Source of the DNA: an uncultured Alphaproteobacteria bacterium
Lineage (GTDB): Bacteria > Pseudomonadota > Alphaproteobacteria > HIMB59 > GCA-002718135
DNA: 64,000 nt
Reading direction: 5' to 3'
NCBI GenBank assembly: GCA_902518895.1
Contig: CABYHL010000004.1
Location: 1-64,000, forward strand
The position numbers and the translations under genes are program-made. This document shows, piece by piece, positions 1-64,000 of this stretch (the first letter of the stretch is position 1; each line of letters opens with the position of its first letter). The notes under the pieces are model-generated. The model was not told the DNA's origin and made no database searches. It was given only the letters and a program-made list of their open reading frames with translations.

Positions 1-2335
1 TACATCCTATTGGGTTCATTAGATCAGATGATTCTAAGAAAGGACCTCTCTTTAATTTCTGCCTTGCGAGAAAAAAAATTTTTTCAAATACATCTATTCT
101 GAATACAAAATTTTTTATATTTATATATCCTATTGATTCCCAATAGCTATCAGGCATATTGATTTTCGATAAAAAAGACACTCTTCCATTTGATGGTAGT
201 GGCAAAAATTCATTTGTATCTTTTTGATAAAATGTTTTCCACAAAATTGCACAGTACTCTAAAGGTTTTTTCTTTAATAAATTAGGTATAAAAAAATATT
301 TAGCTCCTATTCTAATACCTAATTTTGAAAGTTGAAGTTTGCTCTCTTGCGAAATTTTCTTTAAAGTCTCTCTAAATTTATCAACTGGGTAATTTCCAAA
401 ATTTTCAAGACAATTAAAAGCGATCGCTCTAATCTCTGTATTTAAATCTTCATCTAAGTTTTTATTCAAAGGATAAAGTGTTTCATTTATTTCATCATCT
501 AACCATTTTTGAAGTTTAGCTGAAATCAGTAGTTTATTTTCTGTAGACAAATATTCTGAATTTAAAGCATCAGTGATTGGTTTGTATATAGATGGACCTT
601 TCTTTAATTTTCCAACAGGTTCATCTCCCCAATAAATAAGGGTATCATCCTTGATTTTAGATTTATTTACATCTCCAAAACTAATTGAATCTAAAGGTGC
701 ATTTAAAAAATTTTCAACTTTTTCGTTAATCATATTTCTTACTGATTTTTTTATATTACTAATCGAAAAAAGAGATTGTGAAAATATTTTTTTATCTTGA
801 ATGAGATCAAAACCTTTTATAATTCCGTATTTATCCTTATCTAAGAATATTTCATTGTTATTTTTTATAAGTATATCTTGGATATTTTGAATTTTTTGTT
901 GTCCTATAAAAAATTTAGAAGAGTAGTCTATAAATTTTTTTGTAAGACTATTATGTAATTGATCAGATAATTCATTTTCAATTTGCTGGGTTTTTTCTTT
1001 CCAATAACTAGTATTTTTAAGCCAATCATGATTATTTGAGATATATGTCCAAGTTCTTATTTGAGATATTTTGATAGAAAGCTCAGGTATACCTCCGCCA
1101 AAATTATTAAGTCTACTAATTTTCTGGTCAATCCATTTTTCAGGAATTTTGTAATTATTATTTATCAATATAAGATATATATCTTTTAGAAGTAATAAAT
1201 AATTATCATTGAATAATTTTTCAAAATCTGGAATTTGACAAACATCCCATAGTAATTTTAAATTAACATTTGATGTGAGTAATATTTTTATTTCTCTATC
1301 ATTTATCAAATTACGCAAGTTGACTTCATCCAAAGCATTTTTTTTATGTATAAAGTAATTGTGTATGGGATATTTTTTTAGTGAAGATAATAAATTTTCA
1401 ATAGAGCTAAAATCTAAATTGCTATTTCGCCAATAAATCTTTTGAATTTTTTCAAAGTTGTGAGTTTCAATTTGTTGTATTATTAATGGATCTAAGTTTC
1501 CAGCTTCTTTTGTATAACTAAAAGTACCATCTTGTTTATATCTACCAGCTCTTCCTGCGATTTGACCTAACTCACTTGGAGTAAGATTACGATTATATCT
1601 ACCATCAAATTTTTCTAAAGACGAAAAACTAACATGATTGATATTTAAATTTAAACCCATTCCGATTGCATCTGTAGCTACAAGATAATCAACATTTTTA
1701 TTTTCATATACTTCAACTTGAGCATTTCTTGTTCTTGGACTGAGTGAACCCAAAACAACTGCAGTTCCACCTTTATGAGTTCTAATATTTTCAGCAATTT
1801 CGTAAACTTTATTTATATTGAAAGCAATTATTGCAGACCTTGGTTCTAATTTAGAAAAATTTTGTTTTCTAAAAAATGTAAGTTTAGAGAAGCGAGATTT
1901 TTTTTCAATAGAAATATTTGGAAATATTTTTTTTAATATATTTTCTATATTCAATGATCCTAAAAAAATTGTTTGGTAATTACCCCTTAAATTAAGAATT
2001 CTGTCTGTAAAAATATAGCCTCTTTCATAATCTGCAGCTAGTTGGGCTTCATCAATGATTACACAATCTACTGAAATATTATTTGGCATTGATTCAACAG
2101 TACAAAAAAAATATTTAGCTTCTTTTGGTAAAATTTTTTCTTCACCAGTAATTAATGCTACATTATTTAATCCAACTCTTTTTACTGCTTTATCATAATT
2201 CTCTCTAGCTAGTAATCTTAGTGGAAAACCAAAAATTCCTGAAGAATAAGAAAATAATTTTTCAAATGCAGTGAAAGTTTTTCCGGTATTAGTAGGCCCA
2301 AGTATAGCTAATAAATTCTCATTATCATTAGACAT
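1..2335 (-). CDS. Suv3-like DEAD/H-family RNA helicase (C-terminus beyond window)
   Basis: This gene is absent from the ORF track because its stop lies beyond position 1. Reading the minus strand from the ATG at 2335 gives an open frame of about 778 codons. It contains Walker A GPTNTGKT (residues about 13-20), a DEAQ motif II (about 95-98) and a motif VI QIAGRAGRY (about 260). These are the signatures of the mitochondrial Suv3-like superfamily 2 helicases found in alphaproteobacteria, which unwind RNA or RNA/DNA. It begins 4 bp after the acnA stop and is probably co-transcribed with it. The family is well supported; the substrate is inference. Confidence 0.85.
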   Translation of the reverse strand, partial: MSNDNENLLAILGPTNTGKTFTAFEKLFSYSSGIFGFPLRLLARENYDKAVKRVGLNNVALITGEEKILPKEAKYFFCTVESMPNNISVDCVIIDEAQLAADYERGYIFTDRILNLRGNYQTIFLGSLNIENILKKIFPNISIEKKSRFSKLTFFRKQNFSKLEPRSAIIAFNINKVYEIAENIRTHKGGTAVVLGSLSPRTRNAQVEVYENKNVDYLVATDAIGMGLNLNINHVSFSSLEKFDGRYNRNLTPSELGQIAGRAGRYKQDGTFSYTKEAGNLDPLIIQQIETHNFEKIQKIYWRNSNLDFSSIENLLSSLKKYPIHNYFIHKKNALDEVNLRNLINDREIKILLTSNVNLKLLWDVCQIPDFEKLFNDNYLLLLKDIYLILINNNYKIPEKWIDQKISRLNNFGGGIPELSIKISQIRTWTYISNNHDWLKNTSYWKEKTQQIENELSDQLHNSLTKKFIDYSSKFFIGQQKIQNIQDILIKNNNEIFLDKDKYGIIKGFDLIQDKKIFSQSLFSISNIKKSVRNMINEKVENFLNAPLDSISFGDVNKSKIKDDTLIYWGDEPVGKLKKGPSIYKPITDALNSEYLSTENKLLISAKLQKWLDDEINETLYPLNKNLDEDLNTEIRAIAFNCLENFGNYPVDKFRETLKKISQESKLQLSKLGIRIGAKYFFIPNLLKKKPLEYCAILWKTFYQKDTNEFLPLPSNGRVSFLSKINMPDSYWESIGYINIKNFVFRIDVFEKIFFLARQKLKRGPFLESSDLMNPIGC

Positions 2336-2339
2336 GCAA

Positions 2340-4979
2340 TTAAGCAGCTTCTGATATTATTTCATTTAAAACGTAGTTTAAAATTCCACCAGCTTTATAG
2401 TACTCTAATTCTTTATTTGTATCTATTCTACACTTTAAATTTATAGACTTTCTTTCTGAAAAATTAATTTCACAATTAAGAATTATTCCTGGTTTCAATT
2501 CAGCTAAACCAGATATGGTTATGGTTTCTTCACCATTAATACTTAGGTTTTCTTTGTTATCTTTTTGAGTAAATTCTAGTGGTAAAACTCCCATTCCAAT
2601 TAAATTAGATCTATGAATTCTTTCAAAGCTCTCAGCAATTACTGCTCTAACACCTAAAAGTCTTGTGCCTTTAGCTGCCCAATCCCTAGATGAGCCAGTA
2701 CCATACTCTTTTCCTGCTATTATTACTGTGTCAATATTACTTTTTATATACTCTTGAGCTGCATCATAAATTGACATTTCTTTATTTGAGAGAAAAGATT
2801 TAGTATACCCTCCCTCAACATTATCTAAAATTAAATTCTTTATTCTTATGTTGGCAAATGTGCCTCTCATCATAATTTCATGATTACCACGTCTTGATCC
2901 ATAAGAATTAAAATTTTTAGAATTGATTTGTCTATTAGTTAAATAAAGTCCAGCAGGGCTATCTTCTTTAATACTTCCTGCAGGTGATATGTGATCAGTT
3001 GTTACACTATCACCTAGTAATGCTAATATTCTTGCGTCTTTTATATCTTTTAGTTCAAATTTATTTTTTGTATCAAAAAAAGGTGGATGTTTTATATAAG
3101 TACTAGTATCGTTCCAATTATAAGTTGTGTTTTTAGAATTATTAATTGATTTCCAGTTATCATCACCTTTGTAAATTTCTTTATATCTTTCTTTAAACAT
3201 TTCCGGAGTTAAACATAAACTGAGTGTTTGATTAATTTCTTTATTTGATGGCCATAAGTCTTTCAAAAATATTTGTTTACCAGATTTAGAATTGCCAATG
3301 GAGTCGGTTGCAAGGTTAATATTAATATTTCCTGCAATAGCATATGCTACAACAAGAGGTGGAGATGCAAGAAAATTAGCTTTTACTTCTTGATGTACTC
3401 TTCCTTCAAAGTTTCTATTTCCAGATAATACAGAACAAACAGTTAAATTATTTTTTTTAACTTCATTAGATATCCATTCATCTAGAGGGCCGGAATTACC
3501 GATACAAGTAGTGCATCCATAGCCTACAGTATTGAAACCAAGTTTATTAAGGTATTCTGTTAATCCGGCCTTTTCAAGATAATCGCTAACAACCTTACTT
3601 CCTGGCGCTAAACTTGTCTTGACCCAAGGCTTAACCTCTAAGCCTAAATCAATTGCCTTTTTAGCAACTAATCCAGCTGCAATCATTACATTTGGATTAG
3701 ATGTGTTTGTGCAACTAGTAATTGCAGCAATTACAACATCACCTGTATTTAATTTATTATTAATAGTTTGATTATTGTCTATCTTACTAAATTCAGTTGG
3801 CACATCTTTTAAGAGGATTTTATCTTGAGGTCTTTTTGGACCAGCGAGAGTAGGTTCTACAGTATCTAAGTCTAATAATATTTTATCAGAATAATCAGGA
3901 GCATAATTTTCATCTGCCCATAGGTTTTGTTTTTTTGAGTATTCTCTAACAATGTTCAGATGCTCATTTTCTTTACCAGTTAGTTTAAGGTAGTTTATAG
4001 TTTCTTCATCTGTTGGAAAAAATCCACAAGTTGCCCCATATTCAGGAGCCATATTTGAAATTGTTGCTCTATCGGCTAACGATAAATTCTTTAAACCACT
4101 TCCATAGAATTCTACAAATTTACCAACAACACCTCTATCTCTAAGAATTTTAGTAATAGATAGAACTAAATCAGTTGCCGTAATTCCTTCCTTCAATGAT
4201 CCTTTAATTTCAAAACCGATAACATCGGGAATATTCATAGAAATTGCTTGACCTAGCATTGCAGCTTCAGCTTCTATTCCCCCAACTCCCCATCCTAAAA
4301 CAGAGAGTGAGTTGACCATCGTTGTATGACTATCTGTTCCTACAACTGAATCTGGGAATAAATAGTTTTGATTGTCTATTTCCTTCAACCATATGGTCTT
4401 AGCTATGTTTTCTAGGTTTACTTGATGACAGATTCCTGCGCCTGGAGGCACGAGATAAAAGTTATCAAATGAACTTTGGCCCCATTTTAGAAATTCATAT
4501 CTTTCTTTATTTCTATCAAATTCTTTTCTAACATTTTCTTTTAAAGCATTATTATCTTTATAATTATCTACCATAACAGAATGATCTATAATGAGATCTA
4601 CCCTAGATAAGGGATTTATTTTTTTTGGCTCAATTCCTTTTGATTTCAAAGCATTTCGCATTGCAGCAAGGTCTGCAACAGCTGGCACACCTGTAAAGTC
4701 TTGCATTAGAACTCGTGTTGGAAAAAAGGCTATTTCAATTTTTTCATCTTTGTTATTATTTTTTTTTAAAGAATGGAAAACTTTTGAAATCATATCTTTA
4801 GTAATGTTTTCTCCATCTTCATTTCTAAGAAGATTTTCAATAATTATTTTTATAGAAATTGGTGTTTTGCTTAGATCAATATTAAAATATTCAGCTGCTT
4901 TATTTAAATCAAAATATTTAAATTTTTCATCATTTATTTCAATTATGCGCTTAGAATTAAAAGAATTTATATTTTTCAT
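2340..4979 (-). CDS. acnA: Aconitate hydratase A
   Basis: Aconitase interconverts citrate and isocitrate in the TCA cycle with a 4Fe-4S cluster. The 879-residue protein is normal length for the AcnA/IRP1 class. Cluster-ligand motifs are visible: SCTNTSNP near residue 425 and GCTTCIGNSGPL near 490. The swivelling C-terminal domain carries GSSRDWAAKGT and RSNLIGMGVLPLEF. It is followed 4 bp later by the helicase and is divergent from the Lys-rich gene and the ccm operon. An acnA-ccm neighbourhood is common in alphaproteobacteria. The assignment is secure. Confidence 0.97.
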   Translation of the reverse strand: MKNINSFNSKRIIEINDEKFKYFDLNKAAEYFNIDLSKTPISIKIIIENLLRNEDGENITKDMISKVFHSLKKNNNKDEKIEIAFFPTRVLMQDFTGVPAVADLAAMRNALKSKGIEPKKINPLSRVDLIIDHSVMVDNYKDNNALKENVRKEFDRNKERYEFLKWGQSSFDNFYLVPPGAGICHQVNLENIAKTIWLKEIDNQNYLFPDSVVGTDSHTTMVNSLSVLGWGVGGIEAEAAMLGQAISMNIPDVIGFEIKGSLKEGITATDLVLSITKILRDRGVVGKFVEFYGSGLKNLSLADRATISNMAPEYGATCGFFPTDEETINYLKLTGKENEHLNIVREYSKKQNLWADENYAPDYSDKILLDLDTVEPTLAGPKRPQDKILLKDVPTEFSKIDNNQTINNKLNTGDVVIAAITSCTNTSNPNVMIAAGLVAKKAIDLGLEVKPWVKTSLAPGSKVVSDYLEKAGLTEYLNKLGFNTVGYGCTTCIGNSGPLDEWISNEVKKNNLTVCSVLSGNRNFEGRVHQEVKANFLASPPLVVAYAIAGNININLATDSIGNSKSGKQIFLKDLWPSNKEINQTLSLCLTPEMFKERYKEIYKGDDNWKSINNSKNTTYNWNDTSTYIKHPPFFDTKNKFELKDIKDARILALLGDSVTTDHISPAGSIKEDSPAGLYLTNRQINSKNFNSYGSRRGNHEIMMRGTFANIRIKNLILDNVEGGYTKSFLSNKEMSIYDAAQEYIKSNIDTVIIAGKEYGTGSSRDWAAKGTRLLGVRAVIAESFERIHRSNLIGMGVLPLEFTQKDNKENLSINGEETITISGLAELKPGIILNCEINFSERKSINLKCRIDTNKELEYYKAGGILNYVLNEIISEAA

Positions 4980-5154
4980 GATAAAATTGATTAATAATTA
5001 TAATAATTAAATAGTATGAACGTAAATTTTTGTATAGCAAAATGTTTATTTCTGCCAAAAATATAAAGTTTTGTTAAAATTGTTTTAATATTAATTTTTT
5101 TAAATTAATAAATAAAATTCAGTATCAGATTAATTTTAAAATATTGCTATATTG

Positions 5155-5263
5155 TTGACTTTAACCGTAAGTTTTGGGAATAAATACTCAGCCTTTTATA
5201 ATTATCACTATGTTGATAATGGAGGGAGGTTCCTCCGGGGTAACAAAATACAAGGAGTATTTT
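5155..5263 (+). promoter_or_regulatory. Promoter-like sequence and structured 5' leader of the Lys-rich gene
   Basis: A TTGACT box (5155-5160) is followed by AT-rich sequence at -10 distance. The probable transcript leader then holds two adjacent dyads: ATTATCA/TGATAAT (5201-5220, 6-nt loop) and a G/C-rich GGAGG-TT-CCTCC (5225-5236). A clear Shine-Dalgarno AAGGAG (5252-5257) lies 6 bp before the ATG at 5264. The G/C-rich stem stands out in such AT-rich DNA. The dyads are seen directly; a regulatory role is inference. Confidence 0.4.
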
Positions 5264-5440
5264 ATGGCCAAGAAGAAAAAGAAAGCTGCTCCTAAAAAGA
5301 AAAAGAAAGCAGCTCCTAAGAAAAAGAAAAAAGCAGCTCCTAAAAAGAAGAAGAAAAAAGCTGCTCCTAAGAAAAAGAAAAAAGCAGCTCCTAAAAAGAA
5401 GAAGAAAAAAGCTGCTAAAAAGAAGAAAAAGAGAAGATAG
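5264..5440 (+). CDS. Small Lys/Ala/Pro-rich basic repeat protein (histone H1-tail-like)
   Basis: The 58-residue protein is built almost wholly from repeats of the type KKKKKAAP, with a basic C-terminus ending KKRR. The ORF track starts it at 5174, but the ATG at 5264 is preferred: it follows AAGGAG at good spacing and the repeats begin there. Low-complexity polycations of this kind resemble the C-terminal tails of histone H1 or some bacterial HU-like proteins, so nucleic-acid binding is the natural guess. No folded domain is visible. The DNA repeats change in size between units (4, 5 or 6 Lys), suggesting slippage-prone length variation. It has its own leader and terminator, so it is probably monocistronic. 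Confidence 0.75.
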   Translation: MAKKKKKAAPKKKKKAAPKKKKKAAPKKKKKKAAPKKKKKAAPKKKKKKAAKKKKKRR

Positions 5441-5458
5441 TAATACTTCAATTTTTCA

Positions 5459-5534
5459 AGAAAACTTTAATTTAAAGTTTTCTTTTTCTTATCTTTTTCA
5501 AAAAGATAAAACGGGGCTTAGCCCCGTTTTTTTT
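5459..5534 (+). terminator. Three successive hairpins ending in a Rho-independent terminator
   Basis: Three near-perfect palindromes follow the Lys-rich gene. They are AGAAAACTTTAA/TTAAAGTTTTCT (5459-5483), TTATCTTTTT/AAAAAGATAA (5489-5509) and ACGGGGC-TTA-GCCCCGT followed by eight T (5511-5534). The last is a textbook intrinsic terminator. The two AT-rich stems may protect the 3' end of a short abundant mRNA, which is inference. Confidence 0.88.
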
Positions 5535-5569
5535 ATTGTTTTAAATTAAAAAGTGATTAGACCAAAATA

Positions 5570-6175
5570 ATGCTAATTGTTAAGGACTTATCTGTAGAAA
5601 GAATAGATAAAAAAATATTTGAAAATATTAATTTATCACTTACTCCAGGTAATATTACCATCTTAAGAGGTAAAAATGGTTCCGGCAAAACTACGTTATT
5701 AAAAGCAATTCTAAATCTAATAGAACCATCATTTGGATCAATATTTTGGAAAGGGAAATTATTGAAAAACAATTTTTATGATTTCTATAATCATACTACA
5801 TACATAGCTGATACAACATCAAGCTTAAGAAAGTTAACTATCAAAGATAATGTTAATATTTGGAAAAAATTTTTTATATCCAATATTGGTGATGCTCAAA
5901 TTGAAACGGCGTTAAAAACATTAAAATTAGATAATTATTTGAATAAAAAAGTTGCAACATTATCTTTTGGTGAAACTAAAAAATTAGAATTTTTAAGATT
6001 AATAATAGAAAACAAAAAAGTTTGGATTTTAGATGAACCTTTTTCTAATTTAGATGAAGATTCAATTGAACTAATGAAACAAACTTTTGAAGATCATTCC
6101 TCTAAAGAAGGATCTATAATTTTTAGCTCACATCAAAATCCAGGTATTTATGTAACAGAAGAAATAGAGCTATAA
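5570..6175 (+). CDS. ccmA: Heme exporter ATP-binding subunit CcmA
   Basis: This is the ATPase of the CcmAB complex of System I cytochrome c maturation, which releases heme-loaded CcmE. At 201 residues it is typical for CcmA. It shows Walker A GKNGSGKTTLL (about 35-45), an ABC signature region LSFGETKKLEF (about 131) and Walker B VWILDEPFSNLD (about 151). It is the first gene of a complete ccmABCDEFGH run and sits 4 bp from ccmB. It follows a terminator, so a promoter probably lies in 5535-5569. Confidence 0.95.
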   Translation: MLIVKDLSVERIDKKIFENINLSLTPGNITILRGKNGSGKTTLLKAILNLIEPSFGSIFWKGKLLKNNFYDFYNHTTYIADTTSSLRKLTIKDNVNIWKKFFISNIGDAQIETALKTLKLDNYLNKKVATLSFGETKKLEFLRLIIENKKVWILDEPFSNLDEDSIELMKQTFEDHSSKEGSIIFSSHQNPGIYVTEEIEL

Positions 6176-6179
6176 AATA

Positions 6180-6851
6180 ATGAATTTTTTAAATAAAATA
6201 ATTTTCTTTTATTACAGAGAATACAAATTAAATATGAGTGGTGCTCAAGATATTTTAACAAATATCATTTTCTTTTTTATATCAATATTTATTTTTATTT
6301 TCTCTATTGGACCAGATAAACAAACAATTTCTATAATAGGAGTTGGTATATTGTGGACATTATTATTACTAAGCTCAACTTTATCTTTAAGGAAATTTTA
6401 TCAAGATGACTTTGAGAATGGAAATTTAATTATAATGCATTTAAATGGTTTTAGTTTTGGTTTTATTGCTATTTTAAAAACTTTTTCACATTTTATTTTT
6501 GTACAGATTCCCTTTTTATTATCGATACCGATTGCATGTATCTTACTAAATATTGCGAACGATAAACTCTTCTACTTATTTGCTAGTTTTAGCATTGGAT
6601 CACTTATTCTGTCCTGTTTAGGTTCAATTTCATCTTCAATGAACTTAATGAATCAACGAAACTTTCTACTGGGCAGTGTCATGGTTATGATATTTAGTGT
6701 TCCAATAATTATTTTTTCAGTAGGTATTATTAATATGGAAGAAAGCTTTAATTCTCTTATAAACATATTATTTGGAATATTATTAATAGTTTTTGCTATA
6801 AATCCCTGGGCAAGTGGGTTGTGTCTTAAACTTTCATTAGAAAATAATTAA
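6180..6851 (+). CDS. ccmB: Heme exporter membrane subunit CcmB
   Basis: The 223-residue protein has about six hydrophobic membrane segments and no soluble domain. Length, topology and position between ccmA and ccmC identify the CcmB permease. The family motif region around ILWTLLLLSSTLSLRKFYQDD is recognisable near residue 57. It works with CcmA and CcmC in holo-CcmE release. It starts 4 bp after ccmA and ends 1 bp before ccmC. Confidence 0.93.
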   Translation: MNFLNKIIFFYYREYKLNMSGAQDILTNIIFFFISIFIFIFSIGPDKQTISIIGVGILWTLLLLSSTLSLRKFYQDDFENGNLIIMHLNGFSFGFIAILKTFSHFIFVQIPFLLSIPIACILLNIANDKLFYLFASFSIGSLILSCLGSISSSMNLMNQRNFLLGSVMVMIFSVPIIIFSVGIINMEESFNSLINILFGILLIVFAINPWASGLCLKLSLENN

Positions 6852-6852
6852 T

Positions 6853-7551
6853 ATGAAGTTCTTAGTTAATCCTAGTAAATTTAATGAGATAGCTGATTAT
6901 ATATTTAAACCAATACTAATCTTATCCATCGTATTGTTTTCTTTAGGATTATTGTTTGCTTTTTATCTATCGCCAGATGATTATCAGCAAGGTTCAACTG
7001 TAAGAATAATGTATGTACATGTTCCGAGTGCGTGGTTAGCTTTACTAACTTATGCAATAATGACCCTTTATAGTATTATGGCACTTGCTTTTAGAATACC
7101 CTTTGGTTTTATTTTTAATACAGCAGTGGCACCAATAGGTGCAATTTTTACTTTGATATGTATAATTAGTGGATCTTTATGGGGAAAGCCAATGTGGGGT
7201 ACCTGGTGGGTGTGGGATGCACGGTTAACTTCTGTTGCAATACTTTTTGTTATTTATCTAATTATTATTTTTATGAATTTATCTTTTGAAAATAGGATTG
7301 TAAGAGAAAAGGTTGTTGCTATATTTGTTCTTGTTGGATCAGTAAACCTACCAATAGTTAAATTTTCTGTGGATTGGTGGAACACACTACATCAACCAGC
7401 AACAATAAGCAAATTGTCAAAACCCAGTATTGATCCTTCAATGATGACGCCTTTAATTATCATGACATTTGCATTTATAATGATTGGAATAGCAATAGCC
7501 ATTTTAAGAATAAAAACAGAGATAATTTCAAGAAAATCTTATTTAAGTTAA
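6853..7551 (+). CDS. ccmC: Heme exporter / heme-handling protein CcmC
   Basis: CcmC loads heme onto CcmE in the periplasm. The 232-residue integral membrane protein carries the tryptophan-rich WWD-type motif (WGTWWVWDARLTS, near residue 118). Conserved periplasmic histidines flank it: YVHVPSAW near 55 and WWNTLHQPA near 176. This is the standard architecture of the family. It is in the middle of the ccm operon with near-zero spacing to ccmB. Confidence 0.96.
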   Translation: MKFLVNPSKFNEIADYIFKPILILSIVLFSLGLLFAFYLSPDDYQQGSTVRIMYVHVPSAWLALLTYAIMTLYSIMALAFRIPFGFIFNTAVAPIGAIFTLICIISGSLWGKPMWGTWWVWDARLTSVAILFVIYLIIIFMNLSFENRIVREKVVAIFVLVGSVNLPIVKFSVDWWNTLHQPATISKLSKPSIDPSMMTPLIIMTFAFIMIGIAIAILRIKTEIISRKSYLS

Positions 7552-7612
7552 TTTGTGACTTTTAGTCCATTGGATTAAGTATCATTCCTGAATAATTTTG
7601 TTATTAGACAAT

Positions 7613-7717
7613 ATGTATTTTTGGTATATTTTTGGATCTTATATCTCTGCTTTCCTTTTAATTTTTTTGTTATTATTTTTTAGTTACTTAAAACTTAGAA
7701 GAATGAGAAATAAATGA
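7613..7717 (+). CDS. ccmD: CcmD small membrane protein
   Basis: This 34-codon ORF is too short for the ORF track. It starts at the ATG at 7613 and ends in a TGA that overlaps the ccmE start as ATGA. The peptide has one hydrophobic segment starting just after YFWYIFGSYIS and a basic cytoplasmic tail (KLRRMRNK). This is the size, topology and position of CcmD, which helps release holo-CcmE from CcmABC. The 61 bp between ccmC and ccmD show nothing else. Confidence 0.85.
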   Translation: MYFWYIFGSYISAFLLIFLLLFFSYLKLRRMRNK

Positions 7718-8154
7718 GTCTACGATTTCAAAGATTGCTATTTATATTGCTTACTTTGGTAATTATACTGAGTGCAGTCCTACTTATTTTATATAATACA
7801 AGAGAAAATGTATCATATTTTTATACACCATCTGAAATTGATAAATCAGAAATCATAATAAATAAAATAATAAGAATAGGGGGTTTTGTAGAAAATGATA
7901 GCTTTAATAAAATTTCTTCAAGTTCATTTAAATTTAAAATTACTGATGAAAAAGCATCTATACTCGTTACTTTCAAAGGCATTCTTCCTGATTTATTTAG
8001 AGAAGGGCAGGGTGCAGTAATAGAGGGTGCTTTTGTTGATAAAAATATTTTTAATGCAACCAATGTTTTTGCGAAACATGATGAAAATTATATGCCAGCA
8101 TCAATAAAAGAAGATCTGAAAGATACGGGTTATTGGAATAAAAAATATAAATGA
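7714..8154 (+). CDS. ccmE: Cytochrome c heme chaperone CcmE
   Basis: CcmE binds heme covalently through a conserved histidine and passes it to CcmF. The 146-residue protein has an N-terminal membrane anchor (residues about 7-27) and a periplasmic OB-fold domain. The family signature FAKHDENYMP holds the heme-binding His near residue 128. The ORF overlaps ccmD and ccmF by 4 bp each, implying translational coupling. Confidence 0.96.
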   Translation: MSLRFQRLLFILLTLVIILSAVLLILYNTRENVSYFYTPSEIDKSEIIINKIIRIGGFVENDSFNKISSSSFKFKITDEKASILVTFKGILPDLFREGQGAVIEGAFVDKNIFNATNVFAKHDENYMPASIKEDLKDTGYWNKKYK

Positions 8155-10013
8155 GTTCATTAGTTGGTTTTTTAAGCTTAGTTTTTGCGATAGGTATAAA
8201 TTTTTACTTATTTTTATCTAGATACATATTTAAATTTCAAAAACAGAAATTTAATTTATTCATCCGCTTTTCATCCTTATTAACCTTGTTATCTTTTTTT
8301 TCATTAATGTATGCCTATGTGGTATCTGATTTCTCAAATTATAATGTCTTCCAAAACTCTCACTCAAATAAACCACTAATATATAAAATTTCAGGTACTT
8401 GGGGGAATCATGAAGGTTCGATGCTTTTGTGGCTAAGTATATTATCTATCTTTAGCTTCTTTTTTTCTTTTACTAAAAATATAGAAGATGACTTTCAAAA
8501 ATTAACTTTAATTATTCAAGCTTTTCTTCATATTCTGTTTGGTCTATTTATAGTTTTTACCTCTAATCCTTTTCTCGTTAATTCAATATTAGTAAACGAG
8601 GGTTTAGGTTTAAATCCTATTTTACAAGATCCTGGGTTGGCTGTTCATCCTCCAATTTTATATGCAGGTTATGTGGGTTATTCTATAGTTTTCAGTATTG
8701 CAATAGCTGGTTTATTTCAAAATACAGATGATGAATGGCTATATGTTGCTAAAAAATGGTCATTAATTAGTTGGACTTTTTTAACTGGTGGAATAGCTCT
8801 AGGTTCATATTGGGCATATTATGAATTAGGATGGGGTGGTTGGTGGTTTTGGGATCCAGTTGAAAATATTTCACTAATGCCTTGGATTGCTGGACTTGCA
8901 TTAGTTCATTCACTCATGATGGTAAGAGGTGAGCAAGCTATTAAAAAATGGATAGTTTTTTTATCAATTCTTTGCTTTTCATTAAGTGTTTTTGGAACAT
9001 TTTTGGTAAGATCTGGAATCTTAACAAGCGTACATTCATTTGCAGCAGATGCATCCAGAGGCATATTTATATTACTAATTTTTTTTATTGTAACTGGATT
9101 TGGTTTTTTAGTTTTTTTGTTAAAAGAACCAAAAAAATCAAATACTTTAAACTTGTTATTTATCAATAAGGTTTCAGCACTTGTAATAAATAATATTTTA
9201 ATGATTATAGCTACCTTAACTATTCTTTTAGGAACTATATACCCAATTATAATTGAAGTTTTGCATAATAAGAGAATATCAGTAGGAGGTCCTTATTTTA
9301 ATGCAACAGTAATTCCTATAATGATCCCTGGTTTTTTATTAATGAGTATTGCACCAATTTTATCCTGGCAAACAAATAAGATAAATAATTCAAAAAAATA
9401 TGTTCTAGCTTTTATTATCTTAAGTGTTTTAGTTCTAATTCAATCATATTTTTTGGATTTTAATACATGGGGTTTTGTTGGGTTACTTTTAGGTTTTTGG
9501 ATAATATTGGCTTCAATTATTGCTATATTTTCTTCGTATAAAATTAAAATTAACATTAAGTTTTTTAAAATAATTAATCCTCATGTAGCGCATATTGGTG
9601 TTGGTATTGCTATAGTTGGTATCACTTGTTCTAGTGTTTTTCAAAATGAGCTAGATTTTAACCTTAGTGAGGGAGATAAGTTTAATATAAATGGGAAGAC
9701 AGTTTTGTTTGAAAAAATAGAAACAACTAATCAAATTAATTTTCAATCTTTAAGAGGAAAATTCTTGTTTGATATTGAAAAAAATCAATCAAAAAAAATA
9801 GAGGCTGGAAAAAATTATTATCCAGTGTCAAAGATGATTACATCTGAAGCTGGTATTTTACATGAGTGGAATAAGGATATATATTTTATCCTTGGTGATC
9901 AAAAAAATAATGAGTGGTTTGTAAAAGTTTTAATAAATCCATTTGTTAGCTTTATATGGCTTGGAGTGGTAATAATGATTTATTCTGGTTTAATAGCAGT
10001 TACAAGAAGATGA
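8151..10013 (+). CDS. ccmF: Cytochrome c heme lyase subunit CcmF
   Basis: CcmF ligates heme from CcmE to apocytochrome CXXCH motifs together with CcmH. The 620-residue polytopic protein carries the WWD domain (GGWWFWDPVENISLMPW, near residue 229). Earlier it has the SGTWGNHEGSMLLWL motif and a conserved His-rich stretch (GLAVHPPILYAGY). Length is usual for the family. It overlaps ccmE by 4 bp and the preferred ccmG start by 4 bp. Confidence 0.97.
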   Translation: MSSLVGFLSLVFAIGINFYLFLSRYIFKFQKQKFNLFIRFSSLLTLLSFFSLMYAYVVSDFSNYNVFQNSHSNKPLIYKISGTWGNHEGSMLLWLSILSIFSFFFSFTKNIEDDFQKLTLIIQAFLHILFGLFIVFTSNPFLVNSILVNEGLGLNPILQDPGLAVHPPILYAGYVGYSIVFSIAIAGLFQNTDDEWLYVAKKWSLISWTFLTGGIALGSYWAYYELGWGGWWFWDPVENISLMPWIAGLALVHSLMMVRGEQAIKKWIVFLSILCFSLSVFGTFLVRSGILTSVHSFAADASRGIFILLIFFIVTGFGFLVFLLKEPKKSNTLNLLFINKVSALVINNILMIIATLTILLGTIYPIIIEVLHNKRISVGGPYFNATVIPIMIPGFLLMSIAPILSWQTNKINNSKKYVLAFIILSVLVLIQSYFLDFNTWGFVGLLLGFWIILASIIAIFSSYKIKINIKFFKIINPHVAHIGVGIAIVGITCSSVFQNELDFNLSEGDKFNINGKTVLFEKIETTNQINFQSLRGKFLFDIEKNQSKKIEAGKNYYPVSKMITSEAGILHEWNKDIYFILGDQKNNEWFVKVLINPFVSFIWLGVVIMIYSGLIAVTRR

Positions 10014-10534
10014 ATAGAATAATAATTTTAACACCTTTAATCATACTTTTAATAATATGTTTTTTTTCACTTACTTATTTATTAAGTGGTAAAGATCCTA
10101 ATAAGCCACCTAGTGCCCTCTTAAATAAAAATGTTCCTAGTTTTGAAAGTACTTCTTTGTACGATACAAAGGAAACAATTAGAACAACAGACATAAAAAA
10201 TAGAAAGACCTTAATTAATTTTTTTGCTTCTTGGTGTAGTCCTTGTAAAATAGAGCATCCACTTTTTTTTGAAATAGGTAAAAAATATCCTGAACTATAT
10301 TTGTTGGGATTTAATCATAAAGATCCAACTTCAGACGCAAAAAAATATTTAGAAGATGATGGAAATCCATATGATTTTGTTGGTGTAGATGCTGATGGAC
10401 TAATTGCTTTAGAGTTTGGTGTTTTTGGACTACCAGAAACATACTTAATTAATGAAGAAGGTAAGATTATATTTAAATTTATGGGCCCAATAACGAAAGA
10501 TGTATTAAAAAATGAAATCGAACCACTTCTTTAG
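10010..10534 (+). CDS. ccmG: Thiol:disulfide interchange protein CcmG/DsbE
   Basis: CcmG keeps the apocytochrome CXXCH cysteines reduced. The ORF track starts it at 9956, but the ATG at 10010 overlaps the ccmF TGA as ATGA and gives a 174-residue protein starting MNRIIILT, with a proper signal anchor. The thioredoxin-fold active site is FASWCSPCKIEHP (near residue 70), and the cis-Pro region GVFGLPETYLI is present. It is membrane-anchored and periplasmic. Confidence 0.95.
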   Translation: MNRIIILTPLIILLIICFFSLTYLLSGKDPNKPPSALLNKNVPSFESTSLYDTKETIRTTDIKNRKTLINFFASWCSPCKIEHPLFFEIGKKYPELYLLGFNHKDPTSDAKKYLEDDGNPYDFVGVDADGLIALEFGVFGLPETYLINEEGKIIFKFMGPITKDVLKNEIEPLL

Positions 10535-10898
10535 AATTTTACATATAACAATTTATGGTTTTATGTTTTTTACTTTCAAAATATATGCACTAGAAACTAT
10601 CGATGAAAGAGTAAAAAAATTAACTCTAGAGTTACGATGTATGACTTGTCAAAACCAAAGTATTTATGACTCGGATGCTGAATTCTCAAATGATATCAAA
10701 AAAATAGTTAAACAAAAATTACAGGAAGGTGAAAGTGAGAAGGAAATAAAGAAATTTTTAGCTGAAAGATATGGTGAATACATTCTTTTTAGACCGCTTA
10801 TGAATTATAATAATATTTTTCTTTGGAGTTTTCCTTTTATATTACTAATAATTGGCTTATTTTTTGTATTAATTAAGACCAAAACAAAAAAGGCTTGA
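10512..10898 (+). CDS. ccmH: Cytochrome c maturation protein CcmH (CycL type)
   Basis: CcmH is the thiol-oxidoreductase partner of CcmF. The 128-residue protein has a signal peptide, the diagnostic LRCMTCQNQSI motif near residue 40, and a C-terminal membrane helix. It is the short CycL form: no CcmI/TPR extension is fused, and no ccmI follows. It overlaps ccmG by 23 bp and closes the operon. Confidence 0.95.
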   Translation: MKSNHFFRILHITIYGFMFFTFKIYALETIDERVKKLTLELRCMTCQNQSIYDSDAEFSNDIKKIVKQKLQEGESEKEIKKFLAERYGEYILFRPLMNYNNIFLWSFPFILLIIGLFFVLIKTKTKKA

Positions 10899-10974
10899 AC
10901 AATTTATTTTGTTTTTTTTTATTTAGCTTATATGGTTTCCTTATAATTTAGAAATACTTCTTCAAGGAGGAAAC

Positions 10975-11808
10975 GTGAAAAAATTTGTAATATACTTATT
11001 ATCAATTGGTATTTTTGGAGTTGCGTCAATTGCAAATTCGCAGACAATAAGAATTGGTACAGAAGGTGCTTATCCACCATGGAATAATTTAAACTCTGCT
11101 GGTGAACTAGAGGGTGCTGAAATAGACTTTGGTAACGAAGCTTGTGAACGAATGGGTGTTACATGCGAATGGGTAACTCAAGATTGGGATGGTATAATAC
11201 CTGCCCTTCTTCAAGGTAAATATGACATTATTATTGCTGGAATGTCTATTACAGAAGAAAGAAAAGAAAAAGTTAATTTTACAACTGGATATATGACTGA
11301 TGGTGCAAGATTTGCTGTTTTAAAAAACAGTGGTTTAGCTAATTTAAATATTGCTGGTATGGCTAAAGTTAATCTTAATAATGCAGGAGGAAAAGAACAA
11401 GCTGCGATAGGTCAATTAATTGCTGCAATGGATGGTAAAACTGTCTGTGTTCAATCTTCAACAATTCACCAAAATTTTTTAGAAAAACACATGTCTGGCG
11501 CAGTAGATGTAAAACTATATCAAGCAGTTGATGATCATAATTTAGATTTAGCTGCTGGAAGATGTGATGCAGTTCTAGCTGATGTAGGATCAATTATTGA
11601 TTTTATGGAATCCGATGGGGGTGTTGACGTTGCATTTACTGGTCCAACTTTTTCTGGTGGAGTCTTCGGTGATGGTGTTGGTGGCGCAGTTAGAAAAGAA
11701 GATACAGATATCTTAGAGATGTGGAATGCTGCCATTGCAGAAATGTCTAAAGATGGAACTACCGCTGAAATAACTAAAGAGTGGTTTGGCAGAGATATCT
11801 CAATGTAA
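10975..11808 (+). CDS. Periplasmic amino-acid-binding protein of an ABC transporter
   Basis: This 277-residue protein starts at a GTG after a strong GGAGGAAAC ribosome site. It has a cleavable signal peptide (residues about 1-22, ending ANSQT). The family-3 solute-binding fold is shown by RIGTEGAYPPWN, IDFGNEACERMGV and KYDIIIAGMSITEERKEKVNFT. The closest characterised type is the Lys/Arg/Orn- or general L-amino-acid-binding group. No permease or ATPase gene is adjacent, so it is an orphan receptor gene with its own terminator. Ligand specificity is not settled. Confidence 0.9.
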   Translation: MKKFVIYLLSIGIFGVASIANSQTIRIGTEGAYPPWNNLNSAGELEGAEIDFGNEACERMGVTCEWVTQDWDGIIPALLQGKYDIIIAGMSITEERKEKVNFTTGYMTDGARFAVLKNSGLANLNIAGMAKVNLNNAGGKEQAAIGQLIAAMDGKTVCVQSSTIHQNFLEKHMSGAVDVKLYQAVDDHNLDLAAGRCDAVLADVGSIIDFMESDGGVDVAFTGPTFSGGVFGDGVGGAVRKEDTDILEMWNAAIAEMSKDGTTAEITKEWFGRDISM

Positions 11809-11827
11809 ATCAAATTTTATTTTAATA

Positions 11828-11856
11828 AAAGCGGTCTTAAAGACCGCTTTTTTTTT
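11828..11856 (+). terminator. Rho-independent terminator after the amino-acid-binding protein
   Basis: A perfect stem AAAGCGGTCTT/AAGACCGCTTT is followed by a run of T. It sits 19 bp after the stop codon of the binding-protein gene. Confidence 0.93.
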
Positions 11857-11905
11857 GATTAAATTACAACCATAATGCATAATAGATATTAAATAAAAAT
11901 TTATA

Positions 11906-12187
11906 ATGAACTCACTTTTGTATTTAATTATTCAAATTATAAACTTATTTCAGTTTGTTCTCATAATTTATATAATACTAACTTGGTTAGTAAACTTTAA
12001 TATAATTAATACTGGCAATCGATTTGTTTATAGTATTCTTGATGCTTTATACCGATTATGTGAGCCAAGTTTAAATTTTGTAAGAAGATACTTGCCTACT
12101 TTTGGTGCAATAGATTTATCTCCAATAGTCGTTTATCTTGGTTTGTGGTTTATAAAAAGTTTATTAATTGAATATTGGCCTAGATAA
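11906..12187 (+). CDS. YggT-family membrane protein
   Basis: The 93-residue protein has two hydrophobic segments separated by a loop containing YRLCEPSLNFVRRYLP and ends with DLSPIVVYLGLWFI. This matches one unit of the YggT family (PF02325-type), small inner-membrane proteins linked to osmotic shock and division/envelope functions. It is 2 bp upstream of folD, so the two are probably co-transcribed. Confidence 0.88.
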   Translation: MNSLLYLIIQIINLFQFVLIIYIILTWLVNFNIINTGNRFVYSILDALYRLCEPSLNFVRRYLPTFGAIDLSPIVVYLGLWFIKSLLIEYWPR

Positions 12188-12189
12188 TT

Positions 12190-13068
12190 ATGGCCCGTAT
12201 ATTAGATGGAAAAAAAATAGCACAAAATTTAAAAGATCAATTAAAAATTGAGATTGAAAGCATAAAAATAAAATCTAATCGTGTACCTGGACTTGCAGTT
12301 ATACAAGTAGGAAATGTTGCTGCAAGTAGTGTATATGTAAAAGCTAAAACAAAAGCTGCAAAAGAAGTTGGGATTGATGTAATTGATCATCACTTGGAAG
12401 AATCCGTAAATCAAGACGATTTAATCAATTTGATTAATCAATTAAACAATAATGATGATGTAAATGGCATTCTTGTCCAACTTCCTTTACCCAAAACTAT
12501 AAATGAAGAAGTGGTCTTAAATAGTATAGCGCCTGAAAAAGATGCTGATGGGTTTCATCCTTTAAATGTTGGCAAACTCTCAATAAGCCAAAAGAATGAT
12601 GAAAGTCTAATGATACCATGCACTCCTTATGGCTGTCTGTTACTTCTTAGAGAACTTAACATTAATTTAGCTGGTAAAAATGCTGTCGTAATTGGAAGAT
12701 CAAATATAGTTGGAAAACCTATGGCACAATTATTATTAAAAGAGTCTTGTACTGTTACGACGGTTCATTCAAAAACTATAAATATTGAAAGTATTTGCAA
12801 GAAAGCCGATATTTTAATAGCAGCAATTGGTAGGCCTGAGTTTGTAAATAAGGATTGGGTTAAGGAAGGTGCTATTATTATCGATGTGGGTATTAATAGA
12901 AAAAAGATAAATGAAGAGAAATCAAAATTGGTAGGTGATGTTTTATTTAGTGAGGTAGAACATAAAGTAAGTGCAATTTCTCCGGTGCCTGGAGGGGTGG
13001 GGCCAATGACAATTGCATGCCTTTTAAGAAATACAACCGCAGCATTTAAATTAAAATTTATAGACTAA
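12190..13068 (+). CDS. folD: Bifunctional methylene-THF dehydrogenase / methenyl-THF cyclohydrolase
   Basis: FolD interconverts 5,10-methylene- and 10-formyl-THF, supplying the formyl donor used by the AICAR transformylase further down (37957). The 292-residue protein shows the catalytic Tyr-x3-Lys (SSVYVKAKTKAA near residue 52), the VQLPLP motif, the NADP-binding VIGRSNIVGKPMA, and C-terminal PVPGGVGPMTIACL. The stop overlaps the 3' end of the convergent glycosyltransferase gene by 4 bp. Confidence 0.97.
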   Translation: MARILDGKKIAQNLKDQLKIEIESIKIKSNRVPGLAVIQVGNVAASSVYVKAKTKAAKEVGIDVIDHHLEESVNQDDLINLINQLNNNDDVNGILVQLPLPKTINEEVVLNSIAPEKDADGFHPLNVGKLSISQKNDESLMIPCTPYGCLLLLRELNINLAGKNAVVIGRSNIVGKPMAQLLLKESCTVTTVHSKTINIESICKKADILIAAIGRPEFVNKDWVKEGAIIIDVGINRKKINEEKSKLVGDVLFSEVEHKVSAISPVPGGVGPMTIACLLRNTTAAFKLKFID

Positions 13069-13916
13069 GAAGAGCTAATTTTATAAATATGTTCTAAGAA
13101 AAGATCAGCTGTTATCACTTCTCTTGCTTTAGAACAGTGTTCGCAAGCTTTTAATTTTACTCCACAAGGTGATTGTTTGTCTTCATAATAAATATTTTCA
13201 TGAAACTCATAACCAATAACATCTGGTGATATCCACCCACCAAAATATAGAACTGCTTTTTTATTTAATGCAGCTGCCACATGCCCAAAACCTCCTTCAG
13301 GACCAACATAAAAATCAACTTCTTTTAGTAATGCACAAGCAAGTCTAAAATCCAATTCTTGAGGTATAAATATTCCATCAATTTTTTTTGTTTGAGTATG
13401 TTTTGATTGAATAATCAAATAATCATTCTTTAATTTGTTTATTAAACTAATCCAATTCTGAATACCCCAATCTTTATTTTGATGTTTAAAACTGAATTGT
13501 GTATCATTTATTTTAGTTGATGAAGTTTCAAGAAAAATTATATTTCTAAATTTTTTATAATGATTATCGTCCCAAAATTTTTTTGCATCAAAAATAATTT
13601 TTTTAGCTTCAATTATTTCTTGATCAGAAAAATATATTTCACCAGGAATAGGTTTAAAATTTCTCCAAACATAATTGTTTGGGATGCTTTTATCATAGTC
13701 AATATAAGGTCTATTTAATTCATGATAATCTATTAGATGAATGGGTTTATCATTATCTAAATTTCTACAGTCTGCTATATTTGGATTATTCTCATAAATT
13801 GGAGAATGAAATGCATGATTTTTTTCTGCAATACCAATAACAATTTGTCTTTCTGGAAACTGTTTTTTAATTTTAGCTGCTAAGGAAGTTACAAGTAAAT
13901 CATCACCGTAACCCAT
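13065..13916 (-). CDS. GT9-like (heptosyltransferase-family) glycosyltransferase
   Basis: The 283-residue protein begins MGYGDDLLVTSLAAKIKKQFP, which resembles the N-terminal Rossmann half of ADP-heptose:LPS-type glycosyltransferases. It also contains VGPEGGFGHVAAALNKKAVLYFGG, the nucleotide-sugar-binding half. A cysteine cluster near the C-terminus (CGVKLKACEHC) might bind a metal. It starts 6 bp after argG with no clear Shine-Dalgarno, and the argG stop is in frame just upstream, so translation is probably coupled. A glycan role is likely; donor and acceptor are unknown. Confidence 0.7.
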   Translation of the reverse strand: MGYGDDLLVTSLAAKIKKQFPERQIVIGIAEKNHAFHSPIYENNPNIADCRNLDNDKPIHLIDYHELNRPYIDYDKSIPNNYVWRNFKPIPGEIYFSDQEIIEAKKIIFDAKKFWDDNHYKKFRNIIFLETSSTKINDTQFSFKHQNKDWGIQNWISLINKLKNDYLIIQSKHTQTKKIDGIFIPQELDFRLACALLKEVDFYVGPEGGFGHVAAALNKKAVLYFGGWISPDVIGYEFHENIYYEDKQSPCGVKLKACEHCSKAREVITADLFLEHIYKISSS

Positions 13917-13922
13917 AAAATA

Positions 13923-15110
13923 TTAATTATTTTTACGAAGTCTAATTGAGTTTATCTTAATGAAACCTTCGGCATCTTTTTGATTATATTCACCAACTTC
14001 ATCAAAAGAAACTAATGAATTGTCATAAAGAGAGTTACTTGATCTTCTACCTAATATTATTACGTTACCTTTAAATACTTTAATTTTGACATCACCGTTA
14101 ACTTTGTGTGACATTGAATCTATCAATTTCTGCATTGATACTCTCTCAGAAGAAAACCAAAAACCATTATAAATTGTTTCAGCATATTTTGGCATCAATT
14201 CATCTTTAAGATGAGCTTCGCCTTTATCCAAAGTAATACTCTCTATTGCTCTTCTTGCATCTAATAATATAGTTCCACCTGGTGTTTCATAAACCCCTCT
14301 GGATTTCATTCCAACAAATCTATTTTCTACAATATCTATTCTTCCTACTCCGTGATTACCGGCTATAGAATTTAATTTTGTAAGAATTTCGTGAGGTTTT
14401 AGTTTCTCTTCATTTATAGAAACTGGATCACCGTTTTCAAATCCAATTATTATAACCTCTGCTTTATTTGGAGTATCTTCAACAGATTTTGTTCTAGAAA
14501 AAATATGTTCGGGTGGTTCAAGCCAAGGATCTTCTAGCAGTTTACCTTCAGAAGAAGTATGAAGAAGATTTGCATCTGTACTAAATGGAGGCTCACCCAT
14601 TTTATCTTTAGGTACTGTTATTTGATTTTTTTCTGCATAATCTAATAAATCATTTCTTGATTGAAATTCCCAATCTCGCCAAGGTGCTATAACCTCGATT
14701 TTTGGATTATTTGCATAGTATCCAAGTTCAAATCTAACTTGATCATTACCCTTGCCAGTAGCTCCATGCGCCACAGCATCTGCTCCTACAATTTTAGCAA
14801 TTTCAATTTGCCTCTTTGCAATTAAGGGTCTGGCTATAGCTGTGCCTAACAAGTATGTTCCTTCGTAAAGAGCGTTAGCTCTAAACATTGGAAAAACATA
14901 ATCTTTAACAAATTCTTCTTGTAGATTTTCAATAAATATTTCTTCGACACCTAAGCTTTTTGCTTTTGTTTCAACTGGTGAAAGTTCTTCTCCTTGACCA
15001 ATATCTGCTGTGAAAGTAACTACAGGGCATTCATATTTATTTTGGAGCCACTTGAGAATTACACTTGTATCTAATCCGCCTGAGTAAGCTAAAACAATTT
15101 TCTTAGGCAT
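13923..15110 (-). CDS. argG: Argininosuccinate synthase
   Basis: ArgG condenses citrulline and aspartate in arginine biosynthesis. The 395-residue protein has the N-type ATP pyrophosphatase loop [15 protein letters not shown] (residues about 8-22), [16 protein letters not shown] near 113, and [18 protein letters not shown] near 180. Length is normal. It is in a minus-strand run with the IalB-family gene upstream (adjacent stop/start) and the GT9-like gene downstream. Confidence 0.98.
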
Positions 15111-15584
15111 TTAACAATCGTTTATTAACTGATTATACGCCGCAGTAAATCCATTAAGAGTATAACTATCATTAGTTATTGTACCTCGTGAAGACTCGCC
15201 AGTAACCTTAAGGTCTAATCCTTTTTTCATAGCAAAAATTACTTTTGCATCTTCTTCTGTCCAAGCCGCAGTTGGCAAATCCTCAGTTGTATAAAATTTG
15301 TACTCTCCATTATCTATATTTATAATAATATCAGAGGGAACTTTGTAGCTATAACCAGCCTCTATTTGAACTACGGTCTCTGGATTGCCTATATTTTTAT
15401 AGACTAAGATATAGAAATCTCCTCTTTTTTTATCACTTGGTAAATCTGTTTCTGTAGCTAAACTACCAATATAACAATACTCATCAGTCTCCTCAAAAGA
15501 CCATTTACCTACTTCTAAAGCATTAAGAGCGATAGGAAGTGCTACATATAGCACAAGTAAAAACTTAAGAAAAATTTTCATCAA
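15111..15584 (-). CDS. IalB-family (invasion-associated locus B) secreted protein
   Basis: The 157-residue protein has a signal peptide (MKIFLKFLLVLYVALPIALNA). The mature part fits the IalB family: a Trp early on, paired cysteines (DEYCYIG and terminal NDC), GYSYKVP, DAKVIFAMKKGLDLKV, and the C-terminal SSRGTITNDSYTLNGFTAA. The family is periplasmic and widespread in alphaproteobacteria, mostly of unknown function; the virulence name comes from Bartonella. It ends 0 bp from argG and is divergent from the ECF sigma gene with a 69-bp shared intergenic region. Confidence 0.8.
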   Translation of the reverse strand: MMKIFLKFLLVLYVALPIALNALEVGKWSFEETDEYCYIGSLATETDLPSDKKRGDFYILVYKNIGNPETVVQIEAGYSYKVPSDIIINIDNGEYKFYTTEDLPTAAWTEEDAKVIFAMKKGLDLKVTGESSRGTITNDSYTLNGFTAAYNQLINDC

Positions 15585-15653
15585 TTACTTCTTTTAGTAT
15601 ATCTTATGCAATTAGTTAAGAGCGATTAAGCAATGTTGGAATCTTTTTAAATT

Positions 15654-16190
15654 ATGGAAAAATCAAACCTTAATAACTTAATGCACAGGATTCAAAAAGA
15701 CCGCGACGAAATAGCTTTTTCGGAAATCTTTGATTTTTTTGCCCCAAAAATAAATGCTTATTTTATTCAAAACAGAATTAAAATTGAGAGTTCTGAGGAA
15801 TTAACTCAAGAGGTCTTAAGTACTGTTTGGGTAAAATCAAACCTATATGATTCAACAAAATCAGCTCTTTCAACATGGATATTTACTATTGCAAGAAACA
15901 AAAAAATAGACTTTTTTAGGAAAAATTCAAAAATAAATTTCCAAGAAGAAGATATACGAGAGTTTTTATACCAAGATAGAGAAGTTGACCCAATTGAAGA
16001 AAATGAGGCAAAAAAACAAATAGAAAGAATAAATAATGAGCTCGATGAACAGCAAAAAATAATGATAAAAATGAACTTTTTCGAAAATAAAAGTCATAAA
16101 AAAATTGCTGATGAGCTTGAAATTCCTTTAGGGACAGTTAAATCTAAAATAAGGCATATTTTAACGAAAATGCAGGAATATTTAAGATGA
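15654..16190 (+). CDS. rpoE: ECF sigma factor, RpoE/EcfG-like, partner of ChrR
   Basis: This 178-residue protein has sigma region 2 (EIFDFFAPKINAYFIQNRI, then SSEELTQEVLSTVW and TARNKKIDFFRK-like) and region 4 (FFENKSHKKIADELEIPLGTVKSKI). The pairing with a ChrR-type cupin protein, overlapping by 4 bp, is the layout of the RpoE-ChrR system. In Rhodobacter that system responds to singlet oxygen. The presence of carotenoid/retinal genes in the same window fits such a role, which remains inference. No RpoE-type promoter could be recognised upstream. Confidence 0.9.
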   Translation: MEKSNLNNLMHRIQKDRDEIAFSEIFDFFAPKINAYFIQNRIKIESSEELTQEVLSTVWVKSNLYDSTKSALSTWIFTIARNKKIDFFRKNSKINFQEEDIREFLYQDREVDPIEENEAKKQIERINNELDEQQKIMIKMNFFENKSHKKIADELEIPLGTVKSKIRHILTKMQEYLR

Positions 16191-16816
16191 ATGGAACAGT
16201 AGTAAGAAATCAACTAATTTTTGATTTTGCATCAGGAATACTTGGTCCTGCTAAGTCGCTATTTGCTTCAACATATTTACAATTAAATTCAAATGCTTCT
16301 AAAATTAGCAATACATTTGAAAATATATTGGGTGAAAATCTCATGGATAACGAGAACATTCATCCTAAAAATTTGAAGTATACAGACTGTATTAATAATG
16401 ACAATATTCAATCTGCTTCCAATCCTAAGGATCCTGTAACTAGTTTCTTTGGAAACCTAAATAATTTAGATTGGAAGCAAGTTTATAAAGGTTTCAAAGA
16501 GTATACTGCATCGATTGATGATAAAGACGAACTAAAATTAATAAAAATGGACCCTGGAGTTTCTGTGCCACTACACTCCCATGGTGGAAAAGAGTATATA
16601 TTAGTTTTAGAAGGTAGTTTCTGTGATGAGTATGGTGAATATTCAAAAGGCGATATTCAAATTAATGACCAAAAGATTAAACATACGCCAATAGCTTCAA
16701 AAGACACAGGCTGTGTCTGTTTGAGTATTACTGAAAAAGATGTAATATTCTTTGGTAAATATGGATCTTTTTTAAATTTATTTACATTTATCAAATCTTT
16801 TTTTAAGCAAAAATAA
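16187..16816 (+). CDS. ChrR-like anti-sigma / cupin protein lacking the usual zinc ligands
   Basis: The 209-residue protein has a ChrR-like N-terminal helical domain (ASGILGPAKSLFASTYLQL) and a C-terminal ChrR-type cupin. The cupin metal set appears intact: H130, H132, E136 (PLHSHGGKEYILVLEG) and H166. Aligned by eye to the ChrR anti-sigma domain, the four zinc ligands known from Rhodobacter ChrR (H6, H31, C35, C38) are replaced by V5, Y30, N34 and A37. Two other Cys occur in the linker and near the end (CVC). It overlaps the sigma gene by 4 bp and presumably regulates it. Whether it still inhibits sigma without zinc is open. Confidence 0.82.
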   Translation: MNGTVVRNQLIFDFASGILGPAKSLFASTYLQLNSNASKISNTFENILGENLMDNENIHPKNLKYTDCINNDNIQSASNPKDPVTSFFGNLNNLDWKQVYKGFKEYTASIDDKDELKLIKMDPGVSVPLHSHGGKEYILVLEGSFCDEYGEYSKGDIQINDQKIKHTPIASKDTGCVCLSITEKDVIFFGKYGSFLNLFTFIKSFFKQK

Positions 16817-16840
16817 GCCCATTATTGTATAACTTCATAC

Positions 16841-17836
16841 GTGTCTAAAATTCACGTAGATTTTATTAGGGGTAAAAAAGTTGAAAGTACCCATCAAGTT
16901 AAAGCGTTAGTTACAAATATTGATGGTAAAATTTTATTATCTACAAATAATGATAATGAATTTTTTTTTCCTCGATCATCAATTAAAATATTTCAAGCTA
17001 TTCCTTTTGCAATGTCAAATGCCATAAAAAATTATAAATTAAGCAATAAACATATAGCCTTAGCCTGTGCATCTCACAAAGGAGAAAAAATTCATATAAG
17101 TGAATTAAAAAAATGGATTTCAAAAATTAATTTAAAAACAAAAAATTTAAAATGTGGTATACATGGACCATTAGATAAAAAAGCTTCTGAAAAAATAATA
17201 TATTCTAGAAAAAAATTTACCGAATTACATAATAATTGTGCTGGAAAGCACTTAGCTATGTTAACAAGCTGTTTGGTTAATAATCAGAATATCAATAACT
17301 ATCTAGATTACAATCACACTCATCAAAAAAATATCAGACAAGTTTTCAACAAATTTACAGAAACTAAATTATCAAAAAAAAATTTCTCTTTAGATGGATG
17401 TAGCGCACCACAATATTCATTTAAAATTAAATCTATATCAAAGGCATTAAATAATTTAATTAAAAGTTATAAAGACTGTTATGATTATAGCGAAGAAGTC
17501 AAAACTTTAATTAATTCAGTTTTAGAAAATCCTGAATTTATAGGAGGAACTGGAAGTTTTGATACTAAAGTTATGAAAGCTTCAAAAGGAAAAATATTTT
17601 GTAAAAGTGGAGCTGAGGGTGTTTTTTTATTTATTGATATTCATAATGAAATTAGCGGAGTGGTTAAAATTACTGATGGAAATGAAAGAGCTATTCCTAT
17701 TTCTATACTTAATATTTTTAAAAAATTAAAAGTTATGACTAGAGTAGAGCTAAATAATTTAGAAAAGAAAGAAAAATTTGATCTAAAAAATCATGCAGGT
17801 AGAAATATTGGTCACATCAGCCTTACAATGAAATAA
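16841..17836 (+). CDS. L-asparaginase II family protein
   Basis: The 331-residue protein begins at a GTG. It matches the asparaginase II (AnsA-type, PF06089) family: RSSIKIFQAIPF, LACASHKGEKIH, CGIHGPLDKKA, NNCAGKHLAMLTSC, DGCSAPQYSF and CKSGAEGVF. It would hydrolyse asparagine to aspartate and ammonia. It lies on the same strand as asnB, with the convergent DUF3429 gene overlapping its 3' end by 14 bp. Confidence 0.88.
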   Translation: MSKIHVDFIRGKKVESTHQVKALVTNIDGKILLSTNNDNEFFFPRSSIKIFQAIPFAMSNAIKNYKLSNKHIALACASHKGEKIHISELKKWISKINLKTKNLKCGIHGPLDKKASEKIIYSRKKFTELHNNCAGKHLAMLTSCLVNNQNINNYLDYNHTHQKNIRQVFNKFTETKLSKKNFSLDGCSAPQYSFKIKSISKALNNLIKSYKDCYDYSEEVKTLINSVLENPEFIGGTGSFDTKVMKASKGKIFCKSGAEGVFLFIDIHNEISGVVKITDGNERAIPISILNIFKKLKVMTRVELNNLEKKEKFDLKNHAGRNIGHISLTMK

Positions 17837-18254
17837 AAAATAAAAATATGATAATTAAAACGGTTAAAGGTAGTCTGAGATAGTTAAATGCCTGTTTATT
17901 TATTTCGTTTGCAAATAAAATAATATAGTCAAAAAATAACTGAGTTAACAATAGTAAAATTATTAAGATAAAAATTATTATTAAATTAATGTTAAGAAGA
18001 CTTAATATAATAATTATAACAGCAAATAAGCTAGGCAAAAAACCGTATACAACTATGTGAGTTGGCGGATTATTTTTTAAATTCCAGTTAATTGATCCAA
18101 TAAAAACAATTATAATTAAACTATAGTAAATAACAAAATTAAGAAGAACTTCTTCCTCAACTATTAAAAAATAGTATTTATCTAAAAAAGTTAAAACATA
18201 TGGTATTAATCCTAAATATGAAATTAGAAATTGAAAATTAATTTTTTTGGGCAT
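17823..18254 (-). CDS. DUF3429-like membrane protein
   Basis: The 143-residue protein has about five hydrophobic segments. It shows the DUF3429 pattern: early LGLIPYVL, a YYSLIIIVFIGSINW segment, VYGFLPSL, and a terminal YLRLPLTVLIIIFL. Function is unknown; the family is inner-membrane. Its ATG is only 5 bp from the divergent kinase ATG, so the two promoters must lie within the opposite genes, unless one start is misplaced. Confidence 0.72.
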   Translation of the reverse strand: MPKKINFQFLISYLGLIPYVLTFLDKYYFLIVEEEVLLNFVIYYSLIIIVFIGSINWNLKNNPPTHIVVYGFLPSLFAVIIIILSLLNINLIIIFILIILLLLTQLFFDYIILFANEINKQAFNYLRLPLTVLIIIFLFFISL

Positions 18255-18259
18255 TTGAT

Positions 18260-19135
18260 ATGATTGAACAAAGTATCATTTTAGAAATTGAAAAACTTTT
18301 AGATAATAAAAAAATTATAGATAGCAAGTTATTATCAGACTCTTTTGGGATTAATTGCTTAAAAATTGTCACAAGTGATAGTAAAGAGTTTATTGTCAAA
18401 TATTATTACAAAAATAATGGTGAATTTAATGCTATAAAATCTGAGACAGATAATCTTCTTTTTTTTAATAGACAGAAATTTAATCAATTTCCAAGTATTA
18501 TAAACTTTAATGATAATTTATTAATAATGTCATACATAAATAATGATAACGATCAACCAAACCAAACTAAGGATGATTTATTAAATAGTATAATTTCTCT
18601 TCACTCAAATAAAAATAAAGATTACGGTTTTAGTTTTGATACACAAATTGGTGGTTTGAAACAGATTAATTCTAGTTCTAAAAATTGGTTAGAGTTTTAT
18701 AGAGATAAAAGACTGACTTATATATTTGACTTAGTTAACAAAAATCAACCTATGGATGAAACTATTAACACTAAAATTGATTTATTAATTAAAAAGATGC
18801 ATAATTTTATTCCCAACAAACCTATATCATCTTTATTACATGGTGACTTATGGGAAGGAAATATACTTTTTAAAAATAAAAAGTTTGTAGGATTTATTGA
18901 TCCAGGATCTTTTTATGGTCATAATGAATTAGAAATATCTTATTTGAGGTGGTTTAACCCTAAATTTATTGATGAAAGTTTTTTAGATAAGTACAACGAT
19001 CACATCAAGATTGATAAATATTACTTAGAATATGAACCAATTTATCAATTATATTATTCACTGTTAAATGTTTATTTATGGGATAGAAGCTATATTGAAG
19101 ATGTACGAAAATTGCTGGAAAAAATTAAAATATAA
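18260..19135 (+). CDS. Fructosamine/ketosamine-3-kinase family protein
   Basis: The 291-residue protein belongs to the aminoglycoside-phosphotransferase-like fold. The catalytic loop is SLLHGDLWEGNILF (near residue 194) and the metal-binding segment is FIDPGSFYGHNELEISYL (near 213). That GDLW-GN and IDP-x4-GH combination is typical of fructosamine kinases, which phosphorylate glycated amines so that they fall off. The substrate cannot be fixed. Its stop overlaps the asnB start by 1 bp. Confidence 0.82.
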   Translation: MIEQSIILEIEKLLDNKKIIDSKLLSDSFGINCLKIVTSDSKEFIVKYYYKNNGEFNAIKSETDNLLFFNRQKFNQFPSIINFNDNLLIMSYINNDNDQPNQTKDDLLNSIISLHSNKNKDYGFSFDTQIGGLKQINSSSKNWLEFYRDKRLTYIFDLVNKNQPMDETINTKIDLLIKKMHNFIPNKPISSLLHGDLWEGNILFKNKKFVGFIDPGSFYGHNELEISYLRWFNPKFIDESFLDKYNDHIKIDKYYLEYEPIYQLYYSLLNVYLWDRSYIEDVRKLLEKIKI

Positions 19136-21021
19136 TGTGTGGAATTAATGGGATAATTTTTAAAACATCTAAAACAGATGTTTTAAAAATTCTTAAAATG
19201 AATGCGCTTCTAGATCATAGAGGACCGGATGATAGTGGATTTATTAACCATAAAAATCTTTTACTTGGTCATACTAGACTATCTATTATCGATACATCAA
19301 ATCTTGGTTCTCAACCAATGTCTTTAGATGGAAGATATTGGATTATTTATAATGGAGAAATTTATAATTATAAAACTTTAAGGGAAGAACTAATTCTAAA
19401 GAAATATAAATTTTATTCAAATTCAGATACTGAGGTTGTCCTTAATGCTTATAAAGAATGGGGTTTTGATTCATTTCAAAAGTTTAACGGAGAATGGTCT
19501 TTTGCGATTTTAGATAAAAAACATAATGAATTAATAATTTGTAGAGATGGCATTGGATATAAGCCTTGTTATATTTTTGAAAATAATAACTTTTTTGCAT
19601 TCAGTTCAGAAATAAAACCATTTTATGTATTAGAAAATACAATTGAGTTTGATAAGAATAATTTAGGTATAAATTTTACTACTTTAAATAATTGCTCTAA
19701 GACAATATTTAAACATGTTAATCAGCTTACCCAAGGAAGATATTTAAAAATAAATTTAAATAATTTAGAAAAAAGAATTTTTAGATGGGATTATCCTCTT
19801 AAAAATTTACCAAAAATCAATTCAGGATTTAGAGAAAATGTTAATGATTATTTTGATCTTCTATATGAGTCTACAAAATTAAGACTAAACAGCGATGTTA
19901 AAACTGGAACTTCACTTAGTGGTGGTTTGGACTCCTCCTCTATCTTCACATTGATGAATTTGATACAAAAAAAAGAAAATTTGATCGAAGATGATTTAGA
20001 TTTGAACCCAATTATAATGGATTATGAGGAAATGAAAACTAAAGAGGACGCAGTTAAATTATCACAAAAATTTAAAAGAAATTACCAAATAGTTGATTTT
20101 AAAAAGATGACTGCTGATAAAACAATGGAACTTGTTTCATCCCTTGAGGTAGTAGAAGAATATTTTATGCAGTTTGAACTATATAAAAAACAAAAAGAAA
20201 AAGGAATTAAGGTTAGTCTTGATGGTCATGGGGCAGATGAGTTTTTAGGGTATCCAAATTGGATACCAGAATTATCTGTAGATATTTATAACAGTATTGC
20301 TAATAATTTTAAAACAATAAATAAATTTGGGAAAACTCAAAATATAAATAAATTTAAAAGGTTATTTGGTTTAGGTGAGCAAGAGATTACACCTATATCT
20401 TTTAGATCAGTACCAGACTTAAATTATGGTTTCGAAAATTATCTTTATACAGGCAATTTTGATGGGAGTTATCAGATTATTAATGATGATTTAGAAGATT
20501 TAGAAAATTTTCCTTATGAAATATGTTTTACTTATTTGATGTCTTATTGTGGTTGGTTTCAATTTTTTTTAAATAAATGGGACAGGGCGTCAATGTCAAA
20601 TTCCGTTGAGGTTAGAATGCCTTTTTTAGATAATAATGTAAGATTATTTGGATTGGCATTAAGTGGTTCTAATAAGCTGAAAAATGGTTTTACAAAATCA
20701 GTATTAAGAGAAGCTTTTAAAAATTATTTTCCTAAAACTATGTATACTCAACAATTTAAACAAGGCTTAACTATACAAAATGTTGATTATGATGAAAATA
20801 CTATAAATTTGATTTCTGAAATAATTAATGAAAGTGAATTTAAAGAAAGTAATGTTTACAATTTTAAAAACATTAATGATGATTTTATTAATAATAAAAA
20901 TTTAGATAAAATATGGTTGCTTTGTAAGTATTTCTTAATGATAAAAGGTTTCAAAAATAGATATGATTCTATTAATATCGATTTGAAAACCAAAGAGAAA
21001 AGTAATTTATTAAATTCTTAA
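19135..21021 (+). CDS. asnB: Asparagine synthase (glutamine-hydrolysing)
   Basis: The 628-residue protein has an N-terminal class II glutamine amidotransferase domain starting MCGINGII with catalytic Cys2, plus LDHRGPDDSG and NGEIYNY. The synthetase domain has the pyrophosphatase loop TSLSGGLDSSSIF (near residue 260), DGHGADEFLGYPNW and RMPFLDNNVRLF. It forms Asn from Asp and Gln, or amidates a related carboxylate. With sugar and glycan genes nearby, a role in surface-polymer amidation cannot be excluded. It converges on the aldo/keto reductase gene, overlapping by 4 bp. Confidence 0.9.
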   Translation: MCGINGIIFKTSKTDVLKILKMNALLDHRGPDDSGFINHKNLLLGHTRLSIIDTSNLGSQPMSLDGRYWIIYNGEIYNYKTLREELILKKYKFYSNSDTEVVLNAYKEWGFDSFQKFNGEWSFAILDKKHNELIICRDGIGYKPCYIFENNNFFAFSSEIKPFYVLENTIEFDKNNLGINFTTLNNCSKTIFKHVNQLTQGRYLKINLNNLEKRIFRWDYPLKNLPKINSGFRENVNDYFDLLYESTKLRLNSDVKTGTSLSGGLDSSSIFTLMNLIQKKENLIEDDLDLNPIIMDYEEMKTKEDAVKLSQKFKRNYQIVDFKKMTADKTMELVSSLEVVEEYFMQFELYKKQKEKGIKVSLDGHGADEFLGYPNWIPELSVDIYNSIANNFKTINKFGKTQNINKFKRLFGLGEQEITPISFRSVPDLNYGFENYLYTGNFDGSYQIINDDLEDLENFPYEICFTYLMSYCGWFQFFLNKWDRASMSNSVEVRMPFLDNNVRLFGLALSGSNKLKNGFTKSVLREAFKNYFPKTMYTQQFKQGLTIQNVDYDENTINLISEIINESEFKESNVYNFKNINDDFINNKNLDKIWLLCKYFLMIKGFKNRYDSINIDLKTKEKSNLLNS

Positions 21022-22070
21022 ACACACGGGTTCGGATCTGACAAATGAATATCTTCGATCTCTTTTAAAACTTCCTTTGATAAAGTAATATCAATACTAT
21101 CAATATTTTCTTTAAGTTGTTCCATTGTCGTAGCTCCAATAATATTACTTGTTACAAACGGACGATCATTCACAAAAGCATTGGCAAATGTAGATGGAGC
21201 TATACCAAGTTTATGCGCAAGGTTAACATATTGTTCAATAGCATTTTCTCCTCTTTCGGTATGGTGTCTTGAAAATCTTCTTGGCCACAGAGTATACCTT
21301 GCTTTTTTTGGATTTTTACCTCCAATATATTTACCACTCAATCTTCCTCCAGCTAAAGGCGAATAAGCTAGTAAGCCACAATTCTCTCTGATTGATACTT
21401 CAGAATTATGAATATCAAATACTCGATTAACCAAACTATAAACATTTTGAATAGACATCATGCGTGGTAAATTTTTTTCTTTAGATAATTGAAGATATTT
21501 CATAACACCCCAAGGTGTTTCATTAGATAAACCTACATATCTAATCTTTCCTGCTTTAACAATCTGATCTAAATTATATAAAACCTCTTCAACGGTAGTC
21601 CAATCATTATCACTAGCATCGTATTCAAAATCTAAAATTCCAAATTTTGGAACTTTTCTTTCAGGCCAATGTAATTGGTACAAATCAATATAATCAGTCT
21701 TTAATCTTTTGAGACTTGCATCTATTGCAGCATTCATATTTTTTTTATCAAAACCAAGATTTTTTGATCCTTCTCTAATCCACTCAAGACCATCTGATTT
21801 AGAGGCTATTTTTGAGGCTAGAAATATTTTATCTCTGTTTTTCTTTTCTTGAAACCAATTACCAACTATCTCCTCAGTTTTACCATAAGTTTCTTTTCTA
21901 GGCATGACCGCGTATAACTCTGCAGTATCAAAAAAATTAACTCCTCTTTCAACAGCATAATCCATTTGATCGAAACCATCTTGTTGACTGTTTTGTTCAC
22001 CAAAAGTCATTGTACCTAAACAAATGACGCTTACATCAATATCTGTATTGCCTAATTTTCTATATTTCAT
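21018..22070 (-). CDS. Tas-like aldo/keto reductase, copy 2
   Basis: The 350-residue protein aligns along its length with E. coli Tas-type NADP(H)-dependent aldo/keto reductases: LGTMTFGEQNS, FDTAELYAVMPRKETYG, LYQLHWPERKVPKFG, VGLSNETPWGVMKYLQ and IIGATTMEQLKENIDS. The tetrad Asp, Tyr, Lys (LASK) and His is present. It is a tandem paralogue of the next gene, with 113-bp and 71-bp blocks that are identical at DNA level. The substrate is unknown. Confidence 0.92.
   Translation of the reverse strand: MKYRKLGNTDIDVSVICLGTMTFGEQNSQQDGFDQMDYAVERGVNFFDTAELYAVMPRKETYGKTEEIVGNWFQEKKNRDKIFLASKIASKSDGLEWIREGSKNLGFDKKNMNAAIDASLKRLKTDYIDLYQLHWPERKVPKFGILDFEYDASDNDWTTVEEVLYNLDQIVKAGKIRYVGLSNETPWGVMKYLQLSKEKNLPRMMSIQNVYSLVNRVFDIHNSEVSIRENCGLLAYSPLAGGRLSGKYIGGKNPKKARYTLWPRRFSRHHTERGENAIEQYVNLAHKLGIAPSTFANAFVNDRPFVTSNIIGATTMEQLKENIDSIDITLSKEVLKEIEDIHLSDPNPCV
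21109..21221. repeat. 113-bp block identical to 22180-22292
   Basis: This segment and 22180-22292 are identical over 113 bp, within the 3' parts of the two reductase genes. A second identical block of 71 bp is 21340-21410 versus 22411-22481. The flanking sequence is clearly diverged. The patchy identity suggests gene conversion rather than a very recent duplication. Confidence 0.9.
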
Positions 22071-22088
22071 TTTTTAATTTCATAATTA

Positions 22089-23138
22089 TTAAACACAAGG
22101 GTTTGGATCATAAAGATGAATATCTTCAATCTCGTGTAAAATATCATCAGTTAAAGTAATATCAATGCTATCTATATTCTCTTTAAGTTGTTCCATTGTC
22201 GTAGCTCCAATAATATTACTTGTTACAAACGGACGATCATTCACAAAAGCATTGGCAAATGTAGATGGAGCTATACCAAGTTTATGCGCAAGTTTAACAT
22301 ATTTTTCTATAGCAATTTCTCCTCTCATTGTGTTGTGTCTATCAAAGCGACTAGCCCACAATGTAAATCTTGTATTAGGTGGATTTTTACCTCCTAAATA
22401 TTTTCCACTTAATCTTCCTCCAGCTAAAGGCGAATAAGCTAGTAAGCCACAATTCTCTCTGATTGATACTTCAGAATTATGGATATCAAAAATTCTATTT
22501 ACTAAACTATAAACATTTTGAATAGACATCATTCGGGGAAGATTTTTTTCTTCTGATAATTTCATATATTTCATTACACCCCAAGGTGTTTCATTAGATA
22601 CACCTATATGCCTTACTTTTCCTTGCTTAACTAAATCTTGAAGACAAGATAAGACTTCTTCTAACTCAACCCACGAGTCTTCAGGGTCATATTCAAAATC
22701 TAATTTTCCAAACTTTGGTACTTTTCTTTCTGGTGCGTGGAGTTGGTATAAATCAACATAATCAGTTTTTAATCTTTTAAGACTACCATCTATTGCAGCA
22801 TTTATATTTTTTTTATCAAAGATGAGATTTGGTCCTCCATCTCTTATCCAACTATTGCCTTCACTTTTAGCACAAATTTTAGTTGCTAAAATTACGTCTT
22901 TTCTTTTATTATTTTGACTAAACCAATTACCAATAATTTCCTCTGTTTTGCCATACGTTTCAGCTCTTGTTGGTATAGAGTAAACTTCAGCTGTATCAAA
23001 AAAATTTACACCTCTTTCAAATGCATAATCCATCTGTTCAAAGCCGTCATCTTGATTATTTTGTTCTCCCCAAGTCATTGTGCCAAGACAAATAACGCTA
23101 ACATTTAAATTTGTTGTCCCTAGTTTTCTATACTTCAT
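22089..23138 (-). CDS. Tas-like aldo/keto reductase, copy 1
   Basis: The 349-residue paralogue lies directly upstream of copy 2 with an 18-bp gap, probably in one transcript. Key motifs are LGTMTWGEQNN, FDTAEVYSIPTRAETYG, LYQLHAPERKVPKFG and VSNETPWGVMKYMK. The tetrad Asp, Tyr, Lys (LATK) and His is present. After the catalytic His it has Ala where copy 2 has Trp, which could alter the substrate pocket. Both copies end DPNPCV. Confidence 0.92.
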   Translation of the reverse strand: MKYRKLGTTNLNVSVICLGTMTWGEQNNQDDGFEQMDYAFERGVNFFDTAEVYSIPTRAETYGKTEEIIGNWFSQNNKRKDVILATKICAKSEGNSWIRDGGPNLIFDKKNINAAIDGSLKRLKTDYVDLYQLHAPERKVPKFGKLDFEYDPEDSWVELEEVLSCLQDLVKQGKVRHIGVSNETPWGVMKYMKLSEEKNLPRMMSIQNVYSLVNRIFDIHNSEVSIRENCGLLAYSPLAGGRLSGKYLGGKNPPNTRFTLWASRFDRHNTMRGEIAIEKYVKLAHKLGIAPSTFANAFVNDRPFVTSNIIGATTMEQLKENIDSIDITLTDDILHEIEDIHLYDPNPCV

Positions 23139-23208
23139 ACTATTTTTATAAAATGCCTTGAAATTGTCGGATTTATAGCGATATTAGTAATAATTAAAAG
23201 GAGAAATT

Positions 23209-23961
23209 ATGGCTTTAGACTTTAATCAACGATCTTATACTAAATCAGTAGATCAGGCAGCAATTGATGAAGGCTTGAGAGCGTATATGCTTAAAGTCTA
23301 CAATTATATGACAATTGGCTTGTTACTTACTGGATTTATTGCTTACTTTTTTGGAAAAGCATCAATAGTTACAAACGAGATGGGTCAAATTGTAGGAGTA
23401 ACTCAAGTTGGTGCATTACTTTTTGGATCTCCACTCAAATGGGTTATTATGCTAGCTCCACTAGGGTTTGTTTTTTATTTAAGTGCCAGAATCAATAGGA
23501 TGTCAGTTTCGGCTGCACAGATAACTTTCTGGTTATTTGCAAGTATAATGGGACTATCTCTTGCCTCAGTATTTATTGAGTTTACTCAAACATCTATTGC
23601 TAGAGTATTTTTTATTACAGCAAGTACATTCGGAGCAATGAGCTTGTATGGATACACAACAAAAAGAGACTTAACAAAACTTGGTGGTTTCTTATTTATG
23701 GGACTAATTGGTATTATTATTGCAAGCGTTGTTAATATCTTTGTTGGCTCGACAGCATTGCAGTTTGCAATCTCGGTTATTGGTGTTCTAGTTTTTGTTG
23801 GACTAACAGCATACGATACACAAAACATAAAAAATATGTATTATGGTGGTGATAGTGAAGAAATAGGATCAAAAAAAGCATTGATGGGTGCATTAAAATT
23901 GTATTTGGACTTCATCAACTTATTCATTTTATTGCTACAATTATTTGGTCAAAGAAGATAA
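23209..23961 (+). CDS. BAX inhibitor-1 (YbhL/YccA) family membrane protein
   Basis: The 250-residue protein has seven hydrophobic segments after an N-terminal RSYTKSVDQAAIDEGLRAYMLKVYNYM stretch. It shows the family features GLTAYDTQNIKNMYYGG and a terminal LYLDFINLFILLLQLFG. A good ribosome site AAGGAG precedes the ATG. BI-1 proteins are inner-membrane, often interact with FtsH or act as ion leaks; the exact role here is unknown. A strong terminator follows. Confidence 0.93.
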   Translation: MALDFNQRSYTKSVDQAAIDEGLRAYMLKVYNYMTIGLLLTGFIAYFFGKASIVTNEMGQIVGVTQVGALLFGSPLKWVIMLAPLGFVFYLSARINRMSVSAAQITFWLFASIMGLSLASVFIEFTQTSIARVFFITASTFGAMSLYGYTTKRDLTKLGGFLFMGLIGIIIASVVNIFVGSTALQFAISVIGVLVFVGLTAYDTQNIKNMYYGGDSEEIGSKKALMGALKLYLDFINLFILLLQLFGQRR

Positions 23962-23992
23962 TTCTTTTAAAACCCAAATATCTTTTTATTAT

Positions 23993-24021
23993 ACCCAGTC
24001 TTTTAAAGACTGGGTTTTTTT
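23993..24021 (+). terminator. Rho-independent terminator directly abutting the next start codon
   Basis: A perfect stem ACCCAGTCTTT/AAAGACTGGGT is followed by seven T. The T-run ends at 24021, and the ATG of the next gene is at 24022. Confidence 0.9.
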
Positions 24022-25830
24022 ATGTCTAACTTAGAAAATAAACTTAAAAAAATTATCGATACATTCAATAATGTAAATAAGGAAATTGCTTTCAATGATA
24101 TAAAAAAGTTATCTGAAAAATATAATAAAAATATAAGCGTTCAAAATATTATGTATCAAATATCTATGAAAGTTGGTGACATAGATACATCTATTAATGC
24201 TTTAAAAAAAATTTTGTTCATCGATAAAAAAAACATTTCATACCTTTCTCAATTATATAAATTACTTATAAGAAAAGGTTTGCTTGATCAGGCGTTAGAA
24301 AAAATTAATTCTATACTTGAAAAAGATAATAAAAATTATGAAGCTTTACGTGACAAATCCTATATTTATTTTTTAAAGAAAGATTATATTGAAGCAAAGA
24401 AATACATTGAGAATATTTTAAACTTAAAAGATGACGATTACTTTGGCTACAATATTAAAGGATTAATATATCTTAAAAATAATTTTTTTGAGAAAGCTAA
24501 AAATTTCTTTAATACAGCTTTAAAAATAAATGATAGGTACATAGATAGCTACAATAATTTAGGCGCTTGTTTGCTTGAGTTAGAAAAACTTGATGAAGCA
24601 AAAAAAATCTTCGATAGTGCCTATGACCTTGATAAAAAAAATGTATCAACCCTGATAAATTTAGCTAATGTTCTAAGCCTTCAAGATAATATTGTTGGAG
24701 CAGTGAATTATTATAATGAAGCTTTAAGTTTAGAACCAAACAATCAAGAAATAATTTCAAATTTAGCTATATGCTACTGCAGAGATGGCAAAGAGAAAGA
24801 AGCAAAAATATTCTACGATAGAGCAATAAAAATTAATCCGTATGATTACAAATTAATGTATGCATATTGTACATTACAGTTAAAAATAAATAATTTTGAT
24901 GATTCTTGGGAATTATTTGATTCACGATTATTGATAGAAAAAAATAAAAACAAGTTAAGCAATTTTGATTTAATTAAAAATAATTTATTTAAAAATTTAA
25001 CTATTAATCAAGATGACAAATTACTTGTTTTGAGAGAACAAGGAATAGGTGAGGAAGTTTTATTTAGTTCAATATATCCTGATATTATAAATAAATTTAA
25101 AAGTCTCAAAATAGAAGCCGACAAAAGATTAGTACCTATTTTTAATCGATCATTTGGAAAAGAAATATTTGTAGAAGATGGATATTACTCAAAAAATTCT
25201 AATGTATCTGATTTTGATAAAATTATATATGCAGGAAGTTTAATCAAATTTTTCAGAAAAAATAAAAGTGATTTTGATTATATTCATTATTTAATTGCAA
25301 GAGAAGATATTGTTCAAAATTACAAAGAAAAACTAAACAATCATAAGGATAAGTTAAAAATAGGTATATCTTGGAAAAGTGTTGTAAATATTTACGGTAG
25401 TCTGAAATCATTATCAATTAAAGATTTTGAGCCATTGTTTATGGACAACAGATTAATTATTAATTTACAATATGGAGATATTGATTCAGAAAAAAAATAT
25501 ATATTTGAGCAAAACAAATACTTGGAAGTGTTTAGCGATTTAGATTTATTTAATGATATTGAGTCATGTATAGGATTACTGAAAAATTTAGATTTATTTA
25601 TTACTGTAAGTAATTCAACAGCACATTTTGCTGGAGCTTTAGGTATACCAACAATACTAATTTGCCCAAGAAAATCATCTACTTATTACTATTGGAACAC
25701 ACAAACCGGTTCTTCAATTTGGTATAAAAACATAAAAGTTTTAGGAATTGAAAAATCAATTAATGATACAGTTAATGTAATTAATAATATTTTAGAAAAA
25801 GGAAATGAATTTAAATTTTCAAATCAATAA
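24022..25830 (+). CDS. TPR-repeat protein with GT9/GT41-like C-terminal domain (first of a pair)
   Basis: The 602-residue protein has a long array of tetratricopeptide repeats (residues about 40-300; e.g. YIDSYNNLGACLLELEKLDEA). A C-terminal domain follows with VLREQGIGEEVLFSSIYPDI, IGISWKS and ITVSNSTAHFAGALGIPTI. That combination resembles the sugar-nucleotide domain of TPR-linked glycosyltransferases that modify surface or flagellar proteins. The annotated ATG touches the preceding terminator and has no Shine-Dalgarno, so it may be leaderless or start downstream. It overlaps its paralogue by 26 bp. Confidence 0.78.
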   Translation: MSNLENKLKKIIDTFNNVNKEIAFNDIKKLSEKYNKNISVQNIMYQISMKVGDIDTSINALKKILFIDKKNISYLSQLYKLLIRKGLLDQALEKINSILEKDNKNYEALRDKSYIYFLKKDYIEAKKYIENILNLKDDDYFGYNIKGLIYLKNNFFEKAKNFFNTALKINDRYIDSYNNLGACLLELEKLDEAKKIFDSAYDLDKKNVSTLINLANVLSLQDNIVGAVNYYNEALSLEPNNQEIISNLAICYCRDGKEKEAKIFYDRAIKINPYDYKLMYAYCTLQLKINNFDDSWELFDSRLLIEKNKNKLSNFDLIKNNLFKNLTINQDDKLLVLREQGIGEEVLFSSIYPDIINKFKSLKIEADKRLVPIFNRSFGKEIFVEDGYYSKNSNVSDFDKIIYAGSLIKFFRKNKSDFDYIHYLIAREDIVQNYKEKLNNHKDKLKIGISWKSVVNIYGSLKSLSIKDFEPLFMDNRLIINLQYGDIDSEKKYIFEQNKYLEVFSDLDLFNDIESCIGLLKNLDLFITVSNSTAHFAGALGIPTILICPRKSSTYYYWNTQTGSSIWYKNIKVLGIEKSINDTVNVINNILEKGNEFKFSNQ

Positions 25831-27589
25831 TCTTCTTAGAAAGTTTGAATCTGGTAAAAAACTGGATAGTTATAGAGAATTATTAAAAATTTTTAAAAAA
25901 AATAAAGATGATAATTTATTACGTTACAATTTGGCAGTAATTCAGCAAAAACTTAATTTAAATGAGGAGGCAAAGATTAACTACAATTATTTAATTAAGT
26001 TTGAAAAAAATATAAAGGCTATGATTAATCTTTATAATATTTTATTCTCGGAAGAAAAATACTACGAAGCATTAAATATAATAGATAATATATTAAAAAT
26101 TCAACAAATTGAAAACGTTCACAAAGATAAAGCTTTTGCGTGTTTAAAATTAAACAATATTAAAATTTCTCGAGAAATATGTGAATATTATCTTAGTAAA
26201 AATAGTAAAGATTTAATTGCTCTTAATATTTTAGGTCAATGTTCCTTTGCTGAAGGAGATAATAAAATGGCTATAAAAATCTTTAATAATATCTTAGAAT
26301 TTGATACTAATAATTTATCTGCAATAAATTCATTAGGTAGAATTTATCATGAGAAACGTGATACAAAAAATGCGGAAAAGTTTTTTTTATTAGCATTAGA
26401 AAGAGACAGATATTCTTACCATATTGTAAATAATATTGCTGGTTTTTATAGAGAAGAAGGAAAAAATGATAAAGCTGTATATTATTATAAAAAAGCCATT
26501 AATCTAAATCCAAACAATCCATATGTTTATAATAATTTATCTAAAACTTTTTTTGATTTAGGCATTAGTGAAGAAGCAAAAGATAATAGTTTTAAAGCAT
26601 TAAAGATAAAACCTGATGATGGTGATATACAAAAAACATTGTCATTTATTTATTTAAAAGATCATGATTTTGAAAAAGGTTGGGATTATTTTGATGGAAG
26701 ACTAAAGTTGAATGAATTTGTTAATAAGAATAAAAATATTAAAAGATTAAATAAAAAACTATTTAGAAAAAAAATATTAAATAAATCTAAAAATAAATTT
26801 TTGATTGTAAGAGAACAGGGTGTTGGAGATGAAATTCTTTATGCTTCAATGTATGGCGATCTTTTAAAAACATTAGAAAATGTTACTATAGAATGTGATC
26901 CAAGATTATTAAATTTATTTAAAAGATCTTTTCCAAAATATAGTAATAACTTTGTTGAGCTTGGAAGTATTTCAAATAATGATTATGAATTAAAAAAAAT
27001 TGATTATGTTTTGTACGCTGGAAGCTTAGGTAGATATTATCGTAAAAGATTAGAAAATTTTATTAATGAACCATTCCTAAAAATAGATCAAAAAAAATAT
27101 AGAGAGATACAAAGTAAATTATCTAAATATGATAATAAATACAATATTGGAATTTCATGGAAAAGTTTTAATAATAGATACGCGTCTGACAAATCATTAG
27201 AGTTAGACGACTTTAGAGATGTATTTAAGTTACCAAATTGTAATGTTTTTAATTTTCAATACGGTGATGTTTTAAATGAGATTAATAACTTTAATAATGA
27301 AAAAAATAAACTTTTGAGTATTGATGATTTAGATCTTTATAATGATTTTGAAAGTGTTGCTGCATTTTTAAAATCACTAGATATGTTTGTAACTATAAGT
27401 AATAGTACTGCGCATCTAGCAGGTTCACTAGGTGTAAAAACAATATTAATAAAGCCTGATAATTATGCTCTTTTTCATTATTGGAACCAAAAAAATAATA
27501 AAACACCTTGGTATAATTGTGTTGAACTAATTGAAAGAGAGGACTTTTTAAATGGATTTATAAAGCTAGAAAATTATTTGGATTTATGA
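25805..27589 (+). CDS. TPR-repeat protein with GT9/GT41-like C-terminal domain (second of a pair)
   Basis: The 594-residue paralogue of the preceding gene has the same layout. TPRs span about residues 30-290 (NNIAGFYREEGKNDKAVYYY). The C-terminal domain has IVREQGVGDEILYASMYGDL, YNIGISWKSFNNRYASDKSLEL and VTISNSTAHLAGSLGVKTI. The two diverge strongly at the N-terminus but share the C-terminal motifs, suggesting different targets and a common transfer chemistry. It converges on the next glycosyltransferase gene, overlapping by 6 bp. Confidence 0.78.
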   Translation: MNLNFQINNLLRKFESGKKLDSYRELLKIFKKNKDDNLLRYNLAVIQQKLNLNEEAKINYNYLIKFEKNIKAMINLYNILFSEEKYYEALNIIDNILKIQQIENVHKDKAFACLKLNNIKISREICEYYLSKNSKDLIALNILGQCSFAEGDNKMAIKIFNNILEFDTNNLSAINSLGRIYHEKRDTKNAEKFFLLALERDRYSYHIVNNIAGFYREEGKNDKAVYYYKKAINLNPNNPYVYNNLSKTFFDLGISEEAKDNSFKALKIKPDDGDIQKTLSFIYLKDHDFEKGWDYFDGRLKLNEFVNKNKNIKRLNKKLFRKKILNKSKNKFLIVREQGVGDEILYASMYGDLLKTLENVTIECDPRLLNLFKRSFPKYSNNFVELGSISNNDYELKKIDYVLYAGSLGRYYRKRLENFINEPFLKIDQKKYREIQSKLSKYDNKYNIGISWKSFNNRYASDKSLELDDFRDVFKLPNCNVFNFQYGDVLNEINNFNNEKNKLLSIDDLDLYNDFESVAAFLKSLDMFVTISNSTAHLAGSLGVKTILIKPDNYALFHYWNQKNNKTPWYNCVELIEREDFLNGFIKLENYLDL

Positions 27590-28279
27590 TTTAAACTTAT
27601 TGGAGAGATATTCATCTCTTTCTGCAAGCCAATCCCTTGCAAATTCAACATCCTGCCATTCAGAAAACCATGGTCCCCCCCTAGTATAATGAACTGCATA
27701 AGGCTTGCCCTTATTATGGTCTGAAGTCCACCCTTCTAACCAATTCCATCTTTCATCTAAAGATCCAATTTCATCATCTTCACACCATTTAAATTGATGA
27801 AGGTATGCACCTGTTTCGTTATTAACTTTCTCTACAGTTAATTGTTTTGTACTGGGATGAGAGCAGTTATATAGAATAAAACTAGACCAATTTTTTCTTG
27901 GATAAATTGATTGTTTCTGTCCATCCATTTTGTGTTTCTCTTTAGGTGTGTAGTCATGCTTAACACAGTAAACAGCTTTATTTTCATCAAGATTTTTAAA
28001 TAAGTTGGATACATCATCTAAAAAAATAAAATCACAGTCACAAAAAACTGCCCAACCTTCATAATTTGTAAGTTTTGGAACTAAAAATCTTGAATAGGTG
28101 AATTGTGTAGATGCCAAAGGATCAATTGTTCTGGTGTATAAGTTTTTAGCAATAAGCTCATCAAGTTTTAAAGACATAACTTTTACATCAGCATTAGTTC
28201 GTTTTAGAAGTGAATACTTACAAACTCTATAAGCAATATCCTCTTTAGAATCATATCCTATAAAAAAATTTAATTTCAT
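27584..28279 (-). CDS. GT8-like glycosyltransferase
   Basis: The 231-residue protein starts MKLNFFIGYDSKEDIAYRVCKYSL. It has a DCDF (DxD-type) motif in WAVFCDCDFIFLDDV near residue 82, then FILYNCSHP and VHYTRGGPWFSEW. This order fits a small GT-A fold (GT8-like) enzyme that uses a nucleotide sugar with a divalent metal. The acceptor is unknown; the neighbouring TPR-glycosyltransferases suggest a shared glycan pathway. It starts 1 bp from the hemY stop. Confidence 0.65.
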   Translation of the reverse strand: MKLNFFIGYDSKEDIAYRVCKYSLLKRTNADVKVMSLKLDELIAKNLYTRTIDPLASTQFTYSRFLVPKLTNYEGWAVFCDCDFIFLDDVSNLFKNLDENKAVYCVKHDYTPKEKHKMDGQKQSIYPRKNWSSFILYNCSHPSTKQLTVEKVNNETGAYLHQFKWCEDDEIGSLDERWNWLEGWTSDHNKGKPYAVHYTRGGPWFSEWQDVEFARDWLAERDEYLSNKFKS

Positions 28280-28280
28280 A

Positions 28281-29582
28281 TTAATTGTTATTTTGTCTTA
28301 TCATCATGGGAGATGACCAAACAAGTGAATTATAATTACCAGAGTCAGACAAAGAACTCCATTCCTCTTGTGATTGATTTGTAATTCTACATATCCAGCT
28401 ATTTTCCAACTTAGCATTTTCAGCTCTCATTATCCATGCATCACTTTTTTGTTTATCATTATTTTCTCCAAGTTCAATATTGGACATAAAATAACAGATA
28501 TCCTTAGAAGGACTGGGGCCGATCATTCCAATAATATTCTCTCTAGCGATATCCCATTTTAAATTTTTTATAGCAAAATAAATTAAAAGTTTTTTGGATT
28601 CTTCTTCACCAGCATTATTTTTAATTATTTCATTTACAAATTTAATGTCAGTAAGATCATTTTCATTAAGAATCTTTGTTATTGTAGAACGAAGTAGAGA
28701 GCTCGGATTTAAACTCCAATACTTCTTAATTAATTTTTTAAGATTTTTTTTATCATTTAAAATAACAATAATTTCTAAATGAAGTTTTATATATGGAGCA
28801 AAGTTTTTTTTCAATTCTATAGCTTTTAAAATATTTTTGAGAGCATCTTTAATATCACTATCAAATTTTATTTTAGCTATTTCATAAAAACCTATGGATT
28901 TATTTTCATTTAAATCATTTTTATTTATTATTTTATTTGAAAAAGCTTTATCTGATAATAAAATTATTTGATTCCAGTTTTTTGTTTTAGCAGCAATAAA
29001 TATTAGTGTGTCATAAAGTTTTTCAATATTTGGATTAATTGAAAATAATTTTTCTCCGTATAAAAATGCATGATGATAATCTTGATTTCTTAAATTTTGT
29101 TCCATTAAACCTCTGTATCCAAGTGTTTCGGTCTTTTTTGATTTGATCATATCTTCATAAATATTGTTTAATTCTGGAAATTTTTTTTCAATCTTTAAAA
29201 CTTCAGACTTTAGTAATAGAGATAATGATTGATCATCCTTAAGATAACTAACCATTTTTTTATGTGATTTTAAAGCTGTCTTATTATCTTTGTTTGCGAC
29301 CGCTATCATTGCATCGACAAAGTGTAAGTAACCTTTTTCAATTTTATTATATTTATTTTTTAAGAAATATTTTCCAAGCGAAAGTCTTGATCGGAAAAAT
29401 AAATAAAACACCAAATACAATACAAAAATAAAAGATATAAAAATAACAGCAAATAAATTTGAAGAAAAAGAATATTTTAAATTTCCTATATCTAAGGATA
29501 CAATAAATGGATTGGTAAAAATAAAAGTGAGAGCTATGATTAATATTAAAAATTGTAATACAAATACTGATAATCTATACAT
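28281..29582 (-). CDS. hemY: HemY-like inner-membrane TPR protein
   Basis: The 433-residue protein has two N-terminal membrane helices (residues about 5-25 and 40-65), the LSLGKYF segment and FVDAMIAVANKDNKTALKSHKKM, then a TPR-like helical domain. This matches the HemY N-terminal family, linked to the last heme-synthesis genes in proteobacteria but not itself a proven enzyme. It overlaps the upstream mitofilin-like gene by 8 bp, a typical alphaproteobacterial order. Near the end, WICRITNQSQEEWSSL resembles the conserved HemY C-terminal box. Confidence 0.82.
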   Translation of the reverse strand: MYRLSVFVLQFLILIIALTFIFTNPFIVSLDIGNLKYSFSSNLFAVIFISFIFVLYLVFYLFFRSRLSLGKYFLKNKYNKIEKGYLHFVDAMIAVANKDNKTALKSHKKMVSYLKDDQSLSLLLKSEVLKIEKKFPELNNIYEDMIKSKKTETLGYRGLMEQNLRNQDYHHAFLYGEKLFSINPNIEKLYDTLIFIAAKTKNWNQIILLSDKAFSNKIINKNDLNENKSIGFYEIAKIKFDSDIKDALKNILKAIELKKNFAPYIKLHLEIIVILNDKKNLKKLIKKYWSLNPSSLLRSTITKILNENDLTDIKFVNEIIKNNAGEEESKKLLIYFAIKNLKWDIARENIIGMIGPSPSKDICYFMSNIELGENNDKQKSDAWIMRAENAKLENSWICRITNQSQEEWSSLSDSGNYNSLVWSSPMMIRQNNN

Positions 29583-30459
29583 TATTCAACTTTGAAATTT
29601 CTTTTATAAAATTATTATAGTTATTCATTTCATTTAAAGATACTTTAAAAAAAACTTTGTGATTTTCTATTTTACCTAGATTGTCATAAGCTTTAGTTAT
29701 GTTTCTATTTTTAATAAAAAATTTAGTTTCCTCTAATATTAAAATTCTTTCATCTGAAATAATATTTTCTGAAGATGGAGAAAGGTTTATGTAGGGTAAA
29801 AAAATTTTGTTAAATAAACTATTGTTATTGTTCATAATATTCTTCAAATATAAATTAACTTCGTCATTAAATTGATTTTCTAAAAATAAATGCCCTTTGT
29901 ATTTATTTCTTTTTAGGATTGATAATCTTTCCAGAATAGGGTTTTTGTTTTTTTCTATAATTGTTTCAAGGTATTTAAGTTCTCTATCAAAATCCATGTT
30001 GTTTTCGTATTTAATTATTATTAACTCAACTAATTCATTGATAGATTGATTTACTAGTTCAAGATTATTATTAGACTGATCTAAGATATTTTTATTTTTT
30101 ATAGAAGAAATCTCATAACTTAGGGCATTGAAGTTCTTATTTAATAATTCTATGCTTTCATTGATAGACGTCAAATCAAATTTTGATTCTTTATTTGAAT
30201 TTTCTTCAATAAGTTTTTCTATATTTTTTAAAGCTGTATTTGTTTCTAATATTTCTTTTGATATATTTTTTATAAATTCAGAATTTTCATTAATATTTTC
30301 TCTAAGCTCATTTTCTAGTTCAATCTGAAGTTTTGATACCTCATCTTCATTCTGATAATTTGTATAGAGAAGATAAATTAAGAAAAAGACACATAATAAA
30401 AGAATAAAGCTTAATGTAAATTTAGAAAAAACATAAAAACTATCAAAAACTTTTTTCAT
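29575..30459 (-). CDS. Mitofilin/HemX-like coiled-coil membrane protein
   Basis: The 294-residue protein has one N-terminal membrane helix (FTLSFILLLCVFFLIYLLY) followed by extended coiled-coil sequence (residues about 40-130) and a helical C-terminus. Sequence similarity to named proteins is not obvious. Position directly upstream of hemY, size and topology match the alphaproteobacterial mitofilin-like (HemX-type) partner. That family organises membrane contacts. No hemD is present between it and tsaD. Confidence 0.6.
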   Translation of the reverse strand: MKKVFDSFYVFSKFTLSFILLLCVFFLIYLLYTNYQNEDEVSKLQIELENELRENINENSEFIKNISKEILETNTALKNIEKLIEENSNKESKFDLTSINESIELLNKNFNALSYEISSIKNKNILDQSNNNLELVNQSINELVELIIIKYENNMDFDRELKYLETIIEKNKNPILERLSILKRNKYKGHLFLENQFNDEVNLYLKNIMNNNNSLFNKIFLPYINLSPSSENIISDERILILEETKFFIKNRNITKAYDNLGKIENHKVFFKVSLNEMNNYNNFIKEISKLNNV

Positions 30460-30520
30460 TTCCTTTTTTTAGCATTATTAGTTTGTTGTTTAACAGTGTA
30501 AAATACTATACCAAAAAAAT

Positions 30521-31531
30521 ATGCTTGTATTTGCTGCAGAAACTTCGTGCGACGAAACATCAATATGTCTAATGGAAAACAGTTCTATTTTAGAGCATAT
30601 TACTTTTTCTCAGGAAATTCATAAAATACATGGTGGTGTCGTACCAGAGTTAGCTTCAAGATCACATCTGGAAAAAATACAAATTATAACAAGTGATTTA
30701 TTTAATAATAAGAAAATTGAACCAAAAGAAATAGATGTTTTTACCGCTACTTGTGGACCAGGGCTTATAGGAAGTTTATTGGTAGGTTCAACTTTTACCA
30801 AATCTTTAGCAGTTTCTTTAAACAAACCATTCATTCCTACTAATCATCTTGAAGGACACATATTATCTGCAAGTTTTAATAACAATATTAAATTTCCAAA
30901 TCTCATCTTGCTTTTAACCGGAGGTCATACTCAAGTTTATTTGATGCATAGTGAAAATGAAATAGAGCTATTAGGAGAAAGTATTGATGATGCAATAGGA
31001 GAAGCATTTGATAAAACAGCAAAATTAATTGGTCTATCATATCCTGGCGGAAGTGAGATCGAACAACAAGCTCTTAAAGGTGATGAGGATAAATTTGTTT
31101 TACCAAAACCATTAGTTAAAGAAAAAAATTTTAATTTTTCATTTTCTGGTATTAAAACAAATATTAACCTTTTAACAAAAAAAAATAAAATTAATAAAAA
31201 ATTTGTTGAAGATTTATCAGCATCATTTCAAAAAAATATTACTGAAATTCTTATTGAAAAATTAGAAAGAGGAATAAAAAGATTAAGCTCCGAAAATAAA
31301 AAAATAAGATCAATTTCTGTAGTAGGAGGAGTTTCAAATAATAAATATATTCGAAGTAAAATAGAAAATTTTTTTATCAAAAAAAATATTGAAATTTATT
31401 ATCCTATAAAAGAAATGATGGGCGACAATGCAGCAATGATTGCTTGGGCGTGTATGAAATTTTATAAAAAAAACAGAAATGATTTATTTTTTAAACCAAT
31501 GCCTAGATTAGGAGTAAGAAGTGTATTATAA
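30521..31531 (+). CDS. tsaD: tRNA N6-adenosine threonylcarbamoyltransferase
   Basis: TsaD transfers the threonylcarbamoyl group to A37 of ANN-decoding tRNAs. The 336-residue protein shows AAETSCDETSICL, HGGVVPELASRSH, the metal site NHLEGHI (near residue 110), LLTGGHTQVYL, GEAFDKTAKLIGLSYPGG and the C-terminal GDNAAMIAWA. It is divergent from the mitofilin-like gene across 61 bp and followed by an EVE-domain gene. Confidence 0.97.
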   Translation: MLVFAAETSCDETSICLMENSSILEHITFSQEIHKIHGGVVPELASRSHLEKIQIITSDLFNNKKIEPKEIDVFTATCGPGLIGSLLVGSTFTKSLAVSLNKPFIPTNHLEGHILSASFNNNIKFPNLILLLTGGHTQVYLMHSENEIELLGESIDDAIGEAFDKTAKLIGLSYPGGSEIEQQALKGDEDKFVLPKPLVKEKNFNFSFSGIKTNINLLTKKNKINKKFVEDLSASFQKNITEILIEKLERGIKRLSSENKKIRSISVVGGVSNNKYIRSKIENFFIKKNIEIYYPIKEMMGDNAAMIAWACMKFYKKNRNDLFFKPMPRLGVRSVL

Positions 31532-31572
31532 GTTTAATCTTTTAAAAAATTTAAACTAAAAAAAATATAAAA

Positions 31573-31977
31573 ATGAAATACTGGCTATTAAAATCTGAAC
31601 CTGATGCATGGTCTTGGGACAACCAAGTCAAAGAGGGTGCGTCCATGTGGGATGGGGTACGAAATTATCAAGCCAGAAATAATTTAAAAAAAATGAAAAA
31701 AAATGATTTATGTTTTTTTTATCACTCAGTTACTGAAAAAAGTATTGTTGGTGTTGTTAAAGTAGTAAAAGAATATTATCCAGATCCCACTGATAAAACA
31801 GACCGTTTTGTTGTGGTTGATGTTAAGGCAACAAAAAAACTAAAAAACCCAGTCTCTCTCGATCAAATAAAAGAAAATAATAAATTAAAAGATATAGCGC
31901 TCGTTAAACAAAGCAGACTCTCCGTAATGCCTTTAAAAAAAACTGAATGGGATATAATAATTAAAATGTCAAATTAG
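31573..31977 (+). CDS. EVE-domain protein
   Basis: The 134-residue protein starts MKYWLLKSEPDAWSWDNQ, followed by WDGVRNYQARNNLKKM, LCFFYHS and SIVGVVKVVKEYYPD. This is the typical bacterial stand-alone EVE domain (PUA-like fold), predicted to bind modified nucleotides. The tsaD-EVE neighbourhood is common in alphaproteobacteria. The in vivo ligand is unknown. Confidence 0.92.
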   Translation: MKYWLLKSEPDAWSWDNQVKEGASMWDGVRNYQARNNLKKMKKNDLCFFYHSVTEKSIVGVVKVVKEYYPDPTDKTDRFVVVDVKATKKLKNPVSLDQIKENNKLKDIALVKQSRLSVMPLKKTEWDIIIKMSN

Positions 31978-32041
31978 CTTAAAACAATAATTACTTAAAT
32001 TACTTATTGATATTTAAATAAATTAGAATTAGTCTCTTAAT

Positions 32042-33964
32042 ATGGAAATTAAAAAAGAATGGCTTGAATATGCAAAGGTAAATGAAGAAAAATATTCTTT
32101 AATGTATGATCATTCTCTTCAAAACAATGATAAGTTTTGGAGTGAGCAAGCTAGCAGAATTGATTGGTTTAAAAAATTTACAAAAATCAAAAACATAAAG
32201 TATTCTAAAGATGATGTAAGTATTAAATGGTTTGAAGATGGTAATCTGAATGTATCTTTTAATTGCATTGATAGGCATGCTAAAAATAATCCTGATAAAA
32301 TTGCAATAATTTGGGAGGGAGATGACCCAAATGAAACAAAAAAAATAACATACAAAGACCTATTAACGAATGTATCAAAAGCAGCAAATGTACTTAAAAA
32401 AATTGGAGTAAAAAAAGGTGATCGGGTAACAATATACTTAACAATGATACCTGAGCTTGCTTATATTATGTTAGCTTGTGCAAGAATTGGTGCTGTACAC
32501 TCAATCATTTTTGGAGGTTTTTCCGCCGAGTCTATAGCTGGTAGAATTAAGGATTGTAAATCTGAATATGTTGTAACAGCAGATGAAGGAATTAGAGGTG
32601 GTAAAACTATTCCTTTAAAATTAACTACTGATAAAGCACTAAAATCATGTCCTGATGTTAAAAAGTGTTTAGTAGTTAAAAGAACAAATAAAGGAATAGA
32701 ATTAAAAAAAGATAGAGATTTATTTTATGATGATGTCATAAAGGAAGTAGATAACATTTGTGAACCAGAAGTTTTAAATGCAGAAGATCCTTTATTCATT
32801 TTGTATACCTCAGGATCAACTGGTAAACCAAAAGGTGTTATGCATACATCAGGTGGATATTTAGTTTACACTTCAATGACACACGAATATATTTTTAATT
32901 ATAATGATGGAGATATATATTGGTGTACTGCAGATATAGGTTGGATTACTGGTCACAGTTATATAATTTACGGACCCCTATCTAATGGTGCTACAACATT
33001 GATGTTTGAAGGCGTCCCAAACTATCCTGACTTTTCTAGATTTTGGCAAATAGTTGATAAACATAAAGTAAATATATTTTACACTGCTCCTACTGCTATT
33101 AGAGCATTAATGAGGGAAGGAGATAGTTTTGTAACAAAAACTAACAGATCAACATTAAAACTTTTAGGAACAGTTGGTGAACCTATAAATCCAGAGGCGT
33201 GGAAGTGGTACTTTGAGGTACCTGGGAATTCAAAATGTCCAATAGTAGATACTTGGTGGCAGACTGAAACGGGAGGAATATTAATTTCCCCTCAGACTGG
33301 AGCTATAAAATTAAAACCAGGTTCTGCATCAAAACCTTTTTATGGAATCGAACCATGTATTGTTGATAAAGATGGTAATGAATTAGAAGGTGAATGTGAA
33401 GGGATGTTATGTATGAAGCGTTCATGGCCTGGTCAAATGAGAACTGTTTATGGAGATCATAAAAGATTTATTGATACTTATTTTTCTCAATTTGATGGTA
33501 AATATTTTACAGGTGATGGATGCAAGAGAGATGAAGATGGATATTATTGGATTACAGGCAGAGTAGATGATGTTATTATTGTGTCTGGTCATAATTTAGG
33601 TACAGCAGAGATTGAAAGTGCTTTTGTATCTCATAAAGATGTTTCTGAAGCAGCAGTAGTTGGCTATCCTCATGATGTTAAAGGTAATGGTTTATACTGT
33701 TATGTATCTCTGAAAGTAGGTGTGGATTTTTCAGAAGACTTAGTTTTAGAATTGAAAAAAACTATCAGAGAAAAAATTGGTCCAATTGCTACACCTGATT
33801 TTATACATATCACAGCTGGTTTACCAAAGACAAGATCTGGAAAGATTATGAGACGAATTTTAAGAAAAATTGCTTCAAATGATTTTGAAAATTTGGGAGA
33901 CACATCTACATTAGCAGATCCATCTGTTGTAGACAATTTAATTGAAAATAGACAAAATAAATAG
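32042..33964 (+). CDS. acs: Acetyl-CoA synthetase-type acyl-CoA ligase
   Basis: The 640-residue ANL-superfamily enzyme activates acetate (or possibly propionate) to acyl-CoA. Visible motifs are the P-loop [16 protein letters not shown] (near residue 257), [33 protein letters not shown], and the acetylatable lysine motif [11 protein letters not shown] near 605. The TWWQTE Trp is the usual marker of acetate preference. It has its own 65-bp leader. Gene assignment is firm. Confidence 0.95.
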
Positions 33965-33969
33965 AAAAA

Positions 33970-34521
33970 CTATCTAGGTTCCCAATGCTTCAAACATCTT
34001 GGTTCGTAAATATTTGCAGCACCAACTTGAGTTCTTTCACCACCTTCTGTTTTTCTATAAGTTTTCGTGGCTTCAATACCACAGACATTACAAAAACCAT
34101 AAATTTTTACAATTTTGTCTGATAGTCCTAAAAGCATTGAAGATGTTTCCCAAGGCTTTCCTCTTGAGTCTTGATCAAGACCAGCACAAACAACATCTAT
34201 TCCTTTATTTAGAATATTCTCAACATTTTTAAGAGTATCATTAGTATCCATAAATTGAATTTCATCTAGAAAAACCATATCAACTTGACTTTTCTCAAAG
34301 ATAAATTTTTTTAAAGTTTTTTCCCAATCACTCATTGCATAACATTCATGACTTAAGTCATTATGAGTTATAATTTTTTCATTTGAATATCTATTGTCGA
34401 TACTAGGTTTAATAACAATAATTTTTTTATTCTGATGTTTAGCCCAAAGTATTCTTTTTAATAGTTCACTAGTTTTACCAGCAAACATTGCACCAACAAT
34501 AGTTTCAAGATTACCTCGCAT
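33970..34521 (-). CDS. tdk: Thymidine kinase (type II)
   Basis: The 183-residue protein has the P-loop IVGAMFAGKTSELLKR, Walker B VFLDEIQFM, the CAGLDQDSRGKPW region, and a structural zinc site (CNVCG, then C and H near the end). It phosphorylates thymidine for salvage. It ends 5 bp from acs in convergent orientation and is divergent from rsmB. Confidence 0.95.
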   Translation of the reverse strand: MRGNLETIVGAMFAGKTSELLKRILWAKHQNKKIIVIKPSIDNRYSNEKIITHNDLSHECYAMSDWEKTLKKFIFEKSQVDMVFLDEIQFMDTNDTLKNVENILNKGIDVVCAGLDQDSRGKPWETSSMLLGLSDKIVKIYGFCNVCGIEATKTYRKTEGGERTQVGAANIYEPRCLKHWEPR

Positions 34522-34591
34522 AAGTCAATATATTTTATTTTTAATATTTATTATATAACTAATAATAATAAAAAAAAACTAATTTACAATA

Positions 34592-35860
34592 ATGATTAAG
34601 GGTGAGAAAATTAGACTAGATATTCATAATATTTTATATTCTGTTTATAGATTTAATAAGACTTTAAATAATTTAGAAATCAAAAAGATCATCAACAAAA
34701 ATACGAAAGAAGATGTTGCTTTGTTAAATAATGTAACATTAAACTCAATGCGCTTTCAATTTCATGTATCCAAAATAATTAAAAAATATATTAAAAAAAA
34801 ATTGCGGCTGCATGAACAAATATTACTAATTAGTGCCATAACACAAATAGTTTTTTTAAATTTTAAAGACTATGCTGTTATTAATTGTTCTGTAGAAATT
34901 GCAAAAAAACTTAAGATTTACCATGGTTTAATAAATGCAAGTTTAAAGAAAATATCTAAAAATAAAAAAGAATTAAAAAAAATTGTTATAGAATTTAATG
35001 ATTTGCCTTTATGGTTTAGAAATCAAACAAAATATTTTACCTTAGATCAGAAAAAAAAATTTTTAAAAAATTTTAATACAGAGCCAAATCTTCATATAGT
35101 TTTTAAAGATCCAAAGTTATTGGTAAATTTCGAAGAAGACTTAATTATTACATCAGAAATTTCAGGTTTTTTATTATTAAAAAAAAATATCAGCAAATTA
35201 AAATCATTTAAAGAGGGAAATTGGTGGGTTCAAGATTTTTCATCCTTCTTTCCTTTGTATAATTTACCAACTAAAGATAGTAGTACAAAAATTCTTGATG
35301 CCTGTGCTGCGCCAGGTGGAAAATCATTTCAACTTTTATCGAAAAAATTGAAATTAACCATTAACGATAAAAGTTCATATAGAATTAGCATATTAAAATC
35401 TAATTTAAATCGATTGAATTTTAAAACTGAGATATTAAATAAAGATTTTCTAAATTTTCGGGAAGATATAAAATACGATTGTATAATTATTGATGCACCA
35501 TGTTCATCAGTAGGAACGATAAGAAAAAATCCTGAAATATTTTTTAAAAAAAACTCACCTGATTTTAAAAAACTAAATGAGATCCAAAATTCCATGTTAA
35601 ATAAAGCTTCAATTTTATTAAATACTAACGGAATTATACTTTACATGGTTTGCTCATTTTTAAAGATCGAAACAGAAGATTTAATTAATAATTTTCTTCA
35701 TCTAAAAAAAGATTTTCAGCTTCATAAGTTTGATTTAATTAAAAGAAATATTGAGTATTCAAAGCTAATAAAAAAGAATTACATGATTACATTACCAGAT
35801 ACTATTAAAGAATTAAATATAGATGGATATTTTGCTGCATATATAAAAAAAATAAGATGA
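34592..35860 (+). CDS. rsmB: 16S rRNA (cytosine-5) methyltransferase RsmB
   Basis: The 422-residue protein joins an N-terminal NusB-like RNA-binding domain (residues about 1-135, YAVINCSVEIAKKL) to a Rossmann methyltransferase domain. The AdoMet site is ILDACAAPGGKSFQLL near 236, and the catalytic cysteines lie in DAPCSSVGTIRKNPEIF and MVCSFLKIETED. The usual PCSGxGT reads PCSSVGT, and the usual YSTCS reads YMVCS. It overlaps the heparinase-like gene by 4 bp. Confidence 0.92.
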   Translation: MIKGEKIRLDIHNILYSVYRFNKTLNNLEIKKIINKNTKEDVALLNNVTLNSMRFQFHVSKIIKKYIKKKLRLHEQILLISAITQIVFLNFKDYAVINCSVEIAKKLKIYHGLINASLKKISKNKKELKKIVIEFNDLPLWFRNQTKYFTLDQKKKFLKNFNTEPNLHIVFKDPKLLVNFEEDLIITSEISGFLLLKKNISKLKSFKEGNWWVQDFSSFFPLYNLPTKDSSTKILDACAAPGGKSFQLLSKKLKLTINDKSSYRISILKSNLNRLNFKTEILNKDFLNFREDIKYDCIIIDAPCSSVGTIRKNPEIFFKKNSPDFKKLNEIQNSMLNKASILLNTNGIILYMVCSFLKIETEDLINNFLHLKKDFQLHKFDLIKRNIEYSKLIKKNYMITLPDTIKELNIDGYFAAYIKKIR

Positions 35861-37389
35861 TATTTACAATTAGAAAAATTATTAATGTTTTTATTATTTA
35901 TAAATTTAAATCTAATAAAAATTTAATATTTTCAAATTTAAATTTTAGAAAAAATGATTTTACAAATTACTTTCAAATAAAAACTTATATCTTTAAAAAT
36001 AATTTTTATAATTTAAGTAATAAAAATATACATAGTTTTGATTATTTAAATTTTTCTAATAAGTTAGGTGGAAAAATTGGTATAAACTTATCTAAGGAAT
36101 CTATTTTTGGTTGGTTTGATAAAAATAAAAATAAATTAAATTTTCCTTGGTCTGAAGATTTAACATCAAAAAGATTTATAAATCTTTTATACAATTATGA
36201 ATATATAAACTCTTCTGCACGAATAAATGAAAAGAAAAAATTAGATCTAATAATTTTTTTTCATATGCATAGAATTTTATTTGATCTTAAAACAAAAAAA
36301 ACAAGTGAGATCTCATCATATGATCTTGTAGCATATCTCTTAACGTCTTTAATAAAAAATAAAAAAAATTACAATATTATTAATTATATCAAATTTATTA
36401 CAGAGAATCAGATTGACAACCTAGGAATGCATAAAAGCTATAATATTTTAGAACATTCTAAATTCATAAATAATCTGCATGAGATTAAAAATATTTTGCT
36501 ATTTTTTAATATAAAAAAATCAGATTTATTTGATAAATTAATATTAAAAATGACGTCAATATTAAATCAATATTTTCATATTGATGGAAGCATGCCTCTT
36601 TTTAACGGATCAAATAATATTTATACAAAATTAATTTATAATTCACTTAATAAAGATACATATTTGGCAAAAAGAGAGTTTAGTAACATTAGTAATGGAT
36701 TAGCTTTTTATGGAGATAAGGATAAAAAGATTTTTTTTGATGTTGTTCAGCCAAATAAAGATATGATTAGCTCTAATTTGAGTGCTGGTACTCTATCTAT
36801 TGAATTAAGTGGTTTTGGTGAAAAGATTGTTACTAACTGTGGAGCATCAGAAAGTTTTGGAAAAAATCCTGAATACTTAAGATATAGCGCAGCTCATTCT
36901 ACAATAATTTTACAAAACACTAACATAAGTGAGATAAAGGAAGGAAACCCTCATATAAAATTTCCTCAATCTGTAGTTTTTAGAAAAGAAGCTAATGATG
37001 AGAAAGAAATATTTGAGGGATCTCATAATGGATACATGAAAAAATTTAATAAAATTATTAAAAGAAAACTCGTAATATTTAAAAATATGAACAAAATAAA
37101 TGGTGAAGATACATTTATTTCATACAAGGAAATTAAAGAACGATTAATTTTTCATATAAGGTTTCATCTTGCTGAAGAAATGGTTTTTAATTTTACAAAC
37201 AACAAAAAAAATGTAATTTTGAAAACTAAAAATGAAAATATTTGGTTATTTAAAAGTGATACTGAATTAATTGTTGAAGATAGTATATTAGTAGATAATA
37301 ATTTAACAAAACCTATAAAACAAATTGTTTTAAAAGGTGTGCTAAGTGAAAATAAAACAGTAAAAAAATGGTCATTAGAAAAAATTTAA
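35857..37389 (+). CDS. Heparinase II/III-family protein
   Basis: The 510-residue protein fits the heparinase II/III family that sits between rsmB and purH in many alphaproteobacteria. N-terminal alpha-helical part: NFPWSEDLTSKRFINLLYNYEY and LGMHKSYNILEH-like stretches. C-terminal beta part: GLAFYGDKDKKIFFDV, GASESFGKNPEYLRYSAAHSTII and RLIFHIRFHLAEEM. Members are suspected glycan lyases or handlers of envelope polysaccharide; the activity here is unproved. It overlaps the purH N-terminal ORF by 22 bp. Confidence 0.82.
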   Translation: MIFTIRKIINVFIIYKFKSNKNLIFSNLNFRKNDFTNYFQIKTYIFKNNFYNLSNKNIHSFDYLNFSNKLGGKIGINLSKESIFGWFDKNKNKLNFPWSEDLTSKRFINLLYNYEYINSSARINEKKKLDLIIFFHMHRILFDLKTKKTSEISSYDLVAYLLTSLIKNKKNYNIINYIKFITENQIDNLGMHKSYNILEHSKFINNLHEIKNILLFFNIKKSDLFDKLILKMTSILNQYFHIDGSMPLFNGSNNIYTKLIYNSLNKDTYLAKREFSNISNGLAFYGDKDKKIFFDVVQPNKDMISSNLSAGTLSIELSGFGEKIVTNCGASESFGKNPEYLRYSAAHSTIILQNTNISEIKEGNPHIKFPQSVVFRKEANDEKEIFEGSHNGYMKKFNKIIKRKLVIFKNMNKINGEDTFISYKEIKERLIFHIRFHLAEEMVFNFTNNKKNVILKTKNENIWLFKSDTELIVEDSILVDNNLTKPIKQIVLKGVLSENKTVKKWSLEKI

Positions 37390-37964
37390 AAAATAAGTAC
37401 GCTTTAGTATCAGTATATAATAAAAAAAATTTAAAATATTTATGCTCAAACTTGATCAAACATAATTATAAATTAATTTCAACCGGATCTACAGGAAAAG
37501 AAATTAGGTCTATAGGATTTAAATGTATTGATGTTTCAAGAGTTACTAAATTTAAAGAAATGTTTAATGGTAGAGTTAAAACTATCAATCCTTTGATTTA
37601 TGCTCCTCTTCTATATGTAAGAAATGACAAAAGACATAGAAAACAATTTTTATCATTAAATGTTCCTGAAATAGATATTGTAGTAGTTAATTTGTATCCA
37701 TTTGAAAAATATTATAATAAAAATACTAAAGAGGACATTATTGAATTGATCGATATAGGTGGTCCAAGTTTATTGAGAGCTGCAAGTAAAAATTTCAAAT
37801 TCATAACTCCTATAATTGATATAAAAGATTATAAAAAATTAATTAAAAATCTAGAAAAATTTGGAGGTAAAACAGACATTAATTTTAGAAAGAAAATGGC
37901 AAGCAAAGTTTTTAAAGAAACAAGTAATTATGATAAATTAATTTTTAAATGGTTTAATGAGTAA
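37368..37964 (+). CDS. purH: IMP cyclohydrolase domain of PurH (separate ORF)
   Basis: This 198-residue ORF covers only the N-terminal IMP cyclohydrolase domain of the normally fused PurH. Motifs are YALVSVYNKKNL, LISTGSTGKEI, MFNGRVKTINP, VVVNLYPFEKY and IDIGGPSLLRAASKNF. The catalytic Lys, Asn/Tyr, Asp and Lys positions appear retained. Some usually invariant residues differ: TGGT reads TGST and RVKTLHPKIHGG reads RVKTINPLIYAP. It ends in TAA just where the inter-domain linker would be, 8 bp into the next ORF in another frame. Confidence 0.88.
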   Translation: MVIRKNLKNKYALVSVYNKKNLKYLCSNLIKHNYKLISTGSTGKEIRSIGFKCIDVSRVTKFKEMFNGRVKTINPLIYAPLLYVRNDKRHRKQFLSLNVPEIDIVVVNLYPFEKYYNKNTKEDIIELIDIGGPSLLRAASKNFKFITPIIDIKDYKKLIKNLEKFGGKTDINFRKKMASKVFKETSNYDKLIFKWFNE

Positions 37965-38874
37965 GAAAAATGATAAAATTAAACTAAGATATGGAGAAAA
38001 TCCAAATCAAAGTGCATATTTAATTAATAACTCAAAAAAATCAGTTTTTGATTATCAAATAAGTGGAAAAAAAATAAGTTATAACAACTTAATTGATATT
38101 GATAGTGGTTTGCGATGTTTAACAGAATTTAATGAACCTACATCTATAATAATAAAACACACAAATCCTTGCGGTGTTGCATCTGCAAAAAAAATTGAAA
38201 CTGCTTTTCTTAGATCTTATAGAAGTGACCCCAAAAGTGCTTTTGGTGGTATAATCTTTGTAAATAGGAGGATAAATTTACTTCTAGCAAAAAAAATTTT
38301 TAAAAATTTTTTTGAGATGGTTGTAGCACCAAATTTTGATAGAGATGCATTTAACCTTCTAAGACAAAAGAAAGGCTTAATTTTACTGAAAATACCAAAT
38401 ATTAAAAAACAAACCATAGACTATAAATCAACACTTTTTGGTGAATTGTACCAAACAAATGATTTAACACCAATTAATAAAAACTTTATTAATTTAGTAT
38501 CAAATTTGAAAACTTCACCAAGTTTAATTGATGATTTAATATTTTCTCTAAAAGTAGCAAAACATTTAAAATCAAATGCAATTGTTTTATCTAAAAATAA
38601 ACAAACTGTTGGTTTAGGTCACGGACAAACAAATAGAGTTGATGCATTAACTTTTGCAATAAATAATAAAAACTTATATTTTAAGAATAAAAAATTTGTG
38701 TGTGCTTCTGATGGTTTTTTTCCATTCACTGACAGTATTAATATTCTTAATAAAAATGGATGTCGTGTCATCGCACAACCAGGTGGTTCAATTAATGATA
38801 AGAAAGTTATCTTATTCTCTAAGAAAAATAAAATATCATTATATTTTATAAAAAATAGGCTATTTAAACATTGA
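37957..38874 (+). CDS. purH: AICAR transformylase domain of PurH (separate ORF)
   Basis: This 305-residue ORF is the C-terminal formyltransferase domain, which uses 10-formyl-THF to convert AICAR to FAICAR. It starts at an ATG inside the upstream stop region and enters the conserved RYGENPNQSAYL within 12 residues. Catalytic and binding motifs are intact: IIIKHTNPCGVA (Lys-His pair), RSDPKSAFGGI, LGHGQTNRVDAL, ASDGFFPFTDSI and QPGGSINDKKVI. Either the gene is naturally split with coupled translation, or a frameshift separates two halves of one gene. Confidence 0.9.
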   Translation: MSKKNDKIKLRYGENPNQSAYLINNSKKSVFDYQISGKKISYNNLIDIDSGLRCLTEFNEPTSIIIKHTNPCGVASAKKIETAFLRSYRSDPKSAFGGIIFVNRRINLLLAKKIFKNFFEMVVAPNFDRDAFNLLRQKKGLILLKIPNIKKQTIDYKSTLFGELYQTNDLTPINKNFINLVSNLKTSPSLIDDLIFSLKVAKHLKSNAIVLSKNKQTVGLGHGQTNRVDALTFAINNKNLYFKNKKFVCASDGFFPFTDSINILNKNGCRVIAQPGGSINDKKVILFSKKNKISLYFIKNRLFKH

Positions 38875-39026
38875 TTAATAAAAAAAAAATACCAAATTAT
38901 GTTAAAGATCTAATTAATAAAAATTTAAATATTGCTTCTGGTAGAAAAAATTTTGCTGAACACCACTTTAGAATTATTGAAACTATAAAGTTAATTAAAA
39001 AATATTTTAATTTTAAATCAAAATAG
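38871..39026 (+). CDS. Possible 51-residue basic small protein downstream of purH
   Basis: A TTG at 38871 overlaps the purH TGA (TTGA) and opens 51 codons ending in TAG at 39026. The peptide is Lys- and Asn-rich with SGRKNFAEHHFRIIETIKLIKKYF. It is not in the ORF track and I do not recognise it. Support is the coupled overlap and the non-random central stretch. In AT-rich sequence this could be a chance ORF. Confidence 0.35.
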   Translation: MINKKKIPNYVKDLINKNLNIASGRKNFAEHHFRIIETIKLIKKYFNFKSK

Positions 39027-39092
39027 TTATTAATTACATCTGTTTTTTTTTGTTCTATTTACTGTAAGAGTAAATTGCTATAAAATATATAC

Positions 39093-39692
39093 ATGGCCAA
39101 ACCAAATTTACTTTTTCCAACACCTGTTTGGACTGCACAGCTTAATAATTATAAATATATTAACGAAGAAATGTATAATTTCATAAAATCTGAACAAACT
39201 AAAGACCAAGCTGGTGTCAATAAAAGCAATTTAAAAGGCTGGCACTCAAAAGATTTTGATCTTGAAATTGAGCAAACTCAAAAATTTATATCTTTTATTT
39301 TTCCTTCAATAGAACAGGTAATGATAGATATGAATTGGGAAAAAGAAAAACAGATAGTTAAAATTAATAATATGTGGGCAATAATAAATACAGGTGGGGC
39401 GGCCAACCTAAGACACCAACATGGAAATAGTACTATTAGTGGTGCTTACTATGTAAGAGCTCCTCATAACTGCGGTGACATAATTTTTTATGATCCTAGA
39501 CCTGCTCCAGTATATTCGCACCCTAATGTAAAAGAACCAAATTTTTTGAATGCACAAGTAAATGGAATTAGTCCTAAGGAAGGCGCCTTGATTTTATTTC
39601 CTAGTTTCTTAGATCATTCAGTTAATGAAAATGAATCAAATGATGAAAGAATTGTTATAAGCTTCAACATTAGATTTAGTATGAAATCTTAA
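39093..39692 (+). CDS. Putative 2OG-Fe(II) oxygenase (TIGR02466-like), first
   Basis: The 199-residue protein begins LLFPTPVWTAQL, typical of the TIGR02466-like family of putative 2-oxoglutarate/Fe(II) oxygenases. Iron ligands can be placed in RHQHGNSTISGAYYV and FLDHSVNENESNDERIVISFNI; the second also supplies the Arg for 2OG. GDIIFYDPRP lies between. Related genes occur in marine bacteria and cyanophages. The substrate is unknown. It converges on a second family member 11 bp away. Confidence 0.78.
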   Translation: MAKPNLLFPTPVWTAQLNNYKYINEEMYNFIKSEQTKDQAGVNKSNLKGWHSKDFDLEIEQTQKFISFIFPSIEQVMIDMNWEKEKQIVKINNMWAIINTGGAANLRHQHGNSTISGAYYVRAPHNCGDIIFYDPRPAPVYSHPNVKEPNFLNAQVNGISPKEGALILFPSFLDHSVNENESNDERIVISFNIRFSMKS

Positions 39693-39703
39693 CTTAATAA
39701 ATT

Positions 39704-40387
39704 CTAAAATTTTGTCCAATTCCTAAAGCTAGGCATTAAATGTTCAAAGCCCTTACTATCCTTTAACATTATAGAAATATCTCCCGAAATTGAAATGCGT
39801 GGAGAACCAGATTTATTTGGTACAGTTGCGTGTGGGGTTTTAGAGGGAAATATTATAATTGAGTCTTGATCTAAATCAAACAAAGATCTGTCAGAGTTAT
39901 ATGGATTTGCTTTATTAATAAGTGATTTTTCTAACTTACTGTTAGTAAATATATTTTTTGCAACTTCATTCTGTAATTCGTTAGATCTAAATATTATTCC
40001 TCCAGATTTTTCCGGTTTAAGCAAATAATATGCAAAACTTATATTTGATTGAGAGTGTGTGTGAAAATTTATACTTTGTTCATTCTCAGTATATGTTGCC
40101 CAAGATCTTTGATAATAAATATCGAGATGGTTTGTATTTATTTCAAGTAAATTTAAGTATTCAATAATTGTTGATGATATTTTTTTTGATAAACTTTTAA
40201 ATAAGGTATTTGAAAATAAAAATTCGTGACCTTTGGTATCTCCAGTCCACGCATAAGAGGATTTAATATTGTCTGTTTTCTTTGATTGCATTTTTTTAAT
40301 TTCATTAACTAAAATAGTTCTTTCTTTTTCTTCAATAAAAATTTTGTTTTGTAAAACAGTAAGAGGAAATAAATTAAATATTTTCAT
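39704..40387 (-). CDS. Putative 2OG-Fe(II) oxygenase (TIGR02466-like), second
   Basis: The 227-residue protein begins MKIFNLFPLTVLQNKI. It has the same order of motifs as its neighbour: NFHTHSQSNISFAYYL, then SGGIIFRSNE, and IIIFPSKTPHATVPNKSGSPRISISGDI. His-x-His and distal His plus Arg fit the Fe(II)/2OG site. It is only distantly similar to the 39093 gene. The two are transcribed toward each other and may share a terminator region. Confidence 0.75.
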   Translation of the reverse strand: MKIFNLFPLTVLQNKIFIEEKERTILVNEIKKMQSKKTDNIKSSYAWTGDTKGHEFLFSNTLFKSLSKKISSTIIEYLNLLEINTNHLDIYYQRSWATYTENEQSINFHTHSQSNISFAYYLLKPEKSGGIIFRSNELQNEVAKNIFTNSKLEKSLINKANPYNSDRSLFDLDQDSIIIFPSKTPHATVPNKSGSPRISISGDISIMLKDSKGFEHLMPSFRNWTKF

Positions 40388-40462
40388 TTAAATATTTTAT
40401 CATTTTTAAAATATACTTAAAAGGAAATTTTCAAAAGTCGTAGTATAATGAAATTATTTTTT

Positions 40463-41185
40463 TTATTTTTTAATCTCTTGAAGAAAATCTAAAATATCTA
40501 TTTTTTTTTCTTGTAAATTATTTATAATTTGTTTTCCCATAATACCTACAAAATGAAAAAAGTTGGGATTTTGTTTTTTTTTAGAATTTGGAAGAAATGG
40601 CATATAGTTCCATACGCAATCCAACTCACTAAAAATTTTATTATTTTCAATTATAAATTCGTTTAAAAGCATATTGTCTGAGTTTTTACCTTTTGGTACT
40701 ATCTTATTTTCTAATCTATTAATCATATATTTTGATAGTGTTTTTGCAGTAGTTTTATCACAAAAGGTTACTCCAGAGTTATAGTAAGCATAACTATTAT
40801 TTAAATTATTAACTTGTCTAAATATCTTTGATGAATTTCCTTCTGGCTCTCTAACATTCATTAAACCTTTTATATCTGGAAGTGGTTGGGCATTTGGATA
40901 AATAAAAACATCATTATCTATATAAATCGTATAATCATATTCATTATCAAAATGTAAGTATCGTTCAAAAGAGTAATGTTTAATTTTTGTTTCCAAAAAA
41001 TTAAAATTTACATATTTTTTTTCATATAAACTTTCACTAACTAAATAATGATCATAGTTGAATTTTTTACAATAATTTTTAACAGATGGAATAAAAATAT
41101 CTCTTATCGGGTAAATTGTTTTATTGTTACCCCACTGAGTGCCTTGTCCAATATCTAATTGAATAACAAGATATCTAGAATTCAT
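40463..41185 (-). CDS. GT-A-fold glycosyltransferase-like protein
   Basis: The 240-residue protein has a DxD-type motif in YTIYIDNDVFIYPNAQPLP near residue 92 and a YYNSGVTFCDK segment near 130. CVWNYMPFLP and HFVGIMGK appear near the end. The order fits GT8- or GT34-like nucleotide-sugar transferases. The substrate is unknown. The gene is isolated on the minus strand inside a glycan/modification neighbourhood. Confidence 0.6.
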   Translation of the reverse strand: MNSRYLVIQLDIGQGTQWGNNKTIYPIRDIFIPSVKNYCKKFNYDHYLVSESLYEKKYVNFNFLETKIKHYSFERYLHFDNEYDYTIYIDNDVFIYPNAQPLPDIKGLMNVREPEGNSSKIFRQVNNLNNSYAYYNSGVTFCDKTTAKTLSKYMINRLENKIVPKGKNSDNMLLNEFIIENNKIFSELDCVWNYMPFLPNSKKKQNPNFFHFVGIMGKQIINNLQEKKIDILDFLQEIKK

Positions 41186-41313
41186 ATTTTTATTAAATAA
41201 TTTAAACTAATATACTTTTATTTTTATAAATATGAAATAATTAAAAATTTATAATCAAACTAGATTGTTATTAAGATCATTTGAATAAGAAATTTATATG
41301 ATATTGTATAGCG

Positions 41314-42288
41314 GTGAATATTTGCGGTTTAAATTTTTTTGAACAAGCTAAAGGTGAAAGAGTTCAAAATCAATTACTTGAAATTGGGAATATTTTCAAT
41401 TCTAACAAAAGTAATGATTTTGTTATTTTTAAAGAAGCTAATAAAAATGATCTAAATAAATATGATTTTTTTATTTTATGTGGTGATGCGAAAATTACTT
41501 TTAATAGAACCTTGATTGAAAAATATTTAAATATTAAGTTAACAAAAAAACCACGGTTGATTAGGGATGTCACTTATTTGAGAATTATACCTAAAATCAG
41601 AAATCTTGATGTAAATGTTTTTCCAAGATTTACTTGGAACAGTATTCTGCCAGGAAAACAAAACTTTCCATATGATAAAAGTTATAATAGGTGGCTTGAA
41701 ATTAAAAATAAATATAATTTACATATAAAGGATTATAGAAAGCTAGGTGATAAAATATTATTTTTTCTTCAAATACCTACTGATGCTTCTTTAAATGAAT
41801 TAAATTTTAATAATGATGGATATTTGAATTTTATGATTAGAACAATAAAAAATATATTTAAATATTCAGATCGTACGATAGTACTACGTAGTCATCCTCT
41901 TAATAAAAATAATGACGTCATAGCAAATTTCTTATTGAATCAATTTAGAGAAACTAACAAAGTATTTTTATCTAATAATGATGATTTGAAGGATGATTTA
42001 AAAGATACAAGATGTGTTATTAGCTACAATAGTTCAGCTACTGTAGAGGCACTTTTTGATGGTATAAGAGTTATAAATTTGAGTAAAATGCAACCATGTT
42101 TTTCTGCTGCATTCAATACTCTGTCTGCTATTGAAAATCCTACAGAATTAAATCGTGATGATTTTTTACAAAAAATTGCTTTCTTGCATTGGGAAAGTGA
42201 AGAACTCAAAAGTTTAGAGATAAAAAAATATTTGTGTAATCTTTTAGAAAAATCTATTCCAAAAGAATCTGATGTACAAGTTTTATAA
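41314..42288 (+). CDS. Capsule-type polysaccharide biosynthesis-like protein
   Basis: The 324-residue protein starts at a GTG. It shows ILFFLQIPTDASLNELNFN, TIVLRSHPLNKNNDV and CVISYNSSATVEALFDGIRVINL. These resemble the GT-B-like domains of KpsC/LipB capsule proteins, where a His near RSHP and the NSS-ATVEAL loop line the sugar-nucleotide site. Similarity is limited to these motifs, so a specific activity should not be assumed. It is 11 bp upstream of the FkbM gene. Confidence 0.55.
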   Translation: MNICGLNFFEQAKGERVQNQLLEIGNIFNSNKSNDFVIFKEANKNDLNKYDFFILCGDAKITFNRTLIEKYLNIKLTKKPRLIRDVTYLRIIPKIRNLDVNVFPRFTWNSILPGKQNFPYDKSYNRWLEIKNKYNLHIKDYRKLGDKILFFLQIPTDASLNELNFNNDGYLNFMIRTIKNIFKYSDRTIVLRSHPLNKNNDVIANFLLNQFRETNKVFLSNNDDLKDDLKDTRCVISYNSSATVEALFDGIRVINLSKMQPCFSAAFNTLSAIENPTELNRDDFLQKIAFLHWESEELKSLEIKKYLCNLLEKSIPKESDVQVL

Positions 42289-42299
42289 AATTTTTTCTG

Positions 42300-42932
42300 A
42301 TGAATACTATAGATATTAAAACATTAAATTTTTTTGATGAATATTTACTTTTAAATAAAAAATCTGTTGTTTTAGATATTGGAGCAAATATTGGAGATGT
42401 AACAAATTTAATTCATAATAAATATAATTGTAATATTTATGCATATGAGCCAAATGTTGTCTGCTGCAATTATATGAATAAAAGGTTTGTTAATAAAAAT
42501 AAAATTAGAATAAATAATTGTGCTGTGTCAGATTTTAATGGAAACGATTATTTATATTTTCATAGAAATTCAAAAGGTAATAATGATATTAAATATATTC
42601 AAGGAGCAACATTAAGAAAAGAAAAGGACAATATTGATACTAATAAAAAGGTAGAGGTTAAAATTATAGATATAAAAGATTTGTTAGGATCATTTGATAA
42701 AATAAATCTAATTAAAATAGATATAGAAGGATCTGAATATAACATATTACCAGAAATAATAAAAAATAGAAAAAAAATTGATATTGTACTTTGTGAGATG
42801 CATGGAAATCCAGCAGGTAAAAAAATTAATGGGCAACATAAAAATAAAAACTTCACAAATGAGTATAATTTTATTGTTAACGAATTAAAAAAATTAGGAC
42901 TATACAATAATTGGTTTTATGAGTGGCATTAG
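42300..42932 (+). CDS. FkbM-family methyltransferase
   Basis: The 210-residue protein has the AdoMet loop VLDIGANIGDVTNLI (near residue 25), IYAYEPN, and INLIKIDIEGSEYNILPEI (near 135). The last is the hallmark of FkbM methyltransferases, which often O-methylate sugars of surface glycans. It lies in a plus-strand run of three genes with glycan or methyl-transfer functions. Confidence 0.85.
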   Translation: MNTIDIKTLNFFDEYLLLNKKSVVLDIGANIGDVTNLIHNKYNCNIYAYEPNVVCCNYMNKRFVNKNKIRINNCAVSDFNGNDYLYFHRNSKGNNDIKYIQGATLRKEKDNIDTNKKVEVKIIDIKDLLGSFDKINLIKIDIEGSEYNILPEIIKNRKKIDIVLCEMHGNPAGKKINGQHKNKNFTNEYNFIVNELKKLGLYNNWFYEWH

Positions 42933-42963
42933 AAAAATGAGAGAAAATTATAGAAATAATTAA

Positions 42964-44130
42964 ATGCATAAAGATTTTTTTAAACAGATAGAAAGGTATT
43001 TGAATACCTCAGAAAATAAAAAAGTGCTTATTTTGAACGATACATATTATTCATTTAATGCAACAAACGAAAATATCCTAATAGAAGATAATATAGATAA
43101 ATTATTAAACAAAAAAAATATAAGAGTTATTAATACTTTTGATGAATTCAATAATTTAAATGACAATTTTGAAATTATAATAAACATATACTTTTCAACG
43201 AGTTTTATTAATCAGCTTGAATTTTATAATAAAATTTTAGAAATATCAGTGTTAGAAACACGTTTTATAAGTTTTCTACCATTTTTAGGTTTTGTTAACT
43301 ATGGACCGATAAATTTTAATCCTACTTTTTTTAATAATATTAATGCTGGGAAGAATTTTGCAGTCAATGACATTTCTTTCATAGATAAATATGGAAAAAT
43401 TTTGCAAATAAAAAAAGAGCATATTAATAAAATTTTTTTTCAGACGACAGAGAAAGGTAATCAATCTTTTGTTGACCATGTATATAATGAAATTAAAAAT
43501 AATTTTACTGATACTACTATATTGCTTGATATTAATATTAATAAATTAGAATCAATAAATTTTAAATATTTTATACCTGAAAGATTAGGGCATCATTTAT
43601 CAGGACATGGAAGTAAGACATGGATAGATGAAGGAGCGTTTAAAAAATTAATTGATATTATTGAAGTAAAAACAATGATTGATGTGGGTTGTGGACCAGG
43701 TGGGATGATCAAATATAGTAAGAAATTTGGTATTAAGTCAATTGGGGTTGATGGTGATAATTCTATAATTAGAGACCTTGATACTGATTTTTTTTTACAT
43801 GATTATACTAAAGGAATCTTTGAAATAGACTTCGTTTTTGATTTATGTTGGTGTGTCGAATTTTTAGAACATGTTGAAGAAAAGTATGCATCTAATTACT
43901 TCAATACGTTTGCAAAATGTAATTATGTCTTCTGCACTTTTGCGCCTAAAGGAAAAGGAGGATATCATCATGTAAATCTCCAAAATGAAGAATATTGGAT
44001 AAATATGTTCGAAAAATATAATTTTAAATATGATAAAAAAAATACAGAAAAAATTAGATTATCCTCAACAATACACAAAAACTTTGTTAGATCGTTTGGG
44101 CTTCTATTTAAAAATAAAAAAATTATTTAA
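42964..44130 (+). CDS. Class I SAM-dependent methyltransferase with N-terminal extension
   Basis: The 388-residue protein has a C-terminal Rossmann methyltransferase: TMIDVGCGPGGMIKYSKKFG near residue 239, SIGVDGDN, and DLCWCVEFLEHVEEKYASNYF near 295. The first 200 residues are unassigned and include a degenerate region similar to nucleotide-binding folds (KKVLILNDTYYSF). The acceptor is unknown; context suggests a glycan or lipid. It is the last gene before the tRNA-Gly island. Confidence 0.78.
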   Translation: MHKDFFKQIERYLNTSENKKVLILNDTYYSFNATNENILIEDNIDKLLNKKNIRVINTFDEFNNLNDNFEIIINIYFSTSFINQLEFYNKILEISVLETRFISFLPFLGFVNYGPINFNPTFFNNINAGKNFAVNDISFIDKYGKILQIKKEHINKIFFQTTEKGNQSFVDHVYNEIKNNFTDTTILLDININKLESINFKYFIPERLGHHLSGHGSKTWIDEGAFKKLIDIIEVKTMIDVGCGPGGMIKYSKKFGIKSIGVDGDNSIIRDLDTDFFLHDYTKGIFEIDFVFDLCWCVEFLEHVEEKYASNYFNTFAKCNYVFCTFAPKGKGGYHHVNLQNEEYWINMFEKYNFKYDKKNTEKIRLSSTIHKNFVRSFGLLFKNKKII

Positions 44131-44155
44131 AATATTAGGAAATTATTAATCGAAC

Positions 44156-44172
44156 TTGGACGTACGTTTGAC
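44156..44172 (+). repeat. Segment 0 left arm-like repeat pair (TTGGAC, 11-bp spacing)
   Basis: TTGGAC at 44156 and TTTGAC at 44167 start 11 bp apart. The same pair recurs at 44474 and 44485 with the shared context CTTGGACGTAYGTT. Confidence 0.65.
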
Positions 44173-44282
44173 TTAAAAATATTAAATATATTAACATGTT
44201 GTCAAATTAATATATAAGTAACTAGTCCTGATTTAGATACTCTAATTGCTGGGACAAAAAACAAAACGCTAAAGGAGACTAA

Positions 44283-44471
44283 ATGTTCAATTTTAAATAT
44301 TATTTAGCTAATTCTGTTAAGGATTTTATAAAAAAAAGAGAACAGAAAGAAGGACTTAAAAATATCTTTTTTAAAAAATTAGATAAAAACTTTTTTGAAC
44401 TGTCAAAAGAAGAACAAGTTCAAAGAATAGTTAAAATTTTAGAAAGTCAGGGATTTAAATTAAAAAAATAG
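44283..44471 (+). CDS. 62-residue basic protein of unknown function
   Basis: This small ORF has a good ribosome site (AAAGGAGACTAA) before its ATG. The protein is Lys-rich, begins MFNFKYYLANSVKDFIKKRE and ends LSKEEQVQRIVKILESQGFKLKK. I do not recognise it. It fills the space between the two TTGGAC arm-like pairs and so is the only visible cargo of segment 0. An excisionase-like or regulatory role is possible from size alone but has no motif support. Confidence 0.6.
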   Translation: MFNFKYYLANSVKDFIKKREQKEGLKNIFFKKLDKNFFELSKEEQVQRIVKILESQGFKLKK

Positions 44472-44473
44472 AC

Positions 44474-44490
44474 TTGGACGTATGTTGGAC
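44474..44490 (+). repeat. Segment 0 right arm-like repeat pair (TTGGAC, 11-bp spacing)
   Basis: TTGGAC starts at 44474 and again at 44485, 11 bp apart. The pair lies 25 bp before the first tRNA-Gly remnant and matches the pair at 44156. Confidence 0.7.
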
Positions 44491-44515
44491 ACAAGTCATT
44501 CGTCCGCTTCAAATT

Positions 44516-44563
44516 TGGAGCGGGCGAAGGGATTCGAACCCTCGACTTCAACCTTGGCAAGGT
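44516..44563 (-). repeat. tRNA-Gly 3' remnant 1 (att site)
   Basis: These 48 bp are identical to the tRNA-Gly gene from the CCA end through the T arm and into the anticodon stem-loop (to AAGGT). The D arm and 5' acceptor strand are missing, so it cannot make a tRNA. This is the usual footprint of site-specific integration into a tRNA 3' end. Confidence 0.93.
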
Positions 44564-44641
44564 AGCCAAATAGTAATGATTTGTAATTTCCTTCAAATTA
44601 TGTGAAATAATTTTAAAAAAAGTTTAGTTTTTGTAATCGAA

Positions 44642-44661
44642 GTGTCCCCCATGTGTCCCCC
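44642..44661 (+). repeat. Segment 1 left arm-like repeat pair (GTGTCCCCC)
   Basis: GTGTCCCCC starts at 44642 and again at 44653, exactly 11 bp apart. The pair lies 79 bp inside remnant 1. The C-rich run is striking in such AT-rich DNA. Confidence 0.75.
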
Positions 44662-44756
44662 AATAGAGAGATCTCTGAACTATTGAAGGCAACAATTCTG
44701 AAAGACAACAAAGGGGCATATTCTTATTGTTTTATAATCATACTTTATCCTGATTA

Positions 44757-45584
44757 CTAAATATAATTAAAATACTTCATTAACGGTTGTAAATTATTAT
44801 CTATAATTTGAACCTGTGTGTTGGATAAAATACCTTTCCATTGATTTAATGTTCCAGATCTGAAAAATTTTGAATGTTTAGATGCTTCATCAAAACCATT
44901 TGAAATTTCTTGAAATTGTAAAGTTTTGAAACTAGTATTTTTTATAATTTTATCAATATTTTTTTTATTATTTAAAATATTTTTATTTGTAATTATATTT
45001 ATAAAAGCAATAATTTTAAATATTATGTTATTTGGTTTAATTAATAGATCTTCATATCTAATAAATAAACATGGGACACTTTTGTATTCTAACCAAGATT
45101 TAATATTTAATTCCCAATTAGAAACCAATTCTCTAGCTCCATTTGCATTTGTCATTAGTTGTTTATTAAAAACAACTTGATTTATAGCTTCATCCAAATT
45201 TATTCCCAAAAAGTTACTTAATGATACAACTACATCTCTAGGATCTCTCACAATATAAATAAAACCTGCATTTACAGTTTCATTTGTAAAACTTTTATGC
45301 CTCACACTATGAGTCTTAAAAAAAAAATTATATTTAGTATTTTCATTTAATTTTTTTTGGCATAAAATAATGTTTTTTGACATCCAGTCATAATCTATCA
45401 ATCCTTTTTTTTCATAAATCTTATTTTTAAATGAAGTAAAGTTCATTTTATCTGATAACAATCTAATTTTTGATAAATCTTTTATATTGATAATATTTTT
45501 TTGTTGAAGCGCAGAAAGAATTATTGCTCTAAGCCAAGTATTGCCAGATTTAGGATACGAAGCCAAAAAAATATTTTTAAACAC
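44757..45584 (-). CDS. PAPS-dependent sulfotransferase
   Basis: The 275-residue protein carries the 5'-phosphosulfate loop NIFLASYPKSGNTWLRA at its start, the 3'-phosphate-binding FIYIVRDPRDVVVSLS near residue 110, and a C-terminal FRSGTLNQWKGIL equivalent to the conserved RxGxxGxWK box. It would sulfate a sugar, lipid or small molecule. It is the sole cargo of segment 1, flanked by the GTGTCCC pairs and two tRNA remnants, so it looks horizontally acquired. An acceptor on a surface glycan is plausible given the neighbours. Confidence 0.88.
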   Translation of the reverse strand: MFKNIFLASYPKSGNTWLRAIILSALQQKNIINIKDLSKIRLLSDKMNFTSFKNKIYEKKGLIDYDWMSKNIILCQKKLNENTKYNFFFKTHSVRHKSFTNETVNAGFIYIVRDPRDVVVSLSNFLGINLDEAINQVVFNKQLMTNANGARELVSNWELNIKSWLEYKSVPCLFIRYEDLLIKPNNIIFKIIAFINIITNKNILNNKKNIDKIIKNTSFKTLQFQEISNGFDEASKHSKFFRSGTLNQWKGILSNTQVQIIDNNLQPLMKYFNYI

Positions 45585-45747
45585 TTAAAAATATTTAGGA
45601 AAGTAATTTTAATTTAATATTACAATTTTAAATATTAATTTTTTTTAATAAATATAATTAGTAATTTTAAAAATTTAAATCTGGTAACAAAGTAAGTGAT
45701 AATATTTTTTTGAAAAATTGAGACATTGAATTATTTTGATATATGAA

Positions 45748-45766
45748 GTGTCCCTCATTTGTCCCC
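45748..45766 (+). repeat. Segment 1 right arm-like repeat pair (GTGTCCC)
   Basis: GTGTCCCTC at 45748 and TTGTCCCC at 45759 start 11 bp apart and share the context GAAGTGTCCC with the left pair. It lies 35 bp before remnant 2. Confidence 0.7.
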
Positions 45767-45801
45767 AGTGATTTTAAAATAATATGAAATTGGCAGTTTT
45801 C

Positions 45802-45852
45802 TGGAGCGGGCGAAGGGATTCGAACCCTCGACTTCAACCTTGGCAAGGTTGC
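45802..45852 (-). repeat. tRNA-Gly 3' remnant 2 (att site)
   Basis: The 3' part of tRNA-Gly is repeated here with 51 bp identical to 50997-51047. Beyond that it continues CAAATA, like remnant 1, instead of the real D-arm sequence. ORF 45667..45882 in the track is only a shadow of this copy. Confidence 0.93.
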
Positions 45853-45930
45853 CAAATACATTGTTTGTTTATTATTGACCAAATATTAAGAAAATATTTG
45901 TAATAAATAAATATATATAAATCCGAAGAA

Positions 45931-45947
45931 CTACTTGGGGGCTACTT
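45931..45947 (+). repeat. Segment 2 left arm-like repeat pair (CTACTT)
   Basis: CTACTT starts at 45931 and again at 45942, 11 bp apart, with a G-run between. It lies 78 bp inside remnant 2, nearly the same distance as in segment 1. Confidence 0.7.
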
Positions 45948-46036
45948 AAAAATACTTTTTTCTATATAATATTAAATATTACACTTTTTTATAATTATTT
46001 GATTTGATAGATTTTAATAAATATCAAGGAGGTAAA

Positions 46037-46297
46037 ATGTTACAAATAATTAGTCATGAAGTAAAAAATGTTGATGAGTGGTTATCTTTTAATGATGAAA
46101 GAGTAAAAACTTTCTCAAAGTTTGCTGATAATATTGTAGATTTTGTAGATACCGAAAATTCGAATCACGTTTCAATATGCTTTAATGTTTTAGATGAAGA
46201 AGAAATGGACAAAGTACTTAGTTCAGATGAAGTGAAAAATGAGGCTGAAAAGCATGGTGTTGTTTTTGATACTATGAAAAGATTTATTCAAAAATAA
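46037..46297 (+). CDS. 86-residue protein of unknown function
   Basis: The ORF track starts at a TTG at 46004. The ATG at 46037 is better because it follows a perfect AAGGAGGT ribosome site. The 86-residue product begins MLQIISHEVKNVDEWLSFNDER and is acidic, with FDTMKRFIQK at the end. The pattern (short strand, helix starting VDEW, strand VSICF, helix) could be a dimeric alpha/beta ferredoxin-like barrel, which is a guess from eye. It is the only cargo of segment 2 and appears well translated. Confidence 0.7.
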   Translation: MLQIISHEVKNVDEWLSFNDERVKTFSKFADNIVDFVDTENSNHVSICFNVLDEEEMDKVLSSDEVKNEAEKHGVVFDTMKRFIQK

Positions 46298-46319
46298 ATA
46301 TAAAAAATTAACTTATTGG

Positions 46320-46336
46320 CTACGCAAGGGCTACTT
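46320..46336 (+). repeat. Segment 2 right arm-like repeat pair (CTACTT)
   Basis: CTACGC at 46320 and CTACTT at 46331 start 11 bp apart; the second continues AA like the left pair (GGGCTACTTAA). It lies 45 bp before remnant 3. Confidence 0.7.
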
Positions 46337-46381
46337 AACGATTTCTTCGTCGCTTCAAGTTTTAATATTCGGGAGAATACT

Positions 46382-46432
46382 TGGAGCGGGCGAAGGGATT
46401 CGAACCCTCGACTTCAACCTTGGCAAGGTTGC
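46382..46432 (-). repeat. tRNA-Gly 3' remnant 3 (att site)
   Basis: The third truncated copy shares 51 bp with the intact tRNA-Gly gene, then diverges (CATGTACA). It marks the left end of segment 3, the largest one. Confidence 0.93.
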
Positions 46433-46500
46433 CATGTACAATTGAGATCGGCCTTTTCCTAGAGAAACTATATCATAAAAATTTAATTCTTTTTTTTATT

Positions 46501-46517
46501 GGAGCGTAAGAGGAGCG
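46501..46517 (+). repeat. Segment 3 left arm-like repeat pair (GGAGCG)
   Basis: GGAGCG starts at 46501 and 46512, 11 bp apart, in the context TATTGGAGCGTAAG. The matching pair is at 50956/50967. It lies 68 bp inside remnant 3. Confidence 0.75.
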
Positions 46518-46518
46518 T

Positions 46519-46712
46519 TCACCACAGTTACCACAGTTAAAAAAAATTACTGTGGGTCTATTTTTTCAATGATTACTTGAGTTTTTTAACAGTTCACCAC
46601 AGACCACAGTTCTTTTCGTAAATTAAGGGTAAAAATATACTTTTATGATTTACGTTATTTAATTTTAACAAAAACAGCCGTTGTAACTGTGGTCTGTGGT
46701 TCTTGAACTTTG
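46519..46712. repeat. Intergenic block of inverted and direct CCACAG repeats
   Basis: ACCACAGACCACAGTT (46596-46611) is perfectly inverted at 46685-46700 across 73 bp. A related ACCACAGTTACCACAGTT lies at 46521-46538, partly complementary to TTACTGTGG just after it. Inside the big stem a smaller CGTAAAT/ATTTACG dyad is visible. No coding ORF explains it: the track ORF 46594..46848 on the minus strand overlaps the real gene start. It could be an RNA with nested stems or a cluster of protein-binding sites. Confidence 0.6.
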
Positions 46713-46751
46713 CCAGAACCCTTAACAATGTCGTAGGTTGGTGGTAGGATA
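46713..46751 (+). promoter_or_regulatory. Shared 39-bp upstream element, copy A
   Basis: This 39-bp sequence starts with CCAGAACCCTTAACAAT and ends GGTAGGATA. It is 33/39 identical, without gaps, to 48287-48325. Copy A ends 5 bp before the ATG at 46757; copy B ends 13 bp before the ATG at 48339. TAGGATA may act as a ribosome site or -10-like box; the function is inference. Confidence 0.6.
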
Positions 46752-46756
46752 TTAAA

Positions 46757-47221
46757 ATGTTCAGACTGTTAGTAGTTTTCTTAAGTATTATCTTGTTCGC
46801 TACTAATTTATTTGCAAATAATATTTTCTTCAAAATAAAGGATATCATATTTCAACAAGTTAGTTTTGCTTGTGAAACTCAATACTCATGGTCTCACACT
46901 GGAATGAACCCAAATTCAAGATATAATTTTATAATTAAATTACACAATAAAGAATCAAATAGAATTATTAAATTTGAGGAGATTATTCAAAATGAAAAAG
47001 AGCCAATAGATTATCTTAAAGCTAAATATTTTAAATTCAAACTTATGAATAGCGACGATAATGAATTTTTAATACTAGTTAATGATTTAATTTACTCAAA
47101 AGAAACGTATTTAAAAATTAATAGAATTAATGGAAAATTGTGGGCAAAAGGCGAAGATAAATGGCTTTCTGTTGGTGAATGTAAAAGGGGGGCTTTTAGT
47201 GTATCTAAACAAAAATTTTAG
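46757..47221 (+). CDS. Secreted protein of unknown function
   Basis: The 154-residue protein has a clear signal peptide (FRLLVVFLSIILFATNLFANN). The mature part is lysine- and asparagine-rich with two Cys (SFACETQYSW near residue 39 and SVGECKRGAF near the end) that could pair. I do not recognise it. It is followed 24 bp later by a MORN-repeat protein and carries upstream element A. Confidence 0.7.
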   Translation: MFRLLVVFLSIILFATNLFANNIFFKIKDIIFQQVSFACETQYSWSHTGMNPNSRYNFIIKLHNKESNRIIKFEEIIQNEKEPIDYLKAKYFKFKLMNSDDNEFLILVNDLIYSKETYLKINRINGKLWAKGEDKWLSVGECKRGAFSVSKQKF

Positions 47222-47245
47222 TATGAATTATTGGGTAATAAATAA

Positions 47246-48178
47246 ATGACTAAAAAAAAAGAAAAAATACAAACCAAAAATTGGATTTATTTAGGTGAAG
47301 TAAAGAATGGGAAGCCTCATGGAAAAGGAAAAATGGTCACTGATTACAATGATGGCGCTGGTAAGGATATTTATATTGGAGAATTTAAGAATGGTAAATT
47401 TCACGGAAAAGGTAAATTTGAATTTGAAGCTAGTGGAGAAAAATATGTTGGTATTTGGAAAAATGGTATTGGTATATCTGGCAAGAGTGTTTCGTCTTTA
47501 TCTTTTAATTATGAAGGAGAGTGGGATAAAGAGTACATAGGAGTGCCCAATGGAAAAGGAATAAGAAAATTTTCAGATGGTACAATAGAGGAAGGGGTTT
47601 TTCATTTTGGTAAGTTGATAAGAGGAAAAAAAAGATACAAAGATGGTAGTGAAGAAATTGGGGAATGGAAAATTAGAGATGGGGAAGATGCAATAATATA
47701 TTCGTATTCTTTTTTTATTGATAAGAAAAAGAAACACAAAATCCAGTTTCATGGTGAATTTGTAAATGGCAAGAAAAAAATTTTATTTGGTGAGGGTGTA
47801 AGAATAGAGACTAAAAAATCAAAACCAACTTTGTACCTTATTAGTATTGGTAGGTTTAAGAATGGCAAAATAGAAGGTGACGGCAGAAAGATACAATATA
47901 AAGATTTGCAATTAAAAAAACCGATTTGGTTTTATAATGGTAAATTTAAAAATAATATAGAAAATGGTGAAGGAACTTCAATTCAAACACCTTTTAATCA
48001 ACTAGATAAATTAAAAATGAAAGATGGAAAAATAGTAAAAATAAAAACTTTCAGATTAAATGAAGAACAAATTAAAGAATTTTATGAAGAATACTATGAT
48101 CAGGCTATAAATCTTCTTAGCTATGAAAAATATAAATATAATCAATTACCGAAGGAATTAAGAAAATTGATTAATTAA
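47246..48178 (+). CDS. Cytoplasmic MORN-repeat protein
   Basis: The 310-residue protein has no signal peptide. It consists largely of MORN repeats: YLGEVKNGKPHGKGKM, YIGEFKNGKFHGKGKF, YEGEWDKEYIGVPNGKGI, then weaker copies (FHGEFVNGKKKILFGEGV, FYNGKFKNNIENGEGT). MORN repeats form a beta-strand sheet and usually mediate lipid or protein contacts. No enzymatic domain is visible. It sits in segment 3 between the secreted protein and a larger MORN protein. Confidence 0.85.
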   Translation: MTKKKEKIQTKNWIYLGEVKNGKPHGKGKMVTDYNDGAGKDIYIGEFKNGKFHGKGKFEFEASGEKYVGIWKNGIGISGKSVSSLSFNYEGEWDKEYIGVPNGKGIRKFSDGTIEEGVFHFGKLIRGKKRYKDGSEEIGEWKIRDGEDAIIYSYSFFIDKKKKHKIQFHGEFVNGKKKILFGEGVRIETKKSKPTLYLISIGRFKNGKIEGDGRKIQYKDLQLKKPIWFYNGKFKNNIENGEGTSIQTPFNQLDKLKMKDGKIVKIKTFRLNEEQIKEFYEEYYDQAINLLSYEKYKYNQLPKELRKLIN

Positions 48179-48286
48179 AACAAGATAGCGTTTGCTAAAA
48201 TATACAAGGCTGTAAGTACACAGAAAATCAGTACTAGGTATCTGATAATAAACATAATTTAATATAATAAAAAATAGTTACTATGA

Positions 48287-48325
48287 CCAGAACCCTTAAC
48301 AATCTTCTTAGTTGGTGATAGGATA
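48287..48325 (+). promoter_or_regulatory. Shared 39-bp upstream element, copy B
   Basis: Second copy of the element at 46713-46751 (33/39 identical). It lies directly before the large exported MORN gene. The 108 bp between the previous stop and this copy hold nothing else recognisable. Confidence 0.6.
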
Positions 48326-48338
48326 GATATAATTATTT

Positions 48339-50588
48339 ATGAATTTGAATATTAAAGCTATCAATTTAATTTTCTTGATATTTATATTTATCAGTCTTTT
48401 CAGTATAAAAAATATTATTAATGCTTCAGAATGTAAAATAAATGGTAATGTTGTAGAAACAGATGACACTTGTATAGGTGAAATTAAAAATACAAATTCT
48501 TCTGTTTTTGGAAAATTTGAAAACAAGCAATTGAATGGATTAATAGAAGCAAAATTTGCTAATGATTCTATTTATGTTGGAGGCTCAAAAAATTCTAAAC
48601 TTGAAGGATATGGTTTTAGAAAATATCCAAATGGGGATGAATTTATTGGAGATTTTAAAAATGATATTTTCAGAGAAGGTATACAAAATGAAAACACTGG
48701 TTTTATAAATTATTTTAAATTGGACGAAGAAGGGAAATTTCAAGGCTTTCACGCTATACTATATCCAAATAATGAAAGAATATATATTGGAGAAATAAAG
48801 AATCAACTAATCGATGGAGAGGGTTTTGCCTACAATCTTCTAGACAATGAATTAGGTGATAAAGATAGTTATGAAATAGGAATATTTAAAAACGGAAAGC
48901 TAAAGACTGATTATTCAAAAAGTCTTCCTAAATGCAAATTCGATAAAAATAGCTCTATAGAATCAAATGAAAGATGTTTTGGTGATAAAAAATTTGCAAA
49001 TATCAGAAGTGTAGGACTATTTATAAATAAAAATTTGTCATTAGGCTTTGAGATATTTGATAATGGGTTTTTAAGCTTAGGTCAATTTAAACCTAGACAA
49101 AAGGGCTATAGTTCAGGCCTTCATGGAGTAGGTTCATTTATACAAGCTAATAGAAAACAAATTCAATTTGGTAAGTTTCATTATGGTGATAGACATGGCT
49201 ATACAGTAATTATTGATGAAAGAAGGGGTTATAGTTATTTTGGAGAAATATATAAAAATAGGAAGAACGGTTTTGGTTTTGAGCGTGATAACGAATATCA
49301 CGAATACTTGGGTATCTTTAAAGATGATTATTTAGATGGCTATGGTGAAAAATATTTAATCAAAGAAAACATAAGGTACAAAGGCACGTTTAAAAAAAAT
49401 ATTTTAGATGGTGTTGGAACCTATGAGAATAATGATATTGTTTATTATGGAGAATTTAAAGATAATATCTTTAATGGTTTAGGAAAGTTAACTGATAAAC
49501 AAAAATCAAAGAAGGTTGGTTTTTTTAATAATGGTAATTTTGAAACTAATTATAATTTTTGTGTTTCTAAAGATACGTTAGGTTATAATAAAATTATTTA
49601 TGGAAAAAAAAGTTGTGGATCTCAAAATTTTGATACTGCTTCAATTGATGATTTTTTAAATCAAAAAACGAATTTTTTTAACTACGATAATTGGAATGCT
49701 GAATATTATACCAATCGAAAAAAACCGTATTTTGCTCGAGAAGATATGGAAGAGTGTAAAATTGTAAACAACTTCGTGGATAGTTTTGATAAGTGTTATG
49801 GAACTATAATGGAGGAAGGAAGAGAATTCTCTGGAGTTTTTATTAATGGAAAGAAAAATGGCTTTGGATATTATGTTGTACTTTATGGAGAAGAAGAGGG
49901 AGATAAATTTGAAGGAAATTGGGTTGATGACTTAAAAAATGGTTGGGGTAAATATACAACAGCACAGGGAGCAAATACAATTGCTAAGTATATTGATGGA
50001 ATTTTTCAAACAAATTTTTTTTTATATAATGGTGGTCCGGCTAAATATGAAAATGATCAAATAGTTTTTTTAGATGAAAATGAAGGTTCAAACGAAGAGG
50101 AGATTGATGACTGGTTTGGGTATCTACCATGTGAATTGAAAGACAATATAGTAATAACACTTAAAGAGTGTAAGGTAAAAAAATTAGTTGTTGGTGATAC
50201 TGAATTTACGGGAATTTATTACAATGCTATGAGAAATGGATATGGTGAACTACTAGCTGGTGAGAAAAAAGATACTAAGTATAAAGGCAACTTTGTAGAT
50301 AATAAATTTGAAGGTGATGGGATTTTAATTTATCCCGACAAACAGACTTATATTGGTAATTTTAAAAATAATAACTTTAATGGTCAGGGTGCTATGTATT
50401 ATCCTGATGGAACAACTTATTATGGAAATTTTATTAAAGGATGGCAAACTGGTAAAGGCAAATTAGTTTACAGAAATGGTGATATAGTTGAAGGTGAGTT
50501 CTTAAATGGAAATATAATAGGAAATTTTTACTTTAACGATAAGTTAGCAAAATTAGTTGATGGAGTAATAGTTTTAATCAATGAATAA
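48339..50588 (+). CDS. Large exported MORN-repeat protein
   Basis: The 749-residue protein has an N-terminal signal or anchor (INLIFLIFIFISLFSIKNIINA) followed by many MORN repeats: YVGGSKNSKLEGYGF, YLGIFKDDYLDGYGE, YYGEFKDNIFNGLGK, YIGNFKNNNFNGQGAMYYPDGTTYYGNF. Cys-containing spacers recur about every 100-170 residues in a similar form (CKINGNVVETDDTCIGEI, CKFDKNSSIESNERCFGD, CKIVNNFVDSFDKCYGTI, CELKDNIVITLKECKV). This suggests internal duplication with disulfide-closed loops. It is probably periplasmic or surface-exposed. The 3' end overlaps the integrase remnant ORF. Confidence 0.85.
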   Translation: MNLNIKAINLIFLIFIFISLFSIKNIINASECKINGNVVETDDTCIGEIKNTNSSVFGKFENKQLNGLIEAKFANDSIYVGGSKNSKLEGYGFRKYPNGDEFIGDFKNDIFREGIQNENTGFINYFKLDEEGKFQGFHAILYPNNERIYIGEIKNQLIDGEGFAYNLLDNELGDKDSYEIGIFKNGKLKTDYSKSLPKCKFDKNSSIESNERCFGDKKFANIRSVGLFINKNLSLGFEIFDNGFLSLGQFKPRQKGYSSGLHGVGSFIQANRKQIQFGKFHYGDRHGYTVIIDERRGYSYFGEIYKNRKNGFGFERDNEYHEYLGIFKDDYLDGYGEKYLIKENIRYKGTFKKNILDGVGTYENNDIVYYGEFKDNIFNGLGKLTDKQKSKKVGFFNNGNFETNYNFCVSKDTLGYNKIIYGKKSCGSQNFDTASIDDFLNQKTNFFNYDNWNAEYYTNRKKPYFAREDMEECKIVNNFVDSFDKCYGTIMEEGREFSGVFINGKKNGFGYYVVLYGEEEGDKFEGNWVDDLKNGWGKYTTAQGANTIAKYIDGIFQTNFFLYNGGPAKYENDQIVFLDENEGSNEEEIDDWFGYLPCELKDNIVITLKECKVKKLVVGDTEFTGIYYNAMRNGYGELLAGEKKDTKYKGNFVDNKFEGDGILIYPDKQTYIGNFKNNNFNGQGAMYYPDGTTYYGNFIKGWQTGKGKLVYRNGDIVEGEFLNGNIIGNFYFNDKLAKLVDGVIVLINE

Positions 50589-50649
50589 AACGGGCTAATG
50601 ATAGGCCTTACCACTAACCCGGTCAGCCTATACGCTAATTGAAGCTGTG

Positions 50650-50920
50650 AACAATGATATTCTTCGTTCTTCCACTGCTTTTTCTTTTTATGTTTATCCT
50701 CATTGATGTAACGTTTAAAAAGATCGCCAAGTGTTACTTTGGAAGCTGTTGAATAGTCCGAGTAATCCCCTCGATCTAATTTTGTTTCCATGGACCTAGA
50801 CCACCTTTTGGCTTCGGTTCGAGTCATGAAAGATTTAGTTATTGTCTTTATACCTAATCGCCTTATGCGAACTTGGTAACTAGTTTTGTTTAAGTATTTA
50901 CGCTTTTGAATAGTAGCCAT
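50650..50920 (-). pseudogene. Truncated tyrosine integrase (N-terminal part only)
   Basis: The ORF 50528..50920 begins MATIQKRKYLNKTSYQVRIRRLG, then SFMTRTEAKRWSRSMETKLDRGDYSDYS and TLGDLFKRYINEDKH. This is the N-terminal arm-binding and start of the core-binding region of a phage-type integrase. After about 90-100 residues the similarity stops and the frame ends at 50528. The catalytic domain with its Arg-His-Arg-Tyr set is missing. It begins 77 bp from the tRNA-Gly 3' end and reads away from it, the normal place for an integrase. The left boundary given is where similarity fades by eye. Confidence 0.8.
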
Positions 50921-50955
50921 AATTTCTCACTTTCTAGGAAAAGCTTGGCTCTATT

Positions 50956-50972
50956 GGATCGTAAGTGGAGCG
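50956..50972 (+). repeat. Segment 3 right arm-like repeat pair (GGAGCG)
   Basis: GGATCG at 50956 and GGAGCG at 50967 start 11 bp apart, in the context TATTGGATCGTAAG that mirrors the left pair. It lies 24 bp before the tRNA 3' end. Confidence 0.75.
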
Positions 50973-50996
50973 TTTGAATCTAACCCACTCAATATT

Positions 50997-51071
50997 TGGA
51001 GCGGGCGAAGGGATTCGAACCCTCGACTTCAACCTTGGCAAGGTTGCGCTCTACCCCTGAGCTACGCCCGC
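50997..51071 (-). tRNA. tRNA-Gly (anticodon GCC)
   Basis: On the minus strand the gene reads GCGGGCGTAGCTCAGGGG... and ends CGCCCGCTCCA. The acceptor stem GCGGGCG/CGCCCGC pairs fully. The anticodon arm is CCTTGCCAAGG with anticodon GCC, the T loop is GGTTCGAATCC, and the CCA is encoded. It is the only complete copy; the three others lack the 5' half. It is the integration site of the island on its 3' side. The blh gene starts 53 bp away on the other side. Confidence 0.97.
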
Positions 51072-51124
51072 TTAATCTACACAATTACCACTTTGAATTC
51101 ATAAGTCAATATTTGAGAAAATAT

Positions 51125-51943
51125 TCATTTAAATCTTCTTCTATAAACAATATCAACCAATAACATATGAGGAAGAGTTAATGCAGCAAGCCCTATAAAA
51201 ATTACTTTTAATAATGACTGATATAATGAAAAATTTTGGACCAAATAGTAAACAATTCCCAAACCACCAACCCAAGTAATAAATGTAAAAACTATTGTTG
51301 AATAAATAACAAATTTCTTATTTTTTAAATTTAAATAAATGTTTTTAATCAAATGCTTTAGATGCTTGTAAGTATGAAAGAAACAAAAATATATTGCAAA
51401 GCTCAGAAGTGGGTCAAGAAAATAAAAAATTAACAAAAGAAAAAATATTTCAACTACTCCTTTTCTTAATTTTTTTTCAAAGAAAGAAAGATAAATAAAA
51501 TATATTATTGATAATATTGTTAAAGAATATGGAATGAAAAAATATTTCTGTATTGAATAAATTTTATCACTAGTCAAATATTCAAATATTAAAAAAGACT
51601 GTTTTTCATTAAAGAATATAATTCCAAAAATAATAGTCATTCCATAAGTAAAACTTACAGAATACTTGAATTTATTTATTTTATAGTTTGTCCAATCACA
51701 TAAACCAAAATGAATTATAGTCATTATAATAAAAATAGTTAAGGCTAAAATAGGAAAGTATAACCAAAATATAATTACTAAGAAAAATAAAGTTAGATAG
51801 TAAAAGAGAAATTGAAAAAATTGAATTCTATTATTGAAGCCTACCAATGAGGCGACTGCACCATCAAAAGAACCATGAGGAAGTCCAATAAAAAAGATTA
51901 ATAAAAAAGAAATAACATTTAAAGTTGTAAGTTCTGCGATCAT
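51125..51943 (-). CDS. blh: Beta-carotene 15,15'-dioxygenase, Brp/Blh family
   Basis: Blh cleaves beta-carotene into two retinals, the chromophore of proteorhodopsin. The 272-residue membrane protein has about seven helices. It carries the conserved FFIGLPHGSFDGAVASL near residue 20, IIHFGLCDW near 76, and YFCFFHTYKHLKHLIK near 190. Those histidines are the family's iron ligands. It is the last gene of crtI-crtB-crtY-blh and is directly beside tRNA-Gly. Confidence 0.9.
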   Translation of the reverse strand: MIAELTTLNVISFLLIFFIGLPHGSFDGAVASLVGFNNRIQFFQFLFYYLTLFFLVIIFWLYFPILALTIFIIMTIIHFGLCDWTNYKINKFKYSVSFTYGMTIIFGIIFFNEKQSFLIFEYLTSDKIYSIQKYFFIPYSLTILSIIYFIYLSFFEKKLRKGVVEIFFLLLIFYFLDPLLSFAIYFCFFHTYKHLKHLIKNIYLNLKNKKFVIYSTIVFTFITWVGGLGIVYYLVQNFSLYQSLLKVIFIGLAALTLPHMLLVDIVYRRRFK

Positions 51944-51944
51944 T

Positions 51945-53027
51945 TTATTTAAAAAATTCTTTTATAAATGGTAACTTGGGCATACTTTTAATAATCTTTA
52001 ACTTAGTTAATAAATTTGACTCCCCCATCATAAAGCTTTGGAATTCATTTCCATCTAAATTAGAAGCAAGATTAATGAAAGATTGTCCATTTTCGTTATT
52101 ATTTTTTAAAAAATTAATAAAAATTTTATCCATTCTTCTTTCTAAAAATTTGTGAACACTTACATAATTTTTCTTTGAGTTTTTTAATAATTGAATATGT
52201 TTTATGAGAAATGAAAAAGCATATCCAGTTGAAGGTTTACAAGCACCCCCTCTAATTCCAATGTTGAAAATATTAGGGTTCGGTGAGTATTTTTCTTCAG
52301 CAAAAAACATTGGTATTATGCCTTTTTCTGTACTTCTTTCTTTAAATTCAATTATGTTGTTTTGAATTAAATATTCATTTATCTTGTCCCTGTACCAAGA
52401 ATTTTTGTAAACTTGCTTTGAAAATACTGTGGACTCAACAAGGGCTTTATTGTGACTAAATGGTAAAATATACATAAAGTGCAAAACGTTTTGTTCTTTT
52501 GTAAAATGCATTAGGGTTAACTTGTTTTCATTAAAAGTATTATCTGCTACAGTAATATTGACTCCAAAGAAGTGTTGTATCATCTCACCTTTTTTTTCTT
52601 TTATAGATCTTGAGTCATATATTTTTTCAGCATAGTATTCGTTGTTATCAGCAGTGATTATTTTAAAATAATTTTCTATAGGTATATATTGAATTACTGG
52701 TTCATTTTTTACATCTAGTATATTTTTTGTTTCTAAACAGTATTTTTTCCATCTTTTAAAACTAATTACACAATAAGGTTTATCAAAACTACTATGTGTG
52801 ATTTTTTTATTCCTATCACCAATGGTCCACTTAAACCATTTCTTTTCAATGATATTTTCGAAAGGTTTCATCCAATCAGTTAACCAAAAGCCAAAAAAAT
52901 TATCTCTATTATTTATATCTTCTTTTTCAAAAGCAATAATCTCGTTGGAACTATCTCCAAATAAAATTTTATTAACTGCTAATCCGCTAGGACCTAGACC
53001 AATTATTGCAGCTTTATAAATTTTCAT
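51945..53027 (-). CDS. crtY: Lycopene beta-cyclase
   Basis: CrtY converts lycopene to beta-carotene. The 360-residue flavoprotein-like enzyme begins KIYKAAIIGLGPSGLAVNKIL (dinucleotide-binding GxGxxG). It continues with FFGFWLTDW, KIYDSRS, FMYILPFSHNKALVESTVFS and NIGIRGGACKPSTGYAFSF, all typical of bacterial CrtY. It lies 1 bp upstream of blh and overlaps crtB by 14 bp. Confidence 0.93.
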   Translation of the reverse strand: MKIYKAAIIGLGPSGLAVNKILFGDSSNEIIAFEKEDINNRDNFFGFWLTDWMKPFENIIEKKWFKWTIGDRNKKITHSSFDKPYCVISFKRWKKYCLETKNILDVKNEPVIQYIPIENYFKIITADNNEYYAEKIYDSRSIKEKKGEMIQHFFGVNITVADNTFNENKLTLMHFTKEQNVLHFMYILPFSHNKALVESTVFSKQVYKNSWYRDKINEYLIQNNIIEFKERSTEKGIIPMFFAEEKYSPNPNIFNIGIRGGACKPSTGYAFSFLIKHIQLLKNSKKNYVSVHKFLERRMDKIFINFLKNNNENGQSFINLASNLDGNEFQSFMMGESNLLTKLKIIKSMPKLPFIKEFFK

Positions 53028-53895
53028 TTGGAAAACTTTTTCTTATTTTTTGATATTTATAATTCAAGAAAGGGATAAAAATAAAAATAAAAATTGATTT
53101 AATTGTAATTACAATTTTTTCAAATTTGTTTAAATACACTCTTTCTTCATTATATTTTTTCTTCCTTGATATAATCTTAATACCAATACCTCTATAGACA
53201 TTTGCCGCAATAAATATTCCTAGTCTGTTAGGTAAAGGAATGTATTTTAAGCCAGTAAAACCATTTTTATAAAATTTATCTGATAAACTTATTAACTTAT
53301 GAATTGCTTTAGATATTTCATCAATTCTTTCAGAACTTAGTTCATCGATTTTATTAAGATTATCCAATGATATACCTGGTATCCAAGTAGCAGGTAAATA
53401 AATTCTTTTCATTTTTGAATCTTCATACACATCACGTGCAATATTTGTTAATTGCATTCCAATTCCCAAATCTACAGCACATTGTTCTGCATTTTTATTT
53501 GTTACACCAATAATTTTAGACATCATTAATCCAACAGTTCCAGCAACATGATAAGAGTATTTTATAAGCTCTTCTGTGTTTTGAATTCTAGGTTTTCTTT
53601 GGTCAAAAATTAAACCCTCAATTAAATCAATTAAAATTAAATTATTAATTTTGTTTTTTTTCAAAAAAATATTTACATTATTGTTTTTGTTATTCTTAAT
53701 TTCTTCAATTGAACTATTTAAAAAATGGGTTTTATCTACATTATTTTTATCAGCCACATCATCAAAATATCTGCAGATTGAGTATAAAATTCCAGCATTT
53801 TTTTTTGAACTTTTTGATAAAAAAAAACTCGCCCAGTAAAAGCTTTTACCTTCTCTTTTAAGATCAATCATTGAATTAAGCTCTAAATTGATCAT
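53014..53895 (-). CDS. crtB: Phytoene synthase
   Basis: CrtB joins two GGPP into phytoene. The 293-residue protein has FYWASFFLSKSSKKNAGILYSICRYFDDVAD (first Asp-rich motif near residue 46) and CAVDLGIGMQLTNIARDVYEDSKMKRIYLP (second near 145). These are the signatures of the squalene/phytoene synthase family. It is 2 bp after crtI, overlapping crtY at its end. Confidence 0.95.
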   Translation of the reverse strand: MINLELNSMIDLKREGKSFYWASFFLSKSSKKNAGILYSICRYFDDVADKNNVDKTHFLNSSIEEIKNNKNNNVNIFLKKNKINNLILIDLIEGLIFDQRKPRIQNTEELIKYSYHVAGTVGLMMSKIIGVTNKNAEQCAVDLGIGMQLTNIARDVYEDSKMKRIYLPATWIPGISLDNLNKIDELSSERIDEISKAIHKLISLSDKFYKNGFTGLKYIPLPNRLGIFIAANVYRGIGIKIISRKKKYNEERVYLNKFEKIVITIKSIFIFIFIPFLNYKYQKIRKSFPNENL

Positions 53896-53897
53896 AG

Positions 53898-55373
53898 TTA
53901 TCTTAGTTCAGCTTTGATGATATTTTCAACAACTTTAGCAGAGGAAAGAACACCTGGTATCCCAGCCCCAGGGTGAGATCCTGCGGTAGAAAAATACAGA
54001 TTTTTAATTTTATTATCTTTATTATGATATCTAAACCAGGCTGATTGAGTAAAGATAGGAGCTATAGAAAAACCTGCGCCATGCATTGAATTGTAATCAT
54101 TTTTAAAATCTTTAGGATTCATCCAAAAAACGTCAGTGATATTTTTCTCTAAATCTGGCATAATTGTTTTTGATAATTCTTTAACTATTTTATTTTTAAG
54201 ATTTTCTGATTCAATATCCCAATCAATGTTGCCTTGTAAATTTGGTACGGGACACAATACATAAAAACTATCACACCCTTCAGGGGCAAACGATTTATCT
54301 GTTGCAGTTGGTCTATGAATATACAAAGAAAAATCTTCTGATAAAATTTTATTTTTAAAAATATCATGAAGCAAAGACTTAAATCTTTCTGTCATCCAAA
54401 TAGTGTGATGGGCAACTTTATGATATTGTTTTGTTGTACCAAAGAAAAGTACAAAAAGACCCATAGAATATAATAAGTTTTTTTCTCTTAACACAGGTCT
54501 GATCAAATTTTCTTTTTTTAAAAGTTTAGAATAAACCATTGGTGGATCAGCATTACAAACAACCAGATCAATATCGATAATTTCTTCTTTGTTTGTTAGT
54601 ATTTTTGTTATCTTATTATTTTCAACAATAAATTGTTTTGCTTCTGTATTTGTTTTAATTTTAATGCCACACTCAATCATTAATTTTTTTAACTCATATA
54701 CAATTTTACCAGTTCCACCCATACAAAAAAATACTCCCCACTTTCTCTCTAAATAATGAATTAATGCATAAATCGATGTTGTTGTATGTGGATCACCCCC
54801 AACTAAAAGAGGATGAATTGAAAATGCTTTTCTAAGATAAGGGTTTTTTAAATAAGTGTTTACAAGTTGAGATACTGTTAAGTAGCTTTTTAAAATTATT
54901 AAATTAGGAATAACGCCTAACATTTTAAAAAAAGAAATAAATGGTTTGTCAGCTAGTTTTGTAAAACCTACATCAAATATTTTTTTTGATTGATTTAAAA
55001 GTTTTTTATATCCTTTTATATCTCTTTTATCAAATTTACTTATCTCACTATTTGTTTTTTCAACTGTAGAACAATAATCAAAAGTCTTACCGTCATGAAA
55101 ATAATATCTATACCAGGGTTCAAGAGGAACAAAATTCAAATAATCTTCTCTTTTTTTTCCAAATAAACTAAATAATTCATCAAAAAGAAAAGGTGCTGTT
55201 ATAACAGTAGGTCCAGCATCATGTTTAAAACCATTGACTTCAAACACTCTTGCTCTTCCTCCAAGCTCGTCTAGTTTTTCAATAATTGTTGTATCATAGC
55301 CTAACTTTTTTAATCTTAAGCTAATCGCTATACCTCCAAAACCACTTCCTATAACTACTGCTTTTTTTCCCAT
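53898..55373 (-). CDS. crtI: Phytoene desaturase
   Basis: CrtI desaturates phytoene to lycopene. The 491-residue protein has the FAD-binding KKAVVIGSGFGGIAISLRLKKLGYDTTIIEKLDELGGRA, GFKHDAGPTVITAP, and the C-terminal FSTAGSHPGAGIPGVLSSAKVVENII. It is the first gene of the carotenoid-to-retinal operon. The 57 bp upstream separate it from the divergent deacylase gene and must hold both promoters. Confidence 0.96.
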   Translation of the reverse strand: MGKKAVVIGSGFGGIAISLRLKKLGYDTTIIEKLDELGGRARVFEVNGFKHDAGPTVITAPFLFDELFSLFGKKREDYLNFVPLEPWYRYYFHDGKTFDYCSTVEKTNSEISKFDKRDIKGYKKLLNQSKKIFDVGFTKLADKPFISFFKMLGVIPNLIILKSYLTVSQLVNTYLKNPYLRKAFSIHPLLVGGDPHTTTSIYALIHYLERKWGVFFCMGGTGKIVYELKKLMIECGIKIKTNTEAKQFIVENNKITKILTNKEEIIDIDLVVCNADPPMVYSKLLKKENLIRPVLREKNLLYSMGLFVLFFGTTKQYHKVAHHTIWMTERFKSLLHDIFKNKILSEDFSLYIHRPTATDKSFAPEGCDSFYVLCPVPNLQGNIDWDIESENLKNKIVKELSKTIMPDLEKNITDVFWMNPKDFKNDYNSMHGAGFSIAPIFTQSAWFRYHNKDNKIKNLYFSTAGSHPGAGIPGVLSSAKVVENIIKAELR

Positions 55374-55430
55374 TGTTAATTTTGTAATTGTATTTAAATA
55401 CCTTATTTCTTAATAAATATAATATTATTT

Positions 55431-55943
55431 ATGCTTACAAAGACAGATTTATTTGAATTACTTAGTGTAAAAAATAAAGATTTTCAAATTCATGATCATG
55501 ATCCTTTATTTACAGTTGAAGATTCTGAAAATCTCAGAGGTGAAATTAAAGGAGCACATACCAAAAATTTATTTTTAAAAAATAAAAAAAATAATTTTTT
55601 TCTTTTCAGTTGTGATGAAAATGCAAAGGTTGATTTAAAGCAATTTTCTAAATCTATCGATGCTAAGAATTTATCATTTGCTAATGCTGAATATTTAGAA
55701 GAATTTTTGGGTATTAAGCCAGGATCAGTCTCACCATTTGCTCTTCTTAACGATAAAGATAATGTTGTTGCATTTTACTTAGATGAAAAACTTTTTAACA
55801 GTGAAATAATTAACTTCCACCCCCTAATAAATACCACAACTATAAGTATAAAGACTTCAGAGTTTATAAACTTCCTCCTTGAAAATAATAAAAAAATTCA
55901 TATTTTTTCTCTAGATAGTTATAGTATAGTCAAATCTTTATGA
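55431..55943 (+). CDS. YbaK/ProX-family aminoacyl-tRNA deacylase
   Basis: The 170-residue protein shows LRGEIKGAHTKNLFLKNKKNNFFLFSCD, LSFANAEYLEEFLGIKPGSVSPFALLND and VAFYLDEKLF. This is the INS/YbaK domain of ProXp-type trans-editing enzymes, which hydrolyse mischarged Ala-tRNA(Pro) or similar. It overlaps the thioredoxin gene by 4 bp. The exact tRNA target is not determined. Confidence 0.9.
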   Translation: MLTKTDLFELLSVKNKDFQIHDHDPLFTVEDSENLRGEIKGAHTKNLFLKNKKNNFFLFSCDENAKVDLKQFSKSIDAKNLSFANAEYLEEFLGIKPGSVSPFALLNDKDNVVAFYLDEKLFNSEIINFHPLINTTTISIKTSEFINFLLENNKKIHIFSLDSYSIVKSL

Positions 55944-56806
55944 GTGAAAATTCAAATATAATCGATGTTACTGAAACAGAGTTTAATGATAAGGTAATTG
56001 AGGCAAGTGAAAGTAAATTAATTGTTGTTGATTTTTGGGCTCCTTGGTGTGGTCCTTGTAAACAGTTAACACCAATTTTAGAAAAAATAATATTAAAATC
56101 TGGAGATAAAGTCACCTTAGTAAAAATTAATATTGATGAAAATCAACAAATTGCTGCGCAATTAAGAATTCAATCAATTCCTACTGTATATGCATTCAAA
56201 AATAAACAAATTGTTAATGCATTTCAGGGTGTTATTCCTGAAGGTCAAATTATAGATTTTATTGAAAAATGCTTGGGATCTAAAATTAATGAAGATTTCA
56301 CTGAATTTTATAAAGAAATAGAAAGCGCAATGGTTGAAGATAGGTTTGAAGAAGCTAAAGAGACTCTTCTAGAATTTATTTCTAAAAACACAGATGAAAT
56401 TAAAGGTATTTGTTTTTATTTAGAGTGTTTGATCGAGCTTAAACAATTTGAAGAGGTTGAAGTGTTCATTAGTTCATTAGAAAAAGATGTACAAGAAAAA
56501 GATGAGGTTAAACAGGTTTTAAAAAAATTGGAAATTGTAAAAAATAATTCATCCGGACCAAATATTATTGATTTACTTGGTAAACTTGAGAATGAACCAG
56601 ATAATATTGATTTAATTTTAGAGATATCAGATAAATATTTTTCAATGAAAGAATATGAAAATGGAATGGATTTGCTTCTTAAAAATTATCCAAAAAATAG
56701 GGATAGTATAAAAAATAAGATGGTAGAATTTTTTGCTGTACTTGGAAATACTGATCAAGTTACCATTCAATATAGGAAAAAACTTTCACAATTAATGTTT
56801 TCTTAA
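55940..56806 (+). CDS. CnoX/YbbN-like thioredoxin with TPR domain
   Basis: The 288-residue protein has an N-terminal thioredoxin domain with intact WAPWCGPCKQLTPIL near residue 32 and cis-Pro QSIPTVYAF. A helical TPR_20-type extension (residues about 125-285) follows. This is the CnoX architecture: a redox chaperone that protects substrates under oxidative stress. It is the second gene of a deacylase-thioredoxin-LON trio. Confidence 0.9.
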   Translation: MSENSNIIDVTETEFNDKVIEASESKLIVVDFWAPWCGPCKQLTPILEKIILKSGDKVTLVKINIDENQQIAAQLRIQSIPTVYAFKNKQIVNAFQGVIPEGQIIDFIEKCLGSKINEDFTEFYKEIESAMVEDRFEEAKETLLEFISKNTDEIKGICFYLECLIELKQFEEVEVFISSLEKDVQEKDEVKQVLKKLEIVKNNSSGPNIIDLLGKLENEPDNIDLILEISDKYFSMKEYENGMDLLLKNYPKNRDSIKNKMVEFFAVLGNTDQVTIQYRKKLSQLMFS

Positions 56807-56807
56807 C

Positions 56808-57401
56808 ATGGAGATCCCTATTTTTCCTCTAAACGGCGCCGTCCTTTTTCCTGGAACAAGCTTACCTCTGAATATATTTGAAAAAAGATACATTGAGATG
56901 GTTGACTACGCTCTTTCAAAAGAAAGGTTCATAGGTATGATACAATCTGATGAAAAAAATAGGCTCTATAATATTGGTTGTATCGGTAAAATTCATAGTT
57001 TTAGTGAAACAACAGACGGACGATATTTAATTAGTCTTCAAGGTACTAATTGTTTTAAAGTTAAGAAAGAGTTAGAAAAAAAATATAAGTTTAGGTTAGT
57101 TGAAGCAGAAATGTTGGATTTTGAGGAAGATAAAAACATTATAAATGAAAAACAAAAAAATAATCTTTTAGATAAGTATAGCCAATATATTAAAGTCAAA
57201 AAAATTAACTTAAACTTAGAAGAAATTCAAAATATTGATTTTAATCAAATTGTAAAGTTTATAGCAATGATATCCCCTTTTAGTGACATTGAAAAACAGG
57301 TTCTTTTGGAAACAAAAAATTTAAGTGATTTTTATAAAAAACTTCATTCAATTTTAGAGCTTGAGATCGTTGAAGATAATAATAGTAAAACTATTAATTA
57401 A
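56808..57401 (+). CDS. LON N-terminal-domain protein
   Basis: The 197-residue protein starts MEIPIFPLNGAVLFPGTSLPLNIFEKRYIEMVDYAL. GMIQSDE, YNIGCIGKIHSFSETTDGRYLISLQG and a helical end follow. This is a stand-alone LON substrate-binding domain without the protease. The thioredoxin-LON-domain neighbourhood is conserved in alphaproteobacteria. The role is unknown. It begins 1 bp after the thioredoxin gene and overlaps the convergent ubiH-family gene by 8 bp. Confidence 0.92.
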   Translation: MEIPIFPLNGAVLFPGTSLPLNIFEKRYIEMVDYALSKERFIGMIQSDEKNRLYNIGCIGKIHSFSETTDGRYLISLQGTNCFKVKKELEKKYKFRLVEAEMLDFEEDKNIINEKQKNNLLDKYSQYIKVKKINLNLEEIQNIDFNQIVKFIAMISPFSDIEKQVLLETKNLSDFYKKLHSILELEIVEDNNSKTIN

Positions 57402-58575
57402 CACCCATAGCAAAATCACTTATCTGATTTTTTAATTTTTTACTTTTCTCCATTAAATTGATAGCTGAAAACCTTGCATAATTAAAAATAGTATTGTCTA
57501 ATTTAAAAACACTATCAACTTTATCAGTGATTTGATACAGCCTATAAGCTTTGAAAAAATTATCTTTCTGAAATTCTTTACAAAATATTTCATCTCCTAA
57601 TTCCAAACCTAGAGAGTTATATTTTTTAACAAGATTAAATATACTTTCTACATCTTGCATGCCTAGATTCCATCCTTGTCCTGCAATTGGATGAAATGAG
57701 TGAGCTGAATCACCTAAATAAATAATTCTATTCTCAAAAAATTTAGAGTTTAAGTGAGCTTTTAATGGAAAAGTTTGTTTGGTTATTATTTTATTTATCT
57801 CCCCTACACTTCCCTGTATCTTTTCGTTTAGAATAGAAATAATACTATTATCATCTAAAGAAAGTAAAGAGTTTATAAATTTATTAGTGTTTGTCCAAAC
57901 TATGGAGCTTTGAAACTGATTTTTATTTTTTTGCATTGGTAAGATTGCAAGAGGTCCATTTTTAAAAAAGAACTCATATGCAGTGTTATTGTGATTCTTT
58001 GAGTGATAAAAATTTATTACTATTGCCTTTTTTTTATAATCTTTTCTATAAATTGGTGTTTTAAAAATTTTTCTTATAGAGCTGTTTTTCCCATCACACG
58101 CAAACAGAATATTTGTATTAACATAGAAACTATTTTGCTTGGTTATGATCCTATCGCCTTGATAAAAAATATCTTTAATAGAAACATTATTAAAAATTTC
58201 TACATTTTTTTGTTTTTGTAATTTTTTATACAAGCAATGAAGTATAAATTCGTTTTTAACTATATATCCAAGATTGGATTTTCTTCTTTGGTTGTCAAAA
58301 TATATTTTGTTTGATTGATTTCTGTCTATTATCTGAATATTCTTTATTGGTTCCGCATAATTTCCAATTTCGTCCCAAATATTTATTTCTTCAAGAAATT
58401 TTTTCGTACCTTCTGAAATTGCTGTTGTTCTTTTGTCTAAAATATTTTTATGATTAAACTTAGCATTTTGCTCTAAAACTACTACTTTATTACCAAGTTT
58501 AGAAAGTGAATATGCTGTAACGGCCCCTATCAGACCTCCACCTATTATATTAATGTTTGATTGAATTTCTTTCAT
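57394..58575 (-). CDS. UbiH/COQ6-family FAD monooxygenase
   Basis: The 393-residue protein belongs to the ubiquinone ring hydroxylases. It has the dinucleotide site NIIGGGLIGAVTAYSLSKLGNKVVVLEQ, an LFACDGKNSSIR (DG) motif, and RIIYLGDSAHSFHPIAGQGWNLGMQDV. Which ring carbon it hydroxylates (UbiH, UbiF, UbiI or broad UbiL/M type) cannot be judged by eye. Confidence 0.92.
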   Translation of the reverse strand: MKEIQSNINIIGGGLIGAVTAYSLSKLGNKVVVLEQNAKFNHKNILDKRTTAISEGTKKFLEEINIWDEIGNYAEPIKNIQIIDRNQSNKIYFDNQRRKSNLGYIVKNEFILHCLYKKLQKQKNVEIFNNVSIKDIFYQGDRIITKQNSFYVNTNILFACDGKNSSIRKIFKTPIYRKDYKKKAIVINFYHSKNHNNTAYEFFFKNGPLAILPMQKNKNQFQSSIVWTNTNKFINSLLSLDDNSIISILNEKIQGSVGEINKIITKQTFPLKAHLNSKFFENRIIYLGDSAHSFHPIAGQGWNLGMQDVESIFNLVKKYNSLGLELGDEIFCKEFQKDNFFKAYRLYQITDKVDSVFKLDNTIFNYARFSAINLMEKSKKLKNQISDFAMGVN

Positions 58576-58622
58576 AATTTTCTTCGAATTACCATAATCT
58601 AAATGTATTACAATCTAACTAT

Positions 58623-60857
58623 ATGTTCAAGTATGGTTCATTTAGAAATTTCGTTCTTAAATTTTTAGTAGGTATAATTTTATTTGGATTTGGCCTGTCT
58701 TTTTTTGCAAGTCTTTATTCGTACTCTCCAAATGATCCGGGCTTTAATCAATTAAACTATAATATTAGTGATAATAAAATTAAAAATCTTTTGGGTTTTT
58801 TTGGTGCATATTTATCAAGTTATTCATTAATTTTTGTTGGCACGCTAAGTTATTTGTTGGCATTTTTTATAACTATAGAAGGCAGCAAGTTATTCTTAGG
58901 CACAACAAGCCGGTTAATAATACTTAAATTTTTATCAAACCTCACAGGAATAATAATTATTAATGTTTCTTTAAAATTAGTTGGTATTACCTATTTGAAG
59001 ACAGGTTTAATCTCTCAATTCTTAATAGATATACTTAAAAATTTTAATTTAAATTTTTTGGAAAATATTTTTATATTTTTTATTATAAATTTTTTCCTTT
59101 TAATATTTGGGATAATTTTAATATTATTATCTTTTAAAATAAATTTATCCTGGATAAATAAAATTGCTTCTTTCTTAAAGTTTTTTAAATACTTTAAAAT
59201 TTTGTTTTCGATATTTAAGTTGCTAAAATATGTGAAAATTAAAAAAAACCCAGCTAAGAAAAATTTAAGAAGTGAGCCTACAATAAGAAAAAAAAATTAT
59301 GTTAATTTAAATAAAGAAAAAAGCGTAAAATCAAAAAATGAAAAACAACTTGAGATGGATAGTTTTAGCTTTACCCTCCCATCAACAAGTCTTCTTTCAA
59401 AATCAAATTTAAGAAATAATAAACATAAAGAGTTAGATAAAATAAATGAGAATGCTGCCATAAAATTAGAGAAAACACTTTCTGAATATGGTGTGGATGG
59501 AAAGATTATTGGTTTTAGTAGTGGCCCAATTGTAACTCTGTTTGAGTTTGTGCCAAATGCTGGTATCAAATCTAGTAAAGTAATAGGTTTGTCAGATGAT
59601 ATTGCTAGAGCAATGTCATCAATTTCAGCCAGAATATCTACCCAACCAGGAAAAACGAGTTTGGGAATTGAAATTCCTAATACAAAAAGGGATAGTGTTT
59701 TGTTTGGTGATTTAATTGATGAAGAAGAGTTTAAATTAGAAAATGACTCTCTTACATTGGCCCTTGGTAAAGACATATCAGGTAAAAGTGTTTTTGCAAA
59801 TTTAGAAAGAATGCCTCATTTATTAATTGCTGGAACAACAGGCTCAGGAAAATCAGTGGGTATTAATACGATGATATTGAGTATACTTTATAAATTTAAA
59901 CCTAATGAATGTAAATTGATATTAATTGATCCTAAAATGTTAGAGTTGAGTATATATGAAGACATTCCACATTTACTTACACCTGTTGTTACAGATCCAA
60001 AAAAAGCAGTATTTGCTCTTAAATGGGTGGTTAGGGAAATGGAAAATCGATATAAATTAATGAGTTCTTTAAATGTAAAAAATATAGATTCTTATAATAA
60101 TAAAGTTTTAAGTACCATTTCTTCTGGTAGAAAATTGTATAGAGAGGTTCAAACAGGTATTGATGATGATACAAGAATGCCAATTATTGAAAAACAAGAA
60201 ATTCTTTTAGAAAAAATGCCTTTCATTGTTGTTGTTATTGATGAAATGGCAGACTTGATGATGGTAGCAGGAAAAGAGGTTGAGTCATTAGTTCAAAGAT
60301 TAGCACAGATGGCAAGAGCATCAGGTATACATTTGATTACAGCCACCCAAAGACCTAGTGTTGATGTTATTACTGGTACAATAAAAGCAAATTTCCCAAG
60401 CAGAATTAGTTATAAGGTATCAAGCAAATTTGATAGCAGAACAATTCTAAACGAAATGGGTGCTGAGCAACTGCTAGGAAGTGGTGATATGTTATTTTTA
60501 GAAAATGGAGGAATAATACAAAGGCTTCATGGTGGTTTTGTTTCAGAAAATGAAGTTGATAAAGTTGTTAGTCATATAAAAAACCAAGCAACATTTGATT
60601 ATAAGAAAGAAATATCATTATCAGAAGAAAATTTAAACGGATTATCCAATAAAGATTTAATTTCGAACAATACTGATGATCTTTATAACAAAGCGATTGA
60701 TATTGTTGTTAAACAACAAAAGGTTTCTACAAGTTATATTCAGAGATATCTTCAAATTGGTTATAATAGAGCTGCCAGAATAGTAGAAAAAATGGAAGAG
60801 GATGGGATAATTAGCGAGGCCAATAATGCTGGTAAAAGACATGTGCTTAAGAAATAA
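58623..60857 (+). CDS. ftsK: DNA translocase FtsK
   Basis: FtsK pumps chromosome dimers toward dif at division. The 744-residue protein has four N-terminal membrane helices (to about residue 185) and a short basic linker. The motor has Walker A IAGTTGSGKSVGIN near 413, Walker B VVVIDEMADLM, and ITATQRPSVDVITG. The C-terminal gamma winged-helix (VSTSYIQRYLQIGYNRAARIVEKME), which reads KOPS, is intact. The linker is much shorter than in E. coli, as usual in small genomes. Confidence 0.97.
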   Translation: MFKYGSFRNFVLKFLVGIILFGFGLSFFASLYSYSPNDPGFNQLNYNISDNKIKNLLGFFGAYLSSYSLIFVGTLSYLLAFFITIEGSKLFLGTTSRLIILKFLSNLTGIIIINVSLKLVGITYLKTGLISQFLIDILKNFNLNFLENIFIFFIINFFLLIFGIILILLSFKINLSWINKIASFLKFFKYFKILFSIFKLLKYVKIKKNPAKKNLRSEPTIRKKNYVNLNKEKSVKSKNEKQLEMDSFSFTLPSTSLLSKSNLRNNKHKELDKINENAAIKLEKTLSEYGVDGKIIGFSSGPIVTLFEFVPNAGIKSSKVIGLSDDIARAMSSISARISTQPGKTSLGIEIPNTKRDSVLFGDLIDEEEFKLENDSLTLALGKDISGKSVFANLERMPHLLIAGTTGSGKSVGINTMILSILYKFKPNECKLILIDPKMLELSIYEDIPHLLTPVVTDPKKAVFALKWVVREMENRYKLMSSLNVKNIDSYNNKVLSTISSGRKLYREVQTGIDDDTRMPIIEKQEILLEKMPFIVVVIDEMADLMMVAGKEVESLVQRLAQMARASGIHLITATQRPSVDVITGTIKANFPSRISYKVSSKFDSRTILNEMGAEQLLGSGDMLFLENGGIIQRLHGGFVSENEVDKVVSHIKNQATFDYKKEISLSEENLNGLSNKDLISNNTDDLYNKAIDIVVKQQKVSTSYIQRYLQIGYNRAARIVEKMEEDGIISEANNAGKRHVLKK

Positions 60858-61437
60858 AAATTCTTTTTTCTTTTTTTTCTTAATTATTTTTTTTTTATTT
60901 TCTCAAAAAGTTTACTCAGATACAAATAACAAATTAGCTTTAATAAATTATCTAGAATCGCTACAAGGTTTTTCTGCATCATTTTTACAAAATGACGGGA
61001 ACAGCTTAAGTGAGGGGAAAATTTATATTGGCAAGAAAAGAGTTAGGGCAGAATATTTAAAACCTGAAAAGATTTTAATAATTTTAGATGAAAATAAAGC
61101 AATGTATTATAACTATGAACTCGAAGAGGATGAGTTTTTTAATCCAAAAAACACTAATGCTTGGTATTTTTATGATATTTTTAGAAATCCACTTTTTTTT
61201 GAAGATGCTAATATAGAATTAAAAGATAGCCAATTAACTATAGAAAAATATGGTATAGATATGGAAGATCAAGAATATTTTATAAAAATTTATTTTGAAA
61301 ATGATCCATTAGTTTTAAGAAAAGTAGAAGTGCAAAATAACCAACAGTCTTTAACACTTTCAATATATAATCACAATCATAACGAAGAGCTTAGTAAAGA
61401 TTTGTTTAAGCTTATAAATCCTAAATTATTAAACTAA
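60841..61437 (+). CDS. lolA: Outer-membrane lipoprotein carrier LolA
   Basis: LolA ferries lipoproteins across the periplasm. The ATG at 60841 gives a 198-residue protein with a short basic N-terminus and a hydrophobic signal peptide; the track start at 60826 only adds five residues. GFSASFLQNDGNSLSEGKIYIGKKRVRAEYLKPEKILIILDENKAMYYN fits the LolA fold. It overlaps ftsK by 17 bp, a common alphaproteobacterial arrangement. Confidence 0.9.
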   Translation: MCLRNKNSFFFFFLIIFFLFSQKVYSDTNNKLALINYLESLQGFSASFLQNDGNSLSEGKIYIGKKRVRAEYLKPEKILIILDENKAMYYNYELEEDEFFNPKNTNAWYFYDIFRNPLFFEDANIELKDSQLTIEKYGIDMEDQEYFIKIYFENDPLVLRKVEVQNNQQSLTLSIYNHNHNEELSKDLFKLINPKLLN

Positions 61438-62036
61438 ATAGTGATAATTAATTTTTCATCTCTTGTTTTAATTTTAACACCAGTTTGTATCTCGGTTAAT
61501 TTTTTTCTTATTCTTGTGAGGTGGCTTTCTAATGAGTTAGTTTCAATATTTGATTTAATTTTCAAAATATTTTCTCTAATAAATTTTTTGCTTGTTTCCT
61601 TTTCTTTTACAAGACATGTTAGAATTTCTAGCTCTATTTTTGTTAGATAGCAAAAAGAATTGTTTTTAAGGTTTGTTAGTATCTCATTCTTGATAGAAAT
61701 ATCATGAAAATTAATTTTTAAATTTTGAAAAAAATTTTCTATTTTATTTTTTATATTGTTTGCTGATACTGGTGTTTTTAATAACTGTAAGCTATTTTTT
61801 AAATTAAAATTCTTAATTATTAAATTTGAAAGTATTAAATAATTGGCATTTAATTTCTCAAAATTAATTTTATCATAATCCTTATCATTATTTATTATAA
61901 TAATTTTCGCTTTTGTAAATTCCTCTGTGTAGTCTATCTCTTCTAATTTTAAAAAAGTTAATTGATACGTAGAAAGAAATTCTATTAAAAAATTATTAAC
62001 CTTATTATTAGAAAATATAATTAGATTATTTTTCAT
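61434..62036 (-). CDS. OmpR-like winged-helix regulator with degenerate receiver
   Basis: The 200-residue protein has an OmpR/PhoB-type C-terminal DNA-binding domain (YLTKIELEILTCLVKEKETSKKFIRENIL, then LESHLTRIRKKL). The N-terminal 110 residues have the size and strand pattern of a receiver. However, the paired acidic residues after strand 1 are absent (IIFSNNKVN), and the phospho-acceptor position reads IIIINNDKD. Phosphorylation is therefore doubtful. It converges on lolA and is 4 bp overlapped by yggS. Confidence 0.75.
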   Translation of the reverse strand: MKNNLIIFSNNKVNNFLIEFLSTYQLTFLKLEEIDYTEEFTKAKIIIINNDKDYDKINFEKLNANYLILSNLIIKNFNLKNSLQLLKTPVSANNIKNKIENFFQNLKINFHDISIKNEILTNLKNNSFCYLTKIELEILTCLVKEKETSKKFIRENILKIKSNIETNSLESHLTRIRKKLTEIQTGVKIKTRDEKLIITI

Positions 62037-62671
62037 TGTCTTTTTCCAAACAAAATGGTGCCGATCCTAATATATGTTGGATCGAAAGCTAATGCCTTCT
62101 CATAATCATCACTCATTCCAATGCTTAATTCATTAATTTTGTTTTCAATTGCTAAAATTTTTAGTTTAGAGAAATGATGTGATGGTTCTTCATCAATAGG
62201 AGGAATACACATCAAGCCGTGGATATACAATCTCATTTCATCTTTTAAAAAAAAAAGAAAGTCTTTTACATCTTCAGGAAAAATTCCACTTTTTGATTTT
62301 TCTTTACCTGTATTCACTTGAAGAAAAATTTTTTTATTTTCCAGGGCATCTAAGTGCTTTGAAAACTCTCTTGCTATTTTTTCTCTGTCTAAGGTGTGAA
62401 ATACATCAAATAGGGGTATGGCAGTTTTTACTTTGTTTGATTGAAGCGGCCCTGTTAAATGTAATTCTATTTTTGGATTTTTTTGTTTAATTTTTTCAAA
62501 TTTTTCCTGTGCTTCTTGTACTCTATTTTCACCAAATATATATACACCAGAATTTATTGCGTCTAATACACTTTCAATTGGGTGGTTTTTAGAAACCGCA
62601 ACAATTTTGGCTTTATTACTGGATTTTTTTAAAAAATCCTTTATTTCATTGAATTTTTTCTTGTTAAACAT
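62033..62671 (-). CDS. yggS: YggS/PLPBP-family pyridoxal-phosphate protein
   Basis: The protein controls PLP homeostasis. The track start (62749) adds 26 residues with no homology; the ATG at 62671 gives 212 residues beginning MFNKKKFNEIKDFLKK. The PLP lysine is in KIVAVSKNHPIESV, followed by FGENRVQEAQEKF, HLTGPLQSNKVKTAI and LSIGMSDDYEKALAFDPTYIRIGTILFG. It overlaps the winged-helix gene by 4 bp. Confidence 0.93.
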   Translation of the reverse strand: MFNKKKFNEIKDFLKKSSNKAKIVAVSKNHPIESVLDAINSGVYIFGENRVQEAQEKFEKIKQKNPKIELHLTGPLQSNKVKTAIPLFDVFHTLDREKIAREFSKHLDALENKKIFLQVNTGKEKSKSGIFPEDVKDFLFFLKDEMRLYIHGLMCIPPIDEEPSHHFSKLKILAIENKINELSIGMSDDYEKALAFDPTYIRIGTILFGKRQ

Positions 62672-62770
62672 AATTTGGTGTGTGGTAAAAAAACAACATA
62701 GATGAAAAAAATATAATAAATCATTATGCTTTTTTTGTAATTTATTCAATTTTTAAATAATAACCTCCTT

Positions 62771-62810
62771 AATACAAGTTTGTTGCTTGTATTTAATGAA
62801 TATTCATTAA
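62771..62810 (+). promoter_or_regulatory. Two abutting dyads in the leader of the porin gene
   Basis: AATACAAG-(7)-CTTGTATT (62771-62793) runs straight into the perfect 18-bp palindrome TTAATGAATATTCATTAA (62793-62810). The ribosome site AAAGGAG follows 7 bp later. These may be operator sites or a 5' stem that stabilises an abundant mRNA. Confidence 0.5.
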
Positions 62811-62826
62811 CTCAAAAGGAGTAATT

Positions 62827-63867
62827 ATGAAAAAAGAACTATTAATGGGAACTGCTCTTGTTTCTACGCTTGGTGCTGCTTCAATTGCTGAAGCTGTAAC
62901 AGCTAGCATGAGTGGTAACCACCAAACTGGTATGGAGTTTGATTCACCTAACGGTGGAACTGACACTAATGCTCAGATTAATGATAACAATTTTACTGTT
63001 TCATTATCTGAAACTACTGATGGTGGTATGACTATTTCATCTAGCTTTAAAGTAATGGATGAAAATACAAAAGAAGATTATGATGCTGGATTTACTTTAG
63101 CATTTACTGATGGCTCTAAGCTTGATGTATTAAATGCTGGTAACGCTTCTGGTTCACACGCTGTATCTATACCTGGATCAGCTGGTGCTGAAGGTGTGGC
63201 TAATACTTCTACTAACAGTGCTCCAACTGGTCTTGATTTTGCTACTGGTTCGACTGCGTTTGGTATTGAGTATCACACTGCTGCTGATTTCTTAGCAGAC
63301 GGTTTAAAGGCATCTATTTCAATTTCAACTGACAGTGGTGCTGCTGCTGTATCTACTTACAGAACAGATAGTCACGTTGCAATTGGTGCTACTTATGTAA
63401 CTGACTTAGGTGATTCATCTGTAACAATCGGTGGTGGTTATTCAGCTACTGACGGTTCTAGAGATGGAACAATGCCTAATGATGATACTGCTGGTATGCA
63501 TGCTGGAATAAGTGCTGTAACTGGTGACTTAACAGTTGCTGTTGGTTTTGCTGACGGTTCTGTTGCTGGTACAAGTGACAACGGATCAGATGAATATACT
63601 GCTGAAGTTGTTAAAGCTGGTGTGAAGTATGTATCTGGCGATCTTACATTTAATGTAGGTTTTGCTTCAGGTGAAGCAGATGATCACGCTCTTGGCGGTT
63701 CTGACGGTGATGATGATTCACAAGATGTAACTTCTGCAAGTGTATCATATGCTGTGGCATCAGGTGTAACTGCAATTCTTGGTTATACAAGCACTTCGTC
63801 TACTGACGAAGGTGCAGGAACTGACGATGGATCTGCATGGTACATCGGTGCAAACATGTCATTCTAA
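62827..63867 (+). CDS. Porin-like outer-membrane beta-barrel protein
   Basis: The 346-residue protein has a signal peptide cut near AEA-VTASMSG. The mature part is rich in Gly, Ser, Thr, Ala and Asp and shows alternating beta strands. It ends in WYIGANMSF, with the C-terminal Phe recognised by the Bam machinery. This is typical of general porins of marine alphaproteobacteria. Codon use is visibly less AT-biased than in the neighbours (many GCT, GGT and ACT codons), as expected for very high expression. It has an AAAGGAG site, leader dyads and a strong terminator, so it is probably monocistronic. Confidence 0.9.
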   Translation: MKKELLMGTALVSTLGAASIAEAVTASMSGNHQTGMEFDSPNGGTDTNAQINDNNFTVSLSETTDGGMTISSSFKVMDENTKEDYDAGFTLAFTDGSKLDVLNAGNASGSHAVSIPGSAGAEGVANTSTNSAPTGLDFATGSTAFGIEYHTAADFLADGLKASISISTDSGAAAVSTYRTDSHVAIGATYVTDLGDSSVTIGGGYSATDGSRDGTMPNDDTAGMHAGISAVTGDLTVAVGFADGSVAGTSDNGSDEYTAEVVKAGVKYVSGDLTFNVGFASGEADDHALGGSDGDDDSQDVTSASVSYAVASGVTAILGYTSTSSTDEGAGTDDGSAWYIGANMSF

Positions 63868-63868
63868 T

Positions 63869-63922
63869 TAAAGATTTAATATCTTTAAAAACGGCACTTT
63901 TATTAGTGCCGTTTTTTTTTAT
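63869..63922 (+). terminator. Rho-independent terminator after the porin gene
   Basis: A small dyad AAAGAT/ATCTTT (63870-63886) is followed by the strong stem AACGGCACT/AGTGCCGTT and nine T. It belongs to the porin transcript. The remaining 78 bp to the window end show no gene. Confidence 0.92.
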
Positions 63923-64000
63923 GTTTTACTTTTAGCTCTCTTTACAATATTTAGAATTTAATGTTTTTAACAAGGCTAATCACTATACTATCTTTGTTTT

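Follow-up and report, generated by a model that had tools for sequence, protein, structure and literature searches.

Closest described systems

How single genes enter the genomes of streamlined ocean bacteria, which carry little DNA and differ widely in gene content, is an open question. The closest known kinds to the locus analyzed here are the cis-mobilizable elements (CIMEs), described together with tandem accretion at one attachment site (PMC5704250), and the additive flexible genomic islands, formulated as a general concept (PMC5217437). The tRNA-Lys island of 'Ca. Methylopumilus' ranges from 330 bp to 42 kb with 1–63 CDS (PMC10872708), and the same paper cites the tycheposons, marine tRNA-targeting cargo elements of 4–200 kb with a tyrosine recombinase. 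Arrays of one-gene units are also known as integron cassettes and CALIN (PMC11389934).

The present locus belongs to an uncultured alphaproteobacterium of the HIMB59 lineage and lies in a 64,000-nt stretch of contig CABYHL010000004.1 (the window), where two very small units, segments 1 and 2, form part of a tandem array at a tRNA-Gly gene. Structurally both resemble CIMEs: each has 51-bp attL/attR-type cores at both ends, one ORF and no integration or transfer genes, and they stand in tandem with integrase-bearing elements. They differ from CIMEs in their small size (0.5–1.3 kb), in carrying just one gene, which is under selection, between arm pairs of their own, and in recurring individually across many species, while no ICE or IME parent was seen for either of them; that units recur singly speaks for separate movement rather than movement in cis with a neighbor. 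With the additive islands the array shares a streamlined aquatic host, tRNA-end repeats between segments that vary in content and sometimes hold just one gene, and a right flank at tRNA-Gly that is common to the strains while the units differ. In contrast to that concept, the present analysis resolves the arm sites, the integrase elements whose ends match and the exchange of individual units among species. The tRNA target, the tyrosine recombinase, the marine planktonic host and the cargo genes are reminiscent of tycheposons; however, segments 1 and 2 are far below the 4–200 kb range and lack an element-encoded tyrosine recombinase, which is present in other units of the same arrays. The likeness to integron cassettes and CALIN lies in the arrays of one-gene units with an enzyme that, as proposed here, is encoded elsewhere, but the present arrays have neither IntI nor attC, and the address would reside in arm repeats of many types as opposed to one platform. 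In a test for phage satellites, the units matched IMG/VR and phage records at nothing but the tRNA core, and two IMG/VR contigs had the core as part of a tRNA-Gly-like sequence running past it.

Organization of the tRNA-Gly array

Segments 1, 2 and 3 of the window array are 1,286, 580 and 4,615 bp long, respectively, and the three cores delimiting them are direct copies of the 3' 51 bp of the tRNA-Gly gene (E 1.8e-19 or better; Table 1). The range considered in an earlier note on this DNA opens just inside the left core, the true unit boundaries being 44516 and 46381. Its description of segments 1 and 2 as holding one gene each and no integrase was borne out: the former encodes a sulfotransferase and the latter an 86-aa ORF with AAGGAGGT just upstream, while tblastn with six integrases as queries detected no credible integrase or integrase remnant in either segment.

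Table 1. Features of the tRNA-Gly array in the window (positions of the forward strand).
Feature	Position	Strand	Evidence or remark
Segment 0, remnant of a further (fourth) unit with a 62-aa ORF, left core missing	44131..44515	.	Sequence reading
Segment 0 arm pairs, TTGGACGTACGTTTGAC and TTGGACGTATGTTGGACA	44156-44172 and 44474-44491		Sequence reading
Segment 1, one-gene cassette (sulfotransferase)	44516..45801	.	Recurs core-to-core in G076, G023, G021
att core (displaced 3' part of tRNA-Gly), segment 1 left end	44516..44566	-	98% over 51 bp
Segment 1 left arm pair TGTCCCCCATGTGTCCCCC, 11-bp period	44643..44661	+	
Decayed tRNA-Ser copy just inside segment 1 left arm (approximate limits)	44665..44757	+	Alignment with intact tRNA-Ser(tga)
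Sulfotransferase cargo gene, 275 aa	44757..45584	-	PF00685, E 3.1e-26
Segment 1 right arm pair TGTCCCTCATTTGTCCCC	45749..45766	+	
Segment 2, one-gene cassette	45802..46381	.	Recurs core-to-core in G010, G025, G081
att core between segments 1 and 2	45802..45852	-	100% over 51 bp
Segment 2 left arm pair ACTACTTGGGGGCTACTT	45930..45947	+	
86-aa cargo gene	46037..46297	+	ORF reading
Segment 2 right arm pair GGCTACGCAAGGGCTACTT	46318..46336	+	
Segment 3, neighboring integrative unit with MORN-repeat cargo	46382..50996	.	
att core between segments 2 and 3	46382..46432	-	100% over 51 bp
Segment 3 left arm pair TGGAGCGTAAGAGGAGCG	46500..46517	+	
Truncated integrase in segment 3, N-terminal arm-binding part, ~93 aa of homology	50528..50920	-	E 1.7e-37 to integrase residues 1-93; tblastn E 4e-26
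Segment 3 right arm pair TGGATCGTAAGTGGAGCG	50955..50972	+	
Intact tRNA-Gly(gcc), integration target	50997..51071	-	ARAGORN

The cargo of both small segments is under purifying selection: the dN/dS of the sulfotransferase gene was 0.12–0.45 between copies where dS was not close to zero, and that of the 86-aa gene 0.13–0.17 against diverged copies. The 86-aa protein matched no Pfam family above threshold, nor did the IMG/VR search yield anything useful for it; its predicted model (pLDDT 65) resembles the ferredoxin-like (dimeric alpha/beta barrel) fold, a low-confidence assignment.

Arm repeats at the unit ends

The search of 102 genomes of the same genus resulted in 40 fetched loci, which were dissected together with the window into 68 units, the choice resting in part on resemblance to segments 1 and 2. 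An arm pair was defined as an 8-bp tandem repeat with a period of exactly 11 bp in which 7 or more positions agree, the layout that tyrosine integrases possessing an N-terminal arm-binding domain are expected to have at their arm-type sites. Such pairs were present at 46 of the 68 left ends and 50 of the 68 right ends, while about one was expected in shuffled sequences and 0–4 were obtained with each of the control periods (8–10 and 12–15 bp). More than 12 arm types were distinguished, matched within a unit and differing between unit types. Among 20 non-redundant units, the left arm agreed with its own right arm at a mean of 7.75 of 8 positions against 6.00 (s.d. 0.21) for the arms of other units, and the own-arm agreement was reached in none of 5,000 permutations.

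The arm pairs seen in the earlier note proved to be real: within the fetched loci of the 102 genomes TGTCCCYCANNTGTCCCC, the pattern of segment 1, and GGCTACNNNNNGGCTACTT, that of segment 2, occurred solely at such unit ends, and their reversed controls were absent from the 102 genomes. The arm sites were more conserved than other non-coding positions, the difference being not significant. In some units the arms were mismatched or lost, and these units are clearly decaying. Weak Pfam matches to Arm-DNA-bind_4 were obtained for one integrase of the genus and two N-terminal integrase fragments.

Recurrence, order and ancestry of the units in relatives

The same architecture was found in nearly all of the 40 fetched loci and in the window. 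Among the matches listed, at least 43 genomes had two or more exact cores on one contig, and the 67 core-to-core intervals had a median of 1,307 bp, with 41 of them at 1.6 kb or less; this spacing count, restricted to exact cores, is the only one free of selection by likeness to segments 1 and 2. The isolate codes of the relatives (AG-...) follow the naming used for the GORG-Tropics single-cell genomes (PMC12416821), and, provided that these relatives are single cells, the arrays did not arise as chimeras of binning.

The same cargo, which according to the earlier note should be sought alone or in a different order in other genomes, was indeed recovered core-to-core, with identities to segment 1 of 99.6% (G076), 97.0% (G023) and 94.9% (G021), and to segment 2 of 97.6% (G010), 96.4% (G025) and 95.3% (G081). 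The ancestry of the units was discordant with that of the flanking chromosome. The G076 copy of segment 1 was aligned over 1,286 of 1,286 bp with identity ending at the cores and with different neighbors on both sides, whereas identity over 6 kb of chromosome on the far side of the tRNA gene was only 86.5%; the flank of the G010 copy of segment 2 also reached only 86.5%. The opposite was observed for G032 and G075, whose flanks were 98.8% identical and whose sulfotransferase units only 71.7%. The order of the units varied as well: segment 1 is followed by segment 2 in the window, as are their sister forms in G010 and G075, the reverse order is present in G081 and G023, a third unit separates the two cassettes in G025, and the segment 2 type stands alone beside the tRNA gene in G024, G043, G059, G090 and G095. 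The presence of the same units in other species and in other orders indicates an apparent one-gene-at-a-time movement. Clean empty sites on the left side were not found because the left flank is highly variable.

Integrases and their ends

Most of the integrases checked in the genus have an own 11-bp arm pair 30–55 nt upstream of the start codon, and these pairs usually differ from one another in sequence. Integrase-bearing elements with ends matching those of integrase-free units were present for two arm types other than those of segments 1 and 2. The first is represented in G016 by an element of 4,979 bp at tRNA-Gly, which encodes a 333-aa integrase (PF00589; L087:8085-9083) and whose right end bears an arm pair of the TGTCGGA type, the arm types differing between its two ends. 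The right 96–98 bp of two one-gene units, in G009 (1,402 bp) and G039 (805 bp), were 97–98% identical to this element, while the interior was unshared. The same sharing of ends was observed for the TGTCACAA arm type between four integrase elements and integrase-free units of 1.2–2 kb. The cargo of the larger integrase elements included type I restriction-modification, another methylase with a helicase and a DndB-like gene. The search for integrases matching the arms of segments 1 or 2 (TGTCCCCC-type and GCTACTT-type), also proposed in the earlier note, produced negative results in 110 genomes of the family and in IMG/VR; the IMG/VR search with these arms beside the tRNA-Gly core gave nothing useful, and the integrase family had one remote match there.

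Integrases adjoining other tRNA genes and a tmRNA gene also had an 11-bp arm pair 30–55 nt before the start codon (L049, L053, L054, L077, L080, L082, L085, L086, L089), and the arm-address rule may extend beyond tRNA-Gly.

Proposed mobilization in trans and its alternatives

We estimate a probability of roughly two in three that segments 1 and 2 are non-autonomous, arm-addressed one-gene integrative cassettes moved by integrases supplied elsewhere. Such a cassette would comprise a tRNA-Gly core as the attachment site, a pair of arm-type integrase-binding repeats per end and one cargo gene, whereby the core would be common to all cassettes at tRNA-Gly and the arm sequence would serve as a private address. 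Another element sharing the arm type would supply a tyrosine integrase that recognizes the two arm pairs and can excise the cassette from, or integrate it into, any tRNA-Gly core; by this action the arrays would be built, reordered and trimmed. The earlier suggestion that these may be gene-sized cassettes moved in trans is supported in part, by the behavior of the units (recurrence, order, discordant identity) and by the ends shared with integrase elements; the recombination in trans itself, cognate integrases for segments 1 and 2 and a vehicle between cells are inferred. If genes do travel as one-gene packets moved by the integrases of other elements, this would account for the gain and loss of single genes at one fixed site, and the matched arm pairs would provide a rule by which the integrase moving a given cassette could be predicted. 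More tentatively, and at somewhat less than even odds, the genus may maintain a decentralized pool with one tRNA-Gly core and more than 12 private arm addresses, each moved in trans by any matching integrase in the cell, which would amount to an integron-like gene exchange without a platform integrase.

CIME-like decay is the main rival, although we consider it unlikely for segments 1 and 2. They would then be dead remnants (classical CIMEs) of larger elements whose integrase had been deleted, incapable of self movement and spread by co-transfer with their neighbors. Such decay is certain for other units of these arrays: some ends are mismatched or broken, and segment 3 together with seven sister units has kept N-terminal integrase fragments of differing length, showing that the integrase loss in the array is real. 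Segments 1 and 2, however, are free of integrase remnants, possess arm pairs at both ends and carry cargo under purifying selection, and each of them has spread apart from its neighbors with boundaries exactly at the cores. No relative showed the segments as products of deletion within a single, continuously homologous large element, which the earlier note regarded as the case against cassettes. In G021 and G088 (L034:4126-13265 and L030:7275-12636) a larger unit holds both cargos side by side without inner att ends and, therefore, looks like a later fusion by deletion and not like a parent of the small units. As judged from the same-genus genome sequences, the cassette reading is favored over plain decay.

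The N-terminal integrase fragments, ~47 to 130 aa long, were located at the same end of several units despite different cargo, which points to repeated, independent truncation of the integrase.

Homologous recombination at the cores comes next and is a still less probable explanation. Here RecA would reshuffle the units between the 51-bp cores or across the flanks, and integrases would be needed for the first insertion only. Identical 51-bp repeats could support some homologous recombination, and the fused composites in G021 and G088 indicate that deletions between units do happen; on the other hand, both breakpoints were placed exactly at the short cores with both neighbors being different, and the match between left and right arms of each unit would not be maintained by homologous recombination.

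A fixed platform enzyme shuffling all tRNA-Gly cores is very improbable. The candidate is a tyrosine recombinase on contig C41 of the same genome (L008:733-1800; open frame of 365 aa, no evident arm-binding domain), the only PF00589 protein found in this genome and present in most genomes of the genus. It is possibly a chromosome-dimer resolvase, and such a platform leaves unexplained both the unit-specific arm pairs and the matched arms of the integrase-bearing elements.

A true integron or CALIN array, which one-gene cassettes with a common recombination core between them and a variable order might suggest, can practically be dismissed, since the cores are tRNA 3' halves and not attC hairpins, arm sites are present at both unit ends, the genes are in either orientation and the integron integrase (TIGR02249) was found in 0 of 102 genomes at E 1e-10; the integron-like behavior anticipated earlier holds as an analogy, but with tRNA-half sites and no single master integrase.

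Cargo genes and the tRNA-Ser locus

The cargo of the one-gene units included a sulfotransferase, an HNH endonuclease, a DUF4268 protein, an MFS transporter, a LexA-like regulator and a DUF805 membrane protein, and many such units carried genes without a known family.

The decayed tRNA-Ser copy in segment 1 was recognized by alignment with the intact tRNA-Ser(tga) of sister cassettes and of the chromosomal tRNA-Ser locus. In the sister cassettes at tRNA-Gly, an intact tRNA-Ser sits between the left arm and the sulfotransferase gene, and in many genomes a homologous sulfotransferase gene (70–76% DNA identity) adjoins the chromosomal tRNA-Ser(tga). It is a reasonable inference from these sequences that the sulfotransferase gene was captured from the chromosomal tRNA-Ser locus.

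At the chromosomal tRNA-Ser locus of G016 (L045:9600-12100) a cassette-type sulfotransferase gene was present with a TGTCCC-type arm pair, flanked by two tRNA-Ser copies and a third, partial one; integration hotspots thus seem to include tRNA-Ser as a second site. A three-gene cassette without an integrase, encoding an alternative oxidase, an ABM-domain protein and a flavodoxin-like protein, was found at L037:9121-10838, with sister units in L029 and L059; its right end is common to the integrase elements of the TGTCACAA arm type.
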